From assembly GCF_001465795.2 (NCBI RefSeq), contig NZ_CP013659.2:1-64000 (forward strand): a stretch of 64,000 nucleotides of DNA, given 5' to 3'. The notes under the pieces are model-generated. The model did no database searches. It worked only from the letters and a program-made list of their open reading frames with translations, and was not told where the DNA came from. The translations under genes were made by a program, and so were the position numbers. This DNA is from Planococcus rifietoensis (GTDB lineage Bacteria; Bacillota; Bacilli; Bacillales_A; Planococcaceae). Positions 1 to 64,000 of this stretch are shown here, one piece after another. The stretch's first letter is position 1. Each line of letters begins with the position of its first letter.

Positions 1-842
1 AATTGTTGATTGCAGAAGATGCCTGGCATTATCCGAAAGTGACCCATCCGGTCGAATCCGGCGGTGTCGGCTTCGACTATAAATGGAACTTCGGCTGGAT
101 GCATGACACGCTCGAATATATGAAAACGCCGCCCGCAGAACGGTCGAAAGCCCATGGGAAAATGAATTTTTCGATGGTGTATCAATATGAAGAGCGCTAC
201 CAAGTGATTTTTTCCCATGACACTGTAGCGGATGGGCGAAAATCCCTGCTCAACAAGCTGCCTGGCACAAGGGAAGAGCGTTTCCTCCAATTGCGTTTGC
301 TGTTTGGATTTTGGATGGCGCATCCGGGCAAGAAACTATTGTTTATGGGCCAGGAGTTTGGCCACTTCGAGGAATGGGAATTCCAGCCCGAACTCGACTG
401 GGCATCGCTCGAAGATCCGCAACATAAAGGGATCGCTGATTTCATGAAAGAATTGCTGGCATTCTATCGGAGCGAAAAAGCGTTTTTCGAACTCGATGAT
501 GAACGCGATGGCTTTATGTGGCTCGATGCCGATAACCATGAACAAAGCGTGGCGACCTTTATCCGCAGAGGATTTTTGCCGGAAGACGAGTGTCTCGTGC
601 TGTGCAACTTCTCTGAACATCATTATGAAAGCTTTCATGTGGGAGCACCGCGCAAAGGCTCCTATGAAGAAATTTTCTCCACAAATTCAGCAAAATTTGG
701 CGGTACGGCTGCCGATTTGCAGCAGGCGGCAAAAACGCTCGATGTTCCGTGCGACAATCAGGATTACTCACTGAAGCTTGACTTGCCGCCGTTCACGATG
801 AGCATCTGGAAAAAAAGAAAAGATGGGAGTGACTTATTGTGA
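1..842 (+). CDS. glgB: 1,4-alpha-glucan branching enzyme GlgB, 3' part
   Basis: Only the last 279 residues are visible; the gene enters from the left edge in the frame whose codons start at base 3. GlgB (GH13) transfers alpha-1,4 glucan segments to alpha-1,6 positions during glycogen synthesis in the cytoplasm. The visible part begins at the general-acid Glu segment (IAED) and continues through [18 protein letters not shown] and a SHD segment holding the third catalytic Asp, then the C-terminal beta domain. The residue after this Asp is Thr (SHDTV), where Bacillus-type enzymes usually have Glu (SHDEV). It is first in a tight glgBCDAP cluster, and its stop overlaps the glgC start. Family assignment is secure; the variant is an observation only. 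Confidence 0.96.
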
Positions 843-1987
843 ATGAAAAAGTAGTTGCTATGCTTCTCGCAGGCGGCCAAGGAAGCCGCTTGAAATCATT
901 GACGTACGATATTGCAAAACCCGCCATTCCTTACGGCGGGAAATACAGGATCATCGATTTTCCTTTGTCGAATTGCACCAATTCTGGCATCACGACGGTC
1001 GGTGTCTTGACGCAGTATCAGCCCCATGCTCTCCACCGCTATATCGGGCTTGGCACGCCTTGGGATTTGGATCGCCATAAAGGCGGGGTGACCATGCTGC
1101 CGCCTTACGCTGAAATCGATGGCATCAAATGGTATGCCGGCACAGCGAGTGCGATTTACCAGAACATCAATTTCCTGACCAGCTGCGAACCCGATTATGT
1201 CGTGATTTTATCGGGCGACCATATTTACAAGATGGATTATGAAAAACTCGTGGAATACCATAAGGAAAAACAAGCGGATGTCACCGTTTCTGTGTTGGAA
1301 GTGCCATGGGAAGAAGCGAGCCGTTTCGGCATCGTCAACACCGATGAAGACATGAACATCGTCGAGTTCGACGAAAAACCTGAAAAACCGAAAAGCAATC
1401 TAGCTTCCATGGGTGTATATGTATTTGATTGGGAAAAACTGGAACGTTATTTAGAAGAAGACAATAATATTGAAGAATCCACACATGACTTCGGAAAAGA
1501 TATCTTGCCGAAAATGCTCACGGACCAACAAAAAATGGTGGCGTATCCGTTCAAGGGATATTGGAAAGATGTAGGGACGGTCGACAGCCTGTGGGAGGCG
1601 AATATGGATTTGCTTGACCCATCAGCAGGGCTCGTGCTGCACGATCCCGCCTGGCGGATTTATTCGTCGAATCCCCAGCTGCCGCCACAAGTCATCACAG
1701 AAACTGGGCGTGTGCAAGGTTCGATGGTCAATGAAGGCTGTGTCATTAGCGGGACGGTCAAACACTCGGTCATTTTCCAGAATGTGCTGATCGATAAAGA
1801 AGCGGTCGTAGAAGACAGCGTCGTCATGAGCGGCACGAAAATCGGGCGAGGGGCCCATTTGAGCCGGGTCATCGTTCCACCGGACGTGACAGTTCCGGAA
1901 AATTACCGGCTGCTCGAACCGGCAGCGGGCATCACGCTATTAACGCAAGACTTAATCGATTCATGGAAGGAGAGTGGGCAGCAATGA
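839..1987 (+). CDS. glgC: Glucose-1-phosphate adenylyltransferase GlgC
   Basis: Makes ADP-glucose from ATP and glucose-1-phosphate, the committed step of bacterial glycogen synthesis. The 382-residue product has the N-terminal nucleotidyltransferase motif [11 protein letters not shown], the [15 protein letters not shown] sugar-phosphate loop, GDHIYKMDY at the metal site, and a C-terminal left-handed beta-helix of hexapeptide repeats typical of the family. The start is GTG at 839, overlapping the glgB stop (GTGA) with GGGAG nine bases upstream, so translation is probably coupled. Its own stop overlaps the glgD ATG. In Bacillus relatives GlgC works as a hetero-oligomer with GlgD. Confidence 0.97.
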
Positions 1988-3006
1988 CTTTGATGGCCGC
2001 AGTGGACGCATCTGTAAAAGTAGCAGGGCTCCAAGACCTGACCATTCATCGATCGGTCTCCTCGATTCCGTTCGCAGGAAGATATCGCCTAATCGATTTC
2101 GCTTTGTCGAATTTGGTGAATGCGGATATCAATTCCGTCGGCATTTTCGCTTCGCAGCCCTTTGGGTCGTTGATTGACCATATCGGCGTCGGGAAAAGCT
2201 GGGATCTGGATAGACGTAAAGAAGGCTTGTTCTTCCTTCCGACAACCCATCAAAATGGGGGCATCGCGACAGTCGGTTCATTCCGTGACTTTGAAGAGCA
2301 TCTCCAATTTTTTGAAAAAAGTCGCCAAACGCACGTGGTGGTCACGAGCAGTTTTGTCGCGGGGCAGTTGGATTATAAAGAAATGCTGGCCCATCACCTG
2401 GCATCCGGAAAAGACATCACTGAAGCTGTCGGTGCGAGCGGTTCTTTGAAATCGTATATCCTGTCGCGCAGATTGATGCTTGAATTGATCCGTTCCTATC
2501 GGGAAAAGCGCATTCTTAGCATCGAGGATTTAGTGAATTTGAAAAAAGCGCCCTATTCATATGGCGTTTATGAATATAAAGGGTATTTCGCCATCATCGA
2601 TTCGATTCAGCAATACTTTAAAGAGTCGCTCGGATTATTGGACGAGAACAACCGCAGATTGCTGTTTTTGCCTCAAGCACCGATTTATACGAAAGTGAAA
2701 GACGAGCCGCCGACCCGTTATTTGGACGGATCAAACGTATCGAACTCGATGATGGCAAACGGCAGCACGATCCTGGGCAATGTCAAAAACAGCATTATCA
2801 GCCGGGCGGTCACCATCGGCATCAATGCGAGTTTGGATAGCTGCATCATTATGCAGAAATGCACAATCGAGGAAAATTGCGAGCTCGCTTATGTCATTGC
2901 GGACAAAGATGTCTATATCGAAAAAGGCGTGAAGTTGATCGGTACAGCTGACCGGCCGATTGTCCTTCGAAAAGGCGAACGGGTCACGAAGGAGGATTCT
3001 CAATGA
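1984..3006 (+). CDS. glgD: Glucose-1-phosphate adenylyltransferase subunit GlgD
   Basis: A GlgC paralogue of 340 residues that lacks the intact AGGxGxRL nucleotide loop (its N-terminus reads [17 protein letters not shown]), but keeps the [16 protein letters not shown] loop and the C-terminal beta-helix. In Bacillus and Geobacillus GlgD is a poorly active or regulatory partner of GlgC. The start is taken as ATG 1984, which overlaps the glgC stop as ATGA and has GGAAGGAGAG at 1965-1974. An in-frame ATG at 1963 lies just upstream of that ribosome binding site and is unlikely. The stop overlaps the glgA start in the same way. Confidence 0.95.
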
Positions 3007-4427
3007 AGATTGTGATGGCCGCCGCGGAATGCGCCCCTTTTGCTAAAGCAGGGGGCCTGGCTGATGTAATCGGCGCGTTGCCGCAGGAGTTGGCCCGCCT
3101 CGGACACGAGGTGCAGGTCATCATCCCGAAATATAGTTTGATCCATGATCGTTACCAGGAGCAATTCCAAAAAACGGAAGAACATTCCTTTGAATTTAAA
3201 GACAAAGAGAAAAACTATGCAATCTACGAACTGAATATGCATGGTGTTAGATTCCTGTTTTTGGAAAATGATTCTTATTTTGAACGGGACAGCATTTACG
3301 GTCCGGATGATGCCGAACGCTACGCCTTTTTCAGCCGGGCGGTCCTGGATTTCCTGATGCGTTCTGATACGGCTCCGGATGTTCTGCATGTTCATGATTG
3401 GCACACCGCTGTTCTGCCATTTTTATTGAAGGAAGATCCGCAATACCAGCAGCTGTCCGGTCGCGTGAAAACCGTCCTGACCATCCACAACATCCAGTTC
3501 CAAGGGAATTTTCCGAAAGACGTATTTTTGGAGCAGTACCGGATGGACGAAAAATTTTACGAAAACGGCCAAGTTGCATGGCTCGAAAACTTCAATTCTT
3601 TGAAAACCGGTATGTTGTATGCCGATAAATTGACAACTGTCAGTCCGAACTACCGCGATGAAATCTTGACGGAAGCCTACGGGGAACATCTGGAAAACCT
3701 GCTTATTGAACGGCAAGCGGATTTGCATGGCATATTGAATGGCATTGATACGGAGGCCTATAACCCGAAAACCGATGAACACATCGCACAGACTTTTAGC
3801 GTAGAGGATTTGCAGGGGAAACAGGCGAACAAGCGCGCCATTCAAAAACGCTGCGGTTTGCCGGAACAGCCGGATATTCCCTTATTGACAATGGTGTCGC
3901 GGCTTTCGGGGCAGAAAGGGATCGATGTGCTCGAACAAAGCTTGCCTGAATTTTTGGAAGGCGATGTCCAGTTTGTGCTGCTCGGTTCAGGAGAAACGCA
4001 TTTCGAAGAATTTTTCCAACGCCTTGAAGTGGATTATGCGGGGAAAGTCTCCGTCCACCTTGGTTTCGATGAAGCCTTTGCCCATCAATTATACGCAGGC
4101 GCGGATATCTTCCTGATGCCTTCGCATTTTGAACCGTGCGGCTTGAGCCAATTAATTTCCATGCGCTATGGCACGGTTCCGGTTGCGAACCGGACAGGCG
4201 GCTTGCGCGATACGGTAGATGAATATAATGAAGACGATAAGACGGGGACGGGCTTCTTAAGCGATTTCAAAGCCGGCATTCATTTCGATGAAGCCTTATC
4301 GCGCGCGTTGTCCTTCTACTACAAGCCGGACCATTGGAATGCGTTGATCCATAACGGCATGGCGAGAGATTCGTCATGGTCGCGTTCGGCGAAAGAATAC
4401 GAGAAATTATATACGAGCTTAAACTGA
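3003..4427 (+). CDS. glgA: Glycogen synthase GlgA
   Basis: GT5 glycosyltransferase of 474 residues that extends alpha-1,4 glucan from ADP-glucose. The N-terminal K-A-GGLADV motif binds ADP-glucose, VLHVHDWHTA follows near residue 130, and the C-terminal GT-B half contains MVSRLSGQKG and the EPCGLSQLISMRYGTVPV donor-binding segment. The ATG at 3003 overlaps the glgD stop. Length is normal for a Bacillus GlgA (about 480). Confidence 0.97.
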   Translation: MKIVMAAAECAPFAKAGGLADVIGALPQELARLGHEVQVIIPKYSLIHDRYQEQFQKTEEHSFEFKDKEKNYAIYELNMHGVRFLFLENDSYFERDSIYGPDDAERYAFFSRAVLDFLMRSDTAPDVLHVHDWHTAVLPFLLKEDPQYQQLSGRVKTVLTIHNIQFQGNFPKDVFLEQYRMDEKFYENGQVAWLENFNSLKTGMLYADKLTTVSPNYRDEILTEAYGEHLENLLIERQADLHGILNGIDTEAYNPKTDEHIAQTFSVEDLQGKQANKRAIQKRCGLPEQPDIPLLTMVSRLSGQKGIDVLEQSLPEFLEGDVQFVLLGSGETHFEEFFQRLEVDYAGKVSVHLGFDEAFAHQLYAGADIFLMPSHFEPCGLSQLISMRYGTVPVANRTGGLRDTVDEYNEDDKTGTGFLSDFKAGIHFDEALSRALSFYYKPDHWNALIHNGMARDSSWSRSAKEYEKLYTSLN

Positions 4428-4441
4428 AGGGTGTGTTGAGA

Positions 4442-6826
4442 GTGTTTTACTCCAAGGAGCAATTCAAGGAAGAATTCAACCGGCGATTAACAGTGGAAAA
4501 TGGGGATAAAACAGAAGGCACAGCCTATAACGTATTAGGGAAAATGGTTTGTGAACAAGTGTTGCAGGAATGGGACAAGCAGCAAACGGCCAACCGGGAT
4601 AGCGGCGATAAACAATTGTACTATCTGTCGATCGAATTCCTGCTCGGCCGCTTGCTCGGGCAAAATCTGCACAATTTAGGCGCTTATAACTTAGTAGAAG
4701 AAGCGCTCGGCGAACTAGGCTATAAACTATCGGAAATCGAAGAGCTCGAACAGGAACCGGGGCTTGGAAACGGCGGGCTCGGGCGTTTGGCGGCGTGTTT
4801 CCTGGATTCACTCGCTTCGCTCGGATTGCCCGGGCATGGCTGCGGGATCCGCTACCGCGGCGGTTTGTTTACACAGCATTTTATCAAAGGCTTCCAAGTG
4901 GAATTGCCGACCGACTGGATTAAAGAAGGGCAGAGTCTCGAAGTACGCAGGGAAGATCTTGCGCTCGACATCCCATTTTATGGGGAAGCCAGCATGACTG
5001 TCGAAGAGCAAGGCGTCCGTACGGAATTGAAGAATGCGGTATGGGTCAAAGCAGTGCCCTATGATATGCCGATTGTTGGGGCAGAGGGCGGCACGATCAA
5101 CACGCTCAGACTCTGGGAGGCGGAACCGTCCGACCGGCCGCTGCCGTATGGGCTCGGGTATTTGGTGAATGAACTTGAGACGGCTAAAATATCCGACCGT
5201 CTTTATCCGGATGACGCACTCGATAGCGGAAAGCTGCTGCGTTTAAAACAGCAATACTTTTTGTGCAGCGCTTCTATCCGCACCATCCTTTCGACGCGTA
5301 ATTTCGCTATCGAAGAATTGCCTGAAAAAGTAGCGATTCAAATCAATGATACACATCCCGCTTTATCCGTTCCGGAATTGATGCGGATATTGATGGATGA
5401 CTACGAGTTGGATTGGGATACAGCTTGGTCGCTGACGACGCGGACCATTTCCTATACAAATCACACGATTTTGGAAGAAGCGATGGAAAAATGGGAAAGC
5501 CGCCTGCTGCGCCAGCTATTGCCACGCGTTTACGAGATCATTGAAGAAATCGACCGGCGCTTCAGGGCCGAATGGGAATCGAAGGAATTGGATGAACAGG
5601 CGATCCACAAACTGTCGATCATCGATGGAGGCGTCGTGAAAATGGCCGTCTTGGCCGTCGTCGGCAGTTATAAAGTGAACGGTGTAGCAAAACTTCACAC
5701 AGAAATCCTCAAGAAACGCGAAATGAAAGAACTGAATGAATACTTTCCGCATAAATTCCACAATAAAACCAACGGCATCACGCATCGCCGCTGGCTGCTT
5801 GCGGCAAATCCGGAATTGTCCTCACTCATAACCGAAAACATCGGCCCTGATTGGATCCAACGGCCCGAACAATTGAGTGAACTTGGCTACCTGGCGAACA
5901 GCCGACCTTTCCTGGAATCTTTCCAGGCCATCAAAAGGCTGAAAAAAGAGCATTTGATCCACCACCTCGAAAGAGAGCACAATACCATCGTTGATCCCGA
6001 TTCGATTTTTGATATCCACATCAAACGAATCCACGGCTACAAGCGCCAGCTGATGAATATTTTGCATGTCCAGCAATTATACAAGCGCATTAAAAGCGAT
6101 CCGAATTATCGGCCGTATCCAAGGACCTTCCTGTTCGGCGGGAAATCCGCCCCGAGCTATCATTTTGCCAAACAAGTCATCAAGTTGATCAATACGGTAG
6201 CCGAACGCGTCAATAATGATCCTGTCGCCAGGCGCCATCTGCACGTAGTTTTTGTGGAGGATTATAACGTCAGCCACGCAGAGTTCCTGATTCCGGCAGC
6301 AGACATCAGTGAACAGATCTCTACGGCTTCCAAAGAAGCATCAGGCACGGGCAATATGAAATTCATGATGAACGGCGCGTTGACCCTCGGGACCTATGAT
6401 GGAGCGAACGTCGAGATCTTCGATGCAGTCGGCGAACAAAACGCTTTCGTCTTCGGCATGAGTTCAGAAGAAGTCATGCGTTTTGAGCATGACAAGAGCT
6501 ATAATCCAAAAGACATTATCGACCAAGACCCATCTATCCGTGAAGCCATTGAAGAATTGGCGCGTGGAGAATGGTCGGATGGCCCTCATAATTCCGATTT
6601 CATCGTGCGCCAATTAACAGAACACGGAGACCCGTTTTTCGTCCTGAAGGACTTAGCAGATTATGCAAAGACGCATGACCGTGTGCTCGATGCATACGAG
6701 CATCCTGTCGAATGGGCGAGCATGTGCGTAAGGAACATCGCTGCTTCCGGCATTTTCTCAAGCGACCGGACGATCCAGCAGTATTCCGAAGAAGTATGGG
6801 GATTGTCGAAAGTTCCGACTAACTGA
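4442..6826 (+). CDS. glgP: Glycogen phosphorylase GlgP
   Basis: PLP-dependent GT35 phosphorylase that releases glucose-1-phosphate from glycogen, last of the glg genes. The PLP-lysine region EASGTGNMKFMMNGALTLGTYDGANVEI-type segment is intact near residues 610-640 (K in TGNMKF), as are NGGLGRLAACFLDS and NDTHPA. The open frame reaches back to ATG 4376 inside glgA, but that has no ribosome binding site. GTG 4442, preceded by GAAGGGTG next to the glgA stop, gives 794 residues, close to the Bacillus length of about 798, so it is preferred. Confidence 0.95.
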   Translation: MFYSKEQFKEEFNRRLTVENGDKTEGTAYNVLGKMVCEQVLQEWDKQQTANRDSGDKQLYYLSIEFLLGRLLGQNLHNLGAYNLVEEALGELGYKLSEIEELEQEPGLGNGGLGRLAACFLDSLASLGLPGHGCGIRYRGGLFTQHFIKGFQVELPTDWIKEGQSLEVRREDLALDIPFYGEASMTVEEQGVRTELKNAVWVKAVPYDMPIVGAEGGTINTLRLWEAEPSDRPLPYGLGYLVNELETAKISDRLYPDDALDSGKLLRLKQQYFLCSASIRTILSTRNFAIEELPEKVAIQINDTHPALSVPELMRILMDDYELDWDTAWSLTTRTISYTNHTILEEAMEKWESRLLRQLLPRVYEIIEEIDRRFRAEWESKELDEQAIHKLSIIDGGVVKMAVLAVVGSYKVNGVAKLHTEILKKREMKELNEYFPHKFHNKTNGITHRRWLLAANPELSSLITENIGPDWIQRPEQLSELGYLANSRPFLESFQAIKRLKKEHLIHHLEREHNTIVDPDSIFDIHIKRIHGYKRQLMNILHVQQLYKRIKSDPNYRPYPRTFLFGGKSAPSYHFAKQVIKLINTVAERVNNDPVARRHLHVVFVEDYNVSHAEFLIPAADISEQISTASKEASGTGNMKFMMNGALTLGTYDGANVEIFDAVGEQNAFVFGMSSEEVMRFEHDKSYNPKDIIDQDPSIREAIEELARGEWSDGPHNSDFIVRQLTEHGDPFFVLKDLADYAKTHDRVLDAYEHPVEWASMCVRNIAASGIFSSDRTIQQYSEEVWGLSKVPTN

Positions 6827-6846
6827 AACCGGCAGGAGGATGAGCA

Positions 6847-7656
6847 ATGGCACAAGCAAGTTTCGATAATACCGATCTGGCTGATTACAAAGCGAGTGGC
6901 GCGTTGGAAGGGAAAGTGGCGATTGTCACCGGTGCCAGCAGTGGCATCGGTCAAGCAGTCGCGATCGCCTATGCAAAAGAAGGGGCGCGTGTGGTCATTG
7001 GCTACCTCGATGATGAAGAAGGCGCCGAGAAGACCTTGGACATCATCGAATCCTATGGTGGCGAAGCACGTGCTTTAGGCGGAGACCTTGGAAAATCCGA
7101 AAATTGCGATGCGCTCGTGAACTTTGCGCTTGCAGAGTTCGGCGCGTTGGATATCGTCGTCAATAACGCCGGATTCCAATACCCGCAAACTTCGCCGCTC
7201 GATATCAGCGATGAGCAAATGCTGAAAACCTTCGAGATCAAGGCGTTTGCGATGTTTTACTTGGTGCGCGCGGCATTGCCTCATTTGAAAAAAGGATCAC
7301 GCATCATCAATACCGCTTCCATCAATGCTTACCGGGGCCATTCGGATCTCATCGATTATTCGGGAGCGAACGGAGCGATGGTCGCGATGACCCGTTCCTT
7401 GGCAAGACGGCTCGTCCGCGAGGAAATTGCGGTCAACGGCATCGCGCCGGGCCCGATTTGGACACCGCTCATCACGAAGACTTTCGGGGATTTGAATCCG
7501 GATGTCGCATCCGATTTCGGCGAAGATGTGCCGGCGGGGCGTCCTGGGCAGCCTTACGAACTCGTGAAAGCTTATGTGTTCTTGGCAGATCCGCAAAATT
7601 CCTATATGACCGGGCAATTTTTGCATATGAATGGTGGCGACTATATGTCGACATGA
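6847..7656 (+). CDS. SDR family oxidoreductase (YhdF-like), catalytic lysine replaced
   Basis: Short-chain dehydrogenase of 269 residues with the Rossmann motif TGASSGIG near residue 36, NNAG, and a C-terminal GQFLHMNGG segment. It resembles the Bacillus YhdF/YhxC-type SDRs with a roughly 25-residue N-terminal extension. The active site is unusual: the YxxxK motif reads YSGAN, with Tyr171 present but Asn175 in place of the Lys that lowers the Tyr pKa and binds the cofactor ribose. The start has AGGAGG eight bases upstream. It lies 20 bases after glgP, so it may be co-transcribed with the glycogen operon, and a terminator follows. Substrate unknown; activity may be lost or altered. Confidence 0.85.
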   Translation: MAQASFDNTDLADYKASGALEGKVAIVTGASSGIGQAVAIAYAKEGARVVIGYLDDEEGAEKTLDIIESYGGEARALGGDLGKSENCDALVNFALAEFGALDIVVNNAGFQYPQTSPLDISDEQMLKTFEIKAFAMFYLVRAALPHLKKGSRIINTASINAYRGHSDLIDYSGANGAMVAMTRSLARRLVREEIAVNGIAPGPIWTPLITKTFGDLNPDVASDFGEDVPAGRPGQPYELVKAYVFLADPQNSYMTGQFLHMNGGDYMST

Positions 7657-7682
7657 AAGCACGGGGAAACCCGTGCTTTTTT
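7657..7682 (+). terminator. Rho-independent terminator of the glg-SDR transcript
   Basis: GCACGGG-GAAA-CCCGTGC stem-loop starting next to the SDR stop codon and followed by six T residues. Confidence 0.9.
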
Positions 7683-7741
7683 ATGTGGAATTTCTATGTT
7701 TTTCGTGAGCTATGGTAAAATTCGGGTAAGAGGTGGAAAAC

Positions 7742-8827
7742 ATGAAAAAGCTAATGTGGCTTGCCGTTTTACTGCTGGGGTTGGCGGGTTGCGTCCCGCT
7801 CGGTGAACCGGCTAACCCGAAACCGGCGGAACCGGGGCAACAAGCCGCGCAGGAACAATCAGGCGGGCTTGTTGTTCATTACATCGATGTCGGCCAAGGG
7901 TCCGCCGCCTATCTGGAATGGGACGGCTATTCGATGCTGATCGATGCCGGCGATTGGAACGCCAGTGATGTGCTGATGTATCTGGACAAACTGGAAGTCG
8001 AAAAAATCGATATCGCGGTCGGGACCCATCCGGATGCCGACCATATCGGCCAATTGGCGCGCGTCCTTGAGACTTATGAAGTCGGGGAAGTGTGGATGTC
8101 AGGAAACCCGAGTTCCTCCAATACATTTATCCGGACGCTCGAAGCGGTCGATGAAGCCGGAATTCCATATGAAGAACCACGGCGCGGGGACGAATACGAG
8201 ATCGGCTCGCTGGCAATCGAAGTGCTTCATCCGAAAGAATTAAGCGGAGACACAAATGGCGATTCGCTGTCATTTCGCATCAGTTACGGGGAAACAGCAT
8301 TCATCTTTACAGGCGATGCCGACATCCAGGCAGAACAGGAAATGGTTGCGGGCAACTTGCCGCTGGGAGCGGATATTTTGCTGATGGGCCATCACGGCTC
8401 TAATACCTCCACAGGCTTGGACTTTTTGCAGGCAGTCGGGCCCGACGTGGCGATTTACAGTGCCGGTCTTGATAACCCTTACGGCCATCCTTATGCGGAA
8501 GTGCTGGCGTCTGTAGAAAACGAAGGCGCGGAAGTATATGGCACTGACGTCAATGGCACAATCATTGTCGAGACGGACGGCCAGGAATATAGCGTCGAAA
8601 CGGAACGGGAAGGCGTCGCGAAAGAAGGCAGCAACCGCTGTGTGGACATCAACGGAGCCTCATCTGCGGAGCTGACGGAGTTGACAGGAATTGGCCAAGC
8701 ATTGGCGGAAGCGATCATCGACGAGCGCCCATTTGAAACGCTCGATGACTTGACGCGTGTCAGCGGCATCGGCGAGGGAAAACTTGCCGGATTGAAAGAG
8801 CAAGGATTAGCTTGTGTGGGGGAGTGA
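7742..8827 (+). CDS. Secreted MBL-fold lipoprotein with ComEA-like HhH tail
   Basis: The product (361 residues) starts with a lipoprotein signal (MKKLMWLAVLLLGLAGC; lipobox LAGC). It is followed by a ComEC/Rec2-type metallo-beta-lactamase domain with DVGQG, the metal motif HPDADH near residue 100, GDAD and GHHGS. The last 60 residues are a helix-hairpin-helix DNA-binding module (INGASSAELTELTGIG, GEGKL) as in ComEA. It is expected outside the membrane, anchored by lipid. The domain pairing suggests a surface nuclease or DNA-processing hydrolase, which is inference. A GTG at 7733 is also in frame, but AAGAGGTGG points to ATG 7742. A DUF3006 gene follows four bases later. Confidence 0.88.
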   Translation: MKKLMWLAVLLLGLAGCVPLGEPANPKPAEPGQQAAQEQSGGLVVHYIDVGQGSAAYLEWDGYSMLIDAGDWNASDVLMYLDKLEVEKIDIAVGTHPDADHIGQLARVLETYEVGEVWMSGNPSSSNTFIRTLEAVDEAGIPYEEPRRGDEYEIGSLAIEVLHPKELSGDTNGDSLSFRISYGETAFIFTGDADIQAEQEMVAGNLPLGADILLMGHHGSNTSTGLDFLQAVGPDVAIYSAGLDNPYGHPYAEVLASVENEGAEVYGTDVNGTIIVETDGQEYSVETEREGVAKEGSNRCVDINGASSAELTELTGIGQALAEAIIDERPFETLDDLTRVSGIGEGKLAGLKEQGLACVGE

Positions 8828-8831
8828 GCAG

Positions 8832-9095
8832 ATGAGAGGGGTATTGGATCGTTTTGAAGACGGCGGCGTGGCCGTCATCATCGCAGAACAAGCCGGGCGT
8901 GAATTCCACGTGCCGCTGCGCTATTTGCCGGAAGGCAGCAGGCAGGGCATGTGGTTCACGCTGAGTATCGAAGACGGCCGTGTCGTGGATATCGAAGCAG
9001 ATCTCAGGCAGGCGAATGAGCGCATGGATAAAGCTGAAGAGCTGCTGGCGCGTTTGCGCAGCAAAAACACAGGCAGCCGTTTTAAGCGAAAATGA
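8832..9095 (+). CDS. DUF3006 family protein
   Basis: Small acidic/basic protein of 87 residues (MRGVLDRFEDGGVAVIIAEQ...) matching the DUF3006 pattern, in which an N-terminal RFE(D/G)-AV beta strand pair precedes a charged helical tail. The function of the family is unknown to me. ATG 8832 is preceded by GGGGGAGTGA at the end of the MBL-HhH lipoprotein gene, so the two are probably translated from one message. DUF3006 genes commonly sit beside ComEC-like MBL hydrolases, which supports a shared role. Confidence 0.75.
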   Translation: MRGVLDRFEDGGVAVIIAEQAGREFHVPLRYLPEGSRQGMWFTLSIEDGRVVDIEADLRQANERMDKAEELLARLRSKNTGSRFKRK

Positions 9096-9130
9096 AAAAG
9101 CGTATGGAGATTTTTTCTCCATACGCTTTT
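9096..9130. terminator. Bidirectional terminator
   Basis: A 15-bp perfect stem (AAAAGCGTATGGAGA / TCTCCATACGCTTTT) with a T5 loop and A/T runs on both sides, between the DUF3006 gene and the convergent gene ending at 9144. Confidence 0.9.
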
Positions 9131-9143
9131 CTTGTGCTTATTT

Positions 9144-9434
9144 TTAAGTGGATGCGAGTTCGGTCAGTTCCAGGTGATAGTCCGCTACTTCATTGCCTTT
9201 ATAGAGATTGGTCGTATCGGTGAAGTAATTGGAAATGACAGCGTCGAATTCCTGGTCTTTAGCCGGCAAAGCGACGCGGAAATTCATTTCATATAATAGT
9301 ACGGCAATGTCATGGTAGGCATCGCTTGTCACTTTGAAGTCACACGAGATCTGTCTGCGGCCGTCCGCTAAGCTGCGAAGCTCAAGCTGATCTGTTTCGA
9401 TTCGGCGGCCGTTCAATTGAATGATTTCGCTCAT
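9144..9434 (-). CDS. DUF3219 family protein (YkvR-like)
   Basis: A 96-residue soluble protein (MSEIIQLNGRRIETDQLELRSL...) whose length and N-terminus match the DUF3219/YkvR family of Bacillus as I recall it. No catalytic motif is visible. It neighbours a YkvI-like membrane protein, echoing the ykv gene names in B. subtilis, though I cannot confirm true synteny. It has its own ribosome binding site (ACGGAGGAA upstream on the minus strand). Function unknown. Confidence 0.65.
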   Translation of the reverse strand: MSEIIQLNGRRIETDQLELRSLADGRRQISCDFKVTSDAYHDIAVLLYEMNFRVALPAKDQEFDAVISNYFTDTTNLYKGNEVADYHLELTELAST

Positions 9435-9485
9435 CGTCTATTCCTCCGTTCCGTTTGCTGAAAAGCCTTATAGTAACGGTACCAT

Positions 9486-9522
9486 GAAAAAAACACCAAA
9501 GCACAATTATGTGCTTTGGTGT
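9486..9522 (-). terminator. Terminator overlapping the 3' end of the YkvI-like gene
   Basis: Perfect 13-bp stem (ACACCAAAGCACA / TGTGCTTTGGTGT) with loop ATTA and a run of seven T residues on the minus strand. The TAA stop of the carrier gene lies in the stem-loop, so the last codons form one arm. Confidence 0.88.
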
Positions 9523-10592
9523 CTGATTTTTTCTGCGCGAGTTTCTTGTCGTTTCGGTTTCTTAATATCGGCATAGATCAGTGCGCCGACCAGGAACAAC
9601 CCGAGGTACCCGACAATCGGGTAGAACATGCTGACGAGTTTTGTGAACCCGACAAAGCTCAAGATGTATGCCGCAACTCCGACGATGATGACGAAGATGC
9701 GGAACTTCGCTGTCCCCATCTCGACAAAACGTGCGGAGAAGGAGAACAGCATGCTGACGCCGGTATTATAGATCATGCCGAACAAAATGACCGACATGAA
9801 GACGCCAAGTGCAGGCGACAAATCATCTGCGATCTGCAGCATTGGCATTTCCGCCGTGCCGACAACATCGATTTTCGAAAAAATCGCCAAATGGCTCAAG
9901 ATGATCAGGATACCGAGCCCAAGCCCGCCAATCAATCCGCCGCGTGCCGCGATTTTTTCGTCTTTTTCAGTCCCGCCCATGACGATGGACATCGAAGCGC
10001 CGACCGCGATATTGAAGGAAACATAGTTGATGGCAGAGAGCCACCAGTTTGCAACTGCAGATTCCTGTTCTTTGGCGATGGACTCAAGCGCTGAAAACGA
10101 ACCGTCCATCGTCATTAAACTGTAAGCGGCAAGCGCAATCACGGCAAGAATCAGAAATGGCGTGATGCTTCCGATGATGTTGATGACTTTCTGGACGTTC
10201 AGCATAATCGTCAAGATGATCAAAGCGGCCATTACGGTGCTGCCAAGAGCGGCTGACCAGCCGAACTGCTGGGAGAAAATCGAACCGGCTCCGGCAATCA
10301 TGACGACCCCGACACCGAATAGCGTTAAAATGATGATGTAATCGACAATCGTGCCGATCAATCGCCCACTGATGCCGAAAATGGCTTCTTTATGGGAAGT
10401 GGTGCGCATGCGGCTGCCGAGACGCGTCAAGCTCATCCCGAGATAAGCGAAAAGTGCGGTGGCAATCACTGCTGCCACAGTTCCCATCATTCCAAAGCTG
10501 GTGAAATACTGCAGGATTTCCTGCCCGGAAGCGAAACCAGCACCGACAATGATCCCGATAAAGGCGCTCCCCATTTTGATACTTTTAAACAT
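9507..10592 (-). CDS. YkvI-like membrane transporter
   Basis: Polytopic membrane protein of 361 residues with about ten hydrophobic segments. The opening MGSAFIGIIVGAGFASGQEILQYF, with its unwound-helix style glycines, is typical of the YkvI family within the APC/LeuT-like superfamily. The transported substrate is unknown. The frame extends upstream to 10658, but GAGGGGGAG seven bases before ATG 10592 fixes the start. It is monocistronic, with a good promoter and a cre-like box directly upstream, so expression may respond to carbon source. Confidence 0.85.
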   Translation of the reverse strand: MFKSIKMGSAFIGIIVGAGFASGQEILQYFTSFGMMGTVAAVIATALFAYLGMSLTRLGSRMRTTSHKEAIFGISGRLIGTIVDYIIILTLFGVGVVMIAGAGSIFSQQFGWSAALGSTVMAALIILTIMLNVQKVINIIGSITPFLILAVIALAAYSLMTMDGSFSALESIAKEQESAVANWWLSAINYVSFNIAVGASMSIVMGGTEKDEKIAARGGLIGGLGLGILIILSHLAIFSKIDVVGTAEMPMLQIADDLSPALGVFMSVILFGMIYNTGVSMLFSFSARFVEMGTAKFRIFVIIVGVAAYILSFVGFTKLVSMFYPIVGYLGLFLVGALIYADIKKPKRQETRAEKIRHQST

Positions 10593-10648
10593 CTTGCTCC
10601 CCCTCGTTAAGCGTACGAATTTACTTATTTGAAAATTAACCTTTTTCA

Positions 10649-10677
10649 AATATAGCAAAATTAAAACGTTTTCACAA
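10649..10677 (-). promoter_or_regulatory. Sigma-A promoter of the YkvI-like gene
   Basis: On the minus strand TTGTGA (10672-10677), a 17-bp spacer, then TATATT (10649-10654), about 55 bases before the start codon. Confidence 0.6.
10661..10674 (-). promoter_or_regulatory. Candidate CcpA cre box
   Basis: TGAAAACGTTTTAA on the minus strand differs at one position from the Bacillus cre consensus TGWAAACGYTWNCW. It sits between the -35 and -10 of the YkvI-like promoter, where a bound repressor would block RNA polymerase. Motif match is seen; CcpA binding is inferred. Confidence 0.45.
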
Positions 10678-10787
10678 ACCCAATTGGGAAAACAAGAGTA
10701 TTTTACTAGTTTTTTGAGACGAGATAGGTAACATAATAATATTTGTGATATAGCATTTTTTGGAAAGAAATTAATTCAAGCATAACA

Positions 10788-10820
10788 AAACCCCTCACAG
10801 CAAGTTGCCGTGAGGGGTTT
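10788..10820 (-). terminator. Terminator of the YflT-like stress gene
   Basis: AAACCCCTCA / TGAGGGGTTT stem closing a 13-base loop, just downstream of the minus-strand gene ending at 10830. Confidence 0.7.
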
Positions 10821-10829
10821 AACTGATTA

Positions 10830-11156
10830 TTAATGGTCTTTATTGGCTACAATGACCAATTTGCCCGTGTCGAGTACTTCTTCGTACTCTTCAGCTTCTT
10901 GTTTTGTGAGGCCGGCTGCTTCCAATTTCGCGCGTAATTCATCGCCGCGTGAAGAAGTCATGTTTTTCATGCTGTCGAGGAAGCCTTGTTCTTTCATGCC
11001 GACTGATTCTGTATCAAGTGCTTTCGTGATGTCTTTCGTGCGTTTCGGGTCATGGGCGAAAATATAGATGTCGTCATGCGTGAATCCTTGTGTTTCAAGC
11101 TTTTCAATTTCTGCTTTTGCTTGTACTGCGTTTTCAACTGATAGTTTAATTACCAA
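10830..11156 (-). CDS. General stress protein of the YflT family
   Basis: A 108-residue protein with an N-terminal ferredoxin-like alpha/beta half (VIKLSVENAVQAKAEIEKLETQGF...DDIYIFAHD) and a helical acidic C-terminus ending in DTGKLVIVAN, matching the YflT/heat-induced stress protein domain (B. subtilis GS17M group). Molecular function is unknown. The start is TTG 11156, placed by GGAGGG about eight bases upstream; an ATG further upstream precedes the ribosome binding site. A sigma-B type promoter upstream supports the stress-gene assignment. Confidence 0.85.
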   Translation of the reverse strand: MVIKLSVENAVQAKAEIEKLETQGFTHDDIYIFAHDPKRTKDITKALDTESVGMKEQGFLDSMKNMTSSRGDELRAKLEAAGLTKQEAEEYEEVLDTGKLVIVANKDH

Positions 11157-11192
11157 AACGAATCCCTCCAATATTTTCTTCTTACTTCCTAT

Positions 11193-11217
11193 ATACCACA
11201 TGGCAAAACTCTTAAAC
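11193..11217 (-). promoter_or_regulatory. Sigma-B type promoter of the YflT-like gene
   Basis: On the minus strand GTTTAA (11212-11217), a 13-bp spacer, then TGGTAT (11193-11198). The sigma-B consensus is GTTTAA-N12-15-GGGWAW, so 11 of 12 positions match. It lies about 37 bases before the TTG start. Confidence 0.65.
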
Positions 11218-11271
11218 TATGCGGCGTGTGTTGAAATGATATACTGGGGAAAAACTGGAGGAGTGGTGACC

Positions 11272-12006
11272 ATGAAAATTACGCCAATCGGTATTTGGGG
11301 CGGCTACCCGAACAAAAACGAAGCGACCTGCGCTTACTTGATTGAACAGGACGGCTACCGCTGCTTGCTCGACTGCGGCAGCGGAGTGGTCGCAGCGGTA
11401 CAGAATTATACGGAACTGAAAGACATCGACGCAGTCGTCATCAGCCATTACCATCCCGACCATGTGGCGGATGTCGGTGTCTTGCAGCATGCGGCGATGG
11501 TCGGCACGCAATTGAAGGAATGGGAGGTGCCTTTGCCGATTTATGCGCATGACAAAGACCAAGAAGGATTCGCTGCATTGTCCTATAAAGGCGTGACAGA
11601 AGGGCGTGCGATCCAGGTGAGCGACACGCTCGAACTTGGGCCGTTCCAAGTGACCTTCTGTGAGACAGACCATCCTGTCTACTGCCTGGCAATGCGCTTT
11701 ACGAATGGCGAACAGACAGCGGTCTTCACGGCCGACACAGCATGGAAAGACGCACTTGTTCCGTTTGCTGAATCCGCCGACTTGCTCGTCGCAGAATCGA
11801 ATTTATACGAAAAATACCTCGGCATCATCCAAGGGCATATGAGCGGCAGCCAGGCGGGGAAACTTGCCTCAGAAGCTTTAGCTAAACAGCTGCTGCTGAC
11901 TCATTTACCGCAGTACGGGGAATTGTCCGAAATCCTTGCGGAAGCGAAGAAAACTTACAGCGGAGATGTATCGTTCGCTGAAATCGGCAAAAGCTATCAA
12001 TTATAA
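11272..12006 (+). CDS. MBL-fold hydrolase (YhfI-like)
   Basis: Cytoplasmic metallo-beta-lactamase-fold hydrolase of 244 residues with HYHPDHVAD (zinc motif HxHxDH near residue 60), FTADTAW and GHMSGSQAG, as in RNase Z-like/YhfI proteins. Both length and N-terminus (MKITPIGIWGGYP) match B. subtilis YhfI. Substrate unknown. The frame is open far upstream across the promoter of the divergent stress gene, but GGAGGAG before ATG 11272 decides the start. Confidence 0.88.
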   Translation: MKITPIGIWGGYPNKNEATCAYLIEQDGYRCLLDCGSGVVAAVQNYTELKDIDAVVISHYHPDHVADVGVLQHAAMVGTQLKEWEVPLPIYAHDKDQEGFAALSYKGVTEGRAIQVSDTLELGPFQVTFCETDHPVYCLAMRFTNGEQTAVFTADTAWKDALVPFAESADLLVAESNLYEKYLGIIQGHMSGSQAGKLASEALAKQLLLTHLPQYGELSEILAEAKKTYSGDVSFAEIGKSYQL

Positions 12007-12026
12007 GCAGAGCAGATAGTTTGAAT

Positions 12027-12070
12027 TTGAAGGAATTTCCTCCTATCCTTATATCATCCGAATTGGATGA
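12027..12070 (+). promoter_or_regulatory. Promoter and inverted repeat before the LLM oxidoreductase
   Basis: TTGAAG (12027-12032), 17 bp, TATATC (12050-12055), followed at once by TCATCC-GAATT-GGATGA (12054-12070). This perfect inverted repeat overlaps the -10 and may be an operator. Confidence 0.4.
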
Positions 12071-12084
12071 AAGGAAGTTGACTC

Positions 12085-13104
12085 ATGACACAACAAACAA
12101 AAGAGCTTGCAGTATCCATCCTGGATCTGGTGCCAGTACGCCAAGGCTTTCCGATGGGGCAAGCGTTCGAAGATATGAAAAACCTCGCACGCCATGCTGA
12201 GCAGTTTGGCTATAAACGATTCTGGCTGTCCGAGCATCACAATACACCGACGCTCGCGAGTTCCGCGACGTCGATTCTCATTTCCAAAGTGCTCGACGCG
12301 ACCGATACAATCGAAGTCGGTTCCGGTGGCATCATGTTGCCGAACCATACGCCGCTTGTCGTCGCCGAACAATTCGGCACGCTTGAGACGATGCATCCCG
12401 GACGCGTGAATCTCGGTCTCGGGCGCGCCCCGGGAACGGATATGCAAACCGCCCGCGCACTTCGCCGGACAACGCAGGAAACTGCGTTCCAATTCCCTGA
12501 AGATGTCGAAGAATTGCAGCGCTACCTCGGCCCGCTCGAAGCACAAGAATCCGTAAAAGCCTATCCGGGTGTTGAGACGGAAGTGCCGTTGTTCATTCTT
12601 GGCTCAAGCACATCGAGTGCCGTGCTCGCAGCGAAACTCGGCTTGCCGTATGCATTTGCCGCGCATTTCGCCCCGCAGCAGCTGGAGTCGGCAGTCGCCA
12701 TCTACCGCAGCCGTTTCGAACCCTCTGATACATTGGCAGAGCCGTACGTCATCGCTTGTGTGAATGTGGTTGGTGCCGATAGCGCGGAAGAAGCGGAGCA
12801 GCTTTCGACATCGAGCGACCAGTTTTACTTGAACGTCGTGCGCGGCACGAAAAACCCATTGATGCCGCCTGTCGATACGATGGATGGCCGCTGGAGCTAT
12901 GCCGAAGAAGCGATGGTCAAATCGATGGCACGCTATACATTCAAGGGCAATGCTGAGCAATTGGGAGAACAAATCGGCCGTTTTGCCGGTGAATTGCCAA
13001 TCGATGAATTAATGGCTGTGTCCTATATTTATGACCAGGACAAGCGTGTGCGTTCTTACGAAATCCTCAAAGAAGCGGTATCGAATGCTGTTCGATTGCC
13101 ATGA
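12085..13104 (+). CDS. LLM class flavin-dependent oxidoreductase
   Basis: A 339-residue luciferase-like monooxygenase (TIM barrel binding FMN with an F420-type fold). Conserved segments are [27 protein letters not shown] near residue 48, [40 protein letters not shown], and [26 protein letters not shown]. These fit the LLM/YvbT-type group often annotated as alkanal monooxygenase alpha-like; the true substrate is unknown. AAAGGAAGT precedes the ATG, and the gene stands alone. Confidence 0.9.
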
Positions 13105-13189
13105 AATGTTCACCTGAACGGCAGTAGCAGCTGCTCGGCTTCATGTATAATACTAGTGAAACTTGAAGTTTAAAGGTGGTAATAACGTT

Positions 13190-13468
13190 ATGGACTTTCT
13201 CTATTTTCCTGAAGATAAATCAGAATATATTCCGGGAATCATCTCGGTCGTCATCATTTTCATCCTATCAATCCTGATCGTCCGTCTTTTGATGAAAGCG
13301 TCGCGGAAGCAAGTCAAAAAATTGAACGAGCAAGGATACCCGGTGATTTATGACCGCGGTGAGATGCTGAAAGATTCTGATGAGCAAGCACCAGCAGAAC
13401 GGCAAACAAATCCGAATACACCGGAAGAGCCGAAAGACACAAACGGCCCGCCGACCAAAAAGCCCTGA
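13190..13468 (+). CDS. Small single-span membrane protein, unknown
   Basis: A 92-residue protein with one hydrophobic segment (GIISVVIIFILSILIVRLLM, about residues 15-34), a basic stretch after it (KASRKQVKKL), and a hydrophilic proline/acid-rich tail, suggesting an N-out or N-in single-span protein with a cytoplasmic tail. No family recognised. AAAGGTGG upstream of ATG 13190 sets the start, with a strong terminator at its stop. Confidence 0.75.
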   Translation: MDFLYFPEDKSEYIPGIISVVIIFILSILIVRLLMKASRKQVKKLNEQGYPVIYDRGEMLKDSDEQAPAERQTNPNTPEEPKDTNGPPTKKP

Positions 13469-13487
13469 CGAACCAGGGCTTTTTTTA
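13459..13487 (+). terminator. Terminator after small membrane protein gene
   Basis: AAGCCCTG-ACGAAC-CAGGGCTT followed by T7; the stem includes the stop codon. Confidence 0.88.
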
Positions 13488-13540
13488 GTTAGTGAAGCTT
13501 GTATACTGAAACAATACTTTAAATGAAAAGAGTTGCCATC

Positions 13541-14830
13541 ATGACAAAAAATTTAGCGGGCGGCTTGCAATGGGCGATTTTCCTAATCGCGTCATCCATT
13601 GCGGCTCCCATCGCCATCGCAAGCATCTTCGGTATGGACACTGCCGACACCGCGCTGTTCTTGCAGCGCACTATTTTCGTCCTAGGCATCGCCTGCCTGA
13701 TCCAAGCCTTTATCGGCCACCGTCTGCCAATCAATGAAGGGCCGGCCGGCTTATGGTGGGGCGTGTTTATCGTCTACGCCGGACTTGTCGGCGTCTTATA
13801 TTCAACTGCCGAAGAATCCTTGCAAGTGCTGCAAAGCGGCTTGTTTTATAGCGGTATTTTATTCATTGTGTTTGCAGTCACGGGTGTAGTGGATAAGCTT
13901 AAACAATTTTTCACTCCGACCGTCACTTTTGTCTATTTACTGCTGCTCGTGCTGCAGATCAGTGAATCGATTATGAAAGGCCTATTCGGCATTTCATCGG
14001 AAGGAGATTTAATGGATGTGCGGGTGCTGCTAGCAGCGGTCGCTGTCATTTTAATCACTTTCTATTTCATGTTCCACCGTTCAGCGTTCATCAGCCGCTA
14101 TTCAGTCCTTCTATCCATCGCTTTTGGCTGGCTGTTGTTTTGGGCGATCGGCAAAGCGCCGAGCATTCCTGAAACTAGTGGGGCATGGATGACATTCCCT
14201 GACATGCTGGTCTTTGGGCCGCTCGTCTTTGATGGGGGAATGCTTGTCACGACTTTATTTTTGACCGTCTTGCTTATCGCCAATATGATGGCTTCGGTCA
14301 GTGTCATGGAGAGTTTATTGAAAAACGCTTTTTCCATCCAGTCAGAAGACCGCATGAAGCAAGCTTCTGTTGCATCTGGTTTGAACCACTTGCTTGCAGG
14401 CTTGTTTTCTTCCGTTGGCCCCGTGCCGATCTCCGGCGCAGCGGGATTTGTCAGTGCGACAAGGACTCCGGGACTGCGCCCGTTTATCGTTGGGGGGGTC
14501 ATCGTCACGGGCATCAGCTTGTTCCCACAATTAATGGCGGTGCTCGCTTCCTTGCCGGCTCCAGTCGCGTACGCTGTGATCTTCGCGATTTTCTCCAAAA
14601 TGATAGAGATGGCATTCAACGAGCTTGAAGCGGAACCGAATCGCAAACGAGCTTATAAAGTGGCGGCATTTGGCTTGATGACAGGTGTCGGTTTGATGTT
14701 CATCCCGACAGAAAGCATGGCCGGGCTGCCGTCAGCTGTCGCGGCCATTCTGTCCAATGGCTTGATTTCAGGCACCATCATCGCCATCATTATCGAACAA
14801 GTAATGACTCGTGTCATACGCATAAAATAA
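13541..14830 (+). CDS. NCS2-family nucleobase permease
   Basis: Membrane protein of 429 residues with 12 or more hydrophobic segments, a xanthine/uracil permease of the nucleobase:cation symporter-2 family. Diagnostic segments are ASSIAAPIAIASIFGM at the N-terminus, INEGPAGLWWGVF, and the VGPVPISGAAGFVSATRTPGLRPF loop of the transport core. It resembles the divergent Bacillus YwdJ-type permeases; the base transported cannot be told from sequence. ATG 13523 lacks a ribosome binding site; ATG 13541 has AAAAGAG eight bases upstream and is preferred. No purine riboswitch is present in the short leader. Confidence 0.88.
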   Translation: MTKNLAGGLQWAIFLIASSIAAPIAIASIFGMDTADTALFLQRTIFVLGIACLIQAFIGHRLPINEGPAGLWWGVFIVYAGLVGVLYSTAEESLQVLQSGLFYSGILFIVFAVTGVVDKLKQFFTPTVTFVYLLLLVLQISESIMKGLFGISSEGDLMDVRVLLAAVAVILITFYFMFHRSAFISRYSVLLSIAFGWLLFWAIGKAPSIPETSGAWMTFPDMLVFGPLVFDGGMLVTTLFLTVLLIANMMASVSVMESLLKNAFSIQSEDRMKQASVASGLNHLLAGLFSSVGPVPISGAAGFVSATRTPGLRPFIVGGVIVTGISLFPQLMAVLASLPAPVAYAVIFAIFSKMIEMAFNELEAEPNRKRAYKVAAFGLMTGVGLMFIPTESMAGLPSAVAAILSNGLISGTIIAIIIEQVMTRVIRIK

Positions 14831-14872
14831 AAACAGGCGTCATAAAGGGAAATCCTTTATGACGCCTGTTTT
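14831..14872. terminator. Bidirectional terminator
   Basis: Perfect 18-bp stem (AACAGGCGTCATAAAGG with its complement) and GAAAT loop, flanked by A and T runs, between the convergent permease and pepF genes. Confidence 0.92.
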
Positions 14873-14875
14873 GTC

Positions 14876-16690
14876 TTAGTTTTGCTGCTCGATTTCTTCA
14901 GTCAAGCGTTCGAGTTCATCGATTAATTCACCGATATAGGCGATCGTGTCGCGGAGTGGCTGTTCGGTCGTGATATCGACGCCGGCCATCTTGGACAATT
15001 CGACAGGGGTTTTCGTTCCGCCTGCATTCAACACGCCAATCCATCCATCGACGGCTGGCTGGCCTTCCGCCAAGATGCGCTTCGACACTTGTGTGGAGAT
15101 GGTCAGCCCGGCGCTGTAGGTATATGGGTAAAGGCCCATATAATAATGTGGCTGACGCATCCACGTCAATTCCGCACCTTCTGTGACTTCGACATCATCT
15201 CCCCAGAATTCTTCAAGCACGCCGCGTTTCAGCTCATTGAGCACACCTGCGTTGACGTTTTCGCCTGCGTCGATCTTTTTGTACACTTCGCGCTGGTAGG
15301 ACGCTTCAAGCAAATGAGTGACAAAGTTATGGTAATAGGTTCTCGCCACAATCGATGAAATGACCCAACGCTTGAATTTCGGGTCTTCGGAATTCTTCAG
15401 CAAATGATTCGCCACAAGCATTTCGTTCATCGTCGAAGGCGCTTCGATAAAGTACAGGGAAGGGCGTGCGTTGAACAGGTTCTGCTCGCGGTTCGCGTGA
15501 TAGAAATGACCCGCGTGGCCCAGTTCGTGCGCGAGTACGAATACTTCGTTCATGCGGCCGGTCCAGGAAATCAGGATATACGGATGGTCGCCGTAAGGGC
15601 TCGCACAGAATGCGCCCGTCGACTTGCCTTTGTTCTGCGCAAAATCGATCCAGCGTTCATCGTACGACCGTTCCACCATATTCAAATAATCCGTTCCCAT
15701 AATGCCGAGCGCATCGTTGATATACTGTTTCGATTCCTCGACCGTAATTTCCGGATCGTATTCGGGGTCCAAGGAAATCTTCAAATCGGCAAAGGTCATT
15801 TTATCCAAACCGTGCGCTTTTTGAAGCAGTCGTGCGTATTTGCGCATATGGGGTGCCAATTCCGTCTGAATCAAATCGATTTGACGGTCATAAAGCGTGC
15901 GGTCGACTTCCTGGTTGAATAGCAGGTATTCGAAAATATCCTCATAACCGCGCAAGTCAGCTGTCGTTTTTTCGGTCTGCAATTGCATATCATAAGTTTT
16001 GGCGGTCGTGTGCTGGTAATCGCGCAGCTTATCGGAAAATGCCTTGAAGGCAGCGCGCCGCAGCTCGGTATCGGTTTCCGCTTCCCAATCGCCTTCGAAT
16101 GACACGTAGCTAAGGGGGTGGGATTTGCCCCCGGCTTCAAAATCCGGGAAATCCATATCGACCATTTTTGTTGTATTGTACAGCTCATAAGGCGCTTGGA
16201 AGACCGAAGAGTAGGAAGCCAATGCTTTCTCGGCTGCTGGATGCAATTGATGCGGTTTTTTGCGCAGCAATTTCTTCAAATAGCCTTCAAACTCCTTGGA
16301 TTCCGACATCGCCTGTTTTAGCGTGTCTTCCGGCAATTCCAATAGCTCGCTTGTTACAAAAGCGAGGCGGCTGCCGATTTTTGCGGAGAATGCGCTGTAT
16401 TTCCCGGCGCGCATCTGGGCTTTCGTATCCGTTTGGTCTGTGCTGTAGGACAGGCTCACATAAGTGCCCGGGGCCACCAGTTTTTCAGCAATCGTAAGAT
16501 ACGCCTCAAGTGCTTCCAGTGCCGATTGGGCGTCGGTAATCTGGCCTTGGAACTTCTCGGCATAGGCTGCTGTTTCCTGGTCAATTTCTTCCAAAGTGGC
16601 ATCGAATGCCTCGGGACTCGCCATCAAACTTTCTAAATTCCATGTTTCTTCTATAGATATTTCTGAACGTGGCGGTAAACTTTTAACCAA
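14876..16690 (-). CDS. pepF: Oligoendopeptidase F
   Basis: M3-family zinc metallopeptidase of 604 residues that degrades cytoplasmic oligopeptides. The HELGH motif at residues 388-392, followed by AGHFYHANREQN and FIEAPSTMNEML (third zinc ligand Glu), is intact, and the N-terminal helical M3 domain is full length. The start is TTG 16690, with AAGGGAG nine bases upstream. It is monocistronic, with its own promoter at 16733-16761. Confidence 0.95.
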   Translation of the reverse strand: MVKSLPPRSEISIEETWNLESLMASPEAFDATLEEIDQETAAYAEKFQGQITDAQSALEALEAYLTIAEKLVAPGTYVSLSYSTDQTDTKAQMRAGKYSAFSAKIGSRLAFVTSELLELPEDTLKQAMSESKEFEGYLKKLLRKKPHQLHPAAEKALASYSSVFQAPYELYNTTKMVDMDFPDFEAGGKSHPLSYVSFEGDWEAETDTELRRAAFKAFSDKLRDYQHTTAKTYDMQLQTEKTTADLRGYEDIFEYLLFNQEVDRTLYDRQIDLIQTELAPHMRKYARLLQKAHGLDKMTFADLKISLDPEYDPEITVEESKQYINDALGIMGTDYLNMVERSYDERWIDFAQNKGKSTGAFCASPYGDHPYILISWTGRMNEVFVLAHELGHAGHFYHANREQNLFNARPSLYFIEAPSTMNEMLVANHLLKNSEDPKFKRWVISSIVARTYYHNFVTHLLEASYQREVYKKIDAGENVNAGVLNELKRGVLEEFWGDDVEVTEGAELTWMRQPHYYMGLYPYTYSAGLTISTQVSKRILAEGQPAVDGWIGVLNAGGTKTPVELSKMAGVDITTEQPLRDTIAYIGELIDELERLTEEIEQQN

Positions 16691-16732
16691 TGATTTTCTC
16701 TCCCTTGTATTCCGGATTTCGAACTAATTCTA

Positions 16733-16761
16733 AGTATAATATCCAAACTACAAAAAGTAAA
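16733..16761 (-). promoter_or_regulatory. Sigma-A promoter of pepF
   Basis: On the minus strand TTTACT (16756-16761), 17 bp, TATACT (16733-16738). Confidence 0.6.
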
Positions 16762-17335
16762 AAAGTTTTAAAATTAATAAGAAAATTATGAAAAATAGGT
16801 TTAAGCCTTAAATTACGCGGGTATCCACTTAATACAAGGCGGAATGACCGTCAGAAGACACGAGCGGTTTTTACCGGAATCGCCTTTTGACGAGATTATG
16901 CACAGCCTTGGCGGAAAATTTGCTTTACTGGCGATATAGCTCTTGTCGGGAACCAGATGAAAATGGTTCAGCCTAAGAAGTTTCAACAGTAACACGTAGG
17001 TTTTTTGTGTAAGTGCAACTGAACGCCTGGCTGCAAAGTCTATTGATCACTGAGAGGTATATGTGAGAAATCCAAAGACGGCCAGCGCCATTAAACTGCA
17101 TAGGCGGGAGTTTGATTCGCCAACATGTACGTTTGTAGAAGAATTGAATAGAATTTTCCGCGTGCGAAAATCCTCCACGGACGAATCGGAGGATAAGGTA
17201 AGGAAGAGCATGATCCGAGTTATCGGGTCATGCTTTTTCTATGTCTTCTAGCATTAAGGAAGTTTCTTGGCAGGCATCTTTCGAAACGATGTGGAATAGA
17301 GCAGAGGATAACTTTTGCAAAAGGAGTGGACTGGA
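16762..17335. other. Gene-poor stretch of unknown content
   Basis: About 570 bases with no gene I can support. The left part is AT-rich pepF promoter DNA. 16813-16995 holds a 60-codon minus-strand frame without family resemblance. 17063-17251 holds a GTG-started 62-codon plus-strand frame (MRNPKTASAIKLHRREF...) preceded by GAGAGG; it runs through a terminator hairpin, so it is either a decayed gene or chance. 17171-17238 contains two hairpins described separately. Confidence 0.5.
17171..17238 (+). terminator. Orphan hairpin plus Rho-independent terminator
   Basis: A TCCTCC / GGAGGA stem (17171-17193) is followed by a strong terminator: GCATGATCCGA-GTTA-TCGGGTCATGC-TTTTTC (17208-17238, one G-T pair). 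No supported gene lies upstream, so it ends either a small RNA or a leader of the thioesterase gene at 17336. Confidence 0.65.
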
Positions 17336-17815
17336 TTGAGTGAAACGGTAGAACATGCAATTCAAGATGAGTATGGAAAAGATTTTGCTTGGTGCTACGG
17401 ATGCGGCCGTCTGAACGAAGACGGGCTTCACCTCCGGACAGGATGGAACGGCGAAGAAACTATGACTTTCTATGAACCGCGGAAAGAACATACCGCAATT
17501 CCGGGGTTTGTCTACGGGGGATTGTTGGCTTCGCTTGTGGATTGCCACGGCACAGGTTCGGCATCGCTCGCCCTTCACCGTAAAAACGGGCATGAGCCGG
17601 GCAGCGGGGAAGAGCCGCCGCGCTTCGTGACGGGTTCATTGCATGTGGATTTCCTGAAACCGACGCCGCAAGGCAAGACCTTAAAAGCCGTAGGGAAAGT
17701 CGAAGAGATCCATCCGAAAAAATTCAAAGTGAATGTGGAAGTATTTGCAGGGGATGTAAAAGTCGCAAACGGCGAAGTGGTTGCGGTGTTGATGCCATCA
17801 ACTTTTACTTCTTGA
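17336..17815 (+). CDS. PaaI-family hotdog thioesterase
   Basis: A 159-residue hotdog-fold acyl-CoA thioesterase. It has an N-terminal CYGCGRLNEDGL segment and the core GFVYGGLLASLVDCHGTGSA, corresponding to the HGG-type active-site helix of PaaI proteins, followed by FLKPTPQGKTL. The substrate acyl group is unknown. TTG 17336 is chosen because AAAGGAG lies nine bases upstream; the upstream in-frame TTG at 17315 precedes that site. The gene follows an orphan terminator by about 100 bases, raising the chance of leader attenuation. Confidence 0.88.
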   Translation: MSETVEHAIQDEYGKDFAWCYGCGRLNEDGLHLRTGWNGEETMTFYEPRKEHTAIPGFVYGGLLASLVDCHGTGSASLALHRKNGHEPGSGEEPPRFVTGSLHVDFLKPTPQGKTLKAVGKVEEIHPKKFKVNVEVFAGDVKVANGEVVAVLMPSTFTS

Positions 17816-17821
17816 AAAGAG

Positions 17822-17846
17822 CGCCGGGGACATCCGGCGTTTTTTA
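17822..17846 (+). terminator. Terminator of thioesterase gene
   Basis: CGCCGG-GGACAT-CCGGCG followed by T6. Confidence 0.85.
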
Positions 17847-17943
17847 ACGCACTTTTTTCTTTAAAGTCGATAAGACTTGTAGGGATTAAAAGGATGCTGT
17901 ATGCTCAATGTATTCAAAGCTCTATTTGTGAGGAGGAACCCGA

Positions 17944-18897
17944 ATGACGGAGAAAGTTTATGTAATTCATGAAAACGAAGAATGGACGGTCCATCTATTC
18001 CGGCGCTTGGAAGAACTCGGGGTGCCTTATGAAGATTGGTTTACCGATGCAGGGTCGGTCGATTTGACGAATGAGCCGCCGCAAGGGGTTTTCTATAACC
18101 GAATGAGTGCTTCATCGCATACAAGAGGGCACCGCTTTGCTCCTGAAATGGCCGAGGCGAAAATCGCTTGGCTCGAACGCCACAACCGGCGCGTCGTCAA
18201 TGGCAGCCGCGCACTCCGGCTTGAAGTGAGCAAAGTGAACCAGTACATGGCGCTTGATGCAGCCGGCATCCAGACGCCGAAAACGGTTGCGGTGAGCGGG
18301 AAGGAACAGCTTCTTGCGGCAGCGTCCGCTTTTGAGGGCGAATCGTTTATCACGAAACATAACCGCGCTGGAAAAGGGCTCGGTGTCCGATTGTTTCATT
18401 CATTAGAAGCGTTAGAGGAATATGTGGGCGGCGGTGAATTCGACGAATCCGTGGACGGCATCACTTTATTGCAACAATACATCCAAGCGCCTGAACCATA
18501 CATCACACGCTGTGAATTTGTCGGCGGGAAATTTCTCTATGCGGTGCGCGTGGATACATCGGAAGGCTTTGAATTATGCCCAGCCGATGCCTGCCGCCTC
18601 GAAGATATCTTTTGCCCGGCAGACGGCGCATCGGAAACACGGCCAAAATTCCAAGTCATTGAAGGTTTTGATGATCCAATTATCGCTAAGTATGAACGTT
18701 TCCTTAAAGAGAATGGCATCGAAGTGGCGGGCATCGAATTTATCCAAAATGCCGAAGGTGAGCTGTTCACTTACGATGTCAACACCAACACAAATTACAA
18801 TGCTGATGCGGAGGCAGTGGCTGGCACATACGGCATGCTGGAACTGGCGAAATATCTCGACCATCAGCGGCAAACCCTCACGACTTTTGCTAAGTAA
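17944..18897 (+). CDS. ATP-grasp protein (RimK-like ligase)
   Basis: A 317-residue ATP-grasp enzyme with an N-terminal Rossmann-like half (VYVIHENEEWTVHLFRRLEELG), a nucleotide-binding middle (SKVNQYMALDAAGIQTPKTVAV; FITKHNRAGKGLGVRLF) and a metal-binding end (VAGIEFIQNAEGELFTYDVNTNTNYN; EF and N residues for Mg). The fold ligates a carboxylate to an amine via acyl-phosphate; RimK/LysX-type alpha-amino-acid ligases are the nearest comparison. The acceptor is unknown. GAGGAGG precedes the ATG, and it is monocistronic. Confidence 0.85.
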   Translation: MTEKVYVIHENEEWTVHLFRRLEELGVPYEDWFTDAGSVDLTNEPPQGVFYNRMSASSHTRGHRFAPEMAEAKIAWLERHNRRVVNGSRALRLEVSKVNQYMALDAAGIQTPKTVAVSGKEQLLAAASAFEGESFITKHNRAGKGLGVRLFHSLEALEEYVGGGEFDESVDGITLLQQYIQAPEPYITRCEFVGGKFLYAVRVDTSEGFELCPADACRLEDIFCPADGASETRPKFQVIEGFDDPIIAKYERFLKENGIEVAGIEFIQNAEGELFTYDVNTNTNYNADAEAVAGTYGMLELAKYLDHQRQTLTTFAK

Positions 18898-18913
18898 ACG
18901 GAGATTAACATGA

Positions 18914-18952
18914 AACAGCACGGCCAGATGCAGATCCGGCCGTGCTGTTTTT
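18914..18952 (+). terminator. Terminator of ATP-grasp gene
   Basis: AACAGCACGGCC / GGCCGTGCTGTT stem followed by T5. Confidence 0.9.
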
Positions 18953-18970
18953 CATGCCCAGAGGCTGGAC

Positions 18971-18996
18971 GTTTATCCCCCGTCATTCAAGGGAAC
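18971..18996 (+). promoter_or_regulatory. Candidate sigma-B promoter before the 66-aa gene
   Basis: GTTTAT (18971-18976), 14 bp, GGGAAC (18991-18996); one mismatch in each half against GTTTAA / GGGWAW. The gene starts 44 bases downstream. Confidence 0.45.
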
Positions 18997-19039
18997 GGTT
19001 GAAAAAAGGGATTTGTTTGCGGAAGGGAGTGAACTCGCG

Positions 19040-19240
19040 ATGGATAAAGAAACTAAGGAAGTGGAAGAGCAGACGCCTTCGGAACCGGAAGATGTGGTGG
19101 ACGTGGAAAGCAAAGAATTAAAAACGGCGTCGAAATTCGACGGCATTTATAGCCGTGTCTCTTCGAACCGCCTGGAAAACTTGCGCACAACTCATATCGA
19201 AAACAAGGCGAAGGAGTTAGCGCGCAAAAGCCGCCGTTAA
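19040..19240 (+). CDS. Small hydrophilic protein, unknown
   Basis: A 66-residue, highly charged protein: an acidic N-terminal half (KEVEEQTPSEPEDVVDVESKEL), then a basic C-terminal half (SNRLENLRTTHIENKAKELARKSRR). It is probably disordered with a helical end. No cysteine, no membrane segment, no family recognised. GAAGGGAG ten bases before ATG 19040 sets the start. It is convergent with the next gene, with one base between stops, and a sigma-B-like promoter precedes it. Confidence 0.65.
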   Translation: MDKETKEVEEQTPSEPEDVVDVESKELKTASKFDGIYSRVSSNRLENLRTTHIENKAKELARKSRR

Positions 19241-19241
19241 C

Positions 19242-19541
19242 TTATTCCTCGCGCGGTAATTTCTCCATAGCATTTGCGACTTCAAACGCCAGATCGTCAT
19301 TGCCGAATGATTGAAGCACTTCGAGCAGGACGTCGCCGCCGATGTCGTATTCGAACGCTTCGGTTTCTTCCATGGCAGTTTTCAGCAGCTGATTCTCAGC
19401 CTGTGATGGATATGCTGCCGTGTAAAGTGCGAGTGGATCGATTTTATGATTGACGCACCACTGGACAAATACGCGGACCATCGTTTCTTCATCTTGCTGG
19501 TATTTCTTGATGATAAAATCTTCACGGCTTTCGTATTCCAT
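19242..19541 (-). CDS. Small acidic protein, unknown
   Basis: A 99-residue acidic protein (MEYESREDFIIKKYQQDEETMVRVFVQWCVNHKIDPLALY...). Predicted mostly helical, with a single Cys in VQWCVNHKIDP. I do not recognise a family. Frame is open to 19607, but AAAAGGAGTG seven bases before ATG 19541 fixes the start. No terminator separates its end from the convergent 66-residue gene. Confidence 0.7.
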   Translation of the reverse strand: MEYESREDFIIKKYQQDEETMVRVFVQWCVNHKIDPLALYTAAYPSQAENQLLKTAMEETEAFEYDIGGDVLLEVLQSFGNDDLAFEVANAMEKLPREE

Positions 19542-19669
19542 GCGGGTCACTCCTTTTACAGAATCTTGGGATGTTTTCACAATAGCAGATAAATCATTCG
19601 GTTGCATGGACTTCCTGCATTGTTTGCTCTAAAATGGTCCATAGCACTGATAGTATCGGAGGGGAAAGA

Positions 19670-20347
19670 ATGAAATTACTTCAAGTACGAAAAGGCCAAT
19701 TCGTCTACTATAACAACGAATTGCACAAAGTTTATTCCGTCAAGCCGCTCGCTAAAAAATCGGTTTTGATGTTCCGTGTCAAGGACATGGAGCAAGTAGC
19801 AAGCCGCGCTGACGAAGTGTCGCTCTACAAGCCGAAACACATGGATTCGTTCATGTTCTTCGGGGAGCGCTACACATTGCGCGAAGACGTACCGGCAGAA
19901 GAGGGCGGCTACATCTTAATCGCTAAGCCGGATCCGGATTATATGGACCATTATTCCTTGAACGAGTTCGAGAAAATCGAATCAGTCGAAGGGAAGAATG
20001 TCATCACCACAAGACAAAACACTGTCAAATCGAGAGAATTCTTCGTGATGGTTCCAGGAGAAGAGCAAGGCAGCAACGATATTGCGTATTTCGACAAAGG
20101 AAAAGTGTCTGCAGAGCAGCAGCAGCATGATGCACAGCTCGCAGATGATTTGCGCGACAGAAGCTCGATCCGCCCGTCAATCGGCGATGTCTATTTGAAC
20201 TTGGACAACACAGGAACGGCCATGGTCGTCGCGATCATGGGCGAAGAAGTGACACTCGGAACAGGCGACAAGCTGACGTTCCACGACTTGCATAAAGCGG
20301 ACAACTGGAGCTATCTCTACAATGTAGCAGACGGCGATTTCCGGTAA
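19670..20347 (+). CDS. Unknown protein with KOW/EF-P-like N-terminus
   Basis: A 225-residue soluble protein. The first 45 residues (VRKGQFVYYNNELHKVYSVKP...SVLMFRVKDMEQ) have the beta-barrel spacing of an EF-P/KOW-type SH3-like domain. A middle part reads MFFGERYTLREDVPAEEGGYILI, and the last 60 residues form another beta-rich part (PSIGDVYLNLDNTGTAMVVAIMGEEVTLG). No catalytic motif seen, and I cannot name a family; the EF-P resemblance is a weak impression. GGAGGGG before ATG 19670 sets the start over an upstream in-frame codon at 19634. Confidence 0.7.
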   Translation: MKLLQVRKGQFVYYNNELHKVYSVKPLAKKSVLMFRVKDMEQVASRADEVSLYKPKHMDSFMFFGERYTLREDVPAEEGGYILIAKPDPDYMDHYSLNEFEKIESVEGKNVITTRQNTVKSREFFVMVPGEEQGSNDIAYFDKGKVSAEQQQHDAQLADDLRDRSSIRPSIGDVYLNLDNTGTAMVVAIMGEEVTLGTGDKLTFHDLHKADNWSYLYNVADGDFR

Positions 20348-20433
20348 TAAAAAAAGGCCGCAAATGTGGTAGCACAGTTGCTACGGGAAGCTTGAGCTAA
20401 ATGAAAGTTGAATATTTGGAGTTTCTCGATACT

Positions 20434-20466
20434 AAAAAAAGGAAGCCGCAGCGGCTTCCTTTTTTT
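20434..20466. terminator. Bidirectional terminator
   Basis: GGAAGCCG-CAG-CGGCTTCC flanked by A7 and T7, between convergent genes. Confidence 0.92.
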
Positions 20467-20473
20467 CTATCCT

Positions 20474-20743
20474 TTATTTCACCAGGACGTCCTGGAATTC
20501 TTCTGTGCCTTCGATTACTTTTTTTGCGTATGGGCATTGCGGGTCCACTGATTTGCCTTCGTTTCTCGCGTGCTCGACGATTTTGCCGACCAGTTCTTTG
20601 CCCATGCCTTGCCCGCTGAGTTCTGGAGCTACTTCGGTATGGTCCACCGTCAGTACATCGCCGTTTTCAATATAGCTGACAAACCCGACTTCTTCAGAAC
20701 CGTCGAGCATGGCAATCCGGTTGTCTTGATGTTGAAAATCCAT
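20474..20743 (-). CDS. GNAT N-acetyltransferase, YjdJ/YidJ type
   Basis: A minimal 89-residue GNAT acetyltransferase of the short YjdJ-like group: beta strands around ISYIENGDVLTVDHTEVAPELSGQGMGKELV (acetyl-CoA pyrophosphate loop Q-G-M-G-K) and the C-terminal CPYAKK signature of this subfamily. Acceptor unknown. AGGAGGAA lies upstream of the ATG. It is divergent from the catalase gene, with about 100 bases between. Confidence 0.88.
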   Translation of the reverse strand: MDFQHQDNRIAMLDGSEEVGFVSYIENGDVLTVDHTEVAPELSGQGMGKELVGKIVEHARNEGKSVDPQCPYAKKVIEGTEEFQDVLVK

Positions 20744-20795
20744 TTAAATTTCCTCCTTTTTAAAAAGCATTCTACTTACAAGGTATTCCCGTTCT

Positions 20796-20820
20796 TTTCA
20801 ATAATATGCATAGCGGGTAT
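20796..20820 (+). promoter_or_regulatory. Candidate sigma-B promoter of the catalase gene
   Basis: TTTCAA (20796-20801), 13 bp, GGGTAT (20815-20820). The -10 is perfect and the -35 matches 4 of 6. Position suits a transcript start near 20828, upstream of the ribosome binding site. Confidence 0.5.
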
Positions 20821-20843
20821 GAAAGAAAAAAAGGAGGGATAGC

Positions 20844-21758
20844 ATGGAAGCCAGTCAAAAAGAACAACACGCTGTTAATCAGATCGAAGAAGTTTTCGGT
20901 GAGCATAAAGGCTACCGGCGTGCGCACGCAAGGGGCGCGGGCTATAAAGGATTATTTGAAGGAAGTGGGGAGGCAATCGGATTGACCGATGCTGAACATT
21001 TTAAAAATACAACAATACCGGTGCTTGTGCGCTTTTCCCATTTCTCACCGGATCCCACTTGGGCCGATGCCATGTCGCCAGTTAAAGGCATGGCGATCCA
21101 ATTCAAAATAGGGCTGGAAGAGGTGACGAATATCGTGTCGGTGACTTCACCGGTGTTCTTTACGCGTTCGCCGGAACGTTTCGTGGAGATGCTTGAAGTG
21201 TCCCGTTCTTTTCAAAAAGGCCGGCCGAAATTGGCAGAACTGGCAGAGCTGCTGACGGATTTTCCTGAGGTGCGGGCGATGTTTTCGAGCATGAAAAAAA
21301 TGACGGTGCCTGAAAGTTTCGCGACGGGCATCTATCATTCCATCCATGCGTTTTATTTTGAAAAGCACGGCAATAAACAGGCAATCAAATACGTATTTGA
21401 GCCGGATGCCGGAGAAGACAAGCGGTCCATAAAGGATATGAAGGACTTGCCTTTCGGCTATTACGAACAGGAATTGGCTGAGCGAACCGCGCGCAGCCCT
21501 GTTTGTTTTAAACTGTATGCCATTATCGGCGAAGCAGGCGACCCGACAGACGATCCGACGCGCGATTGGCCAAAAAATCGTGAACGCATCTTCCTTGGTC
21601 GATTGGTGATCGAAGCGCCTGATGATGAAGCTGAACAAGCACTGTATGATCCAACCGTAATGACTGCAGGCGTTAGCTGTTCGGACGATCCGATTCTTCA
21701 GTTCCGCCGGGGGGCATATCGGCATTCTTACGAAAAACGCACAGCAGAAAATGGATGA
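20844..21758 (+). CDS. Small catalase-family peroxidase
   Basis: A 304-residue member of the minimal catalase/SrpA-type haem proteins, well short of full catalases (about 480 or more). The distal His28 in HKGYRRAHARG, the PVLVRFSHF and VKGMAIQFKI segments, and a C-terminal FRRGAYRHSY (Tyr292, expected haem ligand) are visible. It probably removes organic peroxides or hydrogen peroxide in the cytoplasm; no signal peptide. A good AGGAGGG site precedes the ATG, and a sigma-B-like promoter suggests stress induction. Confidence 0.88.
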   Translation: MEASQKEQHAVNQIEEVFGEHKGYRRAHARGAGYKGLFEGSGEAIGLTDAEHFKNTTIPVLVRFSHFSPDPTWADAMSPVKGMAIQFKIGLEEVTNIVSVTSPVFFTRSPERFVEMLEVSRSFQKGRPKLAELAELLTDFPEVRAMFSSMKKMTVPESFATGIYHSIHAFYFEKHGNKQAIKYVFEPDAGEDKRSIKDMKDLPFGYYEQELAERTARSPVCFKLYAIIGEAGDPTDDPTRDWPKNRERIFLGRLVIEAPDDEAEQALYDPTVMTAGVSCSDDPILQFRRGAYRHSYEKRTAENG

Positions 21759-21805
21759 GTGCACGCTAGCCATCCGAAAGGCTGCTAGGTTTGCTTTCCA
21801 AAGTG

Positions 21806-21844
21806 AAAAGACAACCCGCTGAGTTTCAACGGGTTGTCTTTTTT
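21806..21844. terminator. Bidirectional terminator
   Basis: AAAAGACAACCCG / CGGGTTGTCTTTT stem between the catalase and convergent dehydrogenase genes. Confidence 0.9.
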
Positions 21845-23222
21845 AATAGAGCTTGCCTTGCTTATGCAGCACAGTCGATAAACGCTGTACGGCATGGATA
21901 AAACAATTTTCACGAAGTGGATACGGGTCCCCGAAATATTGGGGAAGGATCGTATCCATTGTCTCCTGCATTTTCTCCAATAGCAGACGGAACACTTCCG
22001 ACTCTTCATGGTATTGGGTTTCGCGGCCCTGCAGCCATTCAAGATACGAAACAATGACACCGCCAGCATTGGCTAAAATATCCGGGATGATGATGACCCC
22101 TTGATTGTCTAAATATTCATCGGCAACCCGTGTTGTCGGTGCATTTGCGCCTTCTACGATGATCTTGGCTTGGATGTGTTCCATATTGCCTTGATGAATC
22201 TGATCTTCGAGCGCCGCTAAAAAAAGTACATCGACGGGCAATGTCAATAATTCATCACGCCCGCGGATTTCTGCCTGGATACCGGATTTATCAAGTTCTG
22301 CTTCATCTTTCGGTAAATCCCCGCGGTTGCTTGAAGTGAAGGCGACCAAGCTTGGGATATCGAGGCCATCTTCGTTAAACAGTGTAACGTTGCGGTCGCT
22401 GACAGCGATGACTTGATTGTTCAATGAACGGCAATGATAAGCTTCGAGCGCAGCGACAGAGCCGACATTTCCAAATCCCTGGACGGCCATCTTCAAGGGG
22501 CGCTCGGCATGCGCCAATGCGGTTTTTGAAAAGGGATTGATGGAATTTTCCAGTTGTTCTTTATGCGCCAAGACGTAATCGTGAATCATGTATCGGAAAG
22601 TGAAATAAACGCCTTTTCCGGTCGCTTCCCGGCGGCCGAGCGATCCACCGTTGACGACGCTTTTGCCAGTAAAGCTGCCGAGATAAGGCTTGCCGTGGTG
22701 GATCTTTTTATACTCTGCCATCATCCAGTCCATTTCGCGTTCGCCAGACCCCATATCGGGTGCTGGAATGTCTTTATCCGGCCCGATGACATCAGCGAAA
22801 TAACGGACATATTTGCGCGACACGATGTTCAATTCCTTTTCGCTATAATTGCGCGGATTGATGACGATGCCGCCCTTGCCGCCCCCAAAAGGCACTTGAT
22901 GAAGGGCGTTTTTTAAGGTCATCAAAAAAGCCAAATTGACGACTTCTTCTTCATTGACCCCTTCGTAAAAGCGGATGCCGCCTTTATAGGGCCCTAAGCT
23001 ATCGTTATGCTGCACACGATAAGCGGGGATTCGTTCGATTGTGCCGTCTTCCCGCGGGACCCGCAAAAACGATTTATGGATATTGTTCGGCGTGGAGATA
23101 ATGGCGCTTAATGAGTTGAATGCTTGAGTACGGACGCCATCAGTCAAATCAGGAAGAAATTCCTTTTTTTCGTATAGGGCATCGAGTGATTCTTGAATGA
23201 TTTTCTTCGTTTCTTCTTCCAA
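21843..23222 (-). CDS. Glu/Leu/Phe/Val dehydrogenase family enzyme
   Basis: A 459-residue amino-acid dehydrogenase that oxidatively deaminates an amino acid, most likely glutamate. The catalytic lysine motif PFGGGKGG is at residues 111-118, GPYKGGIRF precedes it, and PAPDMGSGEREMDWMM and a Rossmann half with GFGNVGSVAA follow. It is somewhat longer than RocG/GudB (about 424), so specificity is uncertain. TTG 23222 is preferred because TTTTGGAGG lies eight bases upstream; the TTG at 23237 overlaps that site. It follows the BCCT gene after a terminator. Confidence 0.88.
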   Translation of the reverse strand: MEEETKKIIQESLDALYEKKEFLPDLTDGVRTQAFNSLSAIISTPNNIHKSFLRVPREDGTIERIPAYRVQHNDSLGPYKGGIRFYEGVNEEEVVNLAFLMTLKNALHQVPFGGGKGGIVINPRNYSEKELNIVSRKYVRYFADVIGPDKDIPAPDMGSGEREMDWMMAEYKKIHHGKPYLGSFTGKSVVNGGSLGRREATGKGVYFTFRYMIHDYVLAHKEQLENSINPFSKTALAHAERPLKMAVQGFGNVGSVAALEAYHCRSLNNQVIAVSDRNVTLFNEDGLDIPSLVAFTSSNRGDLPKDEAELDKSGIQAEIRGRDELLTLPVDVLFLAALEDQIHQGNMEHIQAKIIVEGANAPTTRVADEYLDNQGVIIIPDILANAGGVIVSYLEWLQGRETQYHEESEVFRLLLEKMQETMDTILPQYFGDPYPLRENCFIHAVQRLSTVLHKQGKLY

Positions 23223-23283
23223 TGCAAGCACCTCCAAAATATCGTTACAGTCCTATACCCTTTCGCCTAGCCAGTAAGCTATA

Positions 23284-23313
23284 GAAAAAACCCGCCATTG
23301 AAGTAATGGCGGG
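23284..23313 (-). terminator. Terminator of first BCCT gene
   Basis: CCCGCCATT-GAAGT-AATGGCGGG with T6 on the minus strand. Confidence 0.88.
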
Positions 23314-23320
23314 CAGGAAA

Positions 23321-24811
23321 TTATTTTTTGCGCTGCATTAATTGAAGTTCGGTATTCAAAGCTTTGAACAATGCAATGACCATCAGAATCATAACGAATG
23401 AAAACGGCAAAGCCGCAATAATGATGGTGTTTTGCACAGCTGTCAAGCCGCCGACAGAAAGCAGGATTGCGGCGACGAGCGACTGGGCGATGCCCCAAAG
23501 AATCTTGATCTGGTTGCTCGGAAGCAAGGAACCGTTCGTCGACTGCATGCCGAGCACGAAAGTCGCAGAATCTGCGGACGTGATGAAGAATGTGCTAACA
23601 AGCAAAATAGCGAGAATTGACATAATCATGCCCAGCGGCAAATGACTGAATGCAGCAAACAAAGTTTGTTCGGTGGAAAAAGCTGTCAAATCAATGCCGC
23701 TTTTTTGCATATCAATAGCAGTCGTTCCGAAAGTTCCGAACCAAAATGATCCGAAGATCGTAGGTGCTAAAACAACACCAATCAAAAACTCACGGATTGT
23801 CCGGCCTTTTGATACGCGGGCGATAAACATGCTGACGAATGGTGCCCAAGCAATCCACCATGCCCAGTAGAAGATCGTCCAGCTATCCAGCCAACTGCGA
23901 TTTTCAGCACTAAGAGGAGCGGATTGGAAGCTCAATCCAATCAGGTTTTGAATATAAGCACCAAAAGTTTCTGTATAGATATTCAAGATTAAGATAGTGG
24001 GCCCAAGAACAAGAACGAGTGCAAGAAGAGTGATCGCTAGCACCATGTTCGTGTTGGAAAGGTATTTGATGCCTTTATTAAGGCCAGACCAGGCCGACAT
24101 AATAAACAGCAATGTTACAACACCGATGATGACCATCTGTACCCATTCTTCTTGAGGGGCGCCGAATAGGTAGGCGATCCCACCATTAATTTGAGCAGCG
24201 CCAAATCCGAGTGAAGTAGCTACACCAAACACAGTAGCGAATACAGCCAAAACGTCGACCAATGTACCGAGCGGCCCGTTCATCCGATCACCGAATAAAG
24301 GTTTTAATGTAGACGAAATGAGTGCAGGTTCTCCTTTTCGGAATTGGAAGAAGGCCAATGACAAGGCGACCATTCCATACATTGTCCAAATGTGGATGCC
24401 CCAATGATAATAAGTGCGTTGCAGGGCTTCTTTAAACGCTTCGTCTGATCCAACTTCAGCGGTGGCCGGTTGAATTGCAAAATGCGATAGTGGCTCAGCT
24501 GCTCCGTAGAATACTAGGCCGATTCCCATCCCTGCTGAAAACAGCATGGAGACCCAAGTGAAAGTAGAAAATTCCGGGCGGTCGGAATCACGACCGAGCC
24601 TGATTTTGCCATAAGGGCTGAAAATAATAACAATAACGAGAATCAGGAGGATTGCCATGATTGTAAGATAATACCAGCCGAAGGCGGTGTTGATGTAGTT
24701 GCGAATGGTTCCAGTGCCTTGCTCGAATAATTCTGGAGCAATAACCCCAAAACCGACAGTCAAAATGACAAGTCCGAATGCGATATAGAAAACTTTAGTT
24801 GCTTTGTTCAT
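23321..24811 (-). CDS. BCCT-family betaine/choline/carnitine transporter
   Basis: A 496-residue, 12-span secondary carrier of the betaine-choline-carnitine family (OpuD-like). The signature around FSAGMGIGLVFYGAAEP, the aromatic substrate site FYWAWWIAWAPFVSMFIARVSKGRTIREF, and TSADSATFVLGM near the end are intact. It probably imports glycine betaine or a similar osmolyte. AGGAGGAAAC precedes ATG 24811. A second, distinct BCCT gene lies at 57148. Confidence 0.94.
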   Translation of the reverse strand: MNKATKVFYIAFGLVILTVGFGVIAPELFEQGTGTIRNYINTAFGWYYLTIMAILLILVIVIIFSPYGKIRLGRDSDRPEFSTFTWVSMLFSAGMGIGLVFYGAAEPLSHFAIQPATAEVGSDEAFKEALQRTYYHWGIHIWTMYGMVALSLAFFQFRKGEPALISSTLKPLFGDRMNGPLGTLVDVLAVFATVFGVATSLGFGAAQINGGIAYLFGAPQEEWVQMVIIGVVTLLFIMSAWSGLNKGIKYLSNTNMVLAITLLALVLVLGPTILILNIYTETFGAYIQNLIGLSFQSAPLSAENRSWLDSWTIFYWAWWIAWAPFVSMFIARVSKGRTIREFLIGVVLAPTIFGSFWFGTFGTTAIDMQKSGIDLTAFSTEQTLFAAFSHLPLGMIMSILAILLVSTFFITSADSATFVLGMQSTNGSLLPSNQIKILWGIAQSLVAAILLSVGGLTAVQNTIIIAALPFSFVMILMVIALFKALNTELQLMQRKK

Positions 24812-24936
24812 GTTTCCTCCTATGATGTTTTTTTAACATAACTATTAAAGGTATAGGATTGCGATAAAATAGTCAAATGCTTAGCTAGTATTGAAAAATT
24901 GCTCTTTACTATTCGAATATGAAAAAAAGATGATAA

Positions 24937-24965
24937 AATGCCCTGCACTTTGCGCACAGGGCATT
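24937..24965 (-). terminator. Terminator of ypsA
   Basis: AATGCCCTG / CAGGGCATT stem on the minus strand, followed by TTTT. Confidence 0.75.
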
Positions 24966-24968
24966 CCA

Positions 24969-25532
24969 TTACCAACCGTTCCATTCGTTTTGCTGTTCCT
25001 CTTCCGCGACGATGCGCAGATCATCGGCCGAGATGATGAGGATGTCGTATTCGTTCTTTTCGGCATAGCGTTCGGCTTCTTGTTTGATGAACTTCGGCGA
25101 TCCTTCCGTTTCCTCGTCGTAAATCAGCAGGATGCCGTCGGAATTTCGGAGAAAGAACTTATTTTTCTCGACAAACTGCCACGGTGCCTCATAAGGCTTG
25201 TTCGTCAAACTGCGGTGGAAATCGGCTTGGGATAACAGGAATTCGTATTTTTCCTGTTTCGCTTCGTTCCAGTTTTTCTCCTGGTCCTCGAAAGGCGTAA
25301 GAATGGCGAAATGCAGCTGTGGAAATTCCTCCTGCAACTCGATCACCACTTCGGCGGCCCAGGTTTCGACGCCCAGCTGGCCGCTCAAGATCACCCATTC
25401 GAGCCCTTCGTCGACCAGTGCGCGCAAGCGGTTTTCGAGTGCTTTCTTGATAAAGCGCACCCCTTCGTGCTTGTCGTCGAATATGCCGAGCTCGTGCGGT
25501 TTATAGCCGGTGATGACTAAGCGTTTGAGCAT
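24969..25532 (-). CDS. ypsA: YpsA (SLOG/DUF1273 family)
   Basis: A 187-residue member of the DUF1273/SLOG family with the expected Rossmann-like core: MLKRLVITGYKPHELGIF, WVILSGQLGVETWAAEVVIEL (SGxxxGxE nucleotide-binding motif), and DGILLIYDEETEGSPKF. B. subtilis YpsA (about 180 residues) has been linked to cell division and oxidative stress; the ligand is unclear. ATG 25532 follows AAAGGAGGAG. Monocistronic. Confidence 0.9.
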   Translation of the reverse strand: MLKRLVITGYKPHELGIFDDKHEGVRFIKKALENRLRALVDEGLEWVILSGQLGVETWAAEVVIELQEEFPQLHFAILTPFEDQEKNWNEAKQEKYEFLLSQADFHRSLTNKPYEAPWQFVEKNKFFLRNSDGILLIYDEETEGSPKFIKQEAERYAEKNEYDILIISADDLRIVAEEEQQNEWNGW

Positions 25533-25680
25533 ATCGTCTCCTCCTTTATGCAAATCAGTGTTATCAGTTTAACGCATTTTCTTCCATTATGGAGAATGCA
25601 CGGCTCGTTCGCATCATCCGCCTTTCGGTAACTGAATATTCACTCTTATGGTAAGCTAAACGAAAAAAGGAGTGAGGCCA

Positions 25681-26643
25681 GTGGCCAATATTGAAGAAGT
25701 GGAACAGGCGAGAAGCCGCATTCAAAATATCATCCATAAAACGCCGATTGTGCATTCACAGTCGCTCCAGGAAAAATGGGGGCGCCGCGTGTTCTTTAAA
25801 GCCGAGCATTTGCAGAAGACGGGCTCGTTCAAGATTCGCGGGGCGGCGAACGCTGTGACGAATGCAGTATCGAACGGGGCGACGCTCGTAACGGCCGCTT
25901 CTTCCGGCAATCACGGACAAGCGGTCGCTTATGTGGCCAACGAGCTCGGCATCTCCTCTGTTATCGTCGTGCCGACGGACGCAAGCCCGGCAAAAGTCGC
26001 AGCGATCAAAGCGTATGGCGGACAGATAGAATATTGCGGCACGACTTCAGCGGAGCGGATTCCGCATGCCAAGTCGCTGGCGAACCAACTGAGCGGCGTC
26101 TACATTCCTCCGTATGACCATCGTGACATTATCGCAGGACAAGGGACAGTGGGCTTAGAGATGGTCGAGCAACTGCCGGATGCTGAATTCATCGTGGTGC
26201 CTGTCGGCGGCGGCGGATTGATTTCCGGCATCTTGACGGCAGTGAAAGCAAAGCGTCCGGATATATTGGTGATCGGCGCAGAGCCAGCGCTTGCGAATGA
26301 CACGGCCTTATCTTTGGAGCGGGGAGAGATTACAGCGATCGGCCCGACCGAAACGATTGCCGACGGCTTACGGACCTCGCAGCCCGGTGACTTGACGTTC
26401 CCGATTGTGAGTGAGCTGCTCGACGGGCTGGTGTTGGTGGAAGAACAGGAAATCATCGAAGCGATGCGCGATATCGCCGCACGCACAAAGCAGCTGGTGG
26501 AACCTTCAGGTGCAGTTGCCGCAGCTGCCATCATGTCGGGCAAAGCAGGCGCGCCGGGTCAAACCATCGTTGCGGTGATCTCAGGCGGCAATGTCGACCT
26601 CCCGCGTTTCGCCGGATTGCTGAATGCTGCTGAAACCAAATAA
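25681..26643 (+). CDS. Threonine/serine dehydratase (PLP, fold II)
   Basis: A 320-residue fold-type-II PLP enzyme resembling catabolic threonine ammonia-lyase. The PLP lysine is in GSFKIRGAAN near residue 50, then ASSGNHGQAVAY, the phosphate-binding PVGGGGLISG near residue 180, and ISGGNVDL near the C-terminus. It lacks the ACT-like regulatory domain of biosynthetic IlvA. GTG 25681 is eight bases after GGAG; an earlier GTG at 25672 overlaps that site. Threonine or serine substrate is inferred. Confidence 0.88.
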   Translation: MANIEEVEQARSRIQNIIHKTPIVHSQSLQEKWGRRVFFKAEHLQKTGSFKIRGAANAVTNAVSNGATLVTAASSGNHGQAVAYVANELGISSVIVVPTDASPAKVAAIKAYGGQIEYCGTTSAERIPHAKSLANQLSGVYIPPYDHRDIIAGQGTVGLEMVEQLPDAEFIVVPVGGGGLISGILTAVKAKRPDILVIGAEPALANDTALSLERGEITAIGPTETIADGLRTSQPGDLTFPIVSELLDGLVLVEEQEIIEAMRDIAARTKQLVEPSGAVAAAAIMSGKAGAPGQTIVAVISGGNVDLPRFAGLLNAAETK

Positions 26644-26658
26644 ATCAAATTGCCTTGA

Positions 26659-26693
26659 GCCGAGCCCTGATCGTTACGGGCTCGGCTTTTTTT
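26659..26693 (+). terminator. Terminator of dehydratase gene
   Basis: GCCGAGCCC / GGGCTCGGC stem with T7. Confidence 0.92.
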
Positions 26694-26722
26694 GGCGTGG
26701 GAAGGCGATTGCATATTAGTGA

Positions 26723-26736
26723 TGAAAACGGTAACA
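26723..26736 (+). promoter_or_regulatory. CcpA cre box (perfect consensus match)
   Basis: TGAAAACGGTAACA fits TGWAAACGNTNWCA at all 14 positions. It overlaps a possible promoter (TTGCAT 26709-26714, 17 bp, TAACAT 26732-26737). Carbon catabolite repression of the following operon is inferred. Confidence 0.65.
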
Positions 26737-26757
26737 TAAAGTTTAAGTATTCTGAAC

Positions 26758-26775
26758 ATACCGACTAGTCGGTAT
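26758..26775 (+). promoter_or_regulatory. 18-bp perfect palindrome, probable repressor operator
   Basis: ATACCGACTAGTCGGTAT, a perfect inverted repeat with no spacer, 22 bases before the first codon of the oxidation operon. Shape and size suit a TetR/AcrR-family dimer; no such regulator is encoded in this window. Confidence 0.65.
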
Positions 26776-26797
26776 TTATAATGAAGGGGGAAGCAAT

Positions 26798-27571
26798 ATG
26801 CCAGTGATGGATTTATTCGATTTAACCGGAAAGACAGCAATCGTGACAGGAGGCGGCAGGGGGCTTGGTGCACAGATTGCGGAAGGTTTTGCCGAAGCTG
26901 GCGCCAATGTGGTGCTATGTTCACGAAAAGTAGAAGCGTGCGAGGAAGTCGCTAAGCAACTCGAAGCGAAGGGCGTGAAAACTTTGGCGCTCGCTTGTGA
27001 CGTCACCAATCCACAAGACGTTAAAAATGTTGTCGAGAAGACTGTCGAGGCGTTCGGGACGATTGATATTCTCGTAAACAATTCAGGGGCTTCCTGGGGA
27101 GCGCCTGTGTCAGAGATGCCGCTTGAAGCATGGAATAAAGTGATGGCGGTCAATGTCACGGGGACGTTTCTCATGAGCCAGGCTGTGGGGGAAGTGATGA
27201 TTCCGCAAAACAGCGGCAAGATCATCAACATCGCTTCAGTCGCCGGGCTCGGGGGAATCGACCCGCAGTTGATGGATGCGATCGGCTACAATACAAGCAA
27301 AGGCGCGGTCATCACGTTCACAAAAGACTTGGCGGCAAAATGGGGGCGCCATAACATCAAAGTCAACGCCATCGCACCTGGCTTCTTCCCGACGAAAATG
27401 TCGAAAGACGTGATGAAGCATGGCGAGGAAGGCTTGCTGGCAAGAACGCCGTTAAACCGTTTCGGGACAGACGAAGACTTGAAAGGCGCGGCTTTGTTCC
27501 TGGCGGCGAAAGCTTCGGATTATGTGACAGGCGATGTCGTGATGGTCGACGGCGGCATGCACGCCATGTAA
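26798..27571 (+). CDS. SDR family oxidoreductase (FabG-like)
   Basis: Classical SDR of 257 residues with TGGGRGLG near residue 18, NNSGASWG, and a full active site (Ser in NIASVAG, Tyr164 and Lys168 in YNTSK). The C-terminus DYVTGDVVMVDGG is typical of FabG/3-hydroxyacyl dehydrogenases. It is the first gene of the acyl-CoA dehydrogenase operon and probably acts on a hydroxyacyl or related alcohol intermediate (inferred). AAGGGGGAAG precedes ATG 26798. Control by the cre box and palindrome just upstream is likely. Confidence 0.9.
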   Translation: MPVMDLFDLTGKTAIVTGGGRGLGAQIAEGFAEAGANVVLCSRKVEACEEVAKQLEAKGVKTLALACDVTNPQDVKNVVEKTVEAFGTIDILVNNSGASWGAPVSEMPLEAWNKVMAVNVTGTFLMSQAVGEVMIPQNSGKIINIASVAGLGGIDPQLMDAIGYNTSKGAVITFTKDLAAKWGRHNIKVNAIAPGFFPTKMSKDVMKHGEEGLLARTPLNRFGTDEDLKGAALFLAAKASDYVTGDVVMVDGGMHAM

Positions 27572-27625
27572 GGGAATAAGCCACTGGATGCGGTACATAT
27601 TTGAACAAAAAAGGGGACGGAGAAG

Positions 27626-29389
27626 ATGAAAGCTGAGGCGAATGTATACCGGGGCGCTGATTTCTTGATAAAAGCCGCGGGTCCGATCTTTACACCTGAA
27701 CAGTTTACCGATGAACATAAAATGATTGCGAAAACAGCGAAGCAGTTTCTGGAGAAAGAAGTGCACCCGCACAACGAGCGGCTGGAAGGGCAGGATTTCG
27801 AACTCGTCCAGGAGCTTTTCCGTAAAGCAGGAGAACTGGGCCTTCTCGCGCACAGCATTCCGGAGGCTTACGGCGGGCTCGGGCTCGATAAAATCAGTAA
27901 AGGGCTGGTCGGCGAATCGCTCGGCCCTGCAGGCGGATACGGCGTGGCACATTCTAACCATACATGCATCGCGACCTTGCCCATCACATATTTCGGCACG
28001 CCAAAACAGAAACAATATTATTTGCCGAAACTTGCAAGCGGCGAGTTTATCGGGGCTTATTGCCTGACGGAACCGGGAGCGGGTTCGGATGCGCTTGCTG
28101 CCCAAACGACTGCGGTGCTGAATGAAAAAGGGACGCATTATTTGCTGAATGGTTCAAAGTTATACATCACCAACGCTGCGTTTTCCGATACCTTCATTAC
28201 CTATGCGAAAGTGGATGGCAAAGCGTTCACGGCATTTATCGTCGAAAAGAAGCATCCTGGCTTATCGCTCGGGCCTGAAGAGAAGAAAATGGGCATCAAA
28301 GGATCTTCGACGCGCCCGGTCATTTTCGAAGATTGTAAAGTGCCGGTGGAAAATGTGCTCGGCGAAGTCGGAAAAGGCCATCTCGTGGCATTGAACGTTT
28401 TGAATCTCGGCCGCTTTAATTTAGGGTCGGCCTGCATGGGAGCTGCCAAATTCAGTTTATCGTTGGCACTGGACTACACGCAGGAGCGCAAGCAATTTAA
28501 TCGGGCCATCTCGGAGTTTTCGGCGACGCAAGAAAAAGTGGCGAAGATGGCGATGCGCATATTCGCTTTGGAATCGCTGCAATACCGCACCGCCGGCTAT
28601 CTCGAAGAAGCGCTTGGCGGATTGTATGAATCACAGGACCACGGATTGATCGCCAAGCGGATGATGGAATATGCCGCAGAATGTGCCATTTGCAAAGTAT
28701 ATGGCTCCGAGACCTTGGATTTCGTCGCGGATGAAAGCCTGCAGTTGTTCGGCGGCTACGGCTATATCCAGGAATACAAAATTGAGCAAGTGTACAGAGA
28801 TTCGCGCATCAACCGTATTTTCGAAGGCACGAATGAAGTCAACCGGCTGCTCGTCCCAGGGAATGTATTGAAAGCAGCCGCAAAAGGCGCATTCGACCTG
28901 GAAGCTGCAGCGACGCAGGCTTTTGAGGAAATGCAGACGCCGGAAGTTCCATATATCGGGACACTTGCCCGCGAAACGGAAGCCGTGCGGGCGATGCGGC
29001 GCGTCTTCCTCAGTACGCTCGGGCTTGCCGCAAAATCCTACGGCGCAGAGATCGGGGAACAGCAAGAGGCGCTGCTGAAACTCGCCGACCTTGCGATTAG
29101 CTTGTATGCCGCCGAATCAGCCGTCGCGCGGACGCAGCAAGCACTCGAGCAGAATGAAAAAAAAGCTCAGCATAAAGTGGAGATGACTCAAATATTTATC
29201 GATGATGCCTTGCTCGAAAGCGAGATGACGGCGCGTCAAATACTCCAAGGCATGACAGAAGGAGAAGAGCTGGCGCGCTATACGGCGATGGCGACCGGCG
29301 AACTCAGCCGCCTGCAGCGCGGGGGAACAGTTGCAGCTAAACGCCAATTGGCCCAAACGATTTATCAGGCAGGGCAATATATCAGTTAA
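27626..29389 (+). CDS. Acyl-CoA dehydrogenase, long FadE-like form
   Basis: A 587-residue FAD-dependent acyl-CoA dehydrogenase, longer than the usual 380 because it has the extra C-terminal helical domain seen in B. subtilis FadE and human VLCAD. Visible are YCLTEPGAGSDA (flavin/substrate loop), GIKGSSTRPVIFEDCKVP, RKQFNRAISEFSATQEKVA and YRDSRINRIFEGTNEVNRLL, with the catalytic Glu in FEGTNE. It performs the first step of fatty acyl-CoA oxidation. GGGGACGG precedes ATG 27626. Confidence 0.94.
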   Translation: MKAEANVYRGADFLIKAAGPIFTPEQFTDEHKMIAKTAKQFLEKEVHPHNERLEGQDFELVQELFRKAGELGLLAHSIPEAYGGLGLDKISKGLVGESLGPAGGYGVAHSNHTCIATLPITYFGTPKQKQYYLPKLASGEFIGAYCLTEPGAGSDALAAQTTAVLNEKGTHYLLNGSKLYITNAAFSDTFITYAKVDGKAFTAFIVEKKHPGLSLGPEEKKMGIKGSSTRPVIFEDCKVPVENVLGEVGKGHLVALNVLNLGRFNLGSACMGAAKFSLSLALDYTQERKQFNRAISEFSATQEKVAKMAMRIFALESLQYRTAGYLEEALGGLYESQDHGLIAKRMMEYAAECAICKVYGSETLDFVADESLQLFGGYGYIQEYKIEQVYRDSRINRIFEGTNEVNRLLVPGNVLKAAAKGAFDLEAAATQAFEEMQTPEVPYIGTLARETEAVRAMRRVFLSTLGLAAKSYGAEIGEQQEALLKLADLAISLYAAESAVARTQQALEQNEKKAQHKVEMTQIFIDDALLESEMTARQILQGMTEGEELARYTAMATGELSRLQRGGTVAAKRQLAQTIYQAGQYIS

Positions 29390-29401
29390 GGGGGAAATGA
29401 G

Positions 29402-30376
29402 ATGAAAGTGGTGAAATTCGAAGAATATGGTGGTCCGGAAGTGCTCCAATATATCGATTCGGAACAGCCAAAGCCGAAAGAACATGAAGTGCTCATTGAA
29501 GTGAAAGCGGCAGGTGTCAATTATGCCGATACGGCAAGACGTGAAGGGAAATATGTGGTGCCGACCGAATTGCCTTATATCCCGGGCTCTGAAGTGGCGG
29601 GAGTGGTTGTCGAAGCAGGAGCAGGCGTCACGCGTTTCAAAACGGGCGACCGCGTCGTCGCCTTGATCGAATCGTCGGGTTACGCTGAATATGCGGCGAT
29701 TCCGGAGCAAGTATTGACGCCGGTGCCGCAAGGCGTCAGTTTTGAAGAAGCCGTCGCATTGCCGCTGCAAGGCTTGAGCGCTTACCATATTTTAAAAACG
29801 ATGGGCCGTTTGGAACCGGGCGAAACGGTATTGATCCACGCTGCTGCCGGAGGCGTCGGGACGATTGCCGTGCAGCTTGCGAAACTTTTTGGTGCCGGGA
29901 AAATCATCGCTACGGCGAGCACGGAAGAAAAACTGTTCCATGCCGAAAAAATGGGCGCCACTCACTTGGTGAATTATAGCGAAGATGGCTGGGTAGGGCG
30001 CATCAAAGAAATCACTGAAGGCAAAGGCGTCGATCTGGCGCTTGAAATGGTCGGGGGCAGCGTCTTCAACGATACACTGAAGACCTTGGCGCCGTTCGGG
30101 CGATTGGTCATTTTTGGTGCTGCCAGCGGAGAACAGGCAACGTTCGCGCCGGGCCAATTGATGAAGCGCAATCAATCGGTCATTGGGTTTTTCCTGCCGC
30201 AGATCATGCGCAAACCGGAATTATTCCAGAAAAGCTTTCAGGAATTGCTCGAATATATGGATAGCGGGCAATTGAAATTGACGATCGGCGGCACGTATCC
30301 ACTCGACCAAGCAGCTGATGTGCACGAATTGCTGCAAAGCCGCAAAACGATCGGCAAGCTGGTGCTGAAGCCATGA
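29402..30376 (+). CDS. Quinone oxidoreductase (MDR, zinc-independent)
   Basis: A 324-residue medium-chain reductase of the NADPH:quinone oxidoreductase type. It has a GroES-like N-terminal half (VKAAGVNYADTARREGKY), the NADPH-binding HAAAGGVGTIAVQLAKLFGAGKIIATAS motif, and no structural zinc cysteines. GGGGGAAATGAG precedes the ATG, 12 bases after the acyl-CoA dehydrogenase. Its last codons overlap the next gene, so it belongs to the same operon. It probably reduces enoyl or quinone substrates; actual substrate unknown. Confidence 0.9.
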   Translation: MKVVKFEEYGGPEVLQYIDSEQPKPKEHEVLIEVKAAGVNYADTARREGKYVVPTELPYIPGSEVAGVVVEAGAGVTRFKTGDRVVALIESSGYAEYAAIPEQVLTPVPQGVSFEEAVALPLQGLSAYHILKTMGRLEPGETVLIHAAAGGVGTIAVQLAKLFGAGKIIATASTEEKLFHAEKMGATHLVNYSEDGWVGRIKEITEGKGVDLALEMVGGSVFNDTLKTLAPFGRLVIFGAASGEQATFAPGQLMKRNQSVIGFFLPQIMRKPELFQKSFQELLEYMDSGQLKLTIGGTYPLDQAADVHELLQSRKTIGKLVLKP

Positions 30377-31347
30377 ACGACGTCCAACAAGCCGAAACCA
30401 AAGAGCTGCTCGACAAACTCGGATTGAAGCTCGTGAGGCATCCCTTGCCGTTTAGGCTAAACCATGTCAATTGTTTCATGGCAAAAGGGGAGGGTGGCTG
30501 GACGATTATCGATACCGGATTGAACAACGACGTTTCGAGAGAGTTGTGGGAGCGGGAAATCGGCGATGATAAGGTGGAAAAGATTTTCCTGACCCATTAC
30601 CATCCCGATCATTTCGGCTATTCTGGCGGCTTGCAACAAAAGACCGGCGCACGGCTGTCGATGAGCAAAATCGATGCGGACGCAGGAATGAAATCGTGGG
30701 ATGATGCATTTTTGAATGCCTTGCCAGGCTATTACAAGGCGGTGGGCATCCCAGCGGAAGCGGCGCAGGAAATGGCGGACAATACGAGAGCCTTTCAACT
30801 GCTCATTTCCCCGCTTCCGAAAGTGGATCATCATTTCGAGGAAGGGGAGAAAGTGCGCATCGGCCGCTTTGACTATGAAGTGCTGTTCGTGCCAGGACAT
30901 TCAGATGGCATGGTGTGTTTTTATCAACGCGAGCACAATGCGCTGTTGGCGGCGGACCATATTTTGCCGCGTATCACGCCGAATATTTCCTATTGGTTTC
31001 ACGGCGACCCGAATCCGCTTCTGACGTATATGCATTCTTTGGAGAAGATCCGTGAACTGGATGTGGAATGGGTCATCCCATCGCATGGCGAAGCGTTCCA
31101 AGGGGCTAACAAACGAATCGATGAATTACTTGCCCATCACGAGGAACGTTTGGATGCGACTTGGCGGATGCTTGAACAGCCGTTGACGATTTTCGAAGTG
31201 CGCGAGCGCCTGTTCGACCGGCCGTTGACGGTCCATGAAATGCGTTTTGCAGTCGGGGAAACTTTGGCCCATCTTGAATATTTACGCGCCGCGGGCCGAT
31301 GCGAACGGGTGATGGAAGCGGAGCGCTGGATTTATAAACAAACTTAA
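30373..31347 (+). CDS. MBL-fold hydrolase
   Basis: A 324-residue metallo-beta-lactamase-fold hydrolase with FLTHYHPDHFGYSGGL (HxHxDH, near residues 75-80), VPGHSDGMV, AADHILP and IPSHGEAF metal ligands, plus a C-terminal winged-helix-like part (ATWRMLEQPLTIFEVRERLF) seen in LACTB2-type proteins. Overlap ATGA with the preceding MDR gene implies coupled translation. In an acyl-CoA oxidation operon it may hydrolyse a thioester or lactone (inference). Confidence 0.88.
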   Translation: MNDVQQAETKELLDKLGLKLVRHPLPFRLNHVNCFMAKGEGGWTIIDTGLNNDVSRELWEREIGDDKVEKIFLTHYHPDHFGYSGGLQQKTGARLSMSKIDADAGMKSWDDAFLNALPGYYKAVGIPAEAAQEMADNTRAFQLLISPLPKVDHHFEEGEKVRIGRFDYEVLFVPGHSDGMVCFYQREHNALLAADHILPRITPNISYWFHGDPNPLLTYMHSLEKIRELDVEWVIPSHGEAFQGANKRIDELLAHHEERLDATWRMLEQPLTIFEVRERLFDRPLTVHEMRFAVGETLAHLEYLRAAGRCERVMEAERWIYKQT

Positions 31348-31362
31348 AAAGGATGTGTCACG

Positions 31363-32289
31363 ATGAGAATATTGATGGTAGGAGCAGGCGGCATCGGAGG
31401 TTATTTCGGTGCGCGTTTGTTGGAAAAAGGAGAAGACGTAACATTTCTAGTTAGGGAAGGGCGCAAGAAAAAGATTGAAGAGGAAGGCTTACGCGTCAAC
31501 AGCCGGCACGGAGATTTGCATCTCCAGCCGGCTCTTTTGACGAAAACGATGCAAGCCGAGCCGTTCGATATTATTCTTCTCTCGACAAAAGCTTATCAGC
31601 TGGAACAAGCCATCGAAGATATCCGTCCTTTCGTCGGTGAACAGACGATGATCTTGCCGCTATTGAACGGCATTGCACATGTCGAACAGCTGGTCTCTGC
31701 ATTCGGGGAGGACGCGGTGATCGGGGGCTTGTGTTTTATCGAGACAACCATCGGCGAAGACGGTTCGATTGTCCAGACGAGCCCGATCCATCAATTGGTT
31801 TACGGGGAACGGGGCGGAAAGCGGACGAGCCGCATCGCCAAATTGAAAGCACATTTCGATGGGACGAAAGCGGAATTTGTGTTGAGTGAGGACATCGATC
31901 AGGACATGTGGCATAAATATATGTTCATCACGGCGATGTCCGGCATCACCTCGCTTATGGAATCGCCCATCGGCCCGATCCGCAAGCTGCCGTCCGGCCA
32001 ATCCGCCATCCGATCGCTGCTCGAAGAACTCGAAGCGGTCATGACGGCAATCGACGCGCCAATCAAAAAAGGGATCGCCGATATCCAGCTCGACAAAGTG
32101 AACAGCATGGACGATAGCATGAAATCATCGATGCAGCGCGATATGGAAAAAAACCAAGGCATCGAAGCCGACCATCTCCAAGGGCATCTCATTGAAAAAG
32201 CCCAGCAAGAAGGCGTTTCAGTCCCTGTGCTCGAGACCGTTTATACGAAGCTGAAACTGTATGAAGAAAATAACGATAGAAAGAAATAA
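31363..32289 (+). CDS. 2-dehydropantoate 2-reductase family (PanE/ApbA-like)
   Basis: A 308-residue NADPH-dependent reductase with the N-terminal Rossmann motif GAGGIGGYFGARL, the LLSTKAYQLEQA segment, PLLNGIAHVEQL, and the C-terminal ketopantoate reductase helical domain with DMWHKYMFITAMSGITSL (Lys and Asn-region of the active site). It could make pantoate for CoA or act on another 2-ketoacid; placement at the end of an acyl-CoA oxidation operon favours a role near CoA metabolism but does not prove it. AAAAGGATG precedes the ATG. Confidence 0.88.
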   Translation: MRILMVGAGGIGGYFGARLLEKGEDVTFLVREGRKKKIEEEGLRVNSRHGDLHLQPALLTKTMQAEPFDIILLSTKAYQLEQAIEDIRPFVGEQTMILPLLNGIAHVEQLVSAFGEDAVIGGLCFIETTIGEDGSIVQTSPIHQLVYGERGGKRTSRIAKLKAHFDGTKAEFVLSEDIDQDMWHKYMFITAMSGITSLMESPIGPIRKLPSGQSAIRSLLEELEAVMTAIDAPIKKGIADIQLDKVNSMDDSMKSSMQRDMEKNQGIEADHLQGHLIEKAQQEGVSVPVLETVYTKLKLYEENNDRKK

Positions 32290-32301
32290 AAAAACAGAAC
32301 A

Positions 32302-32330
32302 TTTACAATATTAAAATACTCCTCTATGAT
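32302..32330 (+). promoter_or_regulatory. Sigma-A promoter of cstA
   Basis: TTTACA (32302-32307), 17 bp, TATGAT (32325-32330), in an AT-rich gap after the oxidation operon. Confidence 0.65.
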
Positions 32331-32380
32331 TAAACAAGATGTGCAGAAATTTCAAAAAAGACAAAAGGGAGTTGGGAAAT

Positions 32381-34123
32381 GTGAATGCAATTGCTTTAGC
32401 TGCTATGGGGTTATTTATATTCGTTCTCGGATACCGGTTTTATTCCAAGTTCGTAGCAGAAAAGATCTTCAAGCTTGACCCGAATTACGTGACACCGGCC
32501 CACCGTTACAAAGATGGCGTCGACTTTGTCCCGACCAATAAGTTCGTCTTATGGGGACATCATTTTACCTCCGTTGCGGGGGCTGCACCGATTCTTGGGC
32601 CGGCCATCGCCGTTTATTGGGGCTGGCTGCCGGCGGTCCTGTGGGTCGTCTTCGGTACGGTGTTCGCTGCCGGCGTCCATGACTTCGGTACGCTCGCGCT
32701 TTCGGTCCGCAACAAAGGGCAATCCGTCGGGACGCTCGCCCACCGTTTGATCGGCCAGCGCGGGAAAGTGTTATTCTTGTTTATCATCTTAATCTTGGTT
32801 CTTATGGTCAATGCAGTATTTGCCTGGGTCATCGCGAATTTGTTCATCTCGTATCCAGCCAGCGTCATTCCGGTATTTATCCAGATTCCACTTGCGGTTT
32901 GGATCGGCTATGCTGCTTATAAGAAAAACATGAAAATGCTCATCCCTTCTTTGATAGCGCTTGCAATCATGTATGGGACAGCGGTCATTTCCAGCCAAGT
33001 CGACTTTTTGCAAATCGACCTTGTCCGCTATATGGGTGGGGAAGAAGGAGCCGGCCTGTTTGGTCTTGGGGCCATTTCCAGCGCATTCTTCATCTGGATT
33101 GTCGTGTTGATGATTTATGTCTACATCGCATCCACTTTGCCGGTTTGGAAACTTCTCCAGCCGCGTGACTTCATCAACTCCCACCAATTGATCGTCGGAC
33201 TGGCGATTTTGTATCTGGGTCTTTTGTTCACGAATCCAGAAATCACAGCTCCAGCAACCAACCCGGGCGCTGACGTTTCCTGGTTCCCGTTGCTCTTCAT
33301 CACCATTGCTTGTGGTGCGATTTCCGGTTTCCACGGACTTGTGTCTTCGGGGACTTCATCGAAGCAGTTGGATAAAGAAACAGATGCACGCTTTGTCGGC
33401 TATTTGGGAGCTGTCGGTGAAGGGGTGCTCGCGTTAATCTCGATCATTGCCGTTATCACGCTATTCCCTGACCGTGCAGCATTCAGCGCTTCATACAGCA
33501 GCTTTGCTGACGCAAGTGGCGCGGGGCTTGGAAACTTCATCGAAGGTGCAACGGTCCTTGCTTCCGGTTTAATGATTCCGGGCTCGGTCGCTTCGACGAT
33601 CGTTTCGATCATCGTCGTCTCGTTCGCTGCCACGACACTCGATACATCAGTCCGTCTTATGCGTTATATCATTTCTGAGCTCGGTGTCGAATACAAAGTG
33701 CCACAACTTGAGAAAAAGCATGTCGCGACGTCGATTGCAGTACTTTCGAGCATGGCGCTTGTCATCTTGCCGGAAGGGCCAAACGGATTCGGTTCCGGCG
33801 GCTACTTATTATGGCCGCTGTTTGGGACGTCCAACCAGCTGCTTGCTGGGATCAGCTTGCTATTGATTTCGATCTGGCTGCGCAAGCTCGGCAGAAATTA
33901 CATGATCACCATTATTCCGATGATATTCTTGATGTTCATGACGTTATGGGCCATGTTCCAGCAAGTGTTCCTGCAATGGGCTTGGTACAACGAAGGGTCG
34001 AATACCTTGCTGTTCGTCTTCGGGGCCATCATTTTCGTGTTCACTTTATGGATCATCTTGACTGCTGCACAGGCGCTCATGAGCAAATCAAATCCTGGAT
34101 TTTCAGACGAAGATTTGAAATAA
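32381..34123 (+). CDS. cstA: Carbon starvation protein CstA (pyruvate/peptide transporter)
   Basis: A 580-residue membrane protein with about 15 spans. CstA signature segments include DPNYVTPAHRYKDGVDFVPTNKFVLWGHHFTSVAGAAPI-type N-terminus, GVHDFGTLALSVR, and CGAISGFHGLVSSGTSSKQL. CstA relatives import pyruvate or peptides in starved cells. The start is GTG 32381, preceded by AAAAGGGAG; an upstream in-frame ATG at 32339 lies at the transcript start and is unlikely. A terminator separates it from the Cys-Cys protein gene, but some read-through is possible. Confidence 0.92.
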   Translation: MNAIALAAMGLFIFVLGYRFYSKFVAEKIFKLDPNYVTPAHRYKDGVDFVPTNKFVLWGHHFTSVAGAAPILGPAIAVYWGWLPAVLWVVFGTVFAAGVHDFGTLALSVRNKGQSVGTLAHRLIGQRGKVLFLFIILILVLMVNAVFAWVIANLFISYPASVIPVFIQIPLAVWIGYAAYKKNMKMLIPSLIALAIMYGTAVISSQVDFLQIDLVRYMGGEEGAGLFGLGAISSAFFIWIVVLMIYVYIASTLPVWKLLQPRDFINSHQLIVGLAILYLGLLFTNPEITAPATNPGADVSWFPLLFITIACGAISGFHGLVSSGTSSKQLDKETDARFVGYLGAVGEGVLALISIIAVITLFPDRAAFSASYSSFADASGAGLGNFIEGATVLASGLMIPGSVASTIVSIIVVSFAATTLDTSVRLMRYIISELGVEYKVPQLEKKHVATSIAVLSSMALVILPEGPNGFGSGGYLLWPLFGTSNQLLAGISLLLISIWLRKLGRNYMITIIPMIFLMFMTLWAMFQQVFLQWAWYNEGSNTLLFVFGAIIFVFTLWIILTAAQALMSKSNPGFSDEDLK

Positions 34124-34190
34124 TGGCGTTACAGAACGATGCAGGAAACCTGCTGCCAGCAGAAGCTTCATTATTATAGTAGGAAAAGCC

Positions 34191-34224
34191 AAGGGATCAT
34201 ATTCATGATCCCTTGTACTTTTTT
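34191..34224 (+). terminator. Terminator between cstA and the Cys-Cys protein gene
   Basis: AAGGGATCAT-ATTC-ATGATCCCTT, then GTAC and T6. Confidence 0.82.
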
Positions 34225-34241
34225 CAGGAAGAGGTGCCGTT

Positions 34242-34505
34242 ATGCCGATCAGCGACAAACTGAAACAACTAATCGACTGGTATGAGGCTGTCTTGGAACA
34301 TCCGCACCGAACGGAAATCGCCCGGGAACTCCGCAGTGAAGATGATTTGTTCTTATTGATGCTGTATTCGGAAATGCTCGGCATCCCGAATCCAGTCTAT
34401 TACTATACGCTCGAGCTTTATCCGTACATGATCGAAGAATTCCACGACTGGCATTTGCGTATGGGCATGGAGAAATCGCCGCTGTCTGGAATCCGCTGCT
34501 GCTGA
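34242..34505 (+). CDS. Small protein ending in Cys-Cys (cory-CC-star-like)
   Basis: An 87-residue, aromatic-rich protein (LKQLIDWYEAVLEHPHRTEIARELRSED...NPVYYYTLELYPYMIEEFHDWH) whose last two residues are Cys-Cys at the stop codon. This matches the description I recall for cory-CC-star proteins; the name is from memory and unverified. Function unknown. No other cysteine is present, so the pair is probably the functional end (metal, thiol or modification). AGGAAGAGG precedes the ATG. The ArsA-like ATPase gene follows 24 bases later. Confidence 0.72.
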   Translation: MPISDKLKQLIDWYEAVLEHPHRTEIARELRSEDDLFLLMLYSEMLGIPNPVYYYTLELYPYMIEEFHDWHLRMGMEKSPLSGIRCC

Positions 34506-34529
34506 TATTTAACGAAACGAGGGAATGGC

Positions 34530-35471
34530 ATGGACGTATTATCGAAAAGCATTATTTTTGTCGGAGGCAAAGGCGGTGTCGGTAAATCGACATCCGCTGC
34601 AGCCATCGCCTGGCAATCCGCAAAAGCAGGGTACAGGACTTTGCTGGTCTCTACAGACCCGGCGCATAATGTCGGGGACATCTTCAACGAACAAATCGGG
34701 GGCCGCACAAAAGAAATCGCCGACAATTTATACGCGCTTGAAATCGATCCGGAAATCGAGACGGAAAATTATATCAAAGGCGTCAAAAACAATATCCGCG
34801 GGACGGTCCACACGAGCATGATGGAAGAAGTGAATCGCCAGCTCGACACCGCCAAAGCCTCTCCTGGTGCGGACGAGGCGGCGCTTTTTGACAAACTGAT
34901 CCACATCATCCTCGAGGAGCGCCAGCATTTCGATAAGCTGGTATTCGACACGGCGCCTACCGGGCACACAATCCGCCTATTGTCGCTGCCGGAATTGATG
35001 GGCGTATGGATTGAAGGATTGCTCGATAAGCGCCGCAAGACCAATGAGAATTATACAGCGCTGTTGAATGACGGCGAACCACGCGAAGACCCGATTTACG
35101 ACGTCTTGCGTGAACGCCAGGAACGCTTTTCGAAAGCGCGCGATATTTTACTCGACGCTAAGCAAACCGGTTTCGTTTTCGTCTTGAATCCGGAGCGCCT
35201 GCCGATTTTAGAGACGAAAAAAGCGTTGGAGCTCTTGGATAAATACCATCTCCACGTGAAAACCTTGATCATCAATAAAGTGCTCCCGGAACAAGTAGAA
35301 GGCGCGTTTTTCCAGGAACGCAAAAAGCACGAAACGAAGTACATGGATATGATCAAAGAAACATTCCCCAAACAGCAGCTATTGTATATTCCGCTGTTTT
35401 CGCAAGACATCATCAGCAAGCAACAGCTTGAACAATTCAGCCAACATTTTCAGGAGGGTGACGCAGTTTGA
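34530..35471 (+). CDS. ArsA/Get3-family ATPase without cysteines
   Basis: A 313-residue soluble P-loop ATPase: deviant Walker A GGKGGVGKST (residues 12-21), switch I TDPAHN, and the ArsA signature DTAPTGHTIRLLSLPE near residue 140. It is single-domain, so it would work as a homodimer like Get3. It contains no cysteine at all, so it lacks the ArsA metalloid-binding thiols and the Get3 CxxC zinc pair; no arsenic genes are nearby. Arsenite export is therefore unlikely. It sits between a Cys-Cys protein and an MDR gene, whose TTG start overlaps its stop. Confidence 0.88.
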   Translation: MDVLSKSIIFVGGKGGVGKSTSAAAIAWQSAKAGYRTLLVSTDPAHNVGDIFNEQIGGRTKEIADNLYALEIDPEIETENYIKGVKNNIRGTVHTSMMEEVNRQLDTAKASPGADEAALFDKLIHIILEERQHFDKLVFDTAPTGHTIRLLSLPELMGVWIEGLLDKRRKTNENYTALLNDGEPREDPIYDVLRERQERFSKARDILLDAKQTGFVFVLNPERLPILETKKALELLDKYHLHVKTLIINKVLPEQVEGAFFQERKKHETKYMDMIKETFPKQQLLYIPLFSQDIISKQQLEQFSQHFQEGDAV

Positions 35472-36451
35472 AAGCATTCGTAATGGAAGCAGGACAATAT
35501 AAATTAAAAGACATGCCCGAACCGCAAGCACAAAAAGGAGAAGTGGTCGTGAAAATTCATGACGCAGGCGTCAACCGCCGCGACCTTGGCTTGTTGAAGC
35601 GCTACGGAGACAACCCGGAAGCACTGATTATCGGATCGGACGGGGCAGGTGTTGTCGAATCACTCGGTGAAGGCGTAACGGCTTTTAATGTGGGTGATGA
35701 AGTGATTATCAACCCTGGGCTCCGCTGGGAACAAAACAGCGATGCCCCGCCAGCAGGCTTTGATATTCTCGGCATGCCGGATCACGGGACGTTCGCAGAG
35801 AAAATCGCCATTTCCGCAGAGCAGCTCGAGAAAAAACCGGCCCATCTATCGTGGGAAGAAGCAGCTGGTCTCGCTTTACCTGCTTTGACCGGCTACCGCG
35901 CGTTGTTCACGAAAGGGCAATTGAAAAAAGGCGATACTTTGTTCATTCCAGGCGCAGGAAGCGGCGTCGCGACATTTTTGATTCAGTTTGCGAAAAACGC
36001 TGGTGCGACAGTCATCGTTACCTCAAGAAGTGAAGACAAACTTGCCCAGGCAAAAGAAATTGGCGCGGACATCGCCATTCCGACCGACAGCGATTGGGTC
36101 AAGGAACTGGAAGGCCAGACGATTGACCTCGTCATCGACAGCGTCGGCGGGGCTACGTTCAACCGTTCGCTCGACGTATTGAAAAAAGGCGGGCGCATCG
36201 TTATTTTCGGTGCCACAACCGCGGATAATGTCGATTTCAATTTGCGCAGCTTTTTCTACGGGCAATATCAATTGTTTGGCTCGACAATGGGCAGCCGCGA
36301 GGAATTGCGCGACATGATCCAGCACATCGAACAGCACGATACCCATCCTGTCGTCGACCGTGTCTTCTCTTTGGATGAAGCGCAAGAAGCGTTCGACTAT
36401 TTGGCGGAAGGCAAGCAATTCGGCAAAGTAGTTTTGCGTGCTTCCGAGTAA
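35468..36451 (+). CDS. Zinc-type/quinone MDR oxidoreductase
   Basis: A 327-residue medium-chain reductase: N-terminal GroES-like half (VVVKIHDAGVNRRDLGLLKRYG), NADPH site GAGSGVATFLIQFAKNAGATVIVTSRSEDKL, and a C-terminal VFSLDEAQEAFDYLAEGKQFGKVVL. It resembles Bacillus YogA-type enzymes. TTG 35468 overlaps the stop of the ATPase gene (TTGA) with AGGAGGG nine bases upstream, so translation is coupled. Substrate unknown. Confidence 0.88.
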   Translation: MKAFVMEAGQYKLKDMPEPQAQKGEVVVKIHDAGVNRRDLGLLKRYGDNPEALIIGSDGAGVVESLGEGVTAFNVGDEVIINPGLRWEQNSDAPPAGFDILGMPDHGTFAEKIAISAEQLEKKPAHLSWEEAAGLALPALTGYRALFTKGQLKKGDTLFIPGAGSGVATFLIQFAKNAGATVIVTSRSEDKLAQAKEIGADIAIPTDSDWVKELEGQTIDLVIDSVGGATFNRSLDVLKKGGRIVIFGATTADNVDFNLRSFFYGQYQLFGSTMGSREELRDMIQHIEQHDTHPVVDRVFSLDEAQEAFDYLAEGKQFGKVVLRASE

Positions 36452-36520
36452 AAAATGAAACTTTTTTGATCATCGGCCGTATATAAGGGTAAGAAAGCAA
36501 TTTGACTGGAGGTCAACCCA

Positions 36521-36829
36521 ATGGAGAACACAGGAATGAAAATACTTGTCCACGCCAGTGCATTTTTCGCCCCTTTTCTTGTCCCGGTGATCGTATTTAT
36601 TCTGTCGTCTGACCAGGAAGTGAAGAAACTGTCGATCCAAGCTTTATTATTCCAATTGGTCATGAGTGCGCTGATTTTCGCATCGAGCTTGCTGACCGTG
36701 ATATTGATCGGATTCCCGCTCTTGCTGTTGTTCGGCGCCATCGCGATCATCGTGCCGATTATTGCGATCGTCAAAGCCTTGAACAACGAGCCATACAATT
36801 ATCCGGTCGTCGGTTCATGGTACCAATAA
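36521..36829 (+). CDS. DUF4870 membrane protein
   Basis: A 102-residue protein with about three hydrophobic segments and the DUF4870/Tic20-like layout (HASAFFAPFLVPVIVFILSSDQEVKKLSIQALLFQ...NNEPYNYPVVG). Family function unknown. ATG 36521 has TGGAGG upstream. A terminator follows. Confidence 0.82.
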   Translation: MENTGMKILVHASAFFAPFLVPVIVFILSSDQEVKKLSIQALLFQLVMSALIFASSLLTVILIGFPLLLLFGAIAIIVPIIAIVKALNNEPYNYPVVGSWYQ

Positions 36830-36850
36830 TGGAATGAAATCAGCTTTGCA

Positions 36851-36884
36851 AAACCCGCCGAGAATATTTTTCGGCGGGTTTTTG
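36851..36884 (+). terminator. Terminator of DUF4870 gene
   Basis: AAACCCGCCGA / TCGGCGGGTTT stem with following T run. Confidence 0.9.
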
Positions 36885-36889
36885 TATGG

Positions 36890-37008
36890 AATCAAGTATG
36901 TGAAGTACAAGAGAGGGAAGTAGTAATTTTTATATGGGGGGATTGCGCTCCAATCGAACACTCCATATAGCTCGGACTACGTGGAGAGTATAGTATAGGA
37001 AAGTGAGT
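36890..37008. other. Spacer with small nested inverted repeats
   Basis: No gene. Holds TATATGG...CCATATA arms around an inner GATTG-CGCTC-CAATC hairpin (about 36936-36977), bordering the composite repeat. Significance unknown. Confidence 0.35.
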
Positions 37009-37165
37009 AGAAAAGCTTCCGCTTTTCGACTGCGTTACAGGGGGCTGCTATCCGAGGGGCGGGTGTTGAGCCAATGTGCCGAAGGGCGCGGCACATTTGT
37101 CTCGCCAGCCCGCGCGGTCCCTCAGGAGTCAGCCCCCTTCCACTCCGTCTCTAGCTTTAAAGGGG
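37009..37165 (-). repeat. Element A, left copy (inverted partner at 54334-54546)
   Basis: GC-rich element whose reverse complement is clearly similar to 54334-54546 (shared ctaG-AGACGGAGTG, GGGGGCTGA, CGCGCGGGCTGGCGAGACAAA, TTGGCTCAACACCCGCCCC, GTCGAAAAGC segments). It contains a perfect hairpin AATGTGCCG-AAGGGCG-CGGCACATT (37072-37096) and a GAAAAGC/GCTTTTC stem at its left end. Not coding: small frames across it are not conserved in the partner. Confidence 0.82.
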
Positions 37166-37326
37166 AAAATCATTTCTTCAGCTCCTTTAAAATGAAATGT
37201 AGAAACTCAGCTTATTATATAGCTTGCTTCAGGTAGGTCGAAGAATGAAGTGTCACATGTCTCCATCCACTAAAAATACTAACAAATTTGATCTGTTCAA
37301 ACAGCGGCCTGTCAGACGCACCATCT

Positions 37327-38077
37327 CAGGAAGCGATTCCCCCACTAGCCAGCAACTGAATACAGAAGCAAATCTGATTAAACAATCTTCACATAAAGGA
37401 ATCTCCAAGCCACCGGGCGTCAAGGGTGAGCCGACGCAATAAGACAGGCGCTCTTCCTGGCTTATTGCCAAAGGCCAACCCAAAGCCGGGCGGCGAATAG
37501 TAAGATGAAGCCTAAAGCAAACCCCCGAACATTTACACACAAAAACTCTAGCTATCTTTGTTAATGCTCGATCCGGGAAGCGATTCCCCCGCTAGCCGGC
37601 AACTGAATACAGAAGCAGATATTTTTGAACAAGCTGCACCCAATGAAATCTCCAAGCCGCCGAGCGTCAAGGGTGAGCCGACGTAATAAGACAGGCGCTC
37701 TTCCTGGCTTATTGCCAAAGGCCAACCCAAAGCCGGGCGGCGAATAGTAAGATGAAGCTTAAATCAAACACCTAAACATTTACACACAAAAACTCTAGCT
37801 ATCTTTGTTAACGCTCGATCCGGGAAGCGATTCCCCCGCTAGCCGGCAACTGAATACAGAAGCAAATCCGATTAAACAATCTTCACATAAAGGAATCTCC
37901 AAGCCGCCGGGCGTCACGGGTGAGCCGACGCAATAAGACAGGCGCTCTTCCTGGCTTATTGCCAAAGGCCAACCCAAAGCCGGGCGGCGAATAGTAAAAT
38001 GAAGCTTAAAGCAACCACCCTCCGAACATTTACACACAAAAACTCTAGCTATCTTTGTTAATGCTCGATCCGGGAAG
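37327..38077 (-). repeat. Tandem array of three ~247-bp units, left
   Basis: Units begin at CAGGAAG/CGGGAAG at 37327, 37574 and 37821, with a fourth start at 38071 (periods 247, 247, 250). Each has a GGGAA-GCGA-TTCCC hairpin, a conserved AATCTCCAAGCC / GGGTGAGCCGACG block and a long CAATAAG...CTTATTG hairpin (37436-37468, 37683-37715, 37930-37962). The same units occur in the opposite orientation at 53437-54163. A short minus-strand frame (GWPLAISQEERLSY...) is open in these copies but is interrupted by stops in two right-hand copies, so coding is doubtful. Confidence 0.88.
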
Positions 38078-38146
38078 CTACTATTCAGAGAAGCACCCAA
38101 CAATGAATGAGACATCTTTTGATTTTCCATCATTCAAATTCACCAA

Positions 38147-38182
38147 TAAAAAAGTGCAAGGGCCTGAGCCGTTGCACTTTTT
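38147..38182. terminator. Terminator of ytoQ
   Basis: AAAGTGCAA / TTGCACTTT stem with a 12-base loop, A/T runs on both sides. Confidence 0.82.
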
Positions 38183-38183
38183 G

Positions 38184-38624
38184 TTATTCGAAAATATAAG
38201 ATAAAGCTTTGATCGCCTGGTCGCAAGTTTCGACGGTGGCGTTTGCTTTTTGGGATAGCTCTTTTAGCGGATGGTGCAGTTTTTCAGGGCGGATGACGAT
38301 GAGCGGCTTATGGTTCGCCAAAGCGGCGCTTGCGTCCATCGCGGTATTCCACTGCTTGTACTGCTCGCCGAACAAGGCGATAACGAGGTCCGATTTTTCC
38401 ATCAACACGCTCGTACGCAAATTATTGAAGCTGGACGCTGCGGCATCCTTGAAGATAGCGCTTGGCTGTTCTCCCAGAATCTCTTCGCCGATATTGTCGG
38501 AGCGGTCGTGGTTTTCCATCGGCCCGACGAAATCGACTGGCAGATTGAGCGCCAAGGATTTCTTTTTGATTTCTTCGCGCCAGGAACTGTGAATTTCACC
38601 TGCAAGATAAACGGTTAATCTCAT
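38184..38624 (-). CDS. ytoQ: YtoQ family protein
   Basis: A 146-residue member of the YtoQ family, related in fold to nucleoside 2-deoxyribosyltransferases: MRLTVYLAGEIHSSWREEI start, FVGPMENHDRSDNIGEEILGE, then LVIALFGEQYKQWNTAMDASAALANHKPLIVIRPE. Enzymatic role unproven. Two upstream in-frame ATGs exist; TGGAGG nine bases before ATG 38624 and the conserved MRLTVYLAGE start decide. Probably cotranscribed with the gene at 38691-38912. Confidence 0.9.
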   Translation of the reverse strand: MRLTVYLAGEIHSSWREEIKKKSLALNLPVDFVGPMENHDRSDNIGEEILGEQPSAIFKDAAASSFNNLRTSVLMEKSDLVIALFGEQYKQWNTAMDASAALANHKPLIVIRPEKLHHPLKELSQKANATVETCDQAIKALSYIFE

Positions 38625-38690
38625 GAGTCTCATCCTCCATTTTCCATTTCCTCTTAGTGTAGCATAAAGGAGCATGAGCCGGAAAAGGAT

Positions 38691-38912
38691 TCAGACAATT
38701 TGACGTTCTCTCGTTTGGACGGGCATACATGAAAGCACATGGTCGATTTTAAAGTGGCGCTTCTCGCGGCGCAAAAAACAGTACGCCTGGAACGAATCAC
38801 CGCTGACTTTCAAGATTTTGACGCGGCGTTTGCTGATGGTGCCGTCGTTTGCAATGTACATCATGTCGATCAATTGCTGGTATTTGAATGCTTTCAGAAG
38901 TTGCGCTTTCAT
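38691..38912 (-). CDS. Short WYL-domain-like protein
   Basis: A 73-residue protein whose second half (SKRRVKILKVSGDSFQAYCFLRREKRHFKIDHVLSC) resembles a stand-alone WYL domain, a ligand or nucleic-acid-sensing beta-barrel usually fused to a helix-turn-helix. No DNA-binding domain is present. GAGGAGGG precedes the ATG. A LexA-like box overlaps its predicted transcript start, and it is divergent from sbcDC. Confidence 0.65.
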   Translation of the reverse strand: MKAQLLKAFKYQQLIDMMYIANDGTISKRRVKILKVSGDSFQAYCFLRREKRHFKIDHVLSCMPVQTRERQIV

Positions 38913-38930
38913 GATAACCCTCCTCAGATA

Positions 38931-38974
38931 AGAACATTTGTTCTCATTATATACCGGACGGGGGAATGAAACAA
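38931..38974 (-). promoter_or_regulatory. Promoter with LexA/SOS-like box, WYL-ytoQ side
   Basis: On the minus strand TTGTTT (38969-38974), 17 bp, TATAAT (38946-38951), then the inverted repeat AGAACATTTGTTCT (38931-38944; GAAC-N4-GTTC core as in the Bacillus SOS box CGAACRNRYGTTYG) overlapping the predicted transcript start. Confidence 0.55.
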
Positions 38975-38989
38975 GTGAAATGAATCGTG

Positions 38990-39013
38990 TATAATGGAAC
39001 GAACGTATATTCT
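38990..39013 (+). promoter_or_regulatory. sbcD promoter -10 with LexA/SOS-like box
   Basis: TATAAT at 38990-38995 is followed by CGAACGTATATTCT (39000-39013), matching 12 of 14 positions of CGAACRNRYGTTYG and covering the predicted transcript start. No strong -35 is visible. Confidence 0.5.
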
Positions 39014-39040
39014 TTTATATAGAAGAAAGGGGATCTTTTT

Positions 39041-40204
39041 ATGAAATTCATCCATACCGCTGACTGGCATCTCGGGAAATTGGTGCAGGGCGTACATATG
39101 ACAGAAGACCAGCGATTTGTGCTGGATCAATTGATCGAAGCAATCGAACAAGAGCGACCCGATGCACTGGTTATTGCGGGGGATTTATATGATCGTGGCG
39201 TGCCTCCGACAGAAGCGGTGCGTTTGCTGGACGATACACTCGCGAAAATCGTGCTGGATTTGAAAGTGCCGGTGATTGCCGTGGCAGGCAACCATGACAG
39301 CCCAGGAAGGCTTGATTTCGGGAGCCGCGCATTAAAGAGCAACGGCCTCCATATTACGGGGCCAATCCGTGCACAGTCCGAACCAGTCGTTTTAAAAGAT
39401 GCCGCGGGCGAAGTCCATTTTCACTTGGTTCCGTACACCGATCCATCAATGGTGCGCCACGTGTATGAAAATCCAGACATCAAAACGCATGACGACGCGA
39501 TGAAAGCAATCACTGCTCGCATATCCGCTAGCATGGATCCATCAGCGCGCCACATATTCGTTGGCCATGCGTTTGTGACGCCGCGCGGTGAACAAGAAGA
39601 CAATACGAGCGATTCGGAACGGCCGCTCGCGATCGGTGGTGCAGAACACGTCAGCGCGCAGCATTTTAAGCCATTCCACTATACAGCGCTCGGTCATTTG
39701 CATAAAGCGCATTATGTATTGAACGAAACGATCCGTTATTCGGGGTCTCCATTAAAATATTCGATTTCAGAAGAGCATCATCAAAAAGGATTCCATATCG
39801 TCGACTTGGCAGCAGACGGTTCAGTCGCTGTAGAAAAGCGCTTGTTCAGAGCAAAGCGCGATATGCGTTCAGTCGAAGGGACCATTGCGGACATCATGGG
39901 GCATGAAAGAAGCGATGATTATGTTTTCGTCACTTTGCTCGATGAGACGCCTGTTTTGTATCCGATGGAAAAAGTGCGCTCGGTGTATCCGAACGCGATG
40001 CATGTGCAACGCAAAACGTTCGCGAAAGAAGCCGGCGAGTCGACCATCGGCAACCGCCGGAAAATGGACCCGATGCAATTATTCAACGCTTTCTATGAAG
40101 AAGTAAAAGGCGATGCGCCGTCTGCAGAAACGGCTGAACTGTTCGGTGACGTGTTGCAGGAATTCCTTCAGGCAGATTCTGAACGTGAAGAGGTGAAGTC
40201 ATGA
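39041..40204 (+). CDS. sbcD: DNA repair exonuclease SbcD
   Basis: The 387-residue nuclease subunit of SbcCD (Mre11 family), which opens DNA hairpins and degrades protein-blocked ends. Phosphoesterase motifs are intact: TADWHLGKL, VIAGDLYDRGVPP, VAGNHDSPGRL, FVGHAF and ALGHLHKAH; a C-terminal capping/SbcC-binding part follows. AAAGGGGATC precedes ATG 39041. It overlaps sbcC (ATGA), giving 1:1 coupled translation. Confidence 0.96.
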   Translation: MKFIHTADWHLGKLVQGVHMTEDQRFVLDQLIEAIEQERPDALVIAGDLYDRGVPPTEAVRLLDDTLAKIVLDLKVPVIAVAGNHDSPGRLDFGSRALKSNGLHITGPIRAQSEPVVLKDAAGEVHFHLVPYTDPSMVRHVYENPDIKTHDDAMKAITARISASMDPSARHIFVGHAFVTPRGEQEDNTSDSERPLAIGGAEHVSAQHFKPFHYTALGHLHKAHYVLNETIRYSGSPLKYSISEEHHQKGFHIVDLAADGSVAVEKRLFRAKRDMRSVEGTIADIMGHERSDDYVFVTLLDETPVLYPMEKVRSVYPNAMHVQRKTFAKEAGESTIGNRRKMDPMQLFNAFYEEVKGDAPSAETAELFGDVLQEFLQADSEREEVKS

Positions 40205-43200
40205 AACCGGTCAAATTGAAACTGACGGCATTCGGCCCGTACCGCGACAGTGAGGAAATCAATTTTGAGGATTTGGAAGGCAATCGCTTATTTGTTATTT
40301 CGGGCAGCACCGGTTCCGGCAAAACAAGTATCTTCGATGGCATTTGTTTCGCACTTTATGGATCTGCAAGTGGCTCGGACCGCAGTGAACCGAAAAACCT
40401 GCGCAGCGATTTTGCCAAAGATTCGGTCCATACATCAGCCGAATTGACCTTTGAAGTGCACGGCACGACTTACCGCATCCTGCGCCAGATGAGCCATGTG
40501 AAAACGGGCAATAAAAGCGCGACCGGTGAACGCTATGAGTTTTTTGAAGTGACAGATATGGGCGAAAAGCCGTGCGTCGAGCGACAAATCGTCTCGGAGC
40601 TCAATCGCCGCATCGAAGAAATTCTTGGGCTGACTTTTTCCCAGTTCAACCAAATCGTTATGCTGCCACAAGGGGAATTCCGCAAGCTCTTGACGTCTGA
40701 AACGGATAATAAAGAAGCGATTTTACGAAAGATTTTCCGCACCGAACCGTACCGTTTGGTGGCCGAGCGGCTCAAGCAGAAAAAAGATGAGGCGCAGGAA
40801 CGGTTTAAAGCGCAGCAACTGCTTTATAAAGAGCAAGTGCAAGCGATTGCGGGTTCTTTGCCGCAGCGTGAATCGGCTCTTTTCGAAGTGTTCGCACAAG
40901 GCGATTTCCAGCGCAGCCAATTGCTCGCAGGGCTTGAAGGGGAAATCAGCCATTATGAGTCGGAAAGCATCGGCCTGCAGGAGCGCTATCAGCAATCTTA
41001 TGATTTCCACAATAAAAAAATGGCCGAGTTTCACGAAGCAAAAGGCTGGAATGGGCGCTTCGACGAATTAGAAGCGAAAAAGCGCCATTTGCAGGAACTC
41101 GAACAACAACTGCCGGCGGTCAAAGAATGGGAGCAGCAAGTCACAGCAGCCGATCAAGCGGGCATGATCACCGGCTTGGAAGAGCAGGTGATGGATCTTG
41201 TAGCCAATGAACGCCAAAAACGCGAAGAATTGCGTCGTGCCGAGACGGCTGAACAAAATGCCCAAGAAATGAAGCGGCAGGCGCAGCAAGTGAAGGATGA
41301 AGAAGAAAACCGTCATGAGCAGCGTCAGGCCGCACAGCAAGCGCTGGTCCGTTTGCATGATTTGGAATCAGGCGTAAAGGAACTGGAACAACAGCGTACA
41401 GCTGTCCAACAATTGGAGAAAGTGGCTATTCACGCCAGAACGGCATTGCAAAGAACGGATGAACAAGCAGCAAGCGCCGAGCAACAGCTGCTGCAAACGA
41501 AATCATTCATTCAACAGCTTGAAGAGAGACTAGAGCAGTTCGACGACAAGCGGGACCGCCAGAACCGGTTAGCGGAACAACAGCGTGTCTTGGCGGAGTA
41601 TCTTCGCTTGGAGCAAAAGCTCAAAGGTTTGGCCGAGCAATCAGCGGGAGATCAGGCAAAGTTTGAACAAACCCAAAAAGCTTATCAATCGATGGAACAT
41701 GATTGGTTCGCTAACCAGGCGGCGCTGCTCGCATCAAATCTGCACGCCGGAGAAGCATGCCCCGTTTGCGGTAGCTTGGACCACCCGGCAAAACAGCTAG
41801 GCAGTTCTGCAGCAGTGAACCAGCAGGCGATGGAACAGGCCAAGCAAGTGTTGGCGCAAAGCGAGCAAAAATTCCGCAAAACGGAAGCGGAACAAGCCGC
41901 GGTCCATGAGCAGGCGGCAGTGAAGCGCGAGGAACTGGACGGCATGTCGATTGCGGCTGAACAAGCAGAAAAGCAATTGGAAGCAATACAGGCTGAACAG
42001 CATTCACTAACCGGCGAGCTCGAACAATTGCAGGCCGATAAGGAACAGCTGCGCAAGCGCAAGTTGGCATTCGGGGAGATGGAAGACCAGTTATCGAGCT
42101 TAAAGAAACAGCAGGCAGAAGCCCAGCAAAGCGCACATGAAAAACGCTCTGCGCATGAATCGGCACAAGCGGTTTTGGAAAGCAAACTGACATCGATCCC
42201 GGAAGCGCTCCGTGATCTTGGGTCGCTTCGAACAGAGACCGCAAAAGCGCAGGAAACGAAAGACCGCTTGGAAGCGTCTTGGCAACGTGCGCAGGATGCC
42301 CTCCAAAAAGCCGAGCGCCAAGTGTCGGAAGCGGCGGTATCGCTTCGTCATAGCAAGCAGTCCGTGCAAGAACTGCAAGAAAAGCTTGAACATGCCGAAA
42401 GCCGTTTTGAGGAAGCGCTCGTGAAATCCGCGTTCGCTACGAAGGAAGCTTATCAAATGGCCAAACTGGAAGCATCCCGCTACGAAGAATTGAAAAAGCA
42501 AATTGAACGGTACAAACAAGACCGCCACACGACAGAGCGGCAAACGGCAGAACTCGAAAGTGCGCTCGCCGGCCGTGGTCGTATTGACGTATCGGATGCG
42601 GAACAAGCACTTGCCGAATTGAAAGCCGATTACGAGCGGGCGCTTGCTGAATTGAACACGTCTAAAGAATATAAGAACAAAGCGCAAGCGTTCTTTGATG
42701 AAGTCTCCGATGCGTCTGCAAAAGAAGCAGCAGCCGAAGCGGAGTTCGCGCGTATCGTCGACCTTTACGATACGATCCGCGGGCAGAACGACGTGAAGCT
42801 ATCCTTTGAACGCTATTTGCAAATCGAGTATTTGGAGCAGATCTTGGAAGCTGCCAATGAACGCCTGAAACATCTATCGAACGGGCAATTCCATTTGACG
42901 AGAAGCGACCGGCAGGAAGCGCGAGGGAAACAAAGTGGCCTCGGCTTAGACGTGTACGACGCCTATACCGGCCAGACGCGCGATGTCAAAACGATGTCTG
43001 GCGGCGAGAAATTCAATGCCTCCCTATGCCTGGCACTTGGAATGGCCGATGTCATCCAAAGCTTCGAGGGCAATGTATCGATTGAAACGATGTTCATCGA
43101 TGAGGGCTTCGGATCGCTTGATGAGGAATCTTTGAACAAGGCGATCGAGACTTTAGTGGACTTGCAGAAATCGGGACGGATGATCGGCGTCATTTCCCAT

Positions 43201-43290
43201 GTGCAGGAATTGAAAGCGGCGATTCCGGCGATCTTGGAAGTGGAAAAGACGAAAGAGGGCATCAGCCGGACACGTTTCCAATTGAAATGA
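40201..43290 (+). CDS. sbcC: DNA repair ATPase SbcC
   Basis: The 1029-residue SMC-like ATPase subunit (Rad50 family). Walker A GSTGSGKT is at residues 35-42 and a Q-loop follows. Two long coiled-coil arms (rich in Glu, Gln, Ala, Lys) meet at the zinc hook CPVCG at residues 520-524. The C-terminal lobe has the MSGGE signature and Walker B TMFIDEGFGSLDEE. It clamps DNA and drives SbcD. It lies within the 15-kb segment flanked by inverted composite repeats. Confidence 0.96.
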   Translation: MKPVKLKLTAFGPYRDSEEINFEDLEGNRLFVISGSTGSGKTSIFDGICFALYGSASGSDRSEPKNLRSDFAKDSVHTSAELTFEVHGTTYRILRQMSHVKTGNKSATGERYEFFEVTDMGEKPCVERQIVSELNRRIEEILGLTFSQFNQIVMLPQGEFRKLLTSETDNKEAILRKIFRTEPYRLVAERLKQKKDEAQERFKAQQLLYKEQVQAIAGSLPQRESALFEVFAQGDFQRSQLLAGLEGEISHYESESIGLQERYQQSYDFHNKKMAEFHEAKGWNGRFDELEAKKRHLQELEQQLPAVKEWEQQVTAADQAGMITGLEEQVMDLVANERQKREELRRAETAEQNAQEMKRQAQQVKDEEENRHEQRQAAQQALVRLHDLESGVKELEQQRTAVQQLEKVAIHARTALQRTDEQAASAEQQLLQTKSFIQQLEERLEQFDDKRDRQNRLAEQQRVLAEYLRLEQKLKGLAEQSAGDQAKFEQTQKAYQSMEHDWFANQAALLASNLHAGEACPVCGSLDHPAKQLGSSAAVNQQAMEQAKQVLAQSEQKFRKTEAEQAAVHEQAAVKREELDGMSIAAEQAEKQLEAIQAEQHSLTGELEQLQADKEQLRKRKLAFGEMEDQLSSLKKQQAEAQQSAHEKRSAHESAQAVLESKLTSIPEALRDLGSLRTETAKAQETKDRLEASWQRAQDALQKAERQVSEAAVSLRHSKQSVQELQEKLEHAESRFEEALVKSAFATKEAYQMAKLEASRYEELKKQIERYKQDRHTTERQTAELESALAGRGRIDVSDAEQALAELKADYERALAELNTSKEYKNKAQAFFDEVSDASAKEAAAEAEFARIVDLYDTIRGQNDVKLSFERYLQIEYLEQILEAANERLKHLSNGQFHLTRSDRQEARGKQSGLGLDVYDAYTGQTRDVKTMSGGEKFNASLCLALGMADVIQSFEGNVSIETMFIDEGFGSLDEESLNKAIETLVDLQKSGRMIGVISHVQELKAAIPAILEVEKTKEGISRTRFQLK

Positions 43291-43401
43291 CGAGAAACGT
43301 TTATAAGCTGTCTTGAACGTGAATGATAAGAGCAAAGCTTGCTTTCGGAACATGTCTTTTGAACAGGGCGAGCGGAGCAGGTCGGCAAAGGGGTTGTAAC
43401 G

Positions 43402-43614
43402 ATGAAGAATTTCAGTTTTAACGCCAGACTGATTTATTTCGGGGCGATTGTCCTTTTCAGTCTTGGTTTCTTTTTTCTGCAGTTGTCATCGGTCATGGAC
43501 GGCGGCACTGGCATCGGCTCGATCATCTTGCTTGTATTATGGGGTGTGATGGCCGCTTTCGGCATTGGCGGCATCATCGCGAGCTTCGCCGTAAAAAAGC
43601 GCAACAATAAATAG
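43402..43614 (+). CDS. Small two-span membrane protein, unknown
   Basis: A 70-residue protein with two hydrophobic segments (LIYFGAIVLFSLGFFFLQL and IGSIILLVLWGVMAAFGIGGIIASF) and a basic KKRNNK tail. No family recognised. AAAGGGG lies upstream of ATG 43402, about 110 bases after sbcC, with a strong terminator right after the stop. Confidence 0.72.
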   Translation: MKNFSFNARLIYFGAIVLFSLGFFFLQLSSVMDGGTGIGSIILLVLWGVMAAFGIGGIIASFAVKKRNNK

Positions 43615-43618
43615 CAAG

Positions 43619-43661
43619 AGAGCCGCCGCAGAACCCACGATGGTTTTGCGGCGGCTCTTTT
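43619..43661 (+). terminator. Terminator of sbcDC-membrane protein region
   Basis: AGAGCCGCCGCA / TGCGGCGGCTCT stem with T4. Confidence 0.9.
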
Positions 43662-43760
43662 GACTGAAAAGGCAGAATAGCGATGAAAGTTTGGCAACTC
43701 AATCAAGCGCAAATTCTATGATAAAGTGGAAACAATATGAGAAATCAGGAGTGAATGCAG

Positions 43761-45029
43761 ATGTCCAAACAACTTAGCCCGAAGCAAGTGGTCGATTTGA
43801 TCGAAGCGCAAGCGGATATCATCGTACCGATCGCGAACGGGGAGCCGATTCGGCTGCTCGATATTCTGGAACACCACGCCCAGGAGCTGGACGGGGTCAA
43901 GATCCACCAAATGCTCGCTTTGCGTGACCGTGCCTATATCCGCGGGGAACTCGAGCAGCTTCGCCATGTGTCATATTTCCTGAGCGGGGCGACTCGAAAA
44001 GTGTATCAGCAAGCAAAGATGGACCTGGTGCCGAATAATTTTCACGAGATGCCGCGCTTATTGCAAAAAGCGACGAAGATGTCGATGATCATGACGGTCG
44101 CTTCGCCGATGGACGAACACGGTTATTTCACATTCGGCACACAAGCCGATTATGTCGCTGAATTCGTCGGCAAAGTGCCATTCATTTTGGAAGTGAATGA
44201 ACATATGCCACGTACTTTCGGCCGCAATCAAATCCACATTAGCCAAATCGCAGGCTATGTGGAACATCACGCGCCTCTTGCAGAAGAACAAGTCGGTGAA
44301 ATCAGTGAGATGGACATCCAGATCGCCTCGTCGATCATCGGCGATATCGAAAACGGCGATACGCTTCAGATTGGCATCGGTTCTGTGCCGAACGCAGTCA
44401 TCAGCATGCTGAAAGACCATCGCCACTTGGGGATCCATACGGAAATGCTGCCGGATGGTGTTGCGGATCTGGTCAATTCCGGGGCGATCGACGGCACGCG
44501 CAAATTTACGAACCCAGGCAAAATTGTCGCGACTTTCGCCTACGGATCGAAGAAATTATATGATTTCATCGATGGCAACCCGGCAGTGGAGATGCTTCCG
44601 GTAAGTGTAGTCAACGATCCAAGAGAAATCGCCAAAGAGAAAAATATCGTCTCGATCAATGCGACGACAGAAGTCGATTTATACGGCCAATGCGCTTCTG
44701 AAACGGTTGGCGGAAAGTATTATTCATCCAGCGGCGGCCAGGTCGATTTTGCCCGTGGCGTACGCTTCGCCGAGAACGGCAAAGGCTATATCTGTATGCC
44801 ATCGACTGCCAAGAGTGGGAGCTTATCGCGCATTAAGCTGAACTTGGCGCCCCAATCAGTTGTGACGACAGGCAAAAATGACGTCGATAATATTGTCACG
44901 GAATACGGCATCGCGCGCTTGCACGGCGTGTCCCTTGCAGAGCGGGCAAAGCGCCTCATCAATATTGCCCATCCGAAGTTCCGTGAAGAGCTAATGTACG
45001 ATGCGAAAAAGAACGGCTTTCTGTTGTAA
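43761..45029 (+). CDS. Acetyl-CoA hydrolase/transferase family protein
   Basis: A 422-residue class-I type CoA-transferase of the acetyl-CoA hydrolase/4-hydroxybutyrate CoA-transferase family. It shows LRDRAYIRGELEQLRHVSYFLSGATRKVYQ, SPMDEHGYFTFG, IGIGSVPNAVISML (CoA loop), INATTEVDLYGQCASETVGG and SSGGQVDFARG. It moves CoA between short acyl groups or hydrolyses acetyl-CoA; the acyl donor is unknown. AGGAG is nine bases before ATG 43761 but only three from the earlier ATG 43755, so the later start is used. Confidence 0.9.
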   Translation: MSKQLSPKQVVDLIEAQADIIVPIANGEPIRLLDILEHHAQELDGVKIHQMLALRDRAYIRGELEQLRHVSYFLSGATRKVYQQAKMDLVPNNFHEMPRLLQKATKMSMIMTVASPMDEHGYFTFGTQADYVAEFVGKVPFILEVNEHMPRTFGRNQIHISQIAGYVEHHAPLAEEQVGEISEMDIQIASSIIGDIENGDTLQIGIGSVPNAVISMLKDHRHLGIHTEMLPDGVADLVNSGAIDGTRKFTNPGKIVATFAYGSKKLYDFIDGNPAVEMLPVSVVNDPREIAKEKNIVSINATTEVDLYGQCASETVGGKYYSSSGGQVDFARGVRFAENGKGYICMPSTAKSGSLSRIKLNLAPQSVVTTGKNDVDNIVTEYGIARLHGVSLAERAKRLINIAHPKFREELMYDAKKNGFLL

Positions 45030-45056
45030 AAGACGGCACCGATTGAGTTGAATATC

Positions 45057-45092
45057 AAAATCCCCAGCTGCAAAAGCAGCCGGGGATTTTTT
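45057..45092. terminator. Bidirectional terminator
   Basis: AAAATCCCC-A-GCTGC-AAAA-GCAGC-C-GGGGATTTT between convergent genes. Confidence 0.88.
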
Positions 45093-45867
45093 AATGGACG
45101 GTCAGTTCGACACTGCCAATGCCTTCATATTTCGCTTCGTAACGCCCTTTTTCAAGCGGCTTCGGCAAGATGAACGTGCCGGATGAGACAGTCAGGCCGC
45201 GCTTTAGCTTCAAGCCATGCGCTTCGAGTTCTGCTGCCAGCCATTTGATGGCGTTCACCGGATGGCCCAACACTTCAGACGAGCTTCCGGAAGCAATCGG
45301 TTCGCCGTCGAGGAGTAACTCGCCGCGGACTTGATCGAGTTGATCGTAGGAATGGCTCTTTGCAGGTTCGCCGACCACAATGCGGCCAGCCACTGCGCTG
45401 TCTGCGATGACTTGCCCGAGTGTGATGTTCGGGAACCACTCGGTGAATCGCGAGTCGGGAACTTCGATACCCGGGGCCACCAAGGTTTTTTCAAGAATCG
45501 TCGCTGTTGAATCGGCGGCATCGATGTCTTCCTGGATGAGGAAGATCAATTCGATTTCGATCAATGGAGAAAGCATGGATGAAAGCTCAATGGTATTGCC
45601 GGAAATGGCGGGAGCGGTCAATGCGCCGTACAGTGGTTTTTCGGAGCTGAACAATTGCTGTGTCTCAGGGCTCGTCAAACTGATTTTATAGCCTGCGAGT
45701 GGTTCGCCGTTCTGTGCTTTTTTGTCTGTCACCACCTGCTGCACCTCGTATGCGAGGCGGGAGTTGATTGATTCAGGAATCTGGTCTTTCCCGAAAGCTT
45801 GACGGTTTTCATATGCGCTGTACAGGCGTTTTGCGTATTCGTGTTTCTCTGAGTCGAATGGTCCCAT
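45091..45867 (-). CDS. 2-keto-4-pentenoate hydratase-like (FAH fold)
   Basis: A 258-residue member of the MhpD/HpcG hydratase group of the fumarylacetoacetate hydrolase superfamily: LAGYKISLTSPETQQLF, a central IEIELIFLIQEDIDA metal-binding Glu segment, and GHPVNAIKWLAAELEAHGLKLKRGLTVSSGTF. Family members hydrate 2-oxo-dienoates from aromatic ring cleavage; no other ring-cleavage genes are nearby, so the pathway is unclear. AAAGGAGAC precedes the ATG. Confidence 0.85.
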   Translation of the reverse strand: MGPFDSEKHEYAKRLYSAYENRQAFGKDQIPESINSRLAYEVQQVVTDKKAQNGEPLAGYKISLTSPETQQLFSSEKPLYGALTAPAISGNTIELSSMLSPLIEIELIFLIQEDIDAADSTATILEKTLVAPGIEVPDSRFTEWFPNITLGQVIADSAVAGRIVVGEPAKSHSYDQLDQVRGELLLDGEPIASGSSSEVLGHPVNAIKWLAAELEAHGLKLKRGLTVSSGTFILPKPLEKGRYEAKYEGIGSVELTVH

Positions 45868-45937
45868 TATTCAGTCTCCTTTCTTTGATTTCATCATATC
45901 ATTTTACGTCTGGCGCTGGCAGGCGGAGAAGGGAAAT

Positions 45938-45967
45938 TTGCTTTTCGATTGGCTTATCTTATAAGAT
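45938..45967 (+). promoter_or_regulatory. Probable promoter of rsbRD with 12-bp palindrome
   Basis: TTGCTT (45938-45943), 16 bp, TATAAG (45960-45965), the -10 lying inside the perfect palindrome ATCTTATAAGAT (45956-45967). Confidence 0.45.
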
Positions 45968-46003
45968 GATAGGGACAAGCTAGAAAAAGGAGCGGCATAC
46001 ATT

Positions 46004-46840
46004 ATGGGAGAAATTAGCAGAGAGCTACATGATTTCATTTTAGAAAATAAAAATTCCATGGTTGAAGAATGGCTGGAAACACGCGGCAATCATGCGAATA
46101 CCGTTTACTCTGCTCAAGCATCTGACGACACGGTAGAAAAGCTGAGAAAGGAATCGGTTGGCTTTATCGAGGCCGTCACGGCGATTTTTATCCATGATAA
46201 AGAAGAATCGCTTGCCTATGTTGAAGATTGGTCATCGACAATTGCCAAAGAACGCGCCCAACAATCCGTGCCTCTTTATGAAGTCATGGAGCATCTAGGG
46301 CAATTGCGTAAAATCTATTGGACTTGTGTCCGCCATTTCTTTGAAGAAGTCGATAGAGCGAATAGCCAGGACGCATTGCGCTGGAGCGAAATGCTGAATG
46401 ATATGTTCGACTTTATCATCGAAAGCTTCGCGCGCCATCATCACGAAGCCCACCAGCGTTTGCTGGCGAGCCAGCAGGAAGTGATCGACGAATTGAGCAG
46501 CCCGGTCATTCCGATTCGTAAAGGCGTGGGCATTTTGCCGTTGGTCGGCGGGATCGATACATACCGCGCCAAAGTGATTTTGGAAACGGCTCTTGAAGAA
46601 AGTGCCAAGCAGCAATTGACGACGCTCTATATCGACCTGTCAGCGGTGCCGATCGTCGATACGATGGTGGCGCATCAATTGTTCCAGCTAATGGATTCAT
46701 TGAGAATCATCGGCGTGGAATCGGTCCTATCCGGCATCCGTCCAGAAATTGCACAGACCGCCGTAACGCTCGGCATCGATTTCAAAAATATCAAAGTCTA
46801 CGCCAACCTGATGCAGGCGCTGGATGCACCCGAACATTAA
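46004..46840 (+). CDS. rsbRD: Stressosome protein RsbRD-like
   Basis: A 278-residue RsbR co-antagonist: an N-terminal all-helical non-haem-globin RsbR_N domain (about residues 1-150), then a STAS domain with PVIPIRKGVGILPLVGGIDTYRA, TLYIDLSAVPIVDTMVAHQL (phosphorylatable Thr region) and GIRPEIAQTAVTLGID. RsbR proteins form the stressosome with RsbS and RsbT, which controls sigma-B. It stands alone here, like the B. subtilis rsbRD (yqhA) orphan. Sequence resembles RsbRD more than RsbRA by my reading; exact orthology is unproven. Confidence 0.85.
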   Translation: MGEISRELHDFILENKNSMVEEWLETRGNHANTVYSAQASDDTVEKLRKESVGFIEAVTAIFIHDKEESLAYVEDWSSTIAKERAQQSVPLYEVMEHLGQLRKIYWTCVRHFFEEVDRANSQDALRWSEMLNDMFDFIIESFARHHHEAHQRLLASQQEVIDELSSPVIPIRKGVGILPLVGGIDTYRAKVILETALEESAKQQLTTLYIDLSAVPIVDTMVAHQLFQLMDSLRIIGVESVLSGIRPEIAQTAVTLGIDFKNIKVYANLMQALDAPEH

Positions 46841-46875
46841 AAAAGAGCCGTTCTCTTTGAGAGCGGCTCTTTTTG
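46840..46875. terminator. Bidirectional terminator
   Basis: AAAAAGAGCCGTTCTC-TTT-GAGAGCGGCTCTTTTT between convergent rsbRD and hemolysin-III genes. Confidence 0.92.
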
Positions 46876-46877
46876 CG

Positions 46878-47525
46878 TTATAGCACGTATAAGTAGACGG
46901 CAAGGAAGTGGCATGTGCTTCCGAGCAAGATGAAAATATGGAAAATCTCGTGGAATCCGAGGTAACGCGAAGAGAGGAAGTCCGGCTTGAGCCAATAAAT
47001 GACACCGCCGACCGTGTACAGAAGGCCGCCGGCAACGAGCAGCCATAATCCGGCAGCGGGCAGGCTGGAGGCGAGCGGGCCCACTGCGAAGATGATGATC
47101 CAGCCCATCAAAATGTAGATGGCAGTCGACAGCCATCGCGGCGAATGAAACCAAATCATCTTGAAAAGAATGCCGCTGATGCCAAGAGCGGCAACTACAG
47201 CGAAAATCGACCAGCCGAGCGTGCCTTCAAGCGCAATCAAGCAAAACGGCGCATAGGAACCGGCAATCAGCAAGAAAATCATGGAATGGTCCAGTTTACG
47301 GAAAAAGGCGATGATTCCTGGGCGGGCTTTGACGGAATGATAAACCGTTGAAGCTGTATACAACAGGATCAAACTGATGCCAAAAATGACGACCGCTGTA
47401 ATGTGTGATGCAGGCGCTTGCGTGTAGGCAGCTTTGATGGCCATCGCAAGCAATGCGGTAAAGGACAAAAGGGCTCCCGCCAAATGGGACAAAGCGTTAA
47501 AAGGCTCTCGGATAAATGCAGTCAT
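46878..47525 (-). CDS. Hemolysin III / TrhA family membrane protein
   Basis: A 215-residue seven-span protein of the hemolysin III (PAQR-like, TrhA) family. Conserved metal-site histidines are visible: NALSHLAGALLS, TASTVYHSVK, KLDHSMIFLLIAGSYAPF and GFHEIFHIFILLGSTCHFLAVY. Bacterial TrhA proteins act in membrane-fluidity homeostasis; direct haemolysis is not implied. AGGAGG precedes the ATG. Confidence 0.92.
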   Translation of the reverse strand: MTAFIREPFNALSHLAGALLSFTALLAMAIKAAYTQAPASHITAVVIFGISLILLYTASTVYHSVKARPGIIAFFRKLDHSMIFLLIAGSYAPFCLIALEGTLGWSIFAVVAALGISGILFKMIWFHSPRWLSTAIYILMGWIIIFAVGPLASSLPAAGLWLLVAGGLLYTVGGVIYWLKPDFLSSRYLGFHEIFHIFILLGSTCHFLAVYLYVL

Positions 47526-47598
47526 GGATCTGTACCTCCTGATACGTAGTTATTGAAACTACATATAATAATATACGCATTCATTTCGTCGGTCAAGT

Positions 47599-47627
47599 TT
47601 GTCGGCTTTTGCATCATAGGGTAAAAT
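47599..47627 (+). promoter_or_regulatory. Sigma-A promoter of DUF1836-yqxD genes
   Basis: TTGTCG (47599-47604), 17 bp, TAAAAT (47622-47627). Confidence 0.5.
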
Positions 47628-47654
47628 AGGGAAATAGAAGTTGAGGTGAAGCGA

Positions 47655-48236
47655 ATGAAAAGCATCGATCGGCTCATTGGCCAATTGGCTCTCGATAGCC
47701 AAATCCGCACAAGCGATATTCCGAAAATCGATTTATACGTGGATCAGGTCATCCAATTATTCGAGACAGCCTTCCACGACACGAAAAGGCAGCCAGACGA
47801 TAAAATATTGACGAAGACGATGATCAATAATTATGCCAAGGGAAAATTATTCTACCCCGTGCAGCATAAAAAGTACACACCTGACCATATTATGCTCATC
47901 AGCTTGATCTACCAGATGAAAAGTACCCTTTCAATCAATGACGTTAAAAAGGTGCTGGAGAAAGTGAACGAACAAGCACAGGCGCGGGAACTGGATCTAT
48001 CCGTGTTCTACGAAACTTATCTTGCGCTTCAAGAGGACAATCACGACGCGTTCAAAGAAGAGCTTGAGCGGCAAGCGGAGGCCGTTGCCCATACGCAAAG
48101 CGAGCAGGACGGCGAACTTGCCAAGGTGCTGTTCATTGCATCGCTGGTCCATAAAAGCAATTTGTACAGAAGGGCCGCTGAAAAACTGGCCGATGAATTG
48201 GTAAGGGAGGAAGCCGATGGCAAAAATTCTTATTGA
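47655..48236 (+). CDS. DUF1836 protein
   Basis: A 193-residue cytoplasmic protein of the DUF1836 family: a MerR-like winged helix region near residues 50-95 (ILTKTMINNYAKGKLFYPVQHKKYTPDHIMLISLIYQMKSTLSINDVKKVL) suggests DNA binding, followed by a helical C-terminus. Target unknown. GAGGTGA precedes ATG 47655; a GTG at 47646 overlaps that site. Its 3' end overlaps the next gene by 20 bases. Confidence 0.85.
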   Translation: MKSIDRLIGQLALDSQIRTSDIPKIDLYVDQVIQLFETAFHDTKRQPDDKILTKTMINNYAKGKLFYPVQHKKYTPDHIMLISLIYQMKSTLSINDVKKVLEKVNEQAQARELDLSVFYETYLALQEDNHDAFKEELERQAEAVAHTQSEQDGELAKVLFIASLVHKSNLYRRAAEKLADELVREEADGKNSY

Positions 48237-48651
48237 CGCAGACGGCTGTCCCGTGGTCGATTTGACGATTGGGCTGGCTAAGCGGTTCAATTGGCCGGTG
48301 CTGCTCATTTGCGATACGTCTCACGAAATGTACCGTGAAGGAGCGGAGACGCTGACGGTATCAAAAGGAGCGGATGCGGTCGATTTTGTGTTGGTGAACC
48401 GTGTGCAACCTGGCGATATCGTCGTTACGCAGGATTATGGGCTCGCTGCGATGGTACTCGCGAAACGCGGCGTGCCGATCGACCAGAACGGGCGGGTTTA
48501 CAATGAAGGCAATATTGAACAATTGCTCCACGGCCGCCACGTCGCCAAAAAAATCCGCCAAAGTGGAGGGCGCATGAAAGGCCCGAAAAAGCGCCAGCAA
48601 GCCGACAACGACAAGTTTCGCGATAGCTTGACGCATCTATTGGAAGATTGA
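48217..48651 (+). CDS. YaiI/YqxD family (UPF0178) PIN-like protein
   Basis: A 144-residue UPF0178 protein with the N-terminal ILIDADGCPV motif (acidic PIN-like active-site residues), VTQDYGLAAMVLAKR and the C-terminal GPKKRQQADNDKFRDSL. Fold suggests a nuclease-like domain; function not established. AGGGAGG lies inside the upstream gene. A terminator starts at the stop codon. Confidence 0.9.
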   Translation: MAKILIDADGCPVVDLTIGLAKRFNWPVLLICDTSHEMYREGAETLTVSKGADAVDFVLVNRVQPGDIVVTQDYGLAAMVLAKRGVPIDQNGRVYNEGNIEQLLHGRHVAKKIRQSGGRMKGPKKRQQADNDKFRDSLTHLLED

Positions 48652-48679
48652 AAGGCCCGCCGTGTTGCGGGCCTTTTTC
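48651..48679 (+). terminator. Terminator of DUF1836-yqxD transcript
   Basis: AAAGGCCCGC-CGTGTT-GCGGGCCTTT followed by T residues. Confidence 0.92.
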
Positions 48680-48764
48680 AATAACGCGTTCTGTACTTTG
48701 GTGCGAGTAATTTTCTGCCAATGGGGAATAGAAAGGGATATGAATCGATGGGGAGGAATATGCC

Positions 48765-49463
48765 ATGAAAAAAATAGCGGTTATCGTAACGAACCATAAA
48801 GATTTAGGGCATCGCGGAAAAAAGACAGGCTTATGGCTACGGGAATTGACGGATTTCTACCATGAAGTAAAAGATGATTTCGAAGTCGATATCATCAGCC
48901 CGAAAGCCGAAAAAGTGCCGATCGATCCGAGAAGCCTTCCGGCCGCAGCCCTCAATGGGCGGACGCGCCAATATTACCTGGACAAAAAAATCCAGCGCCA
49001 ATTGGACCGGCCGCTGACGCCAGATGAAGCGAAAGCCAATGAATATGCCGGCATTTACTTTACCGGCGGTCACGGAACGATGTGGGATTTTCCGGACAAT
49101 AAGGAATTGCAGCGGATGACGGCGGGCATTTATGAAAAAGGCGGCATCGTGGCAGCTGTCTGCCACGGGCCAAGCGGTTTATTGAACGTCCGCCTATCCG
49201 ACGGCAGCCCCTTGTTATCGGGTCATCTCGCTACCGGTTTTTCGGATCTGGAAGAAAAGCTCCTCGGGCTCTATAAAGACATTCCGTTTTCCTTGCAGCA
49301 TGAAATGAAAGAGCGGGGCGCACTTGTTCAAATCGCCCAGCTTCCGCTCGAAGCATGCGTCATCGAGTCGGGCCGCTTGATCACAGGGCAAAATCCGGCT
49401 TCAGCATCAGGCGTTGGGGAAAAGATGCGCGAGCAATTGAACGATATGGAGCGCTATTCGTAA
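48765..49463 (+). CDS. DJ-1/PfpI family (Hsp31-like) protein
   Basis: A 232-residue class-I glutamine-amidotransferase-like protein with the nucleophile elbow AVCHGPSGLL (Cys133), YAGIYFTGGHGTMWDFPDN upstream, and LITGQNPASASGVGE at the C-terminus, as in Hsp31/YajL-type deglycases and chaperones. Likely stress-related protein or metabolite repair; substrate untested. GGAGG lies upstream of ATG 48765. Confidence 0.9.
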   Translation: MKKIAVIVTNHKDLGHRGKKTGLWLRELTDFYHEVKDDFEVDIISPKAEKVPIDPRSLPAAALNGRTRQYYLDKKIQRQLDRPLTPDEAKANEYAGIYFTGGHGTMWDFPDNKELQRMTAGIYEKGGIVAAVCHGPSGLLNVRLSDGSPLLSGHLATGFSDLEEKLLGLYKDIPFSLQHEMKERGALVQIAQLPLEACVIESGRLITGQNPASASGVGEKMREQLNDMERYS

Positions 49464-49514
49464 CGAGCGAGCATCAAGGGGCTAAGGCGATCTTGAGTAA
49501 AAAAAATCGGGGTG

Positions 49515-49539
49515 GCTTAAAAATCGGCATTCAGGGTAT
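49515..49539 (+). promoter_or_regulatory. Sigma-B type promoter of the 93-aa gene
   Basis: GCTTAA (49515-49520), 13 bp, GGGTAT (49534-49539): 11 of 12 positions match the sigma-B consensus at ideal spacing, 46 bases before the start codon. Confidence 0.62.
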
Positions 49540-49585
49540 ATAGAAGAGAAGTGACAGAAAGACGCAATATTTTGGAGGGATTCTG

Positions 49586-49867
49586 ATGAAGAGATCAACG
49601 ATGAATACAGTAGTAGGCAGCGCACTTGCAGCAGCTGCAGGGGTTTTCGTCTACAAAGCCTATCAAGAGAAAAACACGGTGCGTGTAGAAGAAGACCACG
49701 ACATGCGCAACAGCCGAGCGATCGATGAGCGCGAAAGTGTCTACGCCATCGAAGATTCAAGTGAACAGGGACTCTCGCAATTGGATTCAGCTTACCGTGA
49801 AGAATGGCAAGCGAATGCTTTTCCGCAAACCCAGAAAGAATTGCGTGAACTGGAAGAAGACAAATAA
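49586..49867 (+). CDS. Small membrane-anchored protein, unknown, probably stress-induced
   Basis: A 93-residue protein with one N-terminal hydrophobic segment (TVVGSALAAAAGVFVYKAY, residues 8-26) and a long charged tail rich in Glu, Asp and Arg. It has a small GSALAAAAG glycine/alanine core like YtxH-type stress proteins, but I cannot assign it. TTTTGGAGGG precedes the ATG. The sigma-B type promoter upstream is the best clue to its role. Confidence 0.75.
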   Translation: MKRSTMNTVVGSALAAAAGVFVYKAYQEKNTVRVEEDHDMRNSRAIDERESVYAIEDSSEQGLSQLDSAYREEWQANAFPQTQKELRELEEDK

Positions 49868-49879
49868 ATCAAACGAGCG

Positions 49880-49914
49880 AGCGAAGGCAGAAAAACATCT
49901 GCCTTCGCTTTTTC
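49880..49914 (+). terminator. Terminator of 93-aa gene
   Basis: GCGAAGGCAGA-AAAACA-TCTGCCTTCGC with T5. Confidence 0.9.
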
Positions 49915-49963
49915 TTCGTGTATGATTTAAGTGTGGAACTAAATTTGAAAGGAGTGTCAGCAA

Positions 49964-51049
49964 GTGTGGATCCGAAAGCCATTTTTTGAATACACAGCAG
50001 GAATATTATTACTCGCCCTTACATTATACGTACTCAGCAAGTTGGACTATATTTGGGAACCGATTCGCATCATCATCACGACGTTATTTGCGCCGATCGT
50101 CATCGCCGGAATTCTATACTATCTGCTCCGGCCGTTGGTCCGTGTGCTCGCCCGCCGCATGCCGAAGATCGCCGGCATCGGAATTGTTTTCACGGTAATC
50201 GCGCTGGCGTTTGCAAGCCTCGTCTATTTCTTCGGGCCGACTTTGATCGAACAAGGGGAAAGCCTGGTGGATTTGGCGCCCGAGAAGATGGAGGAAATGA
50301 GTTCGGAATCGAACAATCTCTTGAAAGGATTTGAATTCGGCGGAATTTCCGGACAGGAAATCAGCGACCGCATCTACGGCTATGCCGAAAGCCTCTCGAG
50401 TAATCTATTCGAAAACGTGCTCGATATTCTCGGTATGCTCGTCAATGCGGCGATTGTCTTGATTGTCGTGCCGTTTATCCTGTTCTTCCTATTGAAAGAC
50501 GATGAGAAATTCATTCCGTATTCTGTGAAGCGGCTCCCGGAAGACCACAAGCCGGAAGGAAAGAAGCTTTTGAAAGATCTGGATGAAACTTTATCCACTT
50601 TCGTGATTGGCCAGGCAACAGTCGCGGCGGTAATCGGCGTCTTGATGTACATCGGCTATTTAATCATCGGCCTTGAATACGCGTTGACGCTTGCCGTGTT
50701 CGCGATGTTCTTGGTAGTCGTTCCATTTCTCGGGCCGATCATCGGGATCATCCCCGCGATTTTCGTTGCCCTGTTGAACGACGGGTTGTTCATGGCATTC
50801 AAAGTCGTTCTTGTGCTATTGGTGGTCCAGCAGCTCGAAGGCAATCTGGTCACGCCGAACGTCATGGGCAACCGGCTTCATGTCCATCCCTTGACGATTA
50901 TTTTATTGCTGATGGTGGCAGGTTCCTTGTATGGATTTATCGGGATTTTGATTGCGATTCCGACCTATGCCGTTTTGAAGACGCTGACGCACAATTTCCG
51001 GTTATTTTACCGGCTTCATAAAAAACGCGCAGTCAGCCATGAAGGATAG
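49964..51049 (+). CDS. AI-2E family transporter
   Basis: A 361-residue membrane protein of the AI-2E exporter (PerM/YdbI/YueF) family with about eight spans. Hydrophobic pairs at the N-terminus surround a soluble region (VDLAPEKMEEMSSESNNLL...), then VVPFILFFLLKDDEKF, the family-typical FLGPIIGIIPAIFVAL and QQLEGNLVTPNVMGNRLHVHPLTIILLLMVAGSLYG. Members export small molecules or ions; substrate unknown. Start is GTG 49964, with AAAGGAGTG upstream. Confidence 0.9.
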   Translation: MWIRKPFFEYTAGILLLALTLYVLSKLDYIWEPIRIIITTLFAPIVIAGILYYLLRPLVRVLARRMPKIAGIGIVFTVIALAFASLVYFFGPTLIEQGESLVDLAPEKMEEMSSESNNLLKGFEFGGISGQEISDRIYGYAESLSSNLFENVLDILGMLVNAAIVLIVVPFILFFLLKDDEKFIPYSVKRLPEDHKPEGKKLLKDLDETLSTFVIGQATVAAVIGVLMYIGYLIIGLEYALTLAVFAMFLVVVPFLGPIIGIIPAIFVALLNDGLFMAFKVVLVLLVVQQLEGNLVTPNVMGNRLHVHPLTIILLLMVAGSLYGFIGILIAIPTYAVLKTLTHNFRLFYRLHKKRAVSHEG

Positions 51050-51174
51050 TCATTTAGGCGCAAGCATCCATCCTACTTCCTAGTAAATTTCATTCGAAAG
51101 GTTCTGAATTTGCAAATATTGTGATATATTAGTCAGTAGAATGACCAATACAGAACAGAGGGGGATGTTTATTA

Positions 51175-51957
51175 ATGAAGAAATGGACCTTATTAGCATT
51201 ATTGCTAGCAGTTCTTACAGTGCTTGCCGCATGCGGCGGTTCGGAAGAAGAATCCGGCAGCGGTGAATCTGGCGGAGGCGAAGGGGAAGCATACCGCGTC
51301 GGCATCGATACCACTTATCCACCGTTTGAGTTTGAAGAAGACGGCGAATACACAGGAATCGATATCGATTTGATCAATGCGATTGCTGAAAACCAAGGCT
51401 TTGAAATCGAATTTAACCCGATGGATTTCGGGGGCATCATCCCGGCCCTTCAGGCTGGACAATTGGATGTAGCGATTGCGGGCATGAGTATTACGGATGA
51501 GCGCAAGGAAATCGTGGATTTCTCTGATCCGTACTTTGATGCCGGCCTTTCATTGGTTGTAGCAGAAGACAATAACGACATTACAGCACTCGAAGATTTA
51601 GAAGGCAAAACGGTTGCGGTGAAGAGTGGAACGACTGGCGCTCAATTCGCGCGCGACAACGAAGCCGAATACGGCTATGAAATTTCCCAGTTCGAAGACA
51701 GCCCATCGATGTTCCAGGAAGTATCAAACGGCAATGCCGATGTACTTCTTGAAGATTACCCTGTCATCGCTTATGCCATCGCAGAAAGCGAATTGGCTTT
51801 GAAAACTGTCGGCGAACGCTTGACGGGCGACCAATACGGCATCGCTGTGTTGAAAGGCGAGAATGCGGAATTGCTTGAACAAATCAATGCAGGCCTGCAG
51901 GAATTGCGCGACAGCGGCGAATACGACGAAATCTTAAACAAATACATCGCAGAATAA
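51175..51957 (+). CDS. Amino-acid ABC transporter, substrate-binding lipoprotein
   Basis: A 260-residue family-3 solute-binding protein with a lipoprotein signal (ALLLAVLTVLAACGG; lipobox LAAC). A mature domain follows: YRVGIDTTYPPFEFEEDGEYTGIDIDLINAIAE, a classic polar-amino-acid site, with AGMSITDERKEIVDFSDPYF and KSGTTGAQFA. The very low-complexity GSEEESGSGESGGGEGE linker after the Cys is typical. Glutamine or another polar amino acid is likely. First of three ABC genes; AGAGGGGGA precedes the ATG. Confidence 0.93.
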   Translation: MKKWTLLALLLAVLTVLAACGGSEEESGSGESGGGEGEAYRVGIDTTYPPFEFEEDGEYTGIDIDLINAIAENQGFEIEFNPMDFGGIIPALQAGQLDVAIAGMSITDERKEIVDFSDPYFDAGLSLVVAEDNNDITALEDLEGKTVAVKSGTTGAQFARDNEAEYGYEISQFEDSPSMFQEVSNGNADVLLEDYPVIAYAIAESELALKTVGERLTGDQYGIAVLKGENAELLEQINAGLQELRDSGEYDEILNKYIAE

Positions 51958-51962
51958 AATCA

Positions 51963-51994
51963 TGTAGCGCGCATTCGCGCGCTGCATTTTTTTA
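51963..51994 (+). terminator. Intercistronic hairpin/partial terminator
   Basis: GTAGCGCGC-ATTC-GCGCGCTGC, then ATTTTTTT, between binding protein and permease genes. It likely lowers downstream expression so that binding protein exceeds membrane components. Confidence 0.75.
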
Positions 51995-52012
51995 TGCAAG
52001 GGGGAACTAAGG

Positions 52013-52657
52013 GTGCAGACAATTATCAATGCTTTTCCATACTTAATGGAAGGCTTGCAAGTTACGTTATATATTTTCGGCATTGCCATCGTCCTCGGCT
52101 TCTTGATCGGGCTGGTTGTCGCTTTAATGCGCTTGGCACCGTTCAAAATCTTGAACTGGATCGCCAAAATCTTCGTCGATGCAATCCGGGGGACGCCGTT
52201 CATCGTCCAATTGTTCTTCATTTACTTCGGCTTGAACTCGCTTGGATTCTTTTCGCTCGATAACACGACAGCTGGGATTGTGACAGTTGCGATCAACGCC
52301 GGTGCTTACTTCTCGGAAATCATCCGGGCAGGGATTCAGTCGATCGATAAAGGGCAAACAGAAGCGGCGCGGTCGCTCGGGCTCAACTCAACACAGACCA
52401 TGCGCCACATCATTTTGCCTCAGGCATTCCGCCGCATGCTCCCGACGATTACCAACCAGGCGATCATTTCCTTGAAGGATACTTCGCTCTTATCGGTTAT
52501 CGGTGTAGCGGATTTAACACAGGAAGGGCGCATCCAGGCCAGTGCCACATTCGATGCGTTTAACGTCTATTTGATCCTCGGCATCATTTACTTTATCGTC
52601 ATTTACTTGCTCTCGATGCTCGCGAGCTTTGTGGAAAGGAAGTTTGTATTGCGATGA
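52013..52657 (+). CDS. Amino-acid ABC transporter permease
   Basis: A 214-residue HisM/GlnP-type permease with about five spans and the EAA loop ([28 protein letters not shown]) that contacts the ATPase. The N-terminal [30 protein letters not shown] segment is typical. GTG 52013 has GGGGGA upstream. The stop overlaps the ATPase start (ATGA). Confidence 0.94.
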
Positions 52658-53382
52658 GTATGATCAGAGTAGAAAACCTCAAAAAATCATTCGGAGATTT
52701 GGAAGTCATCAAAGACATGAGCACAGTCGTCGAAGAGAAGGAAGTCATTTGCGTCATTGGCCCTTCCGGTTCCGGCAAAAGTACGTTTCTTCGTTGCTTG
52801 AATCGCTTAGAAGATATCAGCGGAGGCCATGTTTATATTGAAGGGACGGATATCACCGACCCGAAAGTCGATATCAATAAAGTGCGCCAAGATGTAGGGA
52901 TGGTATTCCAACAGTTTAATTTGTTCCCGCATAAAACGGTGCTTCAGAATGTGACGTTAGCGCCAATCAAACTGAAAAAAGGCGACCAGAAAGCCGCTGA
53001 GAAGAAAGCTTACGAATTGCTGGATAAGGTCGGCTTGCGCGAAAAGGCGAAAGCCTATCCGGGCGAATTGTCCGGCGGGCAGAAGCAGCGTGTCGCGATT
53101 GCACGCGCACTTGCGATGGACCCGAAAATCATGCTGTTCGATGAGCCGACTTCAGCGCTCGACCCGGAGATGGTCGGTGACGTGCTGGATGTTATGAAAC
53201 AACTTGCGAGAGAAGGCATGACCATGGTCGTCGTGACCCACGAAATGGGCTTTGCGGCAGAAATGGGCGACCGCGTGCTGTTTATCGACGGCGGTTATAT
53301 CGTCGAAGAAAACGTGCCGAAGGAATTGTTCGGCAATCCGCAGCATGAGCGAACAAAAGCATTCTTGAGTAAAGTGTTGTAA
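52654..53382 (+). CDS. Amino-acid ABC transporter ATPase (GlnQ-like)
   Basis: A 242-residue ABC ATPase: Walker [10 protein letters not shown] near residue 34, Q-loop [16 protein letters not shown], signature [17 protein letters not shown], Walker [15 protein letters not shown] and the switch His in [10 protein letters not shown]. It energises the preceding permease. Translation is coupled by the ATGA overlap. Confidence 0.96.
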
Positions 53383-53392
53383 AGATGAGTGG

Positions 53393-53421
53393 AAAGCGTG
53401 CCTATTGGGCGCGCTTTTTTG
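53393..53421 (+). terminator. Terminator of ABC transporter operon
   Basis: AAGCGTGCC-TATTG-GGCGCGCTT (one G-T pair), then T residues. Confidence 0.85.
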
Positions 53422-53436
53422 TTTGGTCGGCAAGGG

Positions 53437-54163
53437 GAATTAAATAGCGAGAGTTTATGTGTGGAAATGTTTCTAGGATTGGTTGAGCTTCGATTTGGCA
53501 ATCGCCGCCGTGCTTTGGGTTGGCCTCTTGCAATAAGCCAAGAAGAACACTTGTCTTATTGCGTCGGCTCACCCTTGACGCTCGGCGGCTTGGAGATTTC
53601 ATTGTTTACTGCTGGGTTAAATCGATCTGCTTCTATATATAGTTGCCGGCTAGTGGGGGAATCGCTTCCCGGGTGGCGGTTGAAATAAGAAAGCGAGAGT
53701 TTGCTTGCGGAAGTGTTTCGGCGTTCTAGTTGAGCTTCGTTTTGCCAATCGCTGCCGTGCTTTGGGTTGGCCTCTTGCAATAAGCCAAGAAGAACACTTG
53801 TCTTATTGCATCGGCTCACCCTTGGCGCTCGGCGGCTTGTAAATTTCGTTGGATGGGGTTGTTTAAATCAATCTGCTTCTATATGTAGTTGCCGGCTAGT
53901 GGGGGAATCGCTTCCCGAGTGTTAGTTGAAATAAGAAAGCGAGAGTTTTCTTGCGGAAGTGTTTCGGCGTTCTAGTTGAGCTTCGTTTTGCCAATCGCCG
54001 CAGTGCTTTGGGTTGGCCTCTTGCAATAAGCCAGAAAGAGCATCTGTCTTATTGCGTCGGCTCACCCTTGGCGCTCGGCGGCTTGTAAATTTCGTTGTAT
54101 GGGGTTGTTTAAATCGATCTTCTTCTATATGTAGTTCCCAGCTAGTAGGGGAATCGCTTCCTG
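53437..54163 (+). repeat. Tandem array of three ~246-bp units, right (inverted relative to 37327-38077)
   Basis: Units end at TTCCCG/TTCCTG at 53671, 53917 and 54163 (period 246). Each keeps the CAATAAG...CTTATTG hairpin (53530-53562, 53777-53809, 54023-54055), the CGGCTCACCCTTG block and the GGGGAATCGCTTCC end. The sequence is the reverse complement of the left array. The short frame GWPLAISQ... continues through unit 1 but meets TAA in units 2 and 3. Confidence 0.88.
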
Positions 54164-54333
54164 AGACAGGGTGTCTGACAGGTTGGTATTAAAACAGGAA
54201 AGTCTGTTGTTTTGTTTGGGAAATGGAGACTCGTAACACTTCAGTCCTTGGCCTGTTTGAAGCAAGCTACAGAATGTGATACGTTTTAAACTTTTATATC
54301 AAGAGGACTTAAGAAACGATTTTTTACTCTAAA
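54164..54333. other. Linker of the right composite repeat
   Basis: No gene. Reverse-complement similarity to 37166-37326 is visible at several points (for example GTGTCTGACAGG versus GCGTCTGACAGG, and TGAAGCAAGC), showing that the whole composite, not just its parts, was duplicated in inverse order. Confidence 0.6.
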
Positions 54334-54546
54334 ACTAGGAGACGGAGTGAAAGGGGGCTGACGCCTGTGGGATCGCGCGGGCTGGCGAGACAAACGTGGC
54401 GCGTCCTTTGCGGCACGTTGGCTCAACACCCGCCCCATCCCCGGGCAGCTGAAAACGCGACGTCCTGTCGCATCAGCTGCATGACTCGCATCCTGCGAGC
54501 CCCAAGCAGGGCCCTGCAACGAAGTCGAAAAGCCGAAGCTTTTCTA
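54334..54546 (+). repeat. Element A, right copy
   Basis: Inverted partner of 37009-37165. The main hairpin is AACGTGGCG / CGGCACGTT (54393-54419), which differs from the left AATGTGCCG / CGGCACATT but keeps pairing at the T-A to C-G change. This copy carries two extra small hairpins, GCGAC-GTCCT-GTCGC and CTCGC-ATCCT-GCGAG (about 54450-54500). It ends in GAAAAGC-CGAA-GCTTTTC. Confidence 0.82.
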
Positions 54547-54605
54547 ATCTCTTAATCATTGCTCATTCAACCTTTTATTATCACCTCCATAAATTCCAGC
54601 AAAAC

Positions 54606-54636
54606 AAAAAAACGTGCCGCAGGGGCACGTTTTTTA
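54606..54636. terminator. Terminator of ppiB
   Basis: AAAACGTGCC-GCAGG-GGCACGTTTT flanked by A and T runs. Confidence 0.9.
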
Positions 54637-54643
54637 TAATGGA

Positions 54644-55084
54644 TTATTCAGCGTCAAAGACGTGGACTTTTTCCATTTTGTCGCCGTTTTTCATGGCTTT
54701 TGCAGTTTCAAGGCCTTTTGTTACTTGGCCAAATACTGTGTGTACGCCATCAAGATGCGGCTGTGAATCATGGACGATAAAGAACTGGCTTGATCCAGTG
54801 TCTTTGCCGGCATGTGCCATAGAAAGGCTGCCTGGCTGGTGTTTATGCGGGTTGCCTTCTGTTTCACATTTGATCGTTTTGCCGCTGCCGCCCATACCTG
54901 TTCCAGTTGGGTCGCCGCCTTGGGAAACGAAACCTGGGATAACGCGGTGGAAAACAACGCCGTTATAGAATCCGGAGTTTGCAAGCTCCTCAAAGTTTGC
55001 AACTGTGTTCGGTGCTTCATTCGGGAAAAGGTCGAATTCGATTACTTCGCCGTTTTCCATGTGCATGTGGCCTTTTTTCGCCAT
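54644..55084 (-). CDS. ppiB: Peptidyl-prolyl cis-trans isomerase, cyclophilin type
   Basis: A 146-residue single-domain cyclophilin that catalyses prolyl isomerisation in the cytoplasm. Active-site segments [24 protein letters not shown] (Arg, Phe) and [16 protein letters not shown] are intact, with [12 protein letters not shown] near the end. No signal peptide. ATG 55084 is nine bases from GGAG; the upstream in-frame ATG at 55093 overlaps it. It follows the SDR gene on the same strand. Confidence 0.95.
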
Positions 55085-55159
55085 AACTAACATCTCCTTT
55101 TCAATTGGTTCATCCCTTAGTATATCGGCTTTTGGTTCTACTGCCTACTGATAAGGGGC

Positions 55160-55951
55160 TTACAGTGCTTTTAGGAATCCGCCGTCGACGACGATGGATT
55201 GCCCTGTTACATAGGAATTGGCGGCCGAAGCCAAAAAGACGACCGTGCGGGCGAATTCAGCGGGTTCGCCCAAGCGGCCAGTTGGAATCTGCGCTTCTGT
55301 ATTTTTCAATACTTCGTCTGCTGTAATTCCTTGTCGTTTAGCTGCAGCTTCGTTGAGTTCTGCGATGCGGCCGGTAGAAATCTTGCCAGGGCCGACCGTG
55401 TTGACCATAATATTGTCACCGGCTACTTCCCGGGCCAGTGTTTTCGCGAACCCGACCATGCCAGCGCGCATCGTGTTGGACAAGATCAAGCCATCGATCA
55501 CTTCTTTTGTTGAAGACGAAGAGATATTGATGATGCGGCCGAATTGCTGTTCTTTCATATAAGGAAGCACTTCGCGGCATGTACGGATATAGCTCAATAA
55601 GTTTTGGTCGAATGCCGCATACCAATCGTCATCGCTCATATTGTCAAATCCGCCTGCTTTTGGGCCGCCTGTATTGTTGACTAGCACATCGATGCGCCCG
55701 AATTGTTCGTTGACCTTGTGGAATAATTGCTGGATGTCTTGAGCTTTTGACATATCGCACGCATAAGCGTGGACCTGTTCATTTTTGCTTGTGCTGCGGA
55801 TTTCTTCAGCAGCTGCGCTTGCTGAATCCTCGCTGCGGCTCGAGACGATGACAATCGCCCCTTCTTTAGCGAATTCCAAGGCGGATGCTTTGCCAAGCCC
55901 TTTACTGGAAGCCATGACGACAACTACTTTTTCTTTTAATCCAAGATCCAC
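55160..55951 (-). CDS. Atypical SDR protein (SxxxR in place of YxxxK)
   Basis: A 263-residue SDR with ASSKGLGKA (variant of TGxxxGIG), NNTGGPKAGGF and a VDGGF C-terminus. The region that normally holds YxxxK reads LSNTMRAGM, so Ser and Arg stand where Tyr and Lys are expected; the NISSSS segment remains. This matches a recognised divergent SDR branch with LSN..RA, so it is probably family-typical rather than a mutation. Reaction unknown. GTG 55951 is preferred: AAAGG lies nine bases upstream and homologues start MDLGLK. Confidence 0.82.
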   Translation of the reverse strand: MDLGLKEKVVVVMASSKGLGKASALEFAKEGAIVIVSSRSEDSASAAAEEIRSTSKNEQVHAYACDMSKAQDIQQLFHKVNEQFGRIDVLVNNTGGPKAGGFDNMSDDDWYAAFDQNLLSYIRTCREVLPYMKEQQFGRIINISSSSTKEVIDGLILSNTMRAGMVGFAKTLAREVAGDNIMVNTVGPGKISTGRIAELNEAAAKRQGITADEVLKNTEAQIPTGRLGEPAEFARTVVFLASAANSYVTGQSIVVDGGFLKAL

Positions 55952-56106
55952 ATTTATCATCCTTTCCATTTGGTTCCTTGTTTCAGTTTACGATAGAATA
56001 GAGGGGATGGAAATGCTTGTTTCGGATTTCCGCCATAAGTCCAATGGCGGAGACCCTATATAGATGTGGTAGGATGGATATATTGATCAGATTAGGAGTG
56101 TTGGAA

Positions 56107-57093
56107 ATGGAAGAACGTGAAATCTTCGATATTACAATCATCGGCGGCGGCCCGACCGGCTTGTTCGCTTCGTTTTACGGCGGCATGCGCAAAATGAAAG
56201 TGAAAGTGTTGGACAGCCTTCCGCAGCTCGGCGGGCAATTGATGGAATTGTATCCGGATAAATTCATTTATGACATCGGCGGTTTCCCGAAAGTGCTGGC
56301 AAAAGATTTGGTGGATAATTTGGTCGAGCAGGCCAAATACGGCGATCCCGAGATTTGCCTCGAAGAAACGGTTGCGGCAGTCGAACGTGAAGACGAGCAT
56401 TTTGTCATTACGACGGACAAAGGCGCGCATTATTCGAAAGCGATCCTTTTGACGGCCGGAGTGGGGGCTTTCCACCCGCGCAAATTGGCAGTTGATGGCG
56501 CTGAGCAATTTGAAGGCAAGACTTTGCATTACGGCGTAAAAGATTTGACCTTGTTCAGCGATAAAAAAGTCGTGGTCCTCGGCGGAGGCGACTCTGCGGT
56601 TGACTGGGCGATGATGCTTGAGAACGTAGCTTCTCAAGTGACATTAAGCCATCGTCGTGAGAAAATGACGGCTCACGAAGCGAATATCGATACGATGATG
56701 CAGTCGACGGTGGAAGTGAAGAAGCCTTTCAATGTCAAAGAACTGGTCGGCGAAAACGGCGAAATCCGTGAGCTTGTGCTGGAAGACAAAGAAGGAAATG
56801 AAGAACGCTTAGAAGTCGACCACGTCGTCGTCAACTACGGCAATATCACATCTCTTGGCCCGATCAAGGAATGGGGTCTCGAGATGGAGAAGAACTCGGT
56901 CATCGTCAATTCCAAAATGGAAACGAACGTCCCGGGAATCTATGCAGCAGGCGACATCGCCACTTACGAAGGAAAAGTGAAATTGATCGCTGTCGGCTTC
57001 GGTGAAGCACCGACCGCCATCAATAATGCAAAATCTTACTTGGATCCGAAATCCAGAGTACAGCCTTTGCATAGCACGAGCGTATTTAAATAA
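56107..57093 (+). CDS. Ferredoxin-NADP+ reductase (YumC type)
   Basis: A 328-residue thioredoxin-reductase-like flavoprotein without the CxxC redox motif, matching Bacillus YumC-type ferredoxin/flavodoxin-NADP+ reductase. FAD motif IIGGGPTGLFASFYGGMR at the N-terminus, PQLGGQL, NADPH motif VVLGGGDSAVDWAMML near residue 160, and AAGDIATYEGKVKLIAVGFGEAPTAI at the C-terminus are visible. ATG 56107 has GGAG nine bases upstream; the longer frame from 56017 lacks a site. Monocistronic. Confidence 0.92.
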   Translation: MEEREIFDITIIGGGPTGLFASFYGGMRKMKVKVLDSLPQLGGQLMELYPDKFIYDIGGFPKVLAKDLVDNLVEQAKYGDPEICLEETVAAVEREDEHFVITTDKGAHYSKAILLTAGVGAFHPRKLAVDGAEQFEGKTLHYGVKDLTLFSDKKVVVLGGGDSAVDWAMMLENVASQVTLSHRREKMTAHEANIDTMMQSTVEVKKPFNVKELVGENGEIRELVLEDKEGNEERLEVDHVVVNYGNITSLGPIKEWGLEMEKNSVIVNSKMETNVPGIYAAGDIATYEGKVKLIAVGFGEAPTAINNAKSYLDPKSRVQPLHSTSVFK

Positions 57094-57098
57094 AGAAC

Positions 57099-57140
57099 GA
57101 AAATGCCCGGCAAGCTGATTCAGCTTGCCGGGCATTTTTA
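57099..57140. terminator. Bidirectional terminator
   Basis: AAATGCCCGGCAAGCTG-ATT-CAGCTTGCCGGGCATTT, the strongest stem in the window. Confidence 0.94.
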
Positions 57141-57147
57141 TATTCGG

Positions 57148-58653
57148 TTACAAGGACTGTTTTTTCTGTTTCACTGCGACGGGATCTTGGCTGGCCGCTT
57201 TCAGGAACGCGGCCCCCATCAGCAGGACGACGACTGAGAACGGCAAGGCGGCGATGATCAAGGAATTCTGCAAGCCTTGTGTTCCGCCGCTGTAAACGAC
57301 GATGGCCGCAACAGCTGACTGAATCAATCCCCAAGTGATTTTTACCAGGTTTGGCGGGTTCAATAAGCCGCCAGTCGTCTGCATGCCGAGTACGAATGTC
57401 GCGGAGTCAGCAGAAGTGATGAAGAAGATAGCGACCACGAACAAAGTCAATATCGACATGACGGTGCCGAGCGGATAATGCTGGAGTACGCCGAATGTGG
57501 CAGTTTCCAAACTGTATTCGGAAATTTTGTCGATGCCTTTTTGTTCCAAGTCCAAAGCAGAAGTCCCGAACACCGAGAAGAAAATAAAGCACACGAGTGA
57601 CGGGACGACGAGAACGCCAAGCATGAATTCACGGACGGTGCGGCCGCGAGAAATACGGGCAATGAAAATCCCGACGAATGGCGCCCAAGATACCCACCAT
57701 GCCCAGTAAAAGACTGTCCAGCCGTCTACCCAGGCGCGGCGGTCACTGTTCAACGGCTCCAAATTAAAGCTCATCGATAGGAAGTTGGAGAAATAGCCGC
57801 CGAGTGAATCGGCAAACATATTCATGATGTAGAGCGTCGGTCCGACAATCAGCAGCATCCCGAGCAGGATGAATGCCAGTACCATATTGATGTTGCTTAA
57901 ATACTTGATGCCCCGACCGATGCCGGACCAAGCGGAGATGATGAACAATAGCGTAGCGACCGCAAGGATCAATAGTTGAAAGGCGAACGTATTCGGTGTG
58001 CCAAATAAGAACGACAAGCCTTCGTTGATTTGCGCAGAACCGAAGCCCAGCGTAGAAGCCACACCAATGACTGTCGCGAAGACGGCGAGTGTATCGATCA
58101 GTTTGCCGAGCCAGCCGCTCATCCGTTTTTTGCCGAATAGCGGAATAAGTGTCGCGCTGATGAGGCCCGGCGAACCATTGTGGAATTTAGCGTAAGCGAG
58201 CGACAAAGCCACGAGCCCGTAAATGGCCCAGGCATGGATGCCCCAGTGGAAAAAAGAGAACTGCATCGCTTCTTTGACGGCTTCATTAGAGCCCAGTTCG
58301 GAACGCGGTGCACTGATAAATGCGTGGGAAATCGGTTCGGCGGTCGTCCAGAAAACGAGCCCCATGCCCATTCCAGCGGAAAACAACATCGCAAACCAGG
58401 AAACCAAACTGAATTCCGGTTCGTCGCCGGCTTTTCCGAGTTTAATATCGGCAAACCTAGAAAAAATTAAATAAAGGCAAAAGATAAGGATGACGAAGAC
58501 AGACGCGAGATAGTACCAGCCGAATGTGGATGAGATCCACGAAGTGAGTGCGCCGGTCTGCGCTTGGAAATTTTCGGGTACGAAAAATCCCCAGGCGACC
58601 ATGGCCAAGCAGATGGCGATCGAAATCCAAAAAACGATCGTAACATTTTTCAA
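57148..58653 (-). CDS. Second BCCT-family transporter
   Basis: A 501-residue, 12-span BCCT carrier. It has FSAGMGMGLVFWTTAEP, the aromatic-box segment FYWAWWVSWAPFVGIFIARISRGRTVREFMLG, and TSADSATFVLGMQTTGG. It is clearly paralogous to the carrier at 23321 but differs throughout, so not a recent duplication. Osmolyte uptake (betaine, choline or related) is likely. Start is TTG 58653, preceded by AGGAGG. Confidence 0.94.
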   Translation of the reverse strand: MKNVTIVFWISIAICLAMVAWGFFVPENFQAQTGALTSWISSTFGWYYLASVFVILIFCLYLIFSRFADIKLGKAGDEPEFSLVSWFAMLFSAGMGMGLVFWTTAEPISHAFISAPRSELGSNEAVKEAMQFSFFHWGIHAWAIYGLVALSLAYAKFHNGSPGLISATLIPLFGKKRMSGWLGKLIDTLAVFATVIGVASTLGFGSAQINEGLSFLFGTPNTFAFQLLILAVATLLFIISAWSGIGRGIKYLSNINMVLAFILLGMLLIVGPTLYIMNMFADSLGGYFSNFLSMSFNLEPLNSDRRAWVDGWTVFYWAWWVSWAPFVGIFIARISRGRTVREFMLGVLVVPSLVCFIFFSVFGTSALDLEQKGIDKISEYSLETATFGVLQHYPLGTVMSILTLFVVAIFFITSADSATFVLGMQTTGGLLNPPNLVKITWGLIQSAVAAIVVYSGGTQGLQNSLIIAALPFSVVVLLMGAAFLKAASQDPVAVKQKKQSL

Positions 58654-58954
58654 ATGAGTTCCTCCTAAATTGAAAGCTGTGCTTTTCCAGATGAATAAAG
58701 CTGTAATTAGTTATTCCCCAACATAGGGCGGCTAATCCATCCTATCGTTATTAATAGTAGAAAAAAAGGGGAGATGGGCAAAAAAAGCCTTATGCACAGC
58801 TGTAAAGAAAGAATATTCTGTTTTATTACAGGCTGTCATATTTAAAAGAATGCCGTAATGTAATTGTTAAGTTTGAACTGTCGTTCTGTCATGTTCTTGC
58901 AATGCGCACATGTTAAGCTGTGTCTTGTGTTAGTGAAAAGGAGGAATTTCAATT
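58654..58954. other. Intergenic region between BCCT and LysM-3D genes
   Basis: No gene. Right end carries the ribosome binding site AAAAGGAGG for the LysM gene. It contains TGTAATTGTTAAG, two WalR-like half sites with no spacer, which do not meet the TGTWAH-N5-TGTWAH rule. No c-di-AMP riboswitch motifs are seen. Confidence 0.5.
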
Positions 58955-59776
58955 ATGAAAAAGCAAATCGTTACACTAACTGCAATCGCGGCATTAAGTG
59001 TAGGCGCAGCTACAACAGCAAGCGCTAATTCATCGTATACAGTTCAGTCAGGTGACACTCTGTGGGGCATCTCACAAGAAAAGAACGTTTCCGTTCAAAA
59101 TCTTAAAAACTGGAACGACCTATCATCAGATTTGATTTTCCCGAACGAGACGCTCTCTGTTGAAGGAAAAGAACAAGCATCCAAGAAATCATCGAACTCA
59201 TCATCTACCTATACAGTTAAAAGCGGCGACACTTTGTTCAAGATCGCTTCTGCTCACGGAATCTCATTGGATCAATTGATGAGCTGGAACAACATCTCCG
59301 GCCACATGATCTACCCTGGACAAGAATTCGCAGTTAAAGGCGCAGCAGCAAAAGCGGCAGCACCTGCACCAGCAGCACCGGCAGCAAAAGCACCAGCTAA
59401 AGAAGCACCAAAATCAACTCAAGCAGCACCAACACCTGCAAGTGCACCAGCAGCAGCTAAACCAGCAGCAGCTTCTACACAATCAGGTAAAGAAATGACA
59501 GTATCCGCAACAGCTTACACAGCTTATTGCGCAGGATGCTCAGGTACAACAGCAACTGGAATCGACTTGCGTGCGAACCCGAACCAAAAAGTTATCGCAG
59601 TTGATCCATCCGTTATCCCACTCGGTTCAAAAGTATGGGTTGAAGGATACGGAACAGCTATCGCTGGCGATACTGGCGGAGCAATCAAAGGCAACAAGAT
59701 CGACGTTTTCATCCCGACTCAAGGCGAAGCTTTGAACTGGGGACGCAAAAACATCACAATCAAAATTCTAGACTAA
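58955..59776 (+). CDS. Secreted LysM-3D domain cell-wall protein
   Basis: A 273-residue exported protein: a Sec signal peptide (MKKQIVTLTAIAALSVGAATTASA), two LysM peptidoglycan-binding repeats (about residues 27-70 and 85-128, each YTV-SGDTL), an Ala/Pro-rich wall-spanning linker (about 130-180), and a C-terminal 3D domain with three Asp (VSATAYTAYC, AVDPSVIPLGSKV, GDTGGAIKGNKIDVF), the lytic transglycosylase-like fold of YocH/Rpf-related proteins. It probably remodels peptidoglycan. Codon use in the linker is A-rich (GCA), unlike its neighbours. Confidence 0.93.
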   Translation: MKKQIVTLTAIAALSVGAATTASANSSYTVQSGDTLWGISQEKNVSVQNLKNWNDLSSDLIFPNETLSVEGKEQASKKSSNSSSTYTVKSGDTLFKIASAHGISLDQLMSWNNISGHMIYPGQEFAVKGAAAKAAAPAPAAPAAKAPAKEAPKSTQAAPTPASAPAAAKPAAASTQSGKEMTVSATAYTAYCAGCSGTTATGIDLRANPNQKVIAVDPSVIPLGSKVWVEGYGTAIAGDTGGAIKGNKIDVFIPTQGEALNWGRKNITIKILD

Positions 59777-59794
59777 TATTTTAATATGCTACAA

Positions 59795-59862
59795 AGCCGA
59801 GGTGTCCATTCCCTCGGCCTTTTTTTATGCCAGCCTTTGCAACTATTGCAAAGGCTTTTTTT
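59795..59862 (+). terminator. Two tandem terminators of the LysM-3D gene
   Basis: GCCGAGG / CCTCGGC with T7 (59795-59826), then AGCCTTTGCA-ACTAT-TGCAAAGGCT with T6 (59831-59862). Confidence 0.9.
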
Positions 59863-59904
59863 GGGATTAATTGCACATTTTTTTAGTGAATAGTCGGAAA
59901 AGTA

Positions 59905-59953
59905 TTGAAATCAAAGTTAGGAGGCATATAATGTGGGGTATACTTATTGAGTA
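59905..59953 (+). promoter_or_regulatory. Promoter of the Tat/GMC operon
   Basis: TTGAAA (59905-59910), 16 bp, TATAAT (59927-59932), followed by the inverted repeat ATACT-TATTG-AGTAT (59939-59953) at the predicted transcript start. Confidence 0.65.
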
Positions 59954-59992
59954 TTTATAATTTTTATACCTATTTTAAAGGAGGCGCATGAG

Positions 59993-60748
59993 ATGGCAGA
60001 GAAGAAAAATGTTTCCAGACGCGATTTCCTGAAGACGTCAGGGATCGCGGCAGGCGCTCTCGTCGGTGGAGGAATCATTGGTGGGGTAATTGGCGCAAAT
60101 ACACGCCAGGACACGGCAGCTCCAAGTGGCGGTTCAGCTGGCCAAAGCGGCGGGGCAGAAACGACCGAAGCGGTACGCGGCTTACAATTTTTCAAGAACC
60201 AACAGGAGTTTGCTGTATTGCAGCAAGCGACCGAACGTATTTTCCCGGAAGATGATTTGGGCCCAGGCGCAATCGGGCTTGGCGTTCCGTTCTTTATCGA
60301 TCACCAGTTAGCAGGGAGCTACGGCGAGAATTCACGTGAGTACATGCAGCCGCCATTTCAAGTAGGCGAAGCGACTCAAGGCTATCAAAGCCGCTTGAAG
60401 CGCAATGAACTATTCAGACAAGGCTTGCAAAAAATGCAGCAGGAAGCCCAGAGCCGCTTTGAAGCGAACTTTGTTGACCTTGAGGGAGAGCAGATGGATG
60501 AAATCCTGACAGCTTTCCAAGATGACGAAGTGGATATGCAAGGCGCAAATGCCCAATTCTTTTTCCGCCTTTTGCGACAGGCAACATTGAACGGGGCCTA
60601 TGCAGATCCGATTTACGGAGGCAACCAGAATATGGACGCATGGCGCATGAAAGGATTCCCAGGACATCGTCCATCGTATATTAATGAAATCGAAAGTGAA
60701 GAATTTGTGGAATTCGATCCACACTCAGTAGGAGATATGCTGAGCTAA
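59993..60748 (+). CDS. Gluconate 2-dehydrogenase subunit 3-like Tat substrate
   Basis: A 251-residue protein with a twin-arginine signal (SRRDFLK at residues 8-14, then GIAAGALVGGGIIGGVIGA), a low-complexity Gly/Ala/Ser stretch, and a domain of the gluconate 2-dehydrogenase gamma-subunit type (FKNQQEFAVLQQATERIFPEDDLGPGAIGLGVPFFIDHQL; GHRPSYINEI at the end). Such small subunits carry the flavoprotein partner across the membrane by hitchhiking on their Tat signal. AAAGGAGGC precedes the ATG. First gene of a four-gene operon. Confidence 0.9.
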   Translation: MAEKKNVSRRDFLKTSGIAAGALVGGGIIGGVIGANTRQDTAAPSGGSAGQSGGAETTEAVRGLQFFKNQQEFAVLQQATERIFPEDDLGPGAIGLGVPFFIDHQLAGSYGENSREYMQPPFQVGEATQGYQSRLKRNELFRQGLQKMQQEAQSRFEANFVDLEGEQMDEILTAFQDDEVDMQGANAQFFFRLLRQATLNGAYADPIYGGNQNMDAWRMKGFPGHRPSYINEIESEEFVEFDPHSVGDMLS

Positions 60749-60767
60749 ATAAGAAGGGGGAGTATGT

Positions 60768-62480
60768 ATGGCGACAACGCTAGATAAAGTAGATGTAGTA
60801 ACGGTAGGAGTCGGCTGGACCGGCGGAATCATTGCTGCCGAATGTGCAAAAGAAGGTTTGAAAGTTGTCGGCTTAGAGCGCGGGCAAGAGCGCTCGACAG
60901 AAGATTACTCCATGGTCCATGACGAATACCGCTATGCGATCCGTTATGAGTTGATGCAGGATTTGTCGAAAGAAACGATTACATTCCGCAACTCTAGAGA
61001 CCAGAAGGCATTGCCGATGCGTCAATTGGGTTCATTCCTACTAGGGGAAGGTCTTGGGGGCGCTGGGACGCACTGGAATGGTCAAAACTGGAGATTTTTG
61101 CCATACGATTTTGAAATTAAATCTATGACCGATGCCAAATATGGCGAGAATAAATTGCCTGCAGAATATACATTGCAGGATTGGGGCATCACTTATGATG
61201 AGCTCGAGCCTTATTTTGATAAATTCGAAAAAACGGCAGGTATTTCTGGGGAAGACAAAAACCCGTTCTGGGGCAAACGTTCTTCAGATTATCCGACACC
61301 GCCGATGAAAAAGACGCCATTGCTGTCGAAGTTTGAAACTGCGACTAGCAACCTTGGCTATACGCCATTCATGATGCCTTCTGCCAACTTGTCAGAAGCA
61401 TATGAAAACCCGGACGGTCAACAAATCGCGGCTTGCCAGTATTGCGGATTCTGTGAACGCTTCGGTTGCGAATACGGGGCTAAGACATCACCGGAAATCA
61501 CAGTCGTTCCAGCGGCTCGTGCCACTGGAAACTACGATATCCGTTTTAATGCCAATGTAGTAGAGGTAATGAAAGAAGGCGATCGTGTAACAGGCGTGCG
61601 TTTCATCGATACAGTCACGTTCGAAGAGTTCATTCAGCCGGCGGAAGTTGTCGTGTTGACAAGTTACGTAATGAACAATGCAAAACTATTGATGGTATCA
61701 GAAATTGGTCAAATGTATGACCCAGAAACCGGAGAAGGTTCACTTGGGAAAAACTATGCATACCAAATTCTTCCAGGGGCATCTGGCTTTTTCGATGACC
61801 AGATGAACGTCTTTATGGGAGCTGGCGCACTCGGCATGACGATTGATGATTTCAACGGCGATTCTTTTGACCATAGCGATCTTGACTTTGTCCACGGAGC
61901 GAGTATTTCTATGACACAGACGGGATCACGTCCAATCGCATCCAATCCACTGCCTCCGGATACGCCATCTTGGGGAGCGGATTTTAAGAAAGCTTCCATT
62001 GAAAACTACACGCGTACATTGTCAGTGGGTGGGCAAGGTGCGTCCATGCCACACCGTGATAACTACCTATCGCTTGATGAAACGTATAAGGACGTCTATG
62101 GAGTACCACTTCTGCAACTGACCTATAACTTTACCGATCAGGATCGTGCGCTGCACAAATACCTTACGGAAAGAGCAGTTGAAATCATGGAGGAAATGGG
62201 TGCTAAAACGGTTGTCGGCAGAGCACCGATTTCAGATTACGACATCGTTCCTTACCAAACGACACACAATACGGGCGGCACAATAATGGGTGGAGATCCT
62301 GCAACGAGCGTCGTGAACAACTACTTGCAACATTGGGATATGGAAAACCTATTTGTTGTAGGCGCAGGGAATTTCGCGCACAACGGTGGCTATAACCCAA
62401 CCGGAACAGTCGGTGCGCTGGCATATCGCTGTGCAGAAGGCATCATCAAATACAGCCAAGATGGCGGTTCTTTAGTTTAA
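60768..62480 (+). CDS. GMC-family oxidoreductase (gluconate dehydrogenase flavoprotein-like)
   Basis: A 570-residue glucose-methanol-choline oxidoreductase: N-terminal FAD motif (VGVGWTGGIIAAECAKEGLKVVGLERG), GEGLGGAGTHWNGQNWRF, CQYCGFCERFGCEYGAK, a Cys-rich segment, and a C-terminal catalytic part with HNTGGTIMGGDPATSVVN and GNFAHNGGYNPTGTVGALAYR. It has no signal peptide of its own, so export with the Tat-signal subunit just upstream is expected. No cytochrome c subunit is encoded nearby, so the electron acceptor is unclear. Substrate could be a sugar or alcohol. Confidence 0.92.
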   Translation: MATTLDKVDVVTVGVGWTGGIIAAECAKEGLKVVGLERGQERSTEDYSMVHDEYRYAIRYELMQDLSKETITFRNSRDQKALPMRQLGSFLLGEGLGGAGTHWNGQNWRFLPYDFEIKSMTDAKYGENKLPAEYTLQDWGITYDELEPYFDKFEKTAGISGEDKNPFWGKRSSDYPTPPMKKTPLLSKFETATSNLGYTPFMMPSANLSEAYENPDGQQIAACQYCGFCERFGCEYGAKTSPEITVVPAARATGNYDIRFNANVVEVMKEGDRVTGVRFIDTVTFEEFIQPAEVVVLTSYVMNNAKLLMVSEIGQMYDPETGEGSLGKNYAYQILPGASGFFDDQMNVFMGAGALGMTIDDFNGDSFDHSDLDFVHGASISMTQTGSRPIASNPLPPDTPSWGADFKKASIENYTRTLSVGGQGASMPHRDNYLSLDETYKDVYGVPLLQLTYNFTDQDRALHKYLTERAVEIMEEMGAKTVVGRAPISDYDIVPYQTTHNTGGTIMGGDPATSVVNNYLQHWDMENLFVVGAGNFAHNGGYNPTGTVGALAYRCAEGIIKYSQDGGSLV

Positions 62481-62499
62481 ATTGTGAGGAGGAAAAGAT

Positions 62500-62727
62500 A
62501 TGGGTGGATTGGCTTCAATTGGTGTACCAGGCTTGATCATCATTTTGGTTATCGTATTGATTATTTTCGGGCCGAAAAAACTTCCGGAAATCGGCGGAGC
62601 CGTCGGCAAGACTTTCTCGGAATTCAAACGTTCGACAAAAGGCTTGATGGACGACGATGATGAAGAGGACAAAGATAAAAAGGATAAAAAAGAAACAGTA
62701 GAAACGAATAAAACCGAAAGTTTATGA
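62500..62727 (+). CDS. tatA: Twin-arginine translocase subunit TatA
   Basis: A 75-residue TatA/TatE: one N-terminal span ([16 protein letters not shown]), the hinge [15 protein letters not shown], an amphipathic helix, and a very acidic-basic tail ([14 protein letters not shown]). It forms the Tat pore. GGAGG precedes the ATG, 20 bases after the GMC gene. Confidence 0.95.
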
Positions 62728-62737
62728 AGGTGGTTAA

Positions 62738-63625
62738 ATGGATCCGTACGGAGAAAACAATCTGATCAGTCCCTTGCATAAGAAAAAGGCGAGCGAAGAT
62801 CCGGCGGGACAGGAAAAGCAGAAAGCCGACTCCGGAACGGAACATGAAACCGGAGGCGTGCCTAAAGAGCCGACTCCGGGCGGGGGCCAAAAACCCCCAG
62901 AAGAGCCGGAAGATCGAGTGGAGACCTTAGTCGACCATCTAGGGGATTTGCGAAAACAATTGATCAAAAGTTCCATCGTTTTCCTATTTTTCCTCTTGCT
63001 CGTCTTTTCCACTTTGAATTTTTGGTTTCCTTATGTGGTGAAGGGGAACGAACTGGTCATTCTCGGCCCGCTTGAAGTCGTGAAATTCTATACATCGATT
63101 TCTGCCACGATGGCGCTCGGCTTGTCGCTGCCGTTTTTGATCCATTTCATTTGGCAGTTCGTCAAACCCGGCCTCGAAGAAACCGAAGCGAGATTTCTTG
63201 GCTTGTATTCGCCGGTCATGCTGCTCTTGTTTGTATTCGGCGTCGCTTTCGGCTATTTCATCGTTAACCCGTTGAGTTATCAATTCCTGATTGGCCTCGG
63301 GGCAGCAAATTTCGATGTAATGATTTCAGCGAATGAATACGTCCATTTCTTGATTATGACGACGATTCCGCTTGGCTTATTGTTCGAAATGCCGATTTTG
63401 GCATTGTTCTTGTCATCGATTGGCGTCTTGACGTCTGGGTCGATGAAGAAGGTCCGGAAATGGTCGTATCTTGGCTTGGCGATTGTTTCCGCTTTGATCA
63501 CGCCGCCGGACTTTCTTAGCCAGCTGCTGGTTTTGATTCCGATGGCAGGATTATATGAAGCCAGCATTTATGTGGTGAAGAAAATGGAAGCACGGAACGA
63601 ACGCATGGAAGATACGACTGTATAA
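62738..63625 (+). CDS. tatC: Twin-arginine translocase subunit TatC with N-terminal extension
   Basis: A 295-residue TatC with six spans, RVETLVDHLGDLRKQLIKS (cytoplasmic signal-recognition start), GPLEVVKFYTSISATMALGLSLPFLIHFIWQFVKPGL and a conserved Glu-containing loop. The core starts at about residue 60; before it lies a hydrophilic, Pro/Glu/Gly-rich extension of about 58 residues that ordinary TatC (about 240-250 residues) lacks. The start is supported by AAGGTGG upstream of ATG 62738. It ends the operon. Confidence 0.94.
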   Translation: MDPYGENNLISPLHKKKASEDPAGQEKQKADSGTEHETGGVPKEPTPGGGQKPPEEPEDRVETLVDHLGDLRKQLIKSSIVFLFFLLLVFSTLNFWFPYVVKGNELVILGPLEVVKFYTSISATMALGLSLPFLIHFIWQFVKPGLEETEARFLGLYSPVMLLLFVFGVAFGYFIVNPLSYQFLIGLGAANFDVMISANEYVHFLIMTTIPLGLLFEMPILALFLSSIGVLTSGSMKKVRKWSYLGLAIVSALITPPDFLSQLLVLIPMAGLYEASIYVVKKMEARNERMEDTTV

Positions 63626-63635
63626 TGGAATGAAC

Positions 63636-63682
63636 AAGGGCTGACCCAAAACATCATGATATGATTTGGGCCAGCCCTTTTC
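63636..63682 (+). terminator. Terminator of the Tat/GMC operon
   Basis: AAGGGCTG-ac-CCCAAA / TTTGGG-cc-CAGCCCTT with T4. Confidence 0.88.
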
Positions 63683-63715
63683 CTGTATCGCTTACTTGAA
63701 AAGGAGGACGTGAAA

Positions 63716-64000
63716 ATGCCGATGGAAATCAGAGAAATCGAAGACTTGCGCGAAGTGGATGCAATGGACCTTGTAGAAGAAAGTGAATCAGAAGGGTACC
63801 GTTTCCTGAGGAGGCTCGTCGATCAGTACGAGGACGGAAGCAATCGCTTCGATCAACAAGGTGAAGTATTGTATGGTGTGTTCGACCCTCATGGCAAATT
63901 GGTCGCAATCGGAGGATTGAACCGGGATCCTTATTCCACGAAAGAAGGAATCGGCAGGCTGCGGCGTATTTATATTGCGAAAGCTGTAAGAAGAGAAGGA
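63716..64000 (+). CDS. GNAT acetyltransferase, 5' part
   Basis: The first 95 residues of an acetyltransferase; it runs off the right edge. The start MPMEIREIEDLREVDAM, the strand YGVFDPHGKLVAIGGL, and GRLRRIYIAKAVRREG, just before the acetyl-CoA loop, fit the GNAT fold. GGAGG lies eight bases before ATG 63716; ATG 63722 is an alternative. Substrate unknown. Confidence 0.8.
   Translation, partial: MPMEIREIEDLREVDAMDLVEESESEGYRFLRRLVDQYEDGSNRFDQQGEVLYGVFDPHGKLVAIGGLNRDPYSTKEGIGRLRRIYIAKAVRREG

Follow-up and report, generated by a model that had tools for sequence, protein, structure and literature searches.

Tandem arrays of a folded, non-coding intergenic repeat in Planococcus rifietoensis and related Planococcaceae

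Two arrays of tandem units in the window

The stretch of DNA analysed here, called the window in what follows, covers the first 64,000 nucleotides of contig NZ_CP013659.2 of Planococcus rifietoensis and carries two arrays of tandem units, delimited by Tandem Repeats Finder as 3.0 copies of 247 nt at 37329-38078 (left array, + strand) and 2.8 copies of 246 nt at 53482-54165 (right array, - strand). The left array follows a leader at 36998..37324 on the + strand (nhmmer match to model positions 2-315, E 6.7e-90, alignment A3; window coordinates obtained by arithmetic), the structured part of which occupies about 37040-37160. It consists of unit 1 (37329..37575, core 37402-37510, P3 hairpin 37436-37468), unit 2 (37576..37822, core 37649-37757, P3 hairpin 37683-37715) and unit 3 (37823..38072, core 37896-38004, P3 hairpin 37930-37962), and ends near 38078 with the short beginning of another unit. 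Inverted repeats at 36850-36882 and 38149-38182 flank the whole as hairpins that match a terminator role by eye, and neither was listed by the terminator scan at this array. The second one, flanked by A/T, is probably a bidirectional terminator, judged by eye, shared with the convergent gene downstream, which gene family classification assigns to the ytoQ type (38184-38675, - strand).

The right array is read on the - strand and lies downstream of a co-oriented cyclophilin gene (54644-55093), which is followed by a terminator-like hairpin at 54607..54635 on the same strand. Its leader (54171..54554, coordinates by arithmetic) was matched in two pieces, 54554-54457 and 54449-54171. The first unit in array order, numbered right unit 3 in an earlier note made on this DNA, spans 53933..54161 (core 53981-54089, P3 hairpin 54023-54055), the middle one 53687..53915 (core 53735-53843, P3 hairpin 53777-53809), and the last one, right unit 1 of the earlier note, 53444..53669 (core 53488-53596, P3 hairpin 53530-53562). 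Beyond it, on the + strand, the convergent gene for an ABC-transporter ATPase (52654-53382) ends in a terminator-like hairpin at 53391..53419, and the terminator scan thus places the right array between the terminator-like hairpins of both its neighbours. The classified genes beside the two arrays are of unrelated types. Elsewhere in the window, a GCA-rich tandem repeat of 12/24 nt is found at 59342-59413, within frame 58955-59776.

A three-helix core with compensatory changes

The earlier note had described a hairpin with a 7-nt loop in each of the six units, and direct reading of both arrays finds it in 6/6, with the inner stems that had been reported: CAGG/CCTG in left units 1-3, CAAG/CTTG in right units 1 and 2, and CAGA/TCTG in right unit 3. 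The outer stem, on the other hand, is not identical in all six, as left unit 2 has GTAATAAG/CTTATTGC, with a U-G wobble, instead of GCAATAAG. This hairpin, P3, caps a larger domain of three helices, which is present in many copies in the genome and in several genera. The folded core (P1-P2-P3), of about 90 nt, lies within the tandem units of about 247 nt: P1 is of the AGCCGCC/GGCGGC type, P2 of the GGGTGAGCC/GGCCAACCC type with a 2x2 internal loop, and P3 reads GCAATAAG-A-CAGG, 7-nt loop, CCTG-G-CTTATTGC, its A-G mismatch being conserved. In addition, the 247-nt unit type opens with a hairpin closed by a GNRA loop, found in 82/82 units (73 GCGA, 7 GTGA, 1 GTAA and 1 GCAA) of the whole-unit alignment A2, for which 84 units qualified and two with deletions were dropped. 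The stem of this second hairpin is 90% paired, with its outermost pair open in 31/82 units, and shows little covariation.

The covariation of the core was analysed on genomic copies drawn from 140 HMM matches (88 of the host genome and 52 of other loci), from which six in two overlapping loci were skipped. The resulting alignment A1 comprises 115 near-complete cores less one with a deletion, that is 114 rows (113 distinct), and the larger share of rows in both A1 and A2 comes from the host genome. The proposed pairs are formed in 95.7% of 3,031 cells, 16/27 of them show changes on both sides, none of 500 shuffles attains any of the five observed measures, and pairing falls to 20-47% when the partners are slid by 1 to 3 columns. 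Our own all-against-all test (113 sequences, 109 columns, tree-based null, 20 simulations) places two pairs, 50/62 and 41/71, beyond every null value among the 5,565 column pairs. The earlier note had singled out two pairs changed on both sides, and both are present in the window; columns 50/62 rank first of all, whereas columns 51/61, changed on both sides in 12 rows, are not significant alone (E about 25, or about 0.12 by hand if restricted to the 27 proposed pairs). Counting proposed pairs only, 8/27 pass E 0.05 by hand. Two unproposed column pairs, 38/74 and 17/92, figure among the ten top-ranked, and both adjoin helices.

The same fold was examined outside Planococcus by applying the model to 30 loci, drawn from four other genera, which gave 84 matches and 60 distinct rows. 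There, 88.4% of 1,600 cells are paired, in an alignment fitted to the model and therefore favouring pairing, and 18/27 pairs have changes on both sides; the covariation score is attained by 0/500 shuffles and the number of pair types by 25/500. P2 and the lower part of P3 are paired at 96-98%, the upper part of P3 at 86-89%, and P1 as defined in Planococcus at 63%. Compensatory changes thus keep a core of about 90 nt with conserved internal loops. Two markers of the folded strand were tried and rejected: minimum-energy folding, by which both strands fold better than shuffles (z from -3.1 to -5.4 for the sense strand and from -2.0 to -5.2 for the antisense), and the balance of G-U against A-C changes, which is 60 to 35 in the 113 Planococcus sequences but 29 to 32 cells in the other genera.

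Leaders, setting, copy number and history of the arrays

Most arrays examined follow a modular leader. In the host genome, a leader of about 315 nt was matched before 28 of the 37 arrays recognised by the HMM, each made of 1 to 7 matched pieces with fragments included, and in 17 of these 28 only 4 to 9 nt separate it from unit 1. Alignment A3 reveals a fixed frame with an interior in unrelated versions; paired changes, seen by eye only, link GCCGTGGG with CCCACAGGC and TCCGAGGG with CCCTCAGGA. The frame presumably resembles a widespread palindromic intergenic element of the Bacillales. Six leader matches had no adjacent array detected at the DNA level, and the model later located units beside two of them. 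The 5' part of the right leader contains a match to the Rfam family Bacillaceae-1 (54444-54499, + strand, opposite to the array), and the same family recurs, antisense to the array, in leader 5' parts at 4/9 of the array-bearing loci scanned (L062, L075, L076, L019).

Arrays tend to be located behind a gene of the same orientation or between two convergent ones. By a crude gene finder, 29/37 arrays have a co-oriented gene upstream and 16/37 have one downstream; by the same crude calls, which have no genome-wide baseline, 14 settings are convergent, 1 is divergent, 15 have both genes co-oriented and 7 have the two opposed. This position is wrong for a riboswitch or another 5' leader element, which was rejected as an explanation, the downstream gene being co-oriented in only those 16 arrays. 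A search of the two window arrays gave no promoter-like site on the sense strand, and none stands out by eye upstream of 22 leaders. A rough and noisy script gives a terminator-like site on the sense strand between -650 and -150 in 25/37 arrays (antisense 17; random 500-nt pieces 37%), within 260 nt downstream in 11/37 (antisense 19; random 21%), and inside the leader plus array in 22/37. Just downstream of one array, at L023:1977-2382 on the - strand, Rfam recognises a cspA thermoregulator (85 bits).

The host genome, a single contig of 3.5 Mb, gave 80 matches in the DNA search and, with the covariance model R1 of the core (110 positions, 27 pairs), 83 units in 43 arrays of at most six units, 14 of them single. 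The units follow one another without genes between, and each of the 37 HMM arrays has one orientation. All 46 Planococcus genomes match, with from 3 to at least 83 units each. In wider searches, 56/200 sampled genomes and 5/19 genera of the family match, as do 93/261 genomes of the order (these 261 belonging to the same family as far as listed) and 13/299 of the class, all 13 inside the family; searches over more than 40 genomes used stricter filters, so that weak matches are lost. Two genomes of the genus labelled g19 reach 104 (G177) and 116 (G172) matches, and a pattern scan of named genomes returned nine stretches, eight of Sporosarcina and one of Filibacter tadaridae; in the stretch from Sporosarcina sp. 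JAI121, three matches are spaced as in G177, for which reason g19 is taken as Sporosarcina. The units are tandemly multiplied with periods that differ by lineage: the host genome has periods of about 215 and 247 nt and G014 one of about 150 nt, while in G177 units alternate in orientation about every 205 nt and in G098 the orientation is mixed. Since the period varies while the core stays, it is the core, and not the 247-nt unit, that is kept. At one locus of G177 (L140), two unit types alternate head to head, and one of them is flanked by a 16-nt inverted repeat, AGTGCCGAGTATATAG, recognised by eye.

Plasmid and phage origins were both considered and rejected. The sole plasmid match, NZ_CP025126.1 (L078), is a 7-kb linear record named plasmid that bears three units; its tables, which are incomplete, list five genes, all of chromosomal type and with no replication gene among them, and the record is probably a fragment of a chromosome. 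Annotated phages gave no match, nor did viral contigs for two exact patterns.

The history of the left array was followed through its ytoQ-type neighbour, which is present in 45/46 genomes. Among the best 30 loci of the 45, 11 (the host included) have the leader with 1 to 3 near-full units, 1 a leader fragment with a unit fragment, 6 isolated partial matches and 12 nothing. Over 17 units from 11 genomes at this one locus (128 cross-genome pairs), identity is 87.1% for the core with the 5' block, 68.7% for the mid part and 63.5% for the tail. The P3 stem differs there in a matched way, GCAATAAG/CTTATTGC against GCCTTAAG/CTTAAGGC, either through change in place or through exchange with another array. 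Beside the ytoQ-type gene, other Planococcus genomes (L114-L116, L118, L124-L126, L128) have short repeats of quite another kind, as seen by eye, among them repeats around GCGCGCGTTCA, GCGTATTT or GCGACGAAGCTAGCGGAGCGATGCAGGA.

Within the host genome, 55 full-type units were compared together with 25-nt flanks. Units of one array are on average 79.7% identical and at most 98% (40 pairs), while those of different loci are on average 68% and at most 79.7% identical; no near-identical whole units were therefore present at different loci among the 1,445 pairs, and there is no sign of recent spread. Local identity between loci nevertheless rises to 97% in the mid part, 91% in the tail and 96% in the core (84% over 176 nt by BLAST), so that some exchange between loci has occurred, and such exchange could also keep the cores alike. 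These comparisons indicate that the number of units changes through local duplication and loss, that loci diverge in place, and that the core is constrained in place at the one site tested, where the constraint exceeds what a dead parasite would show.

Nature of the elements

No prior description of this family was recognised in the literature, subscription journals lying mostly outside the search. The RepRanger paper (PMC12306157) holds, by word search, no mention of Planococc or Sporosarcina, and the 104-RNA paper (PMC2864571) was likewise word-searched. Rfam recognises nothing over the units: at gathering scores the whole window gives only the Bacillaceae-1 match of the right leader, and at E up to 1 the region 37200-38180 gives one sub-threshold match to Atu_C9, outside the units, the right array having been scanned at gathering scores only. 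A later screen reportedly produced 224 candidate RNAs. Bacillaceae-1 RNA (RF01690) itself corresponds to the 5' part of some leaders and not to the unit, on the strand opposite to the array. Correia elements and other MITEs are also non-coding, folded and dispersed; around the two window arrays the repeat finder listed no bounding inverted repeat, and at the Sporosarcina-group locus L140 one unit type has the 16-nt inverted repeat on its flanks. The BOX elements of Streptococcus pneumoniae, boxA-boxB(n)-boxC, have units of about 45 nt and are likewise modular and intergenic, with a variable central folded module and many copies, whereas the present units measure 150-250 nt, the leader about 315 nt, and the taxon is another one. 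According to one account (PMC3049150), BOX elements are folded and modular, insert slowly and are over-represented where genes converge. They are the closest known system in build and placement, the leader that precedes most host arrays and the variable number of pieces behind it being an analogy of build and not of descent.

Several other explanations have to be weighed against an element of this kind. The leader and its units may be tandem structured RNA genes that give rise to a single long non-coding transcript, the repeated domains of which would bind a protein or a ligand. Covariation in three helices, the conservation of the internal loops, a GNRA loop in every A2 unit, the excess of changes into G-U over those into A-C in Planococcus and the fixed order of leader then array all point in that direction, and the idea is a possible one; we nevertheless doubt it, because promoter-like sites are missing on the sense strand of both window arrays, the G-U excess disappears in the other genera, the GNRA hairpin so often has its outermost pair open, and orientation alternates among units in Sporosarcina-group loci. 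The terminator-like sites before the arrays and inside leader plus array, if the noisy scan reflects real ones, also argue against one long transcript. The stronger claim, that of a new class of large modular non-coding RNA with a structured leader and a variable number of one protein- or ligand-binding domain, expressed from dozens of loci each kept by selection and adjustable in domain number, appears to us rather improbable. A short peptide encoded on the opposite strand in the frame GWPLAISQ is scarcely credible: the stop-free stretch around its W codon has a median of 57 codons, the longest of the six frames (motif in 48/55 units), but only 8 of the 165 reverse-strand frames (3 x 55 units) are open across the whole unit and the crude nonsynonymous/synonymous ratio is 0.85-1.10 in all six. 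No conserved frame with a low ratio therefore exists among them, and the reverse-strand peptide was rejected. Together with the covariation in Planococcus and in other genera, this bears out the selection on a folded strand rather than on a peptide that the earlier note had proposed, and its interpretation as a whole is partly supported.

Mobile or architectural DNA elements offer two further readings. REPs flank RAYT genes, and tandem clusters occur among REPINs, as stated in one study (PMC3116915); the present units, intergenic, folded, clustered in tandem and alternating in orientation in Sporosarcina-group loci, resemble REPs, BIMEs and REPINs, and could be hairpins of single-stranded DNA that a Y1 (RAYT-like) transposase mobilises. 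A Y1_Tnp match is present in 29/46 Planococcus genomes, in most of them as one gene per genome (L163:2945-3547 is such an IS200-like Y1 gene), and the median number of units is 44 with it against 24 without (one-sided Mann-Whitney p 0.018, uncorrected for descent, top counts being at least 83); moreover, the six genomes with at most six units lack an intact Y1 gene, five having none and G006 a fragment with a stop. Yet around the 20 of 39 Y1 loci scanned (19 genomes), the model gives no match at E up to 1 over a distance of about 3 kb, so that REPIN membership fails on position, and several genomes without a Y1 match are rich in units (G047 with at least 83, G004 with 68, G017 with 53, G018 with 46 and G052 with 45). 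The core, of about 110 nt with conserved internal loops, is large and no short palindrome, the host genome has one orientation per array, and near-identical whole units are missing between loci. Mobilisation by a RAYT was accordingly set aside despite the weak correlation of copy number with Y1 presence, and we consider this reading unlikely. A double-stranded DNA site, such as a cruciform or a gyrase or nucleoid-protein site acting between convergent genes, is very unlikely: it would agree with arrays placed between terminator-like hairpins and convergent genes, but the conserved internal loops and the A-G mismatch fit one folded strand and not a perfect palindrome. Unit-free stretches of 0.7-0.8 Mb, roughly opposite the contig start, were observed at 1.32-2.13 Mb in G000 (the host), 1.60-2.31 Mb in G021 and 1.56-2.33 Mb in G009 (p 0.0009, 0.0135 and 0.0008 under uniform placement). 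They would suit such a site, but the three genomes are related and not independent, and G014 has no such stretch (p 0.57).

With moderate confidence, we favour the explanation that the arrays represent an undescribed family of mosaic repeats, non-coding and intergenic, which belongs to the Planococcaceae and works like BOX elements or BIMEs. In this model, the elements would have been spread anciently by a putative trans-acting machinery, units would be gained and arrays would shrink in the present day by recombination or slippage, and selection on the core would persist because a host factor recognises it in its folded, single-stranded form, either as RNA or as exposed single-stranded DNA. 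Mobility is something that we infer only, because no target-site duplication, exact ends or mobilising protein was found; indeed, the orthologous sites compared for insertion ends are too diverged to fix either the ends or a target-site duplication. The constraint at the orthologous locus, the exchange between loci, the two unproposed column pairs among the ten top-ranked and the low pairing of P1 outside Planococcus also speak against this explanation. The fold, the tandem growth and the constraint are the best-supported parts of the model, and the old spread and the host factor are those that we infer.

In conclusion, this folded element, which has no Rfam family, occurs in dozens of copies in most of the Planococcus genomes searched and in more than 100 in two Sporosarcina-group genomes, and would rank among the more abundant of the structured elements between genes in a bacterial family. 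Are dispersed bacterial repeats parasites or parts of their host? If selection in place holds at many loci, this family would provide a test case for that question, since the leader, the number of units, their orientation and the copy number all vary between related species.
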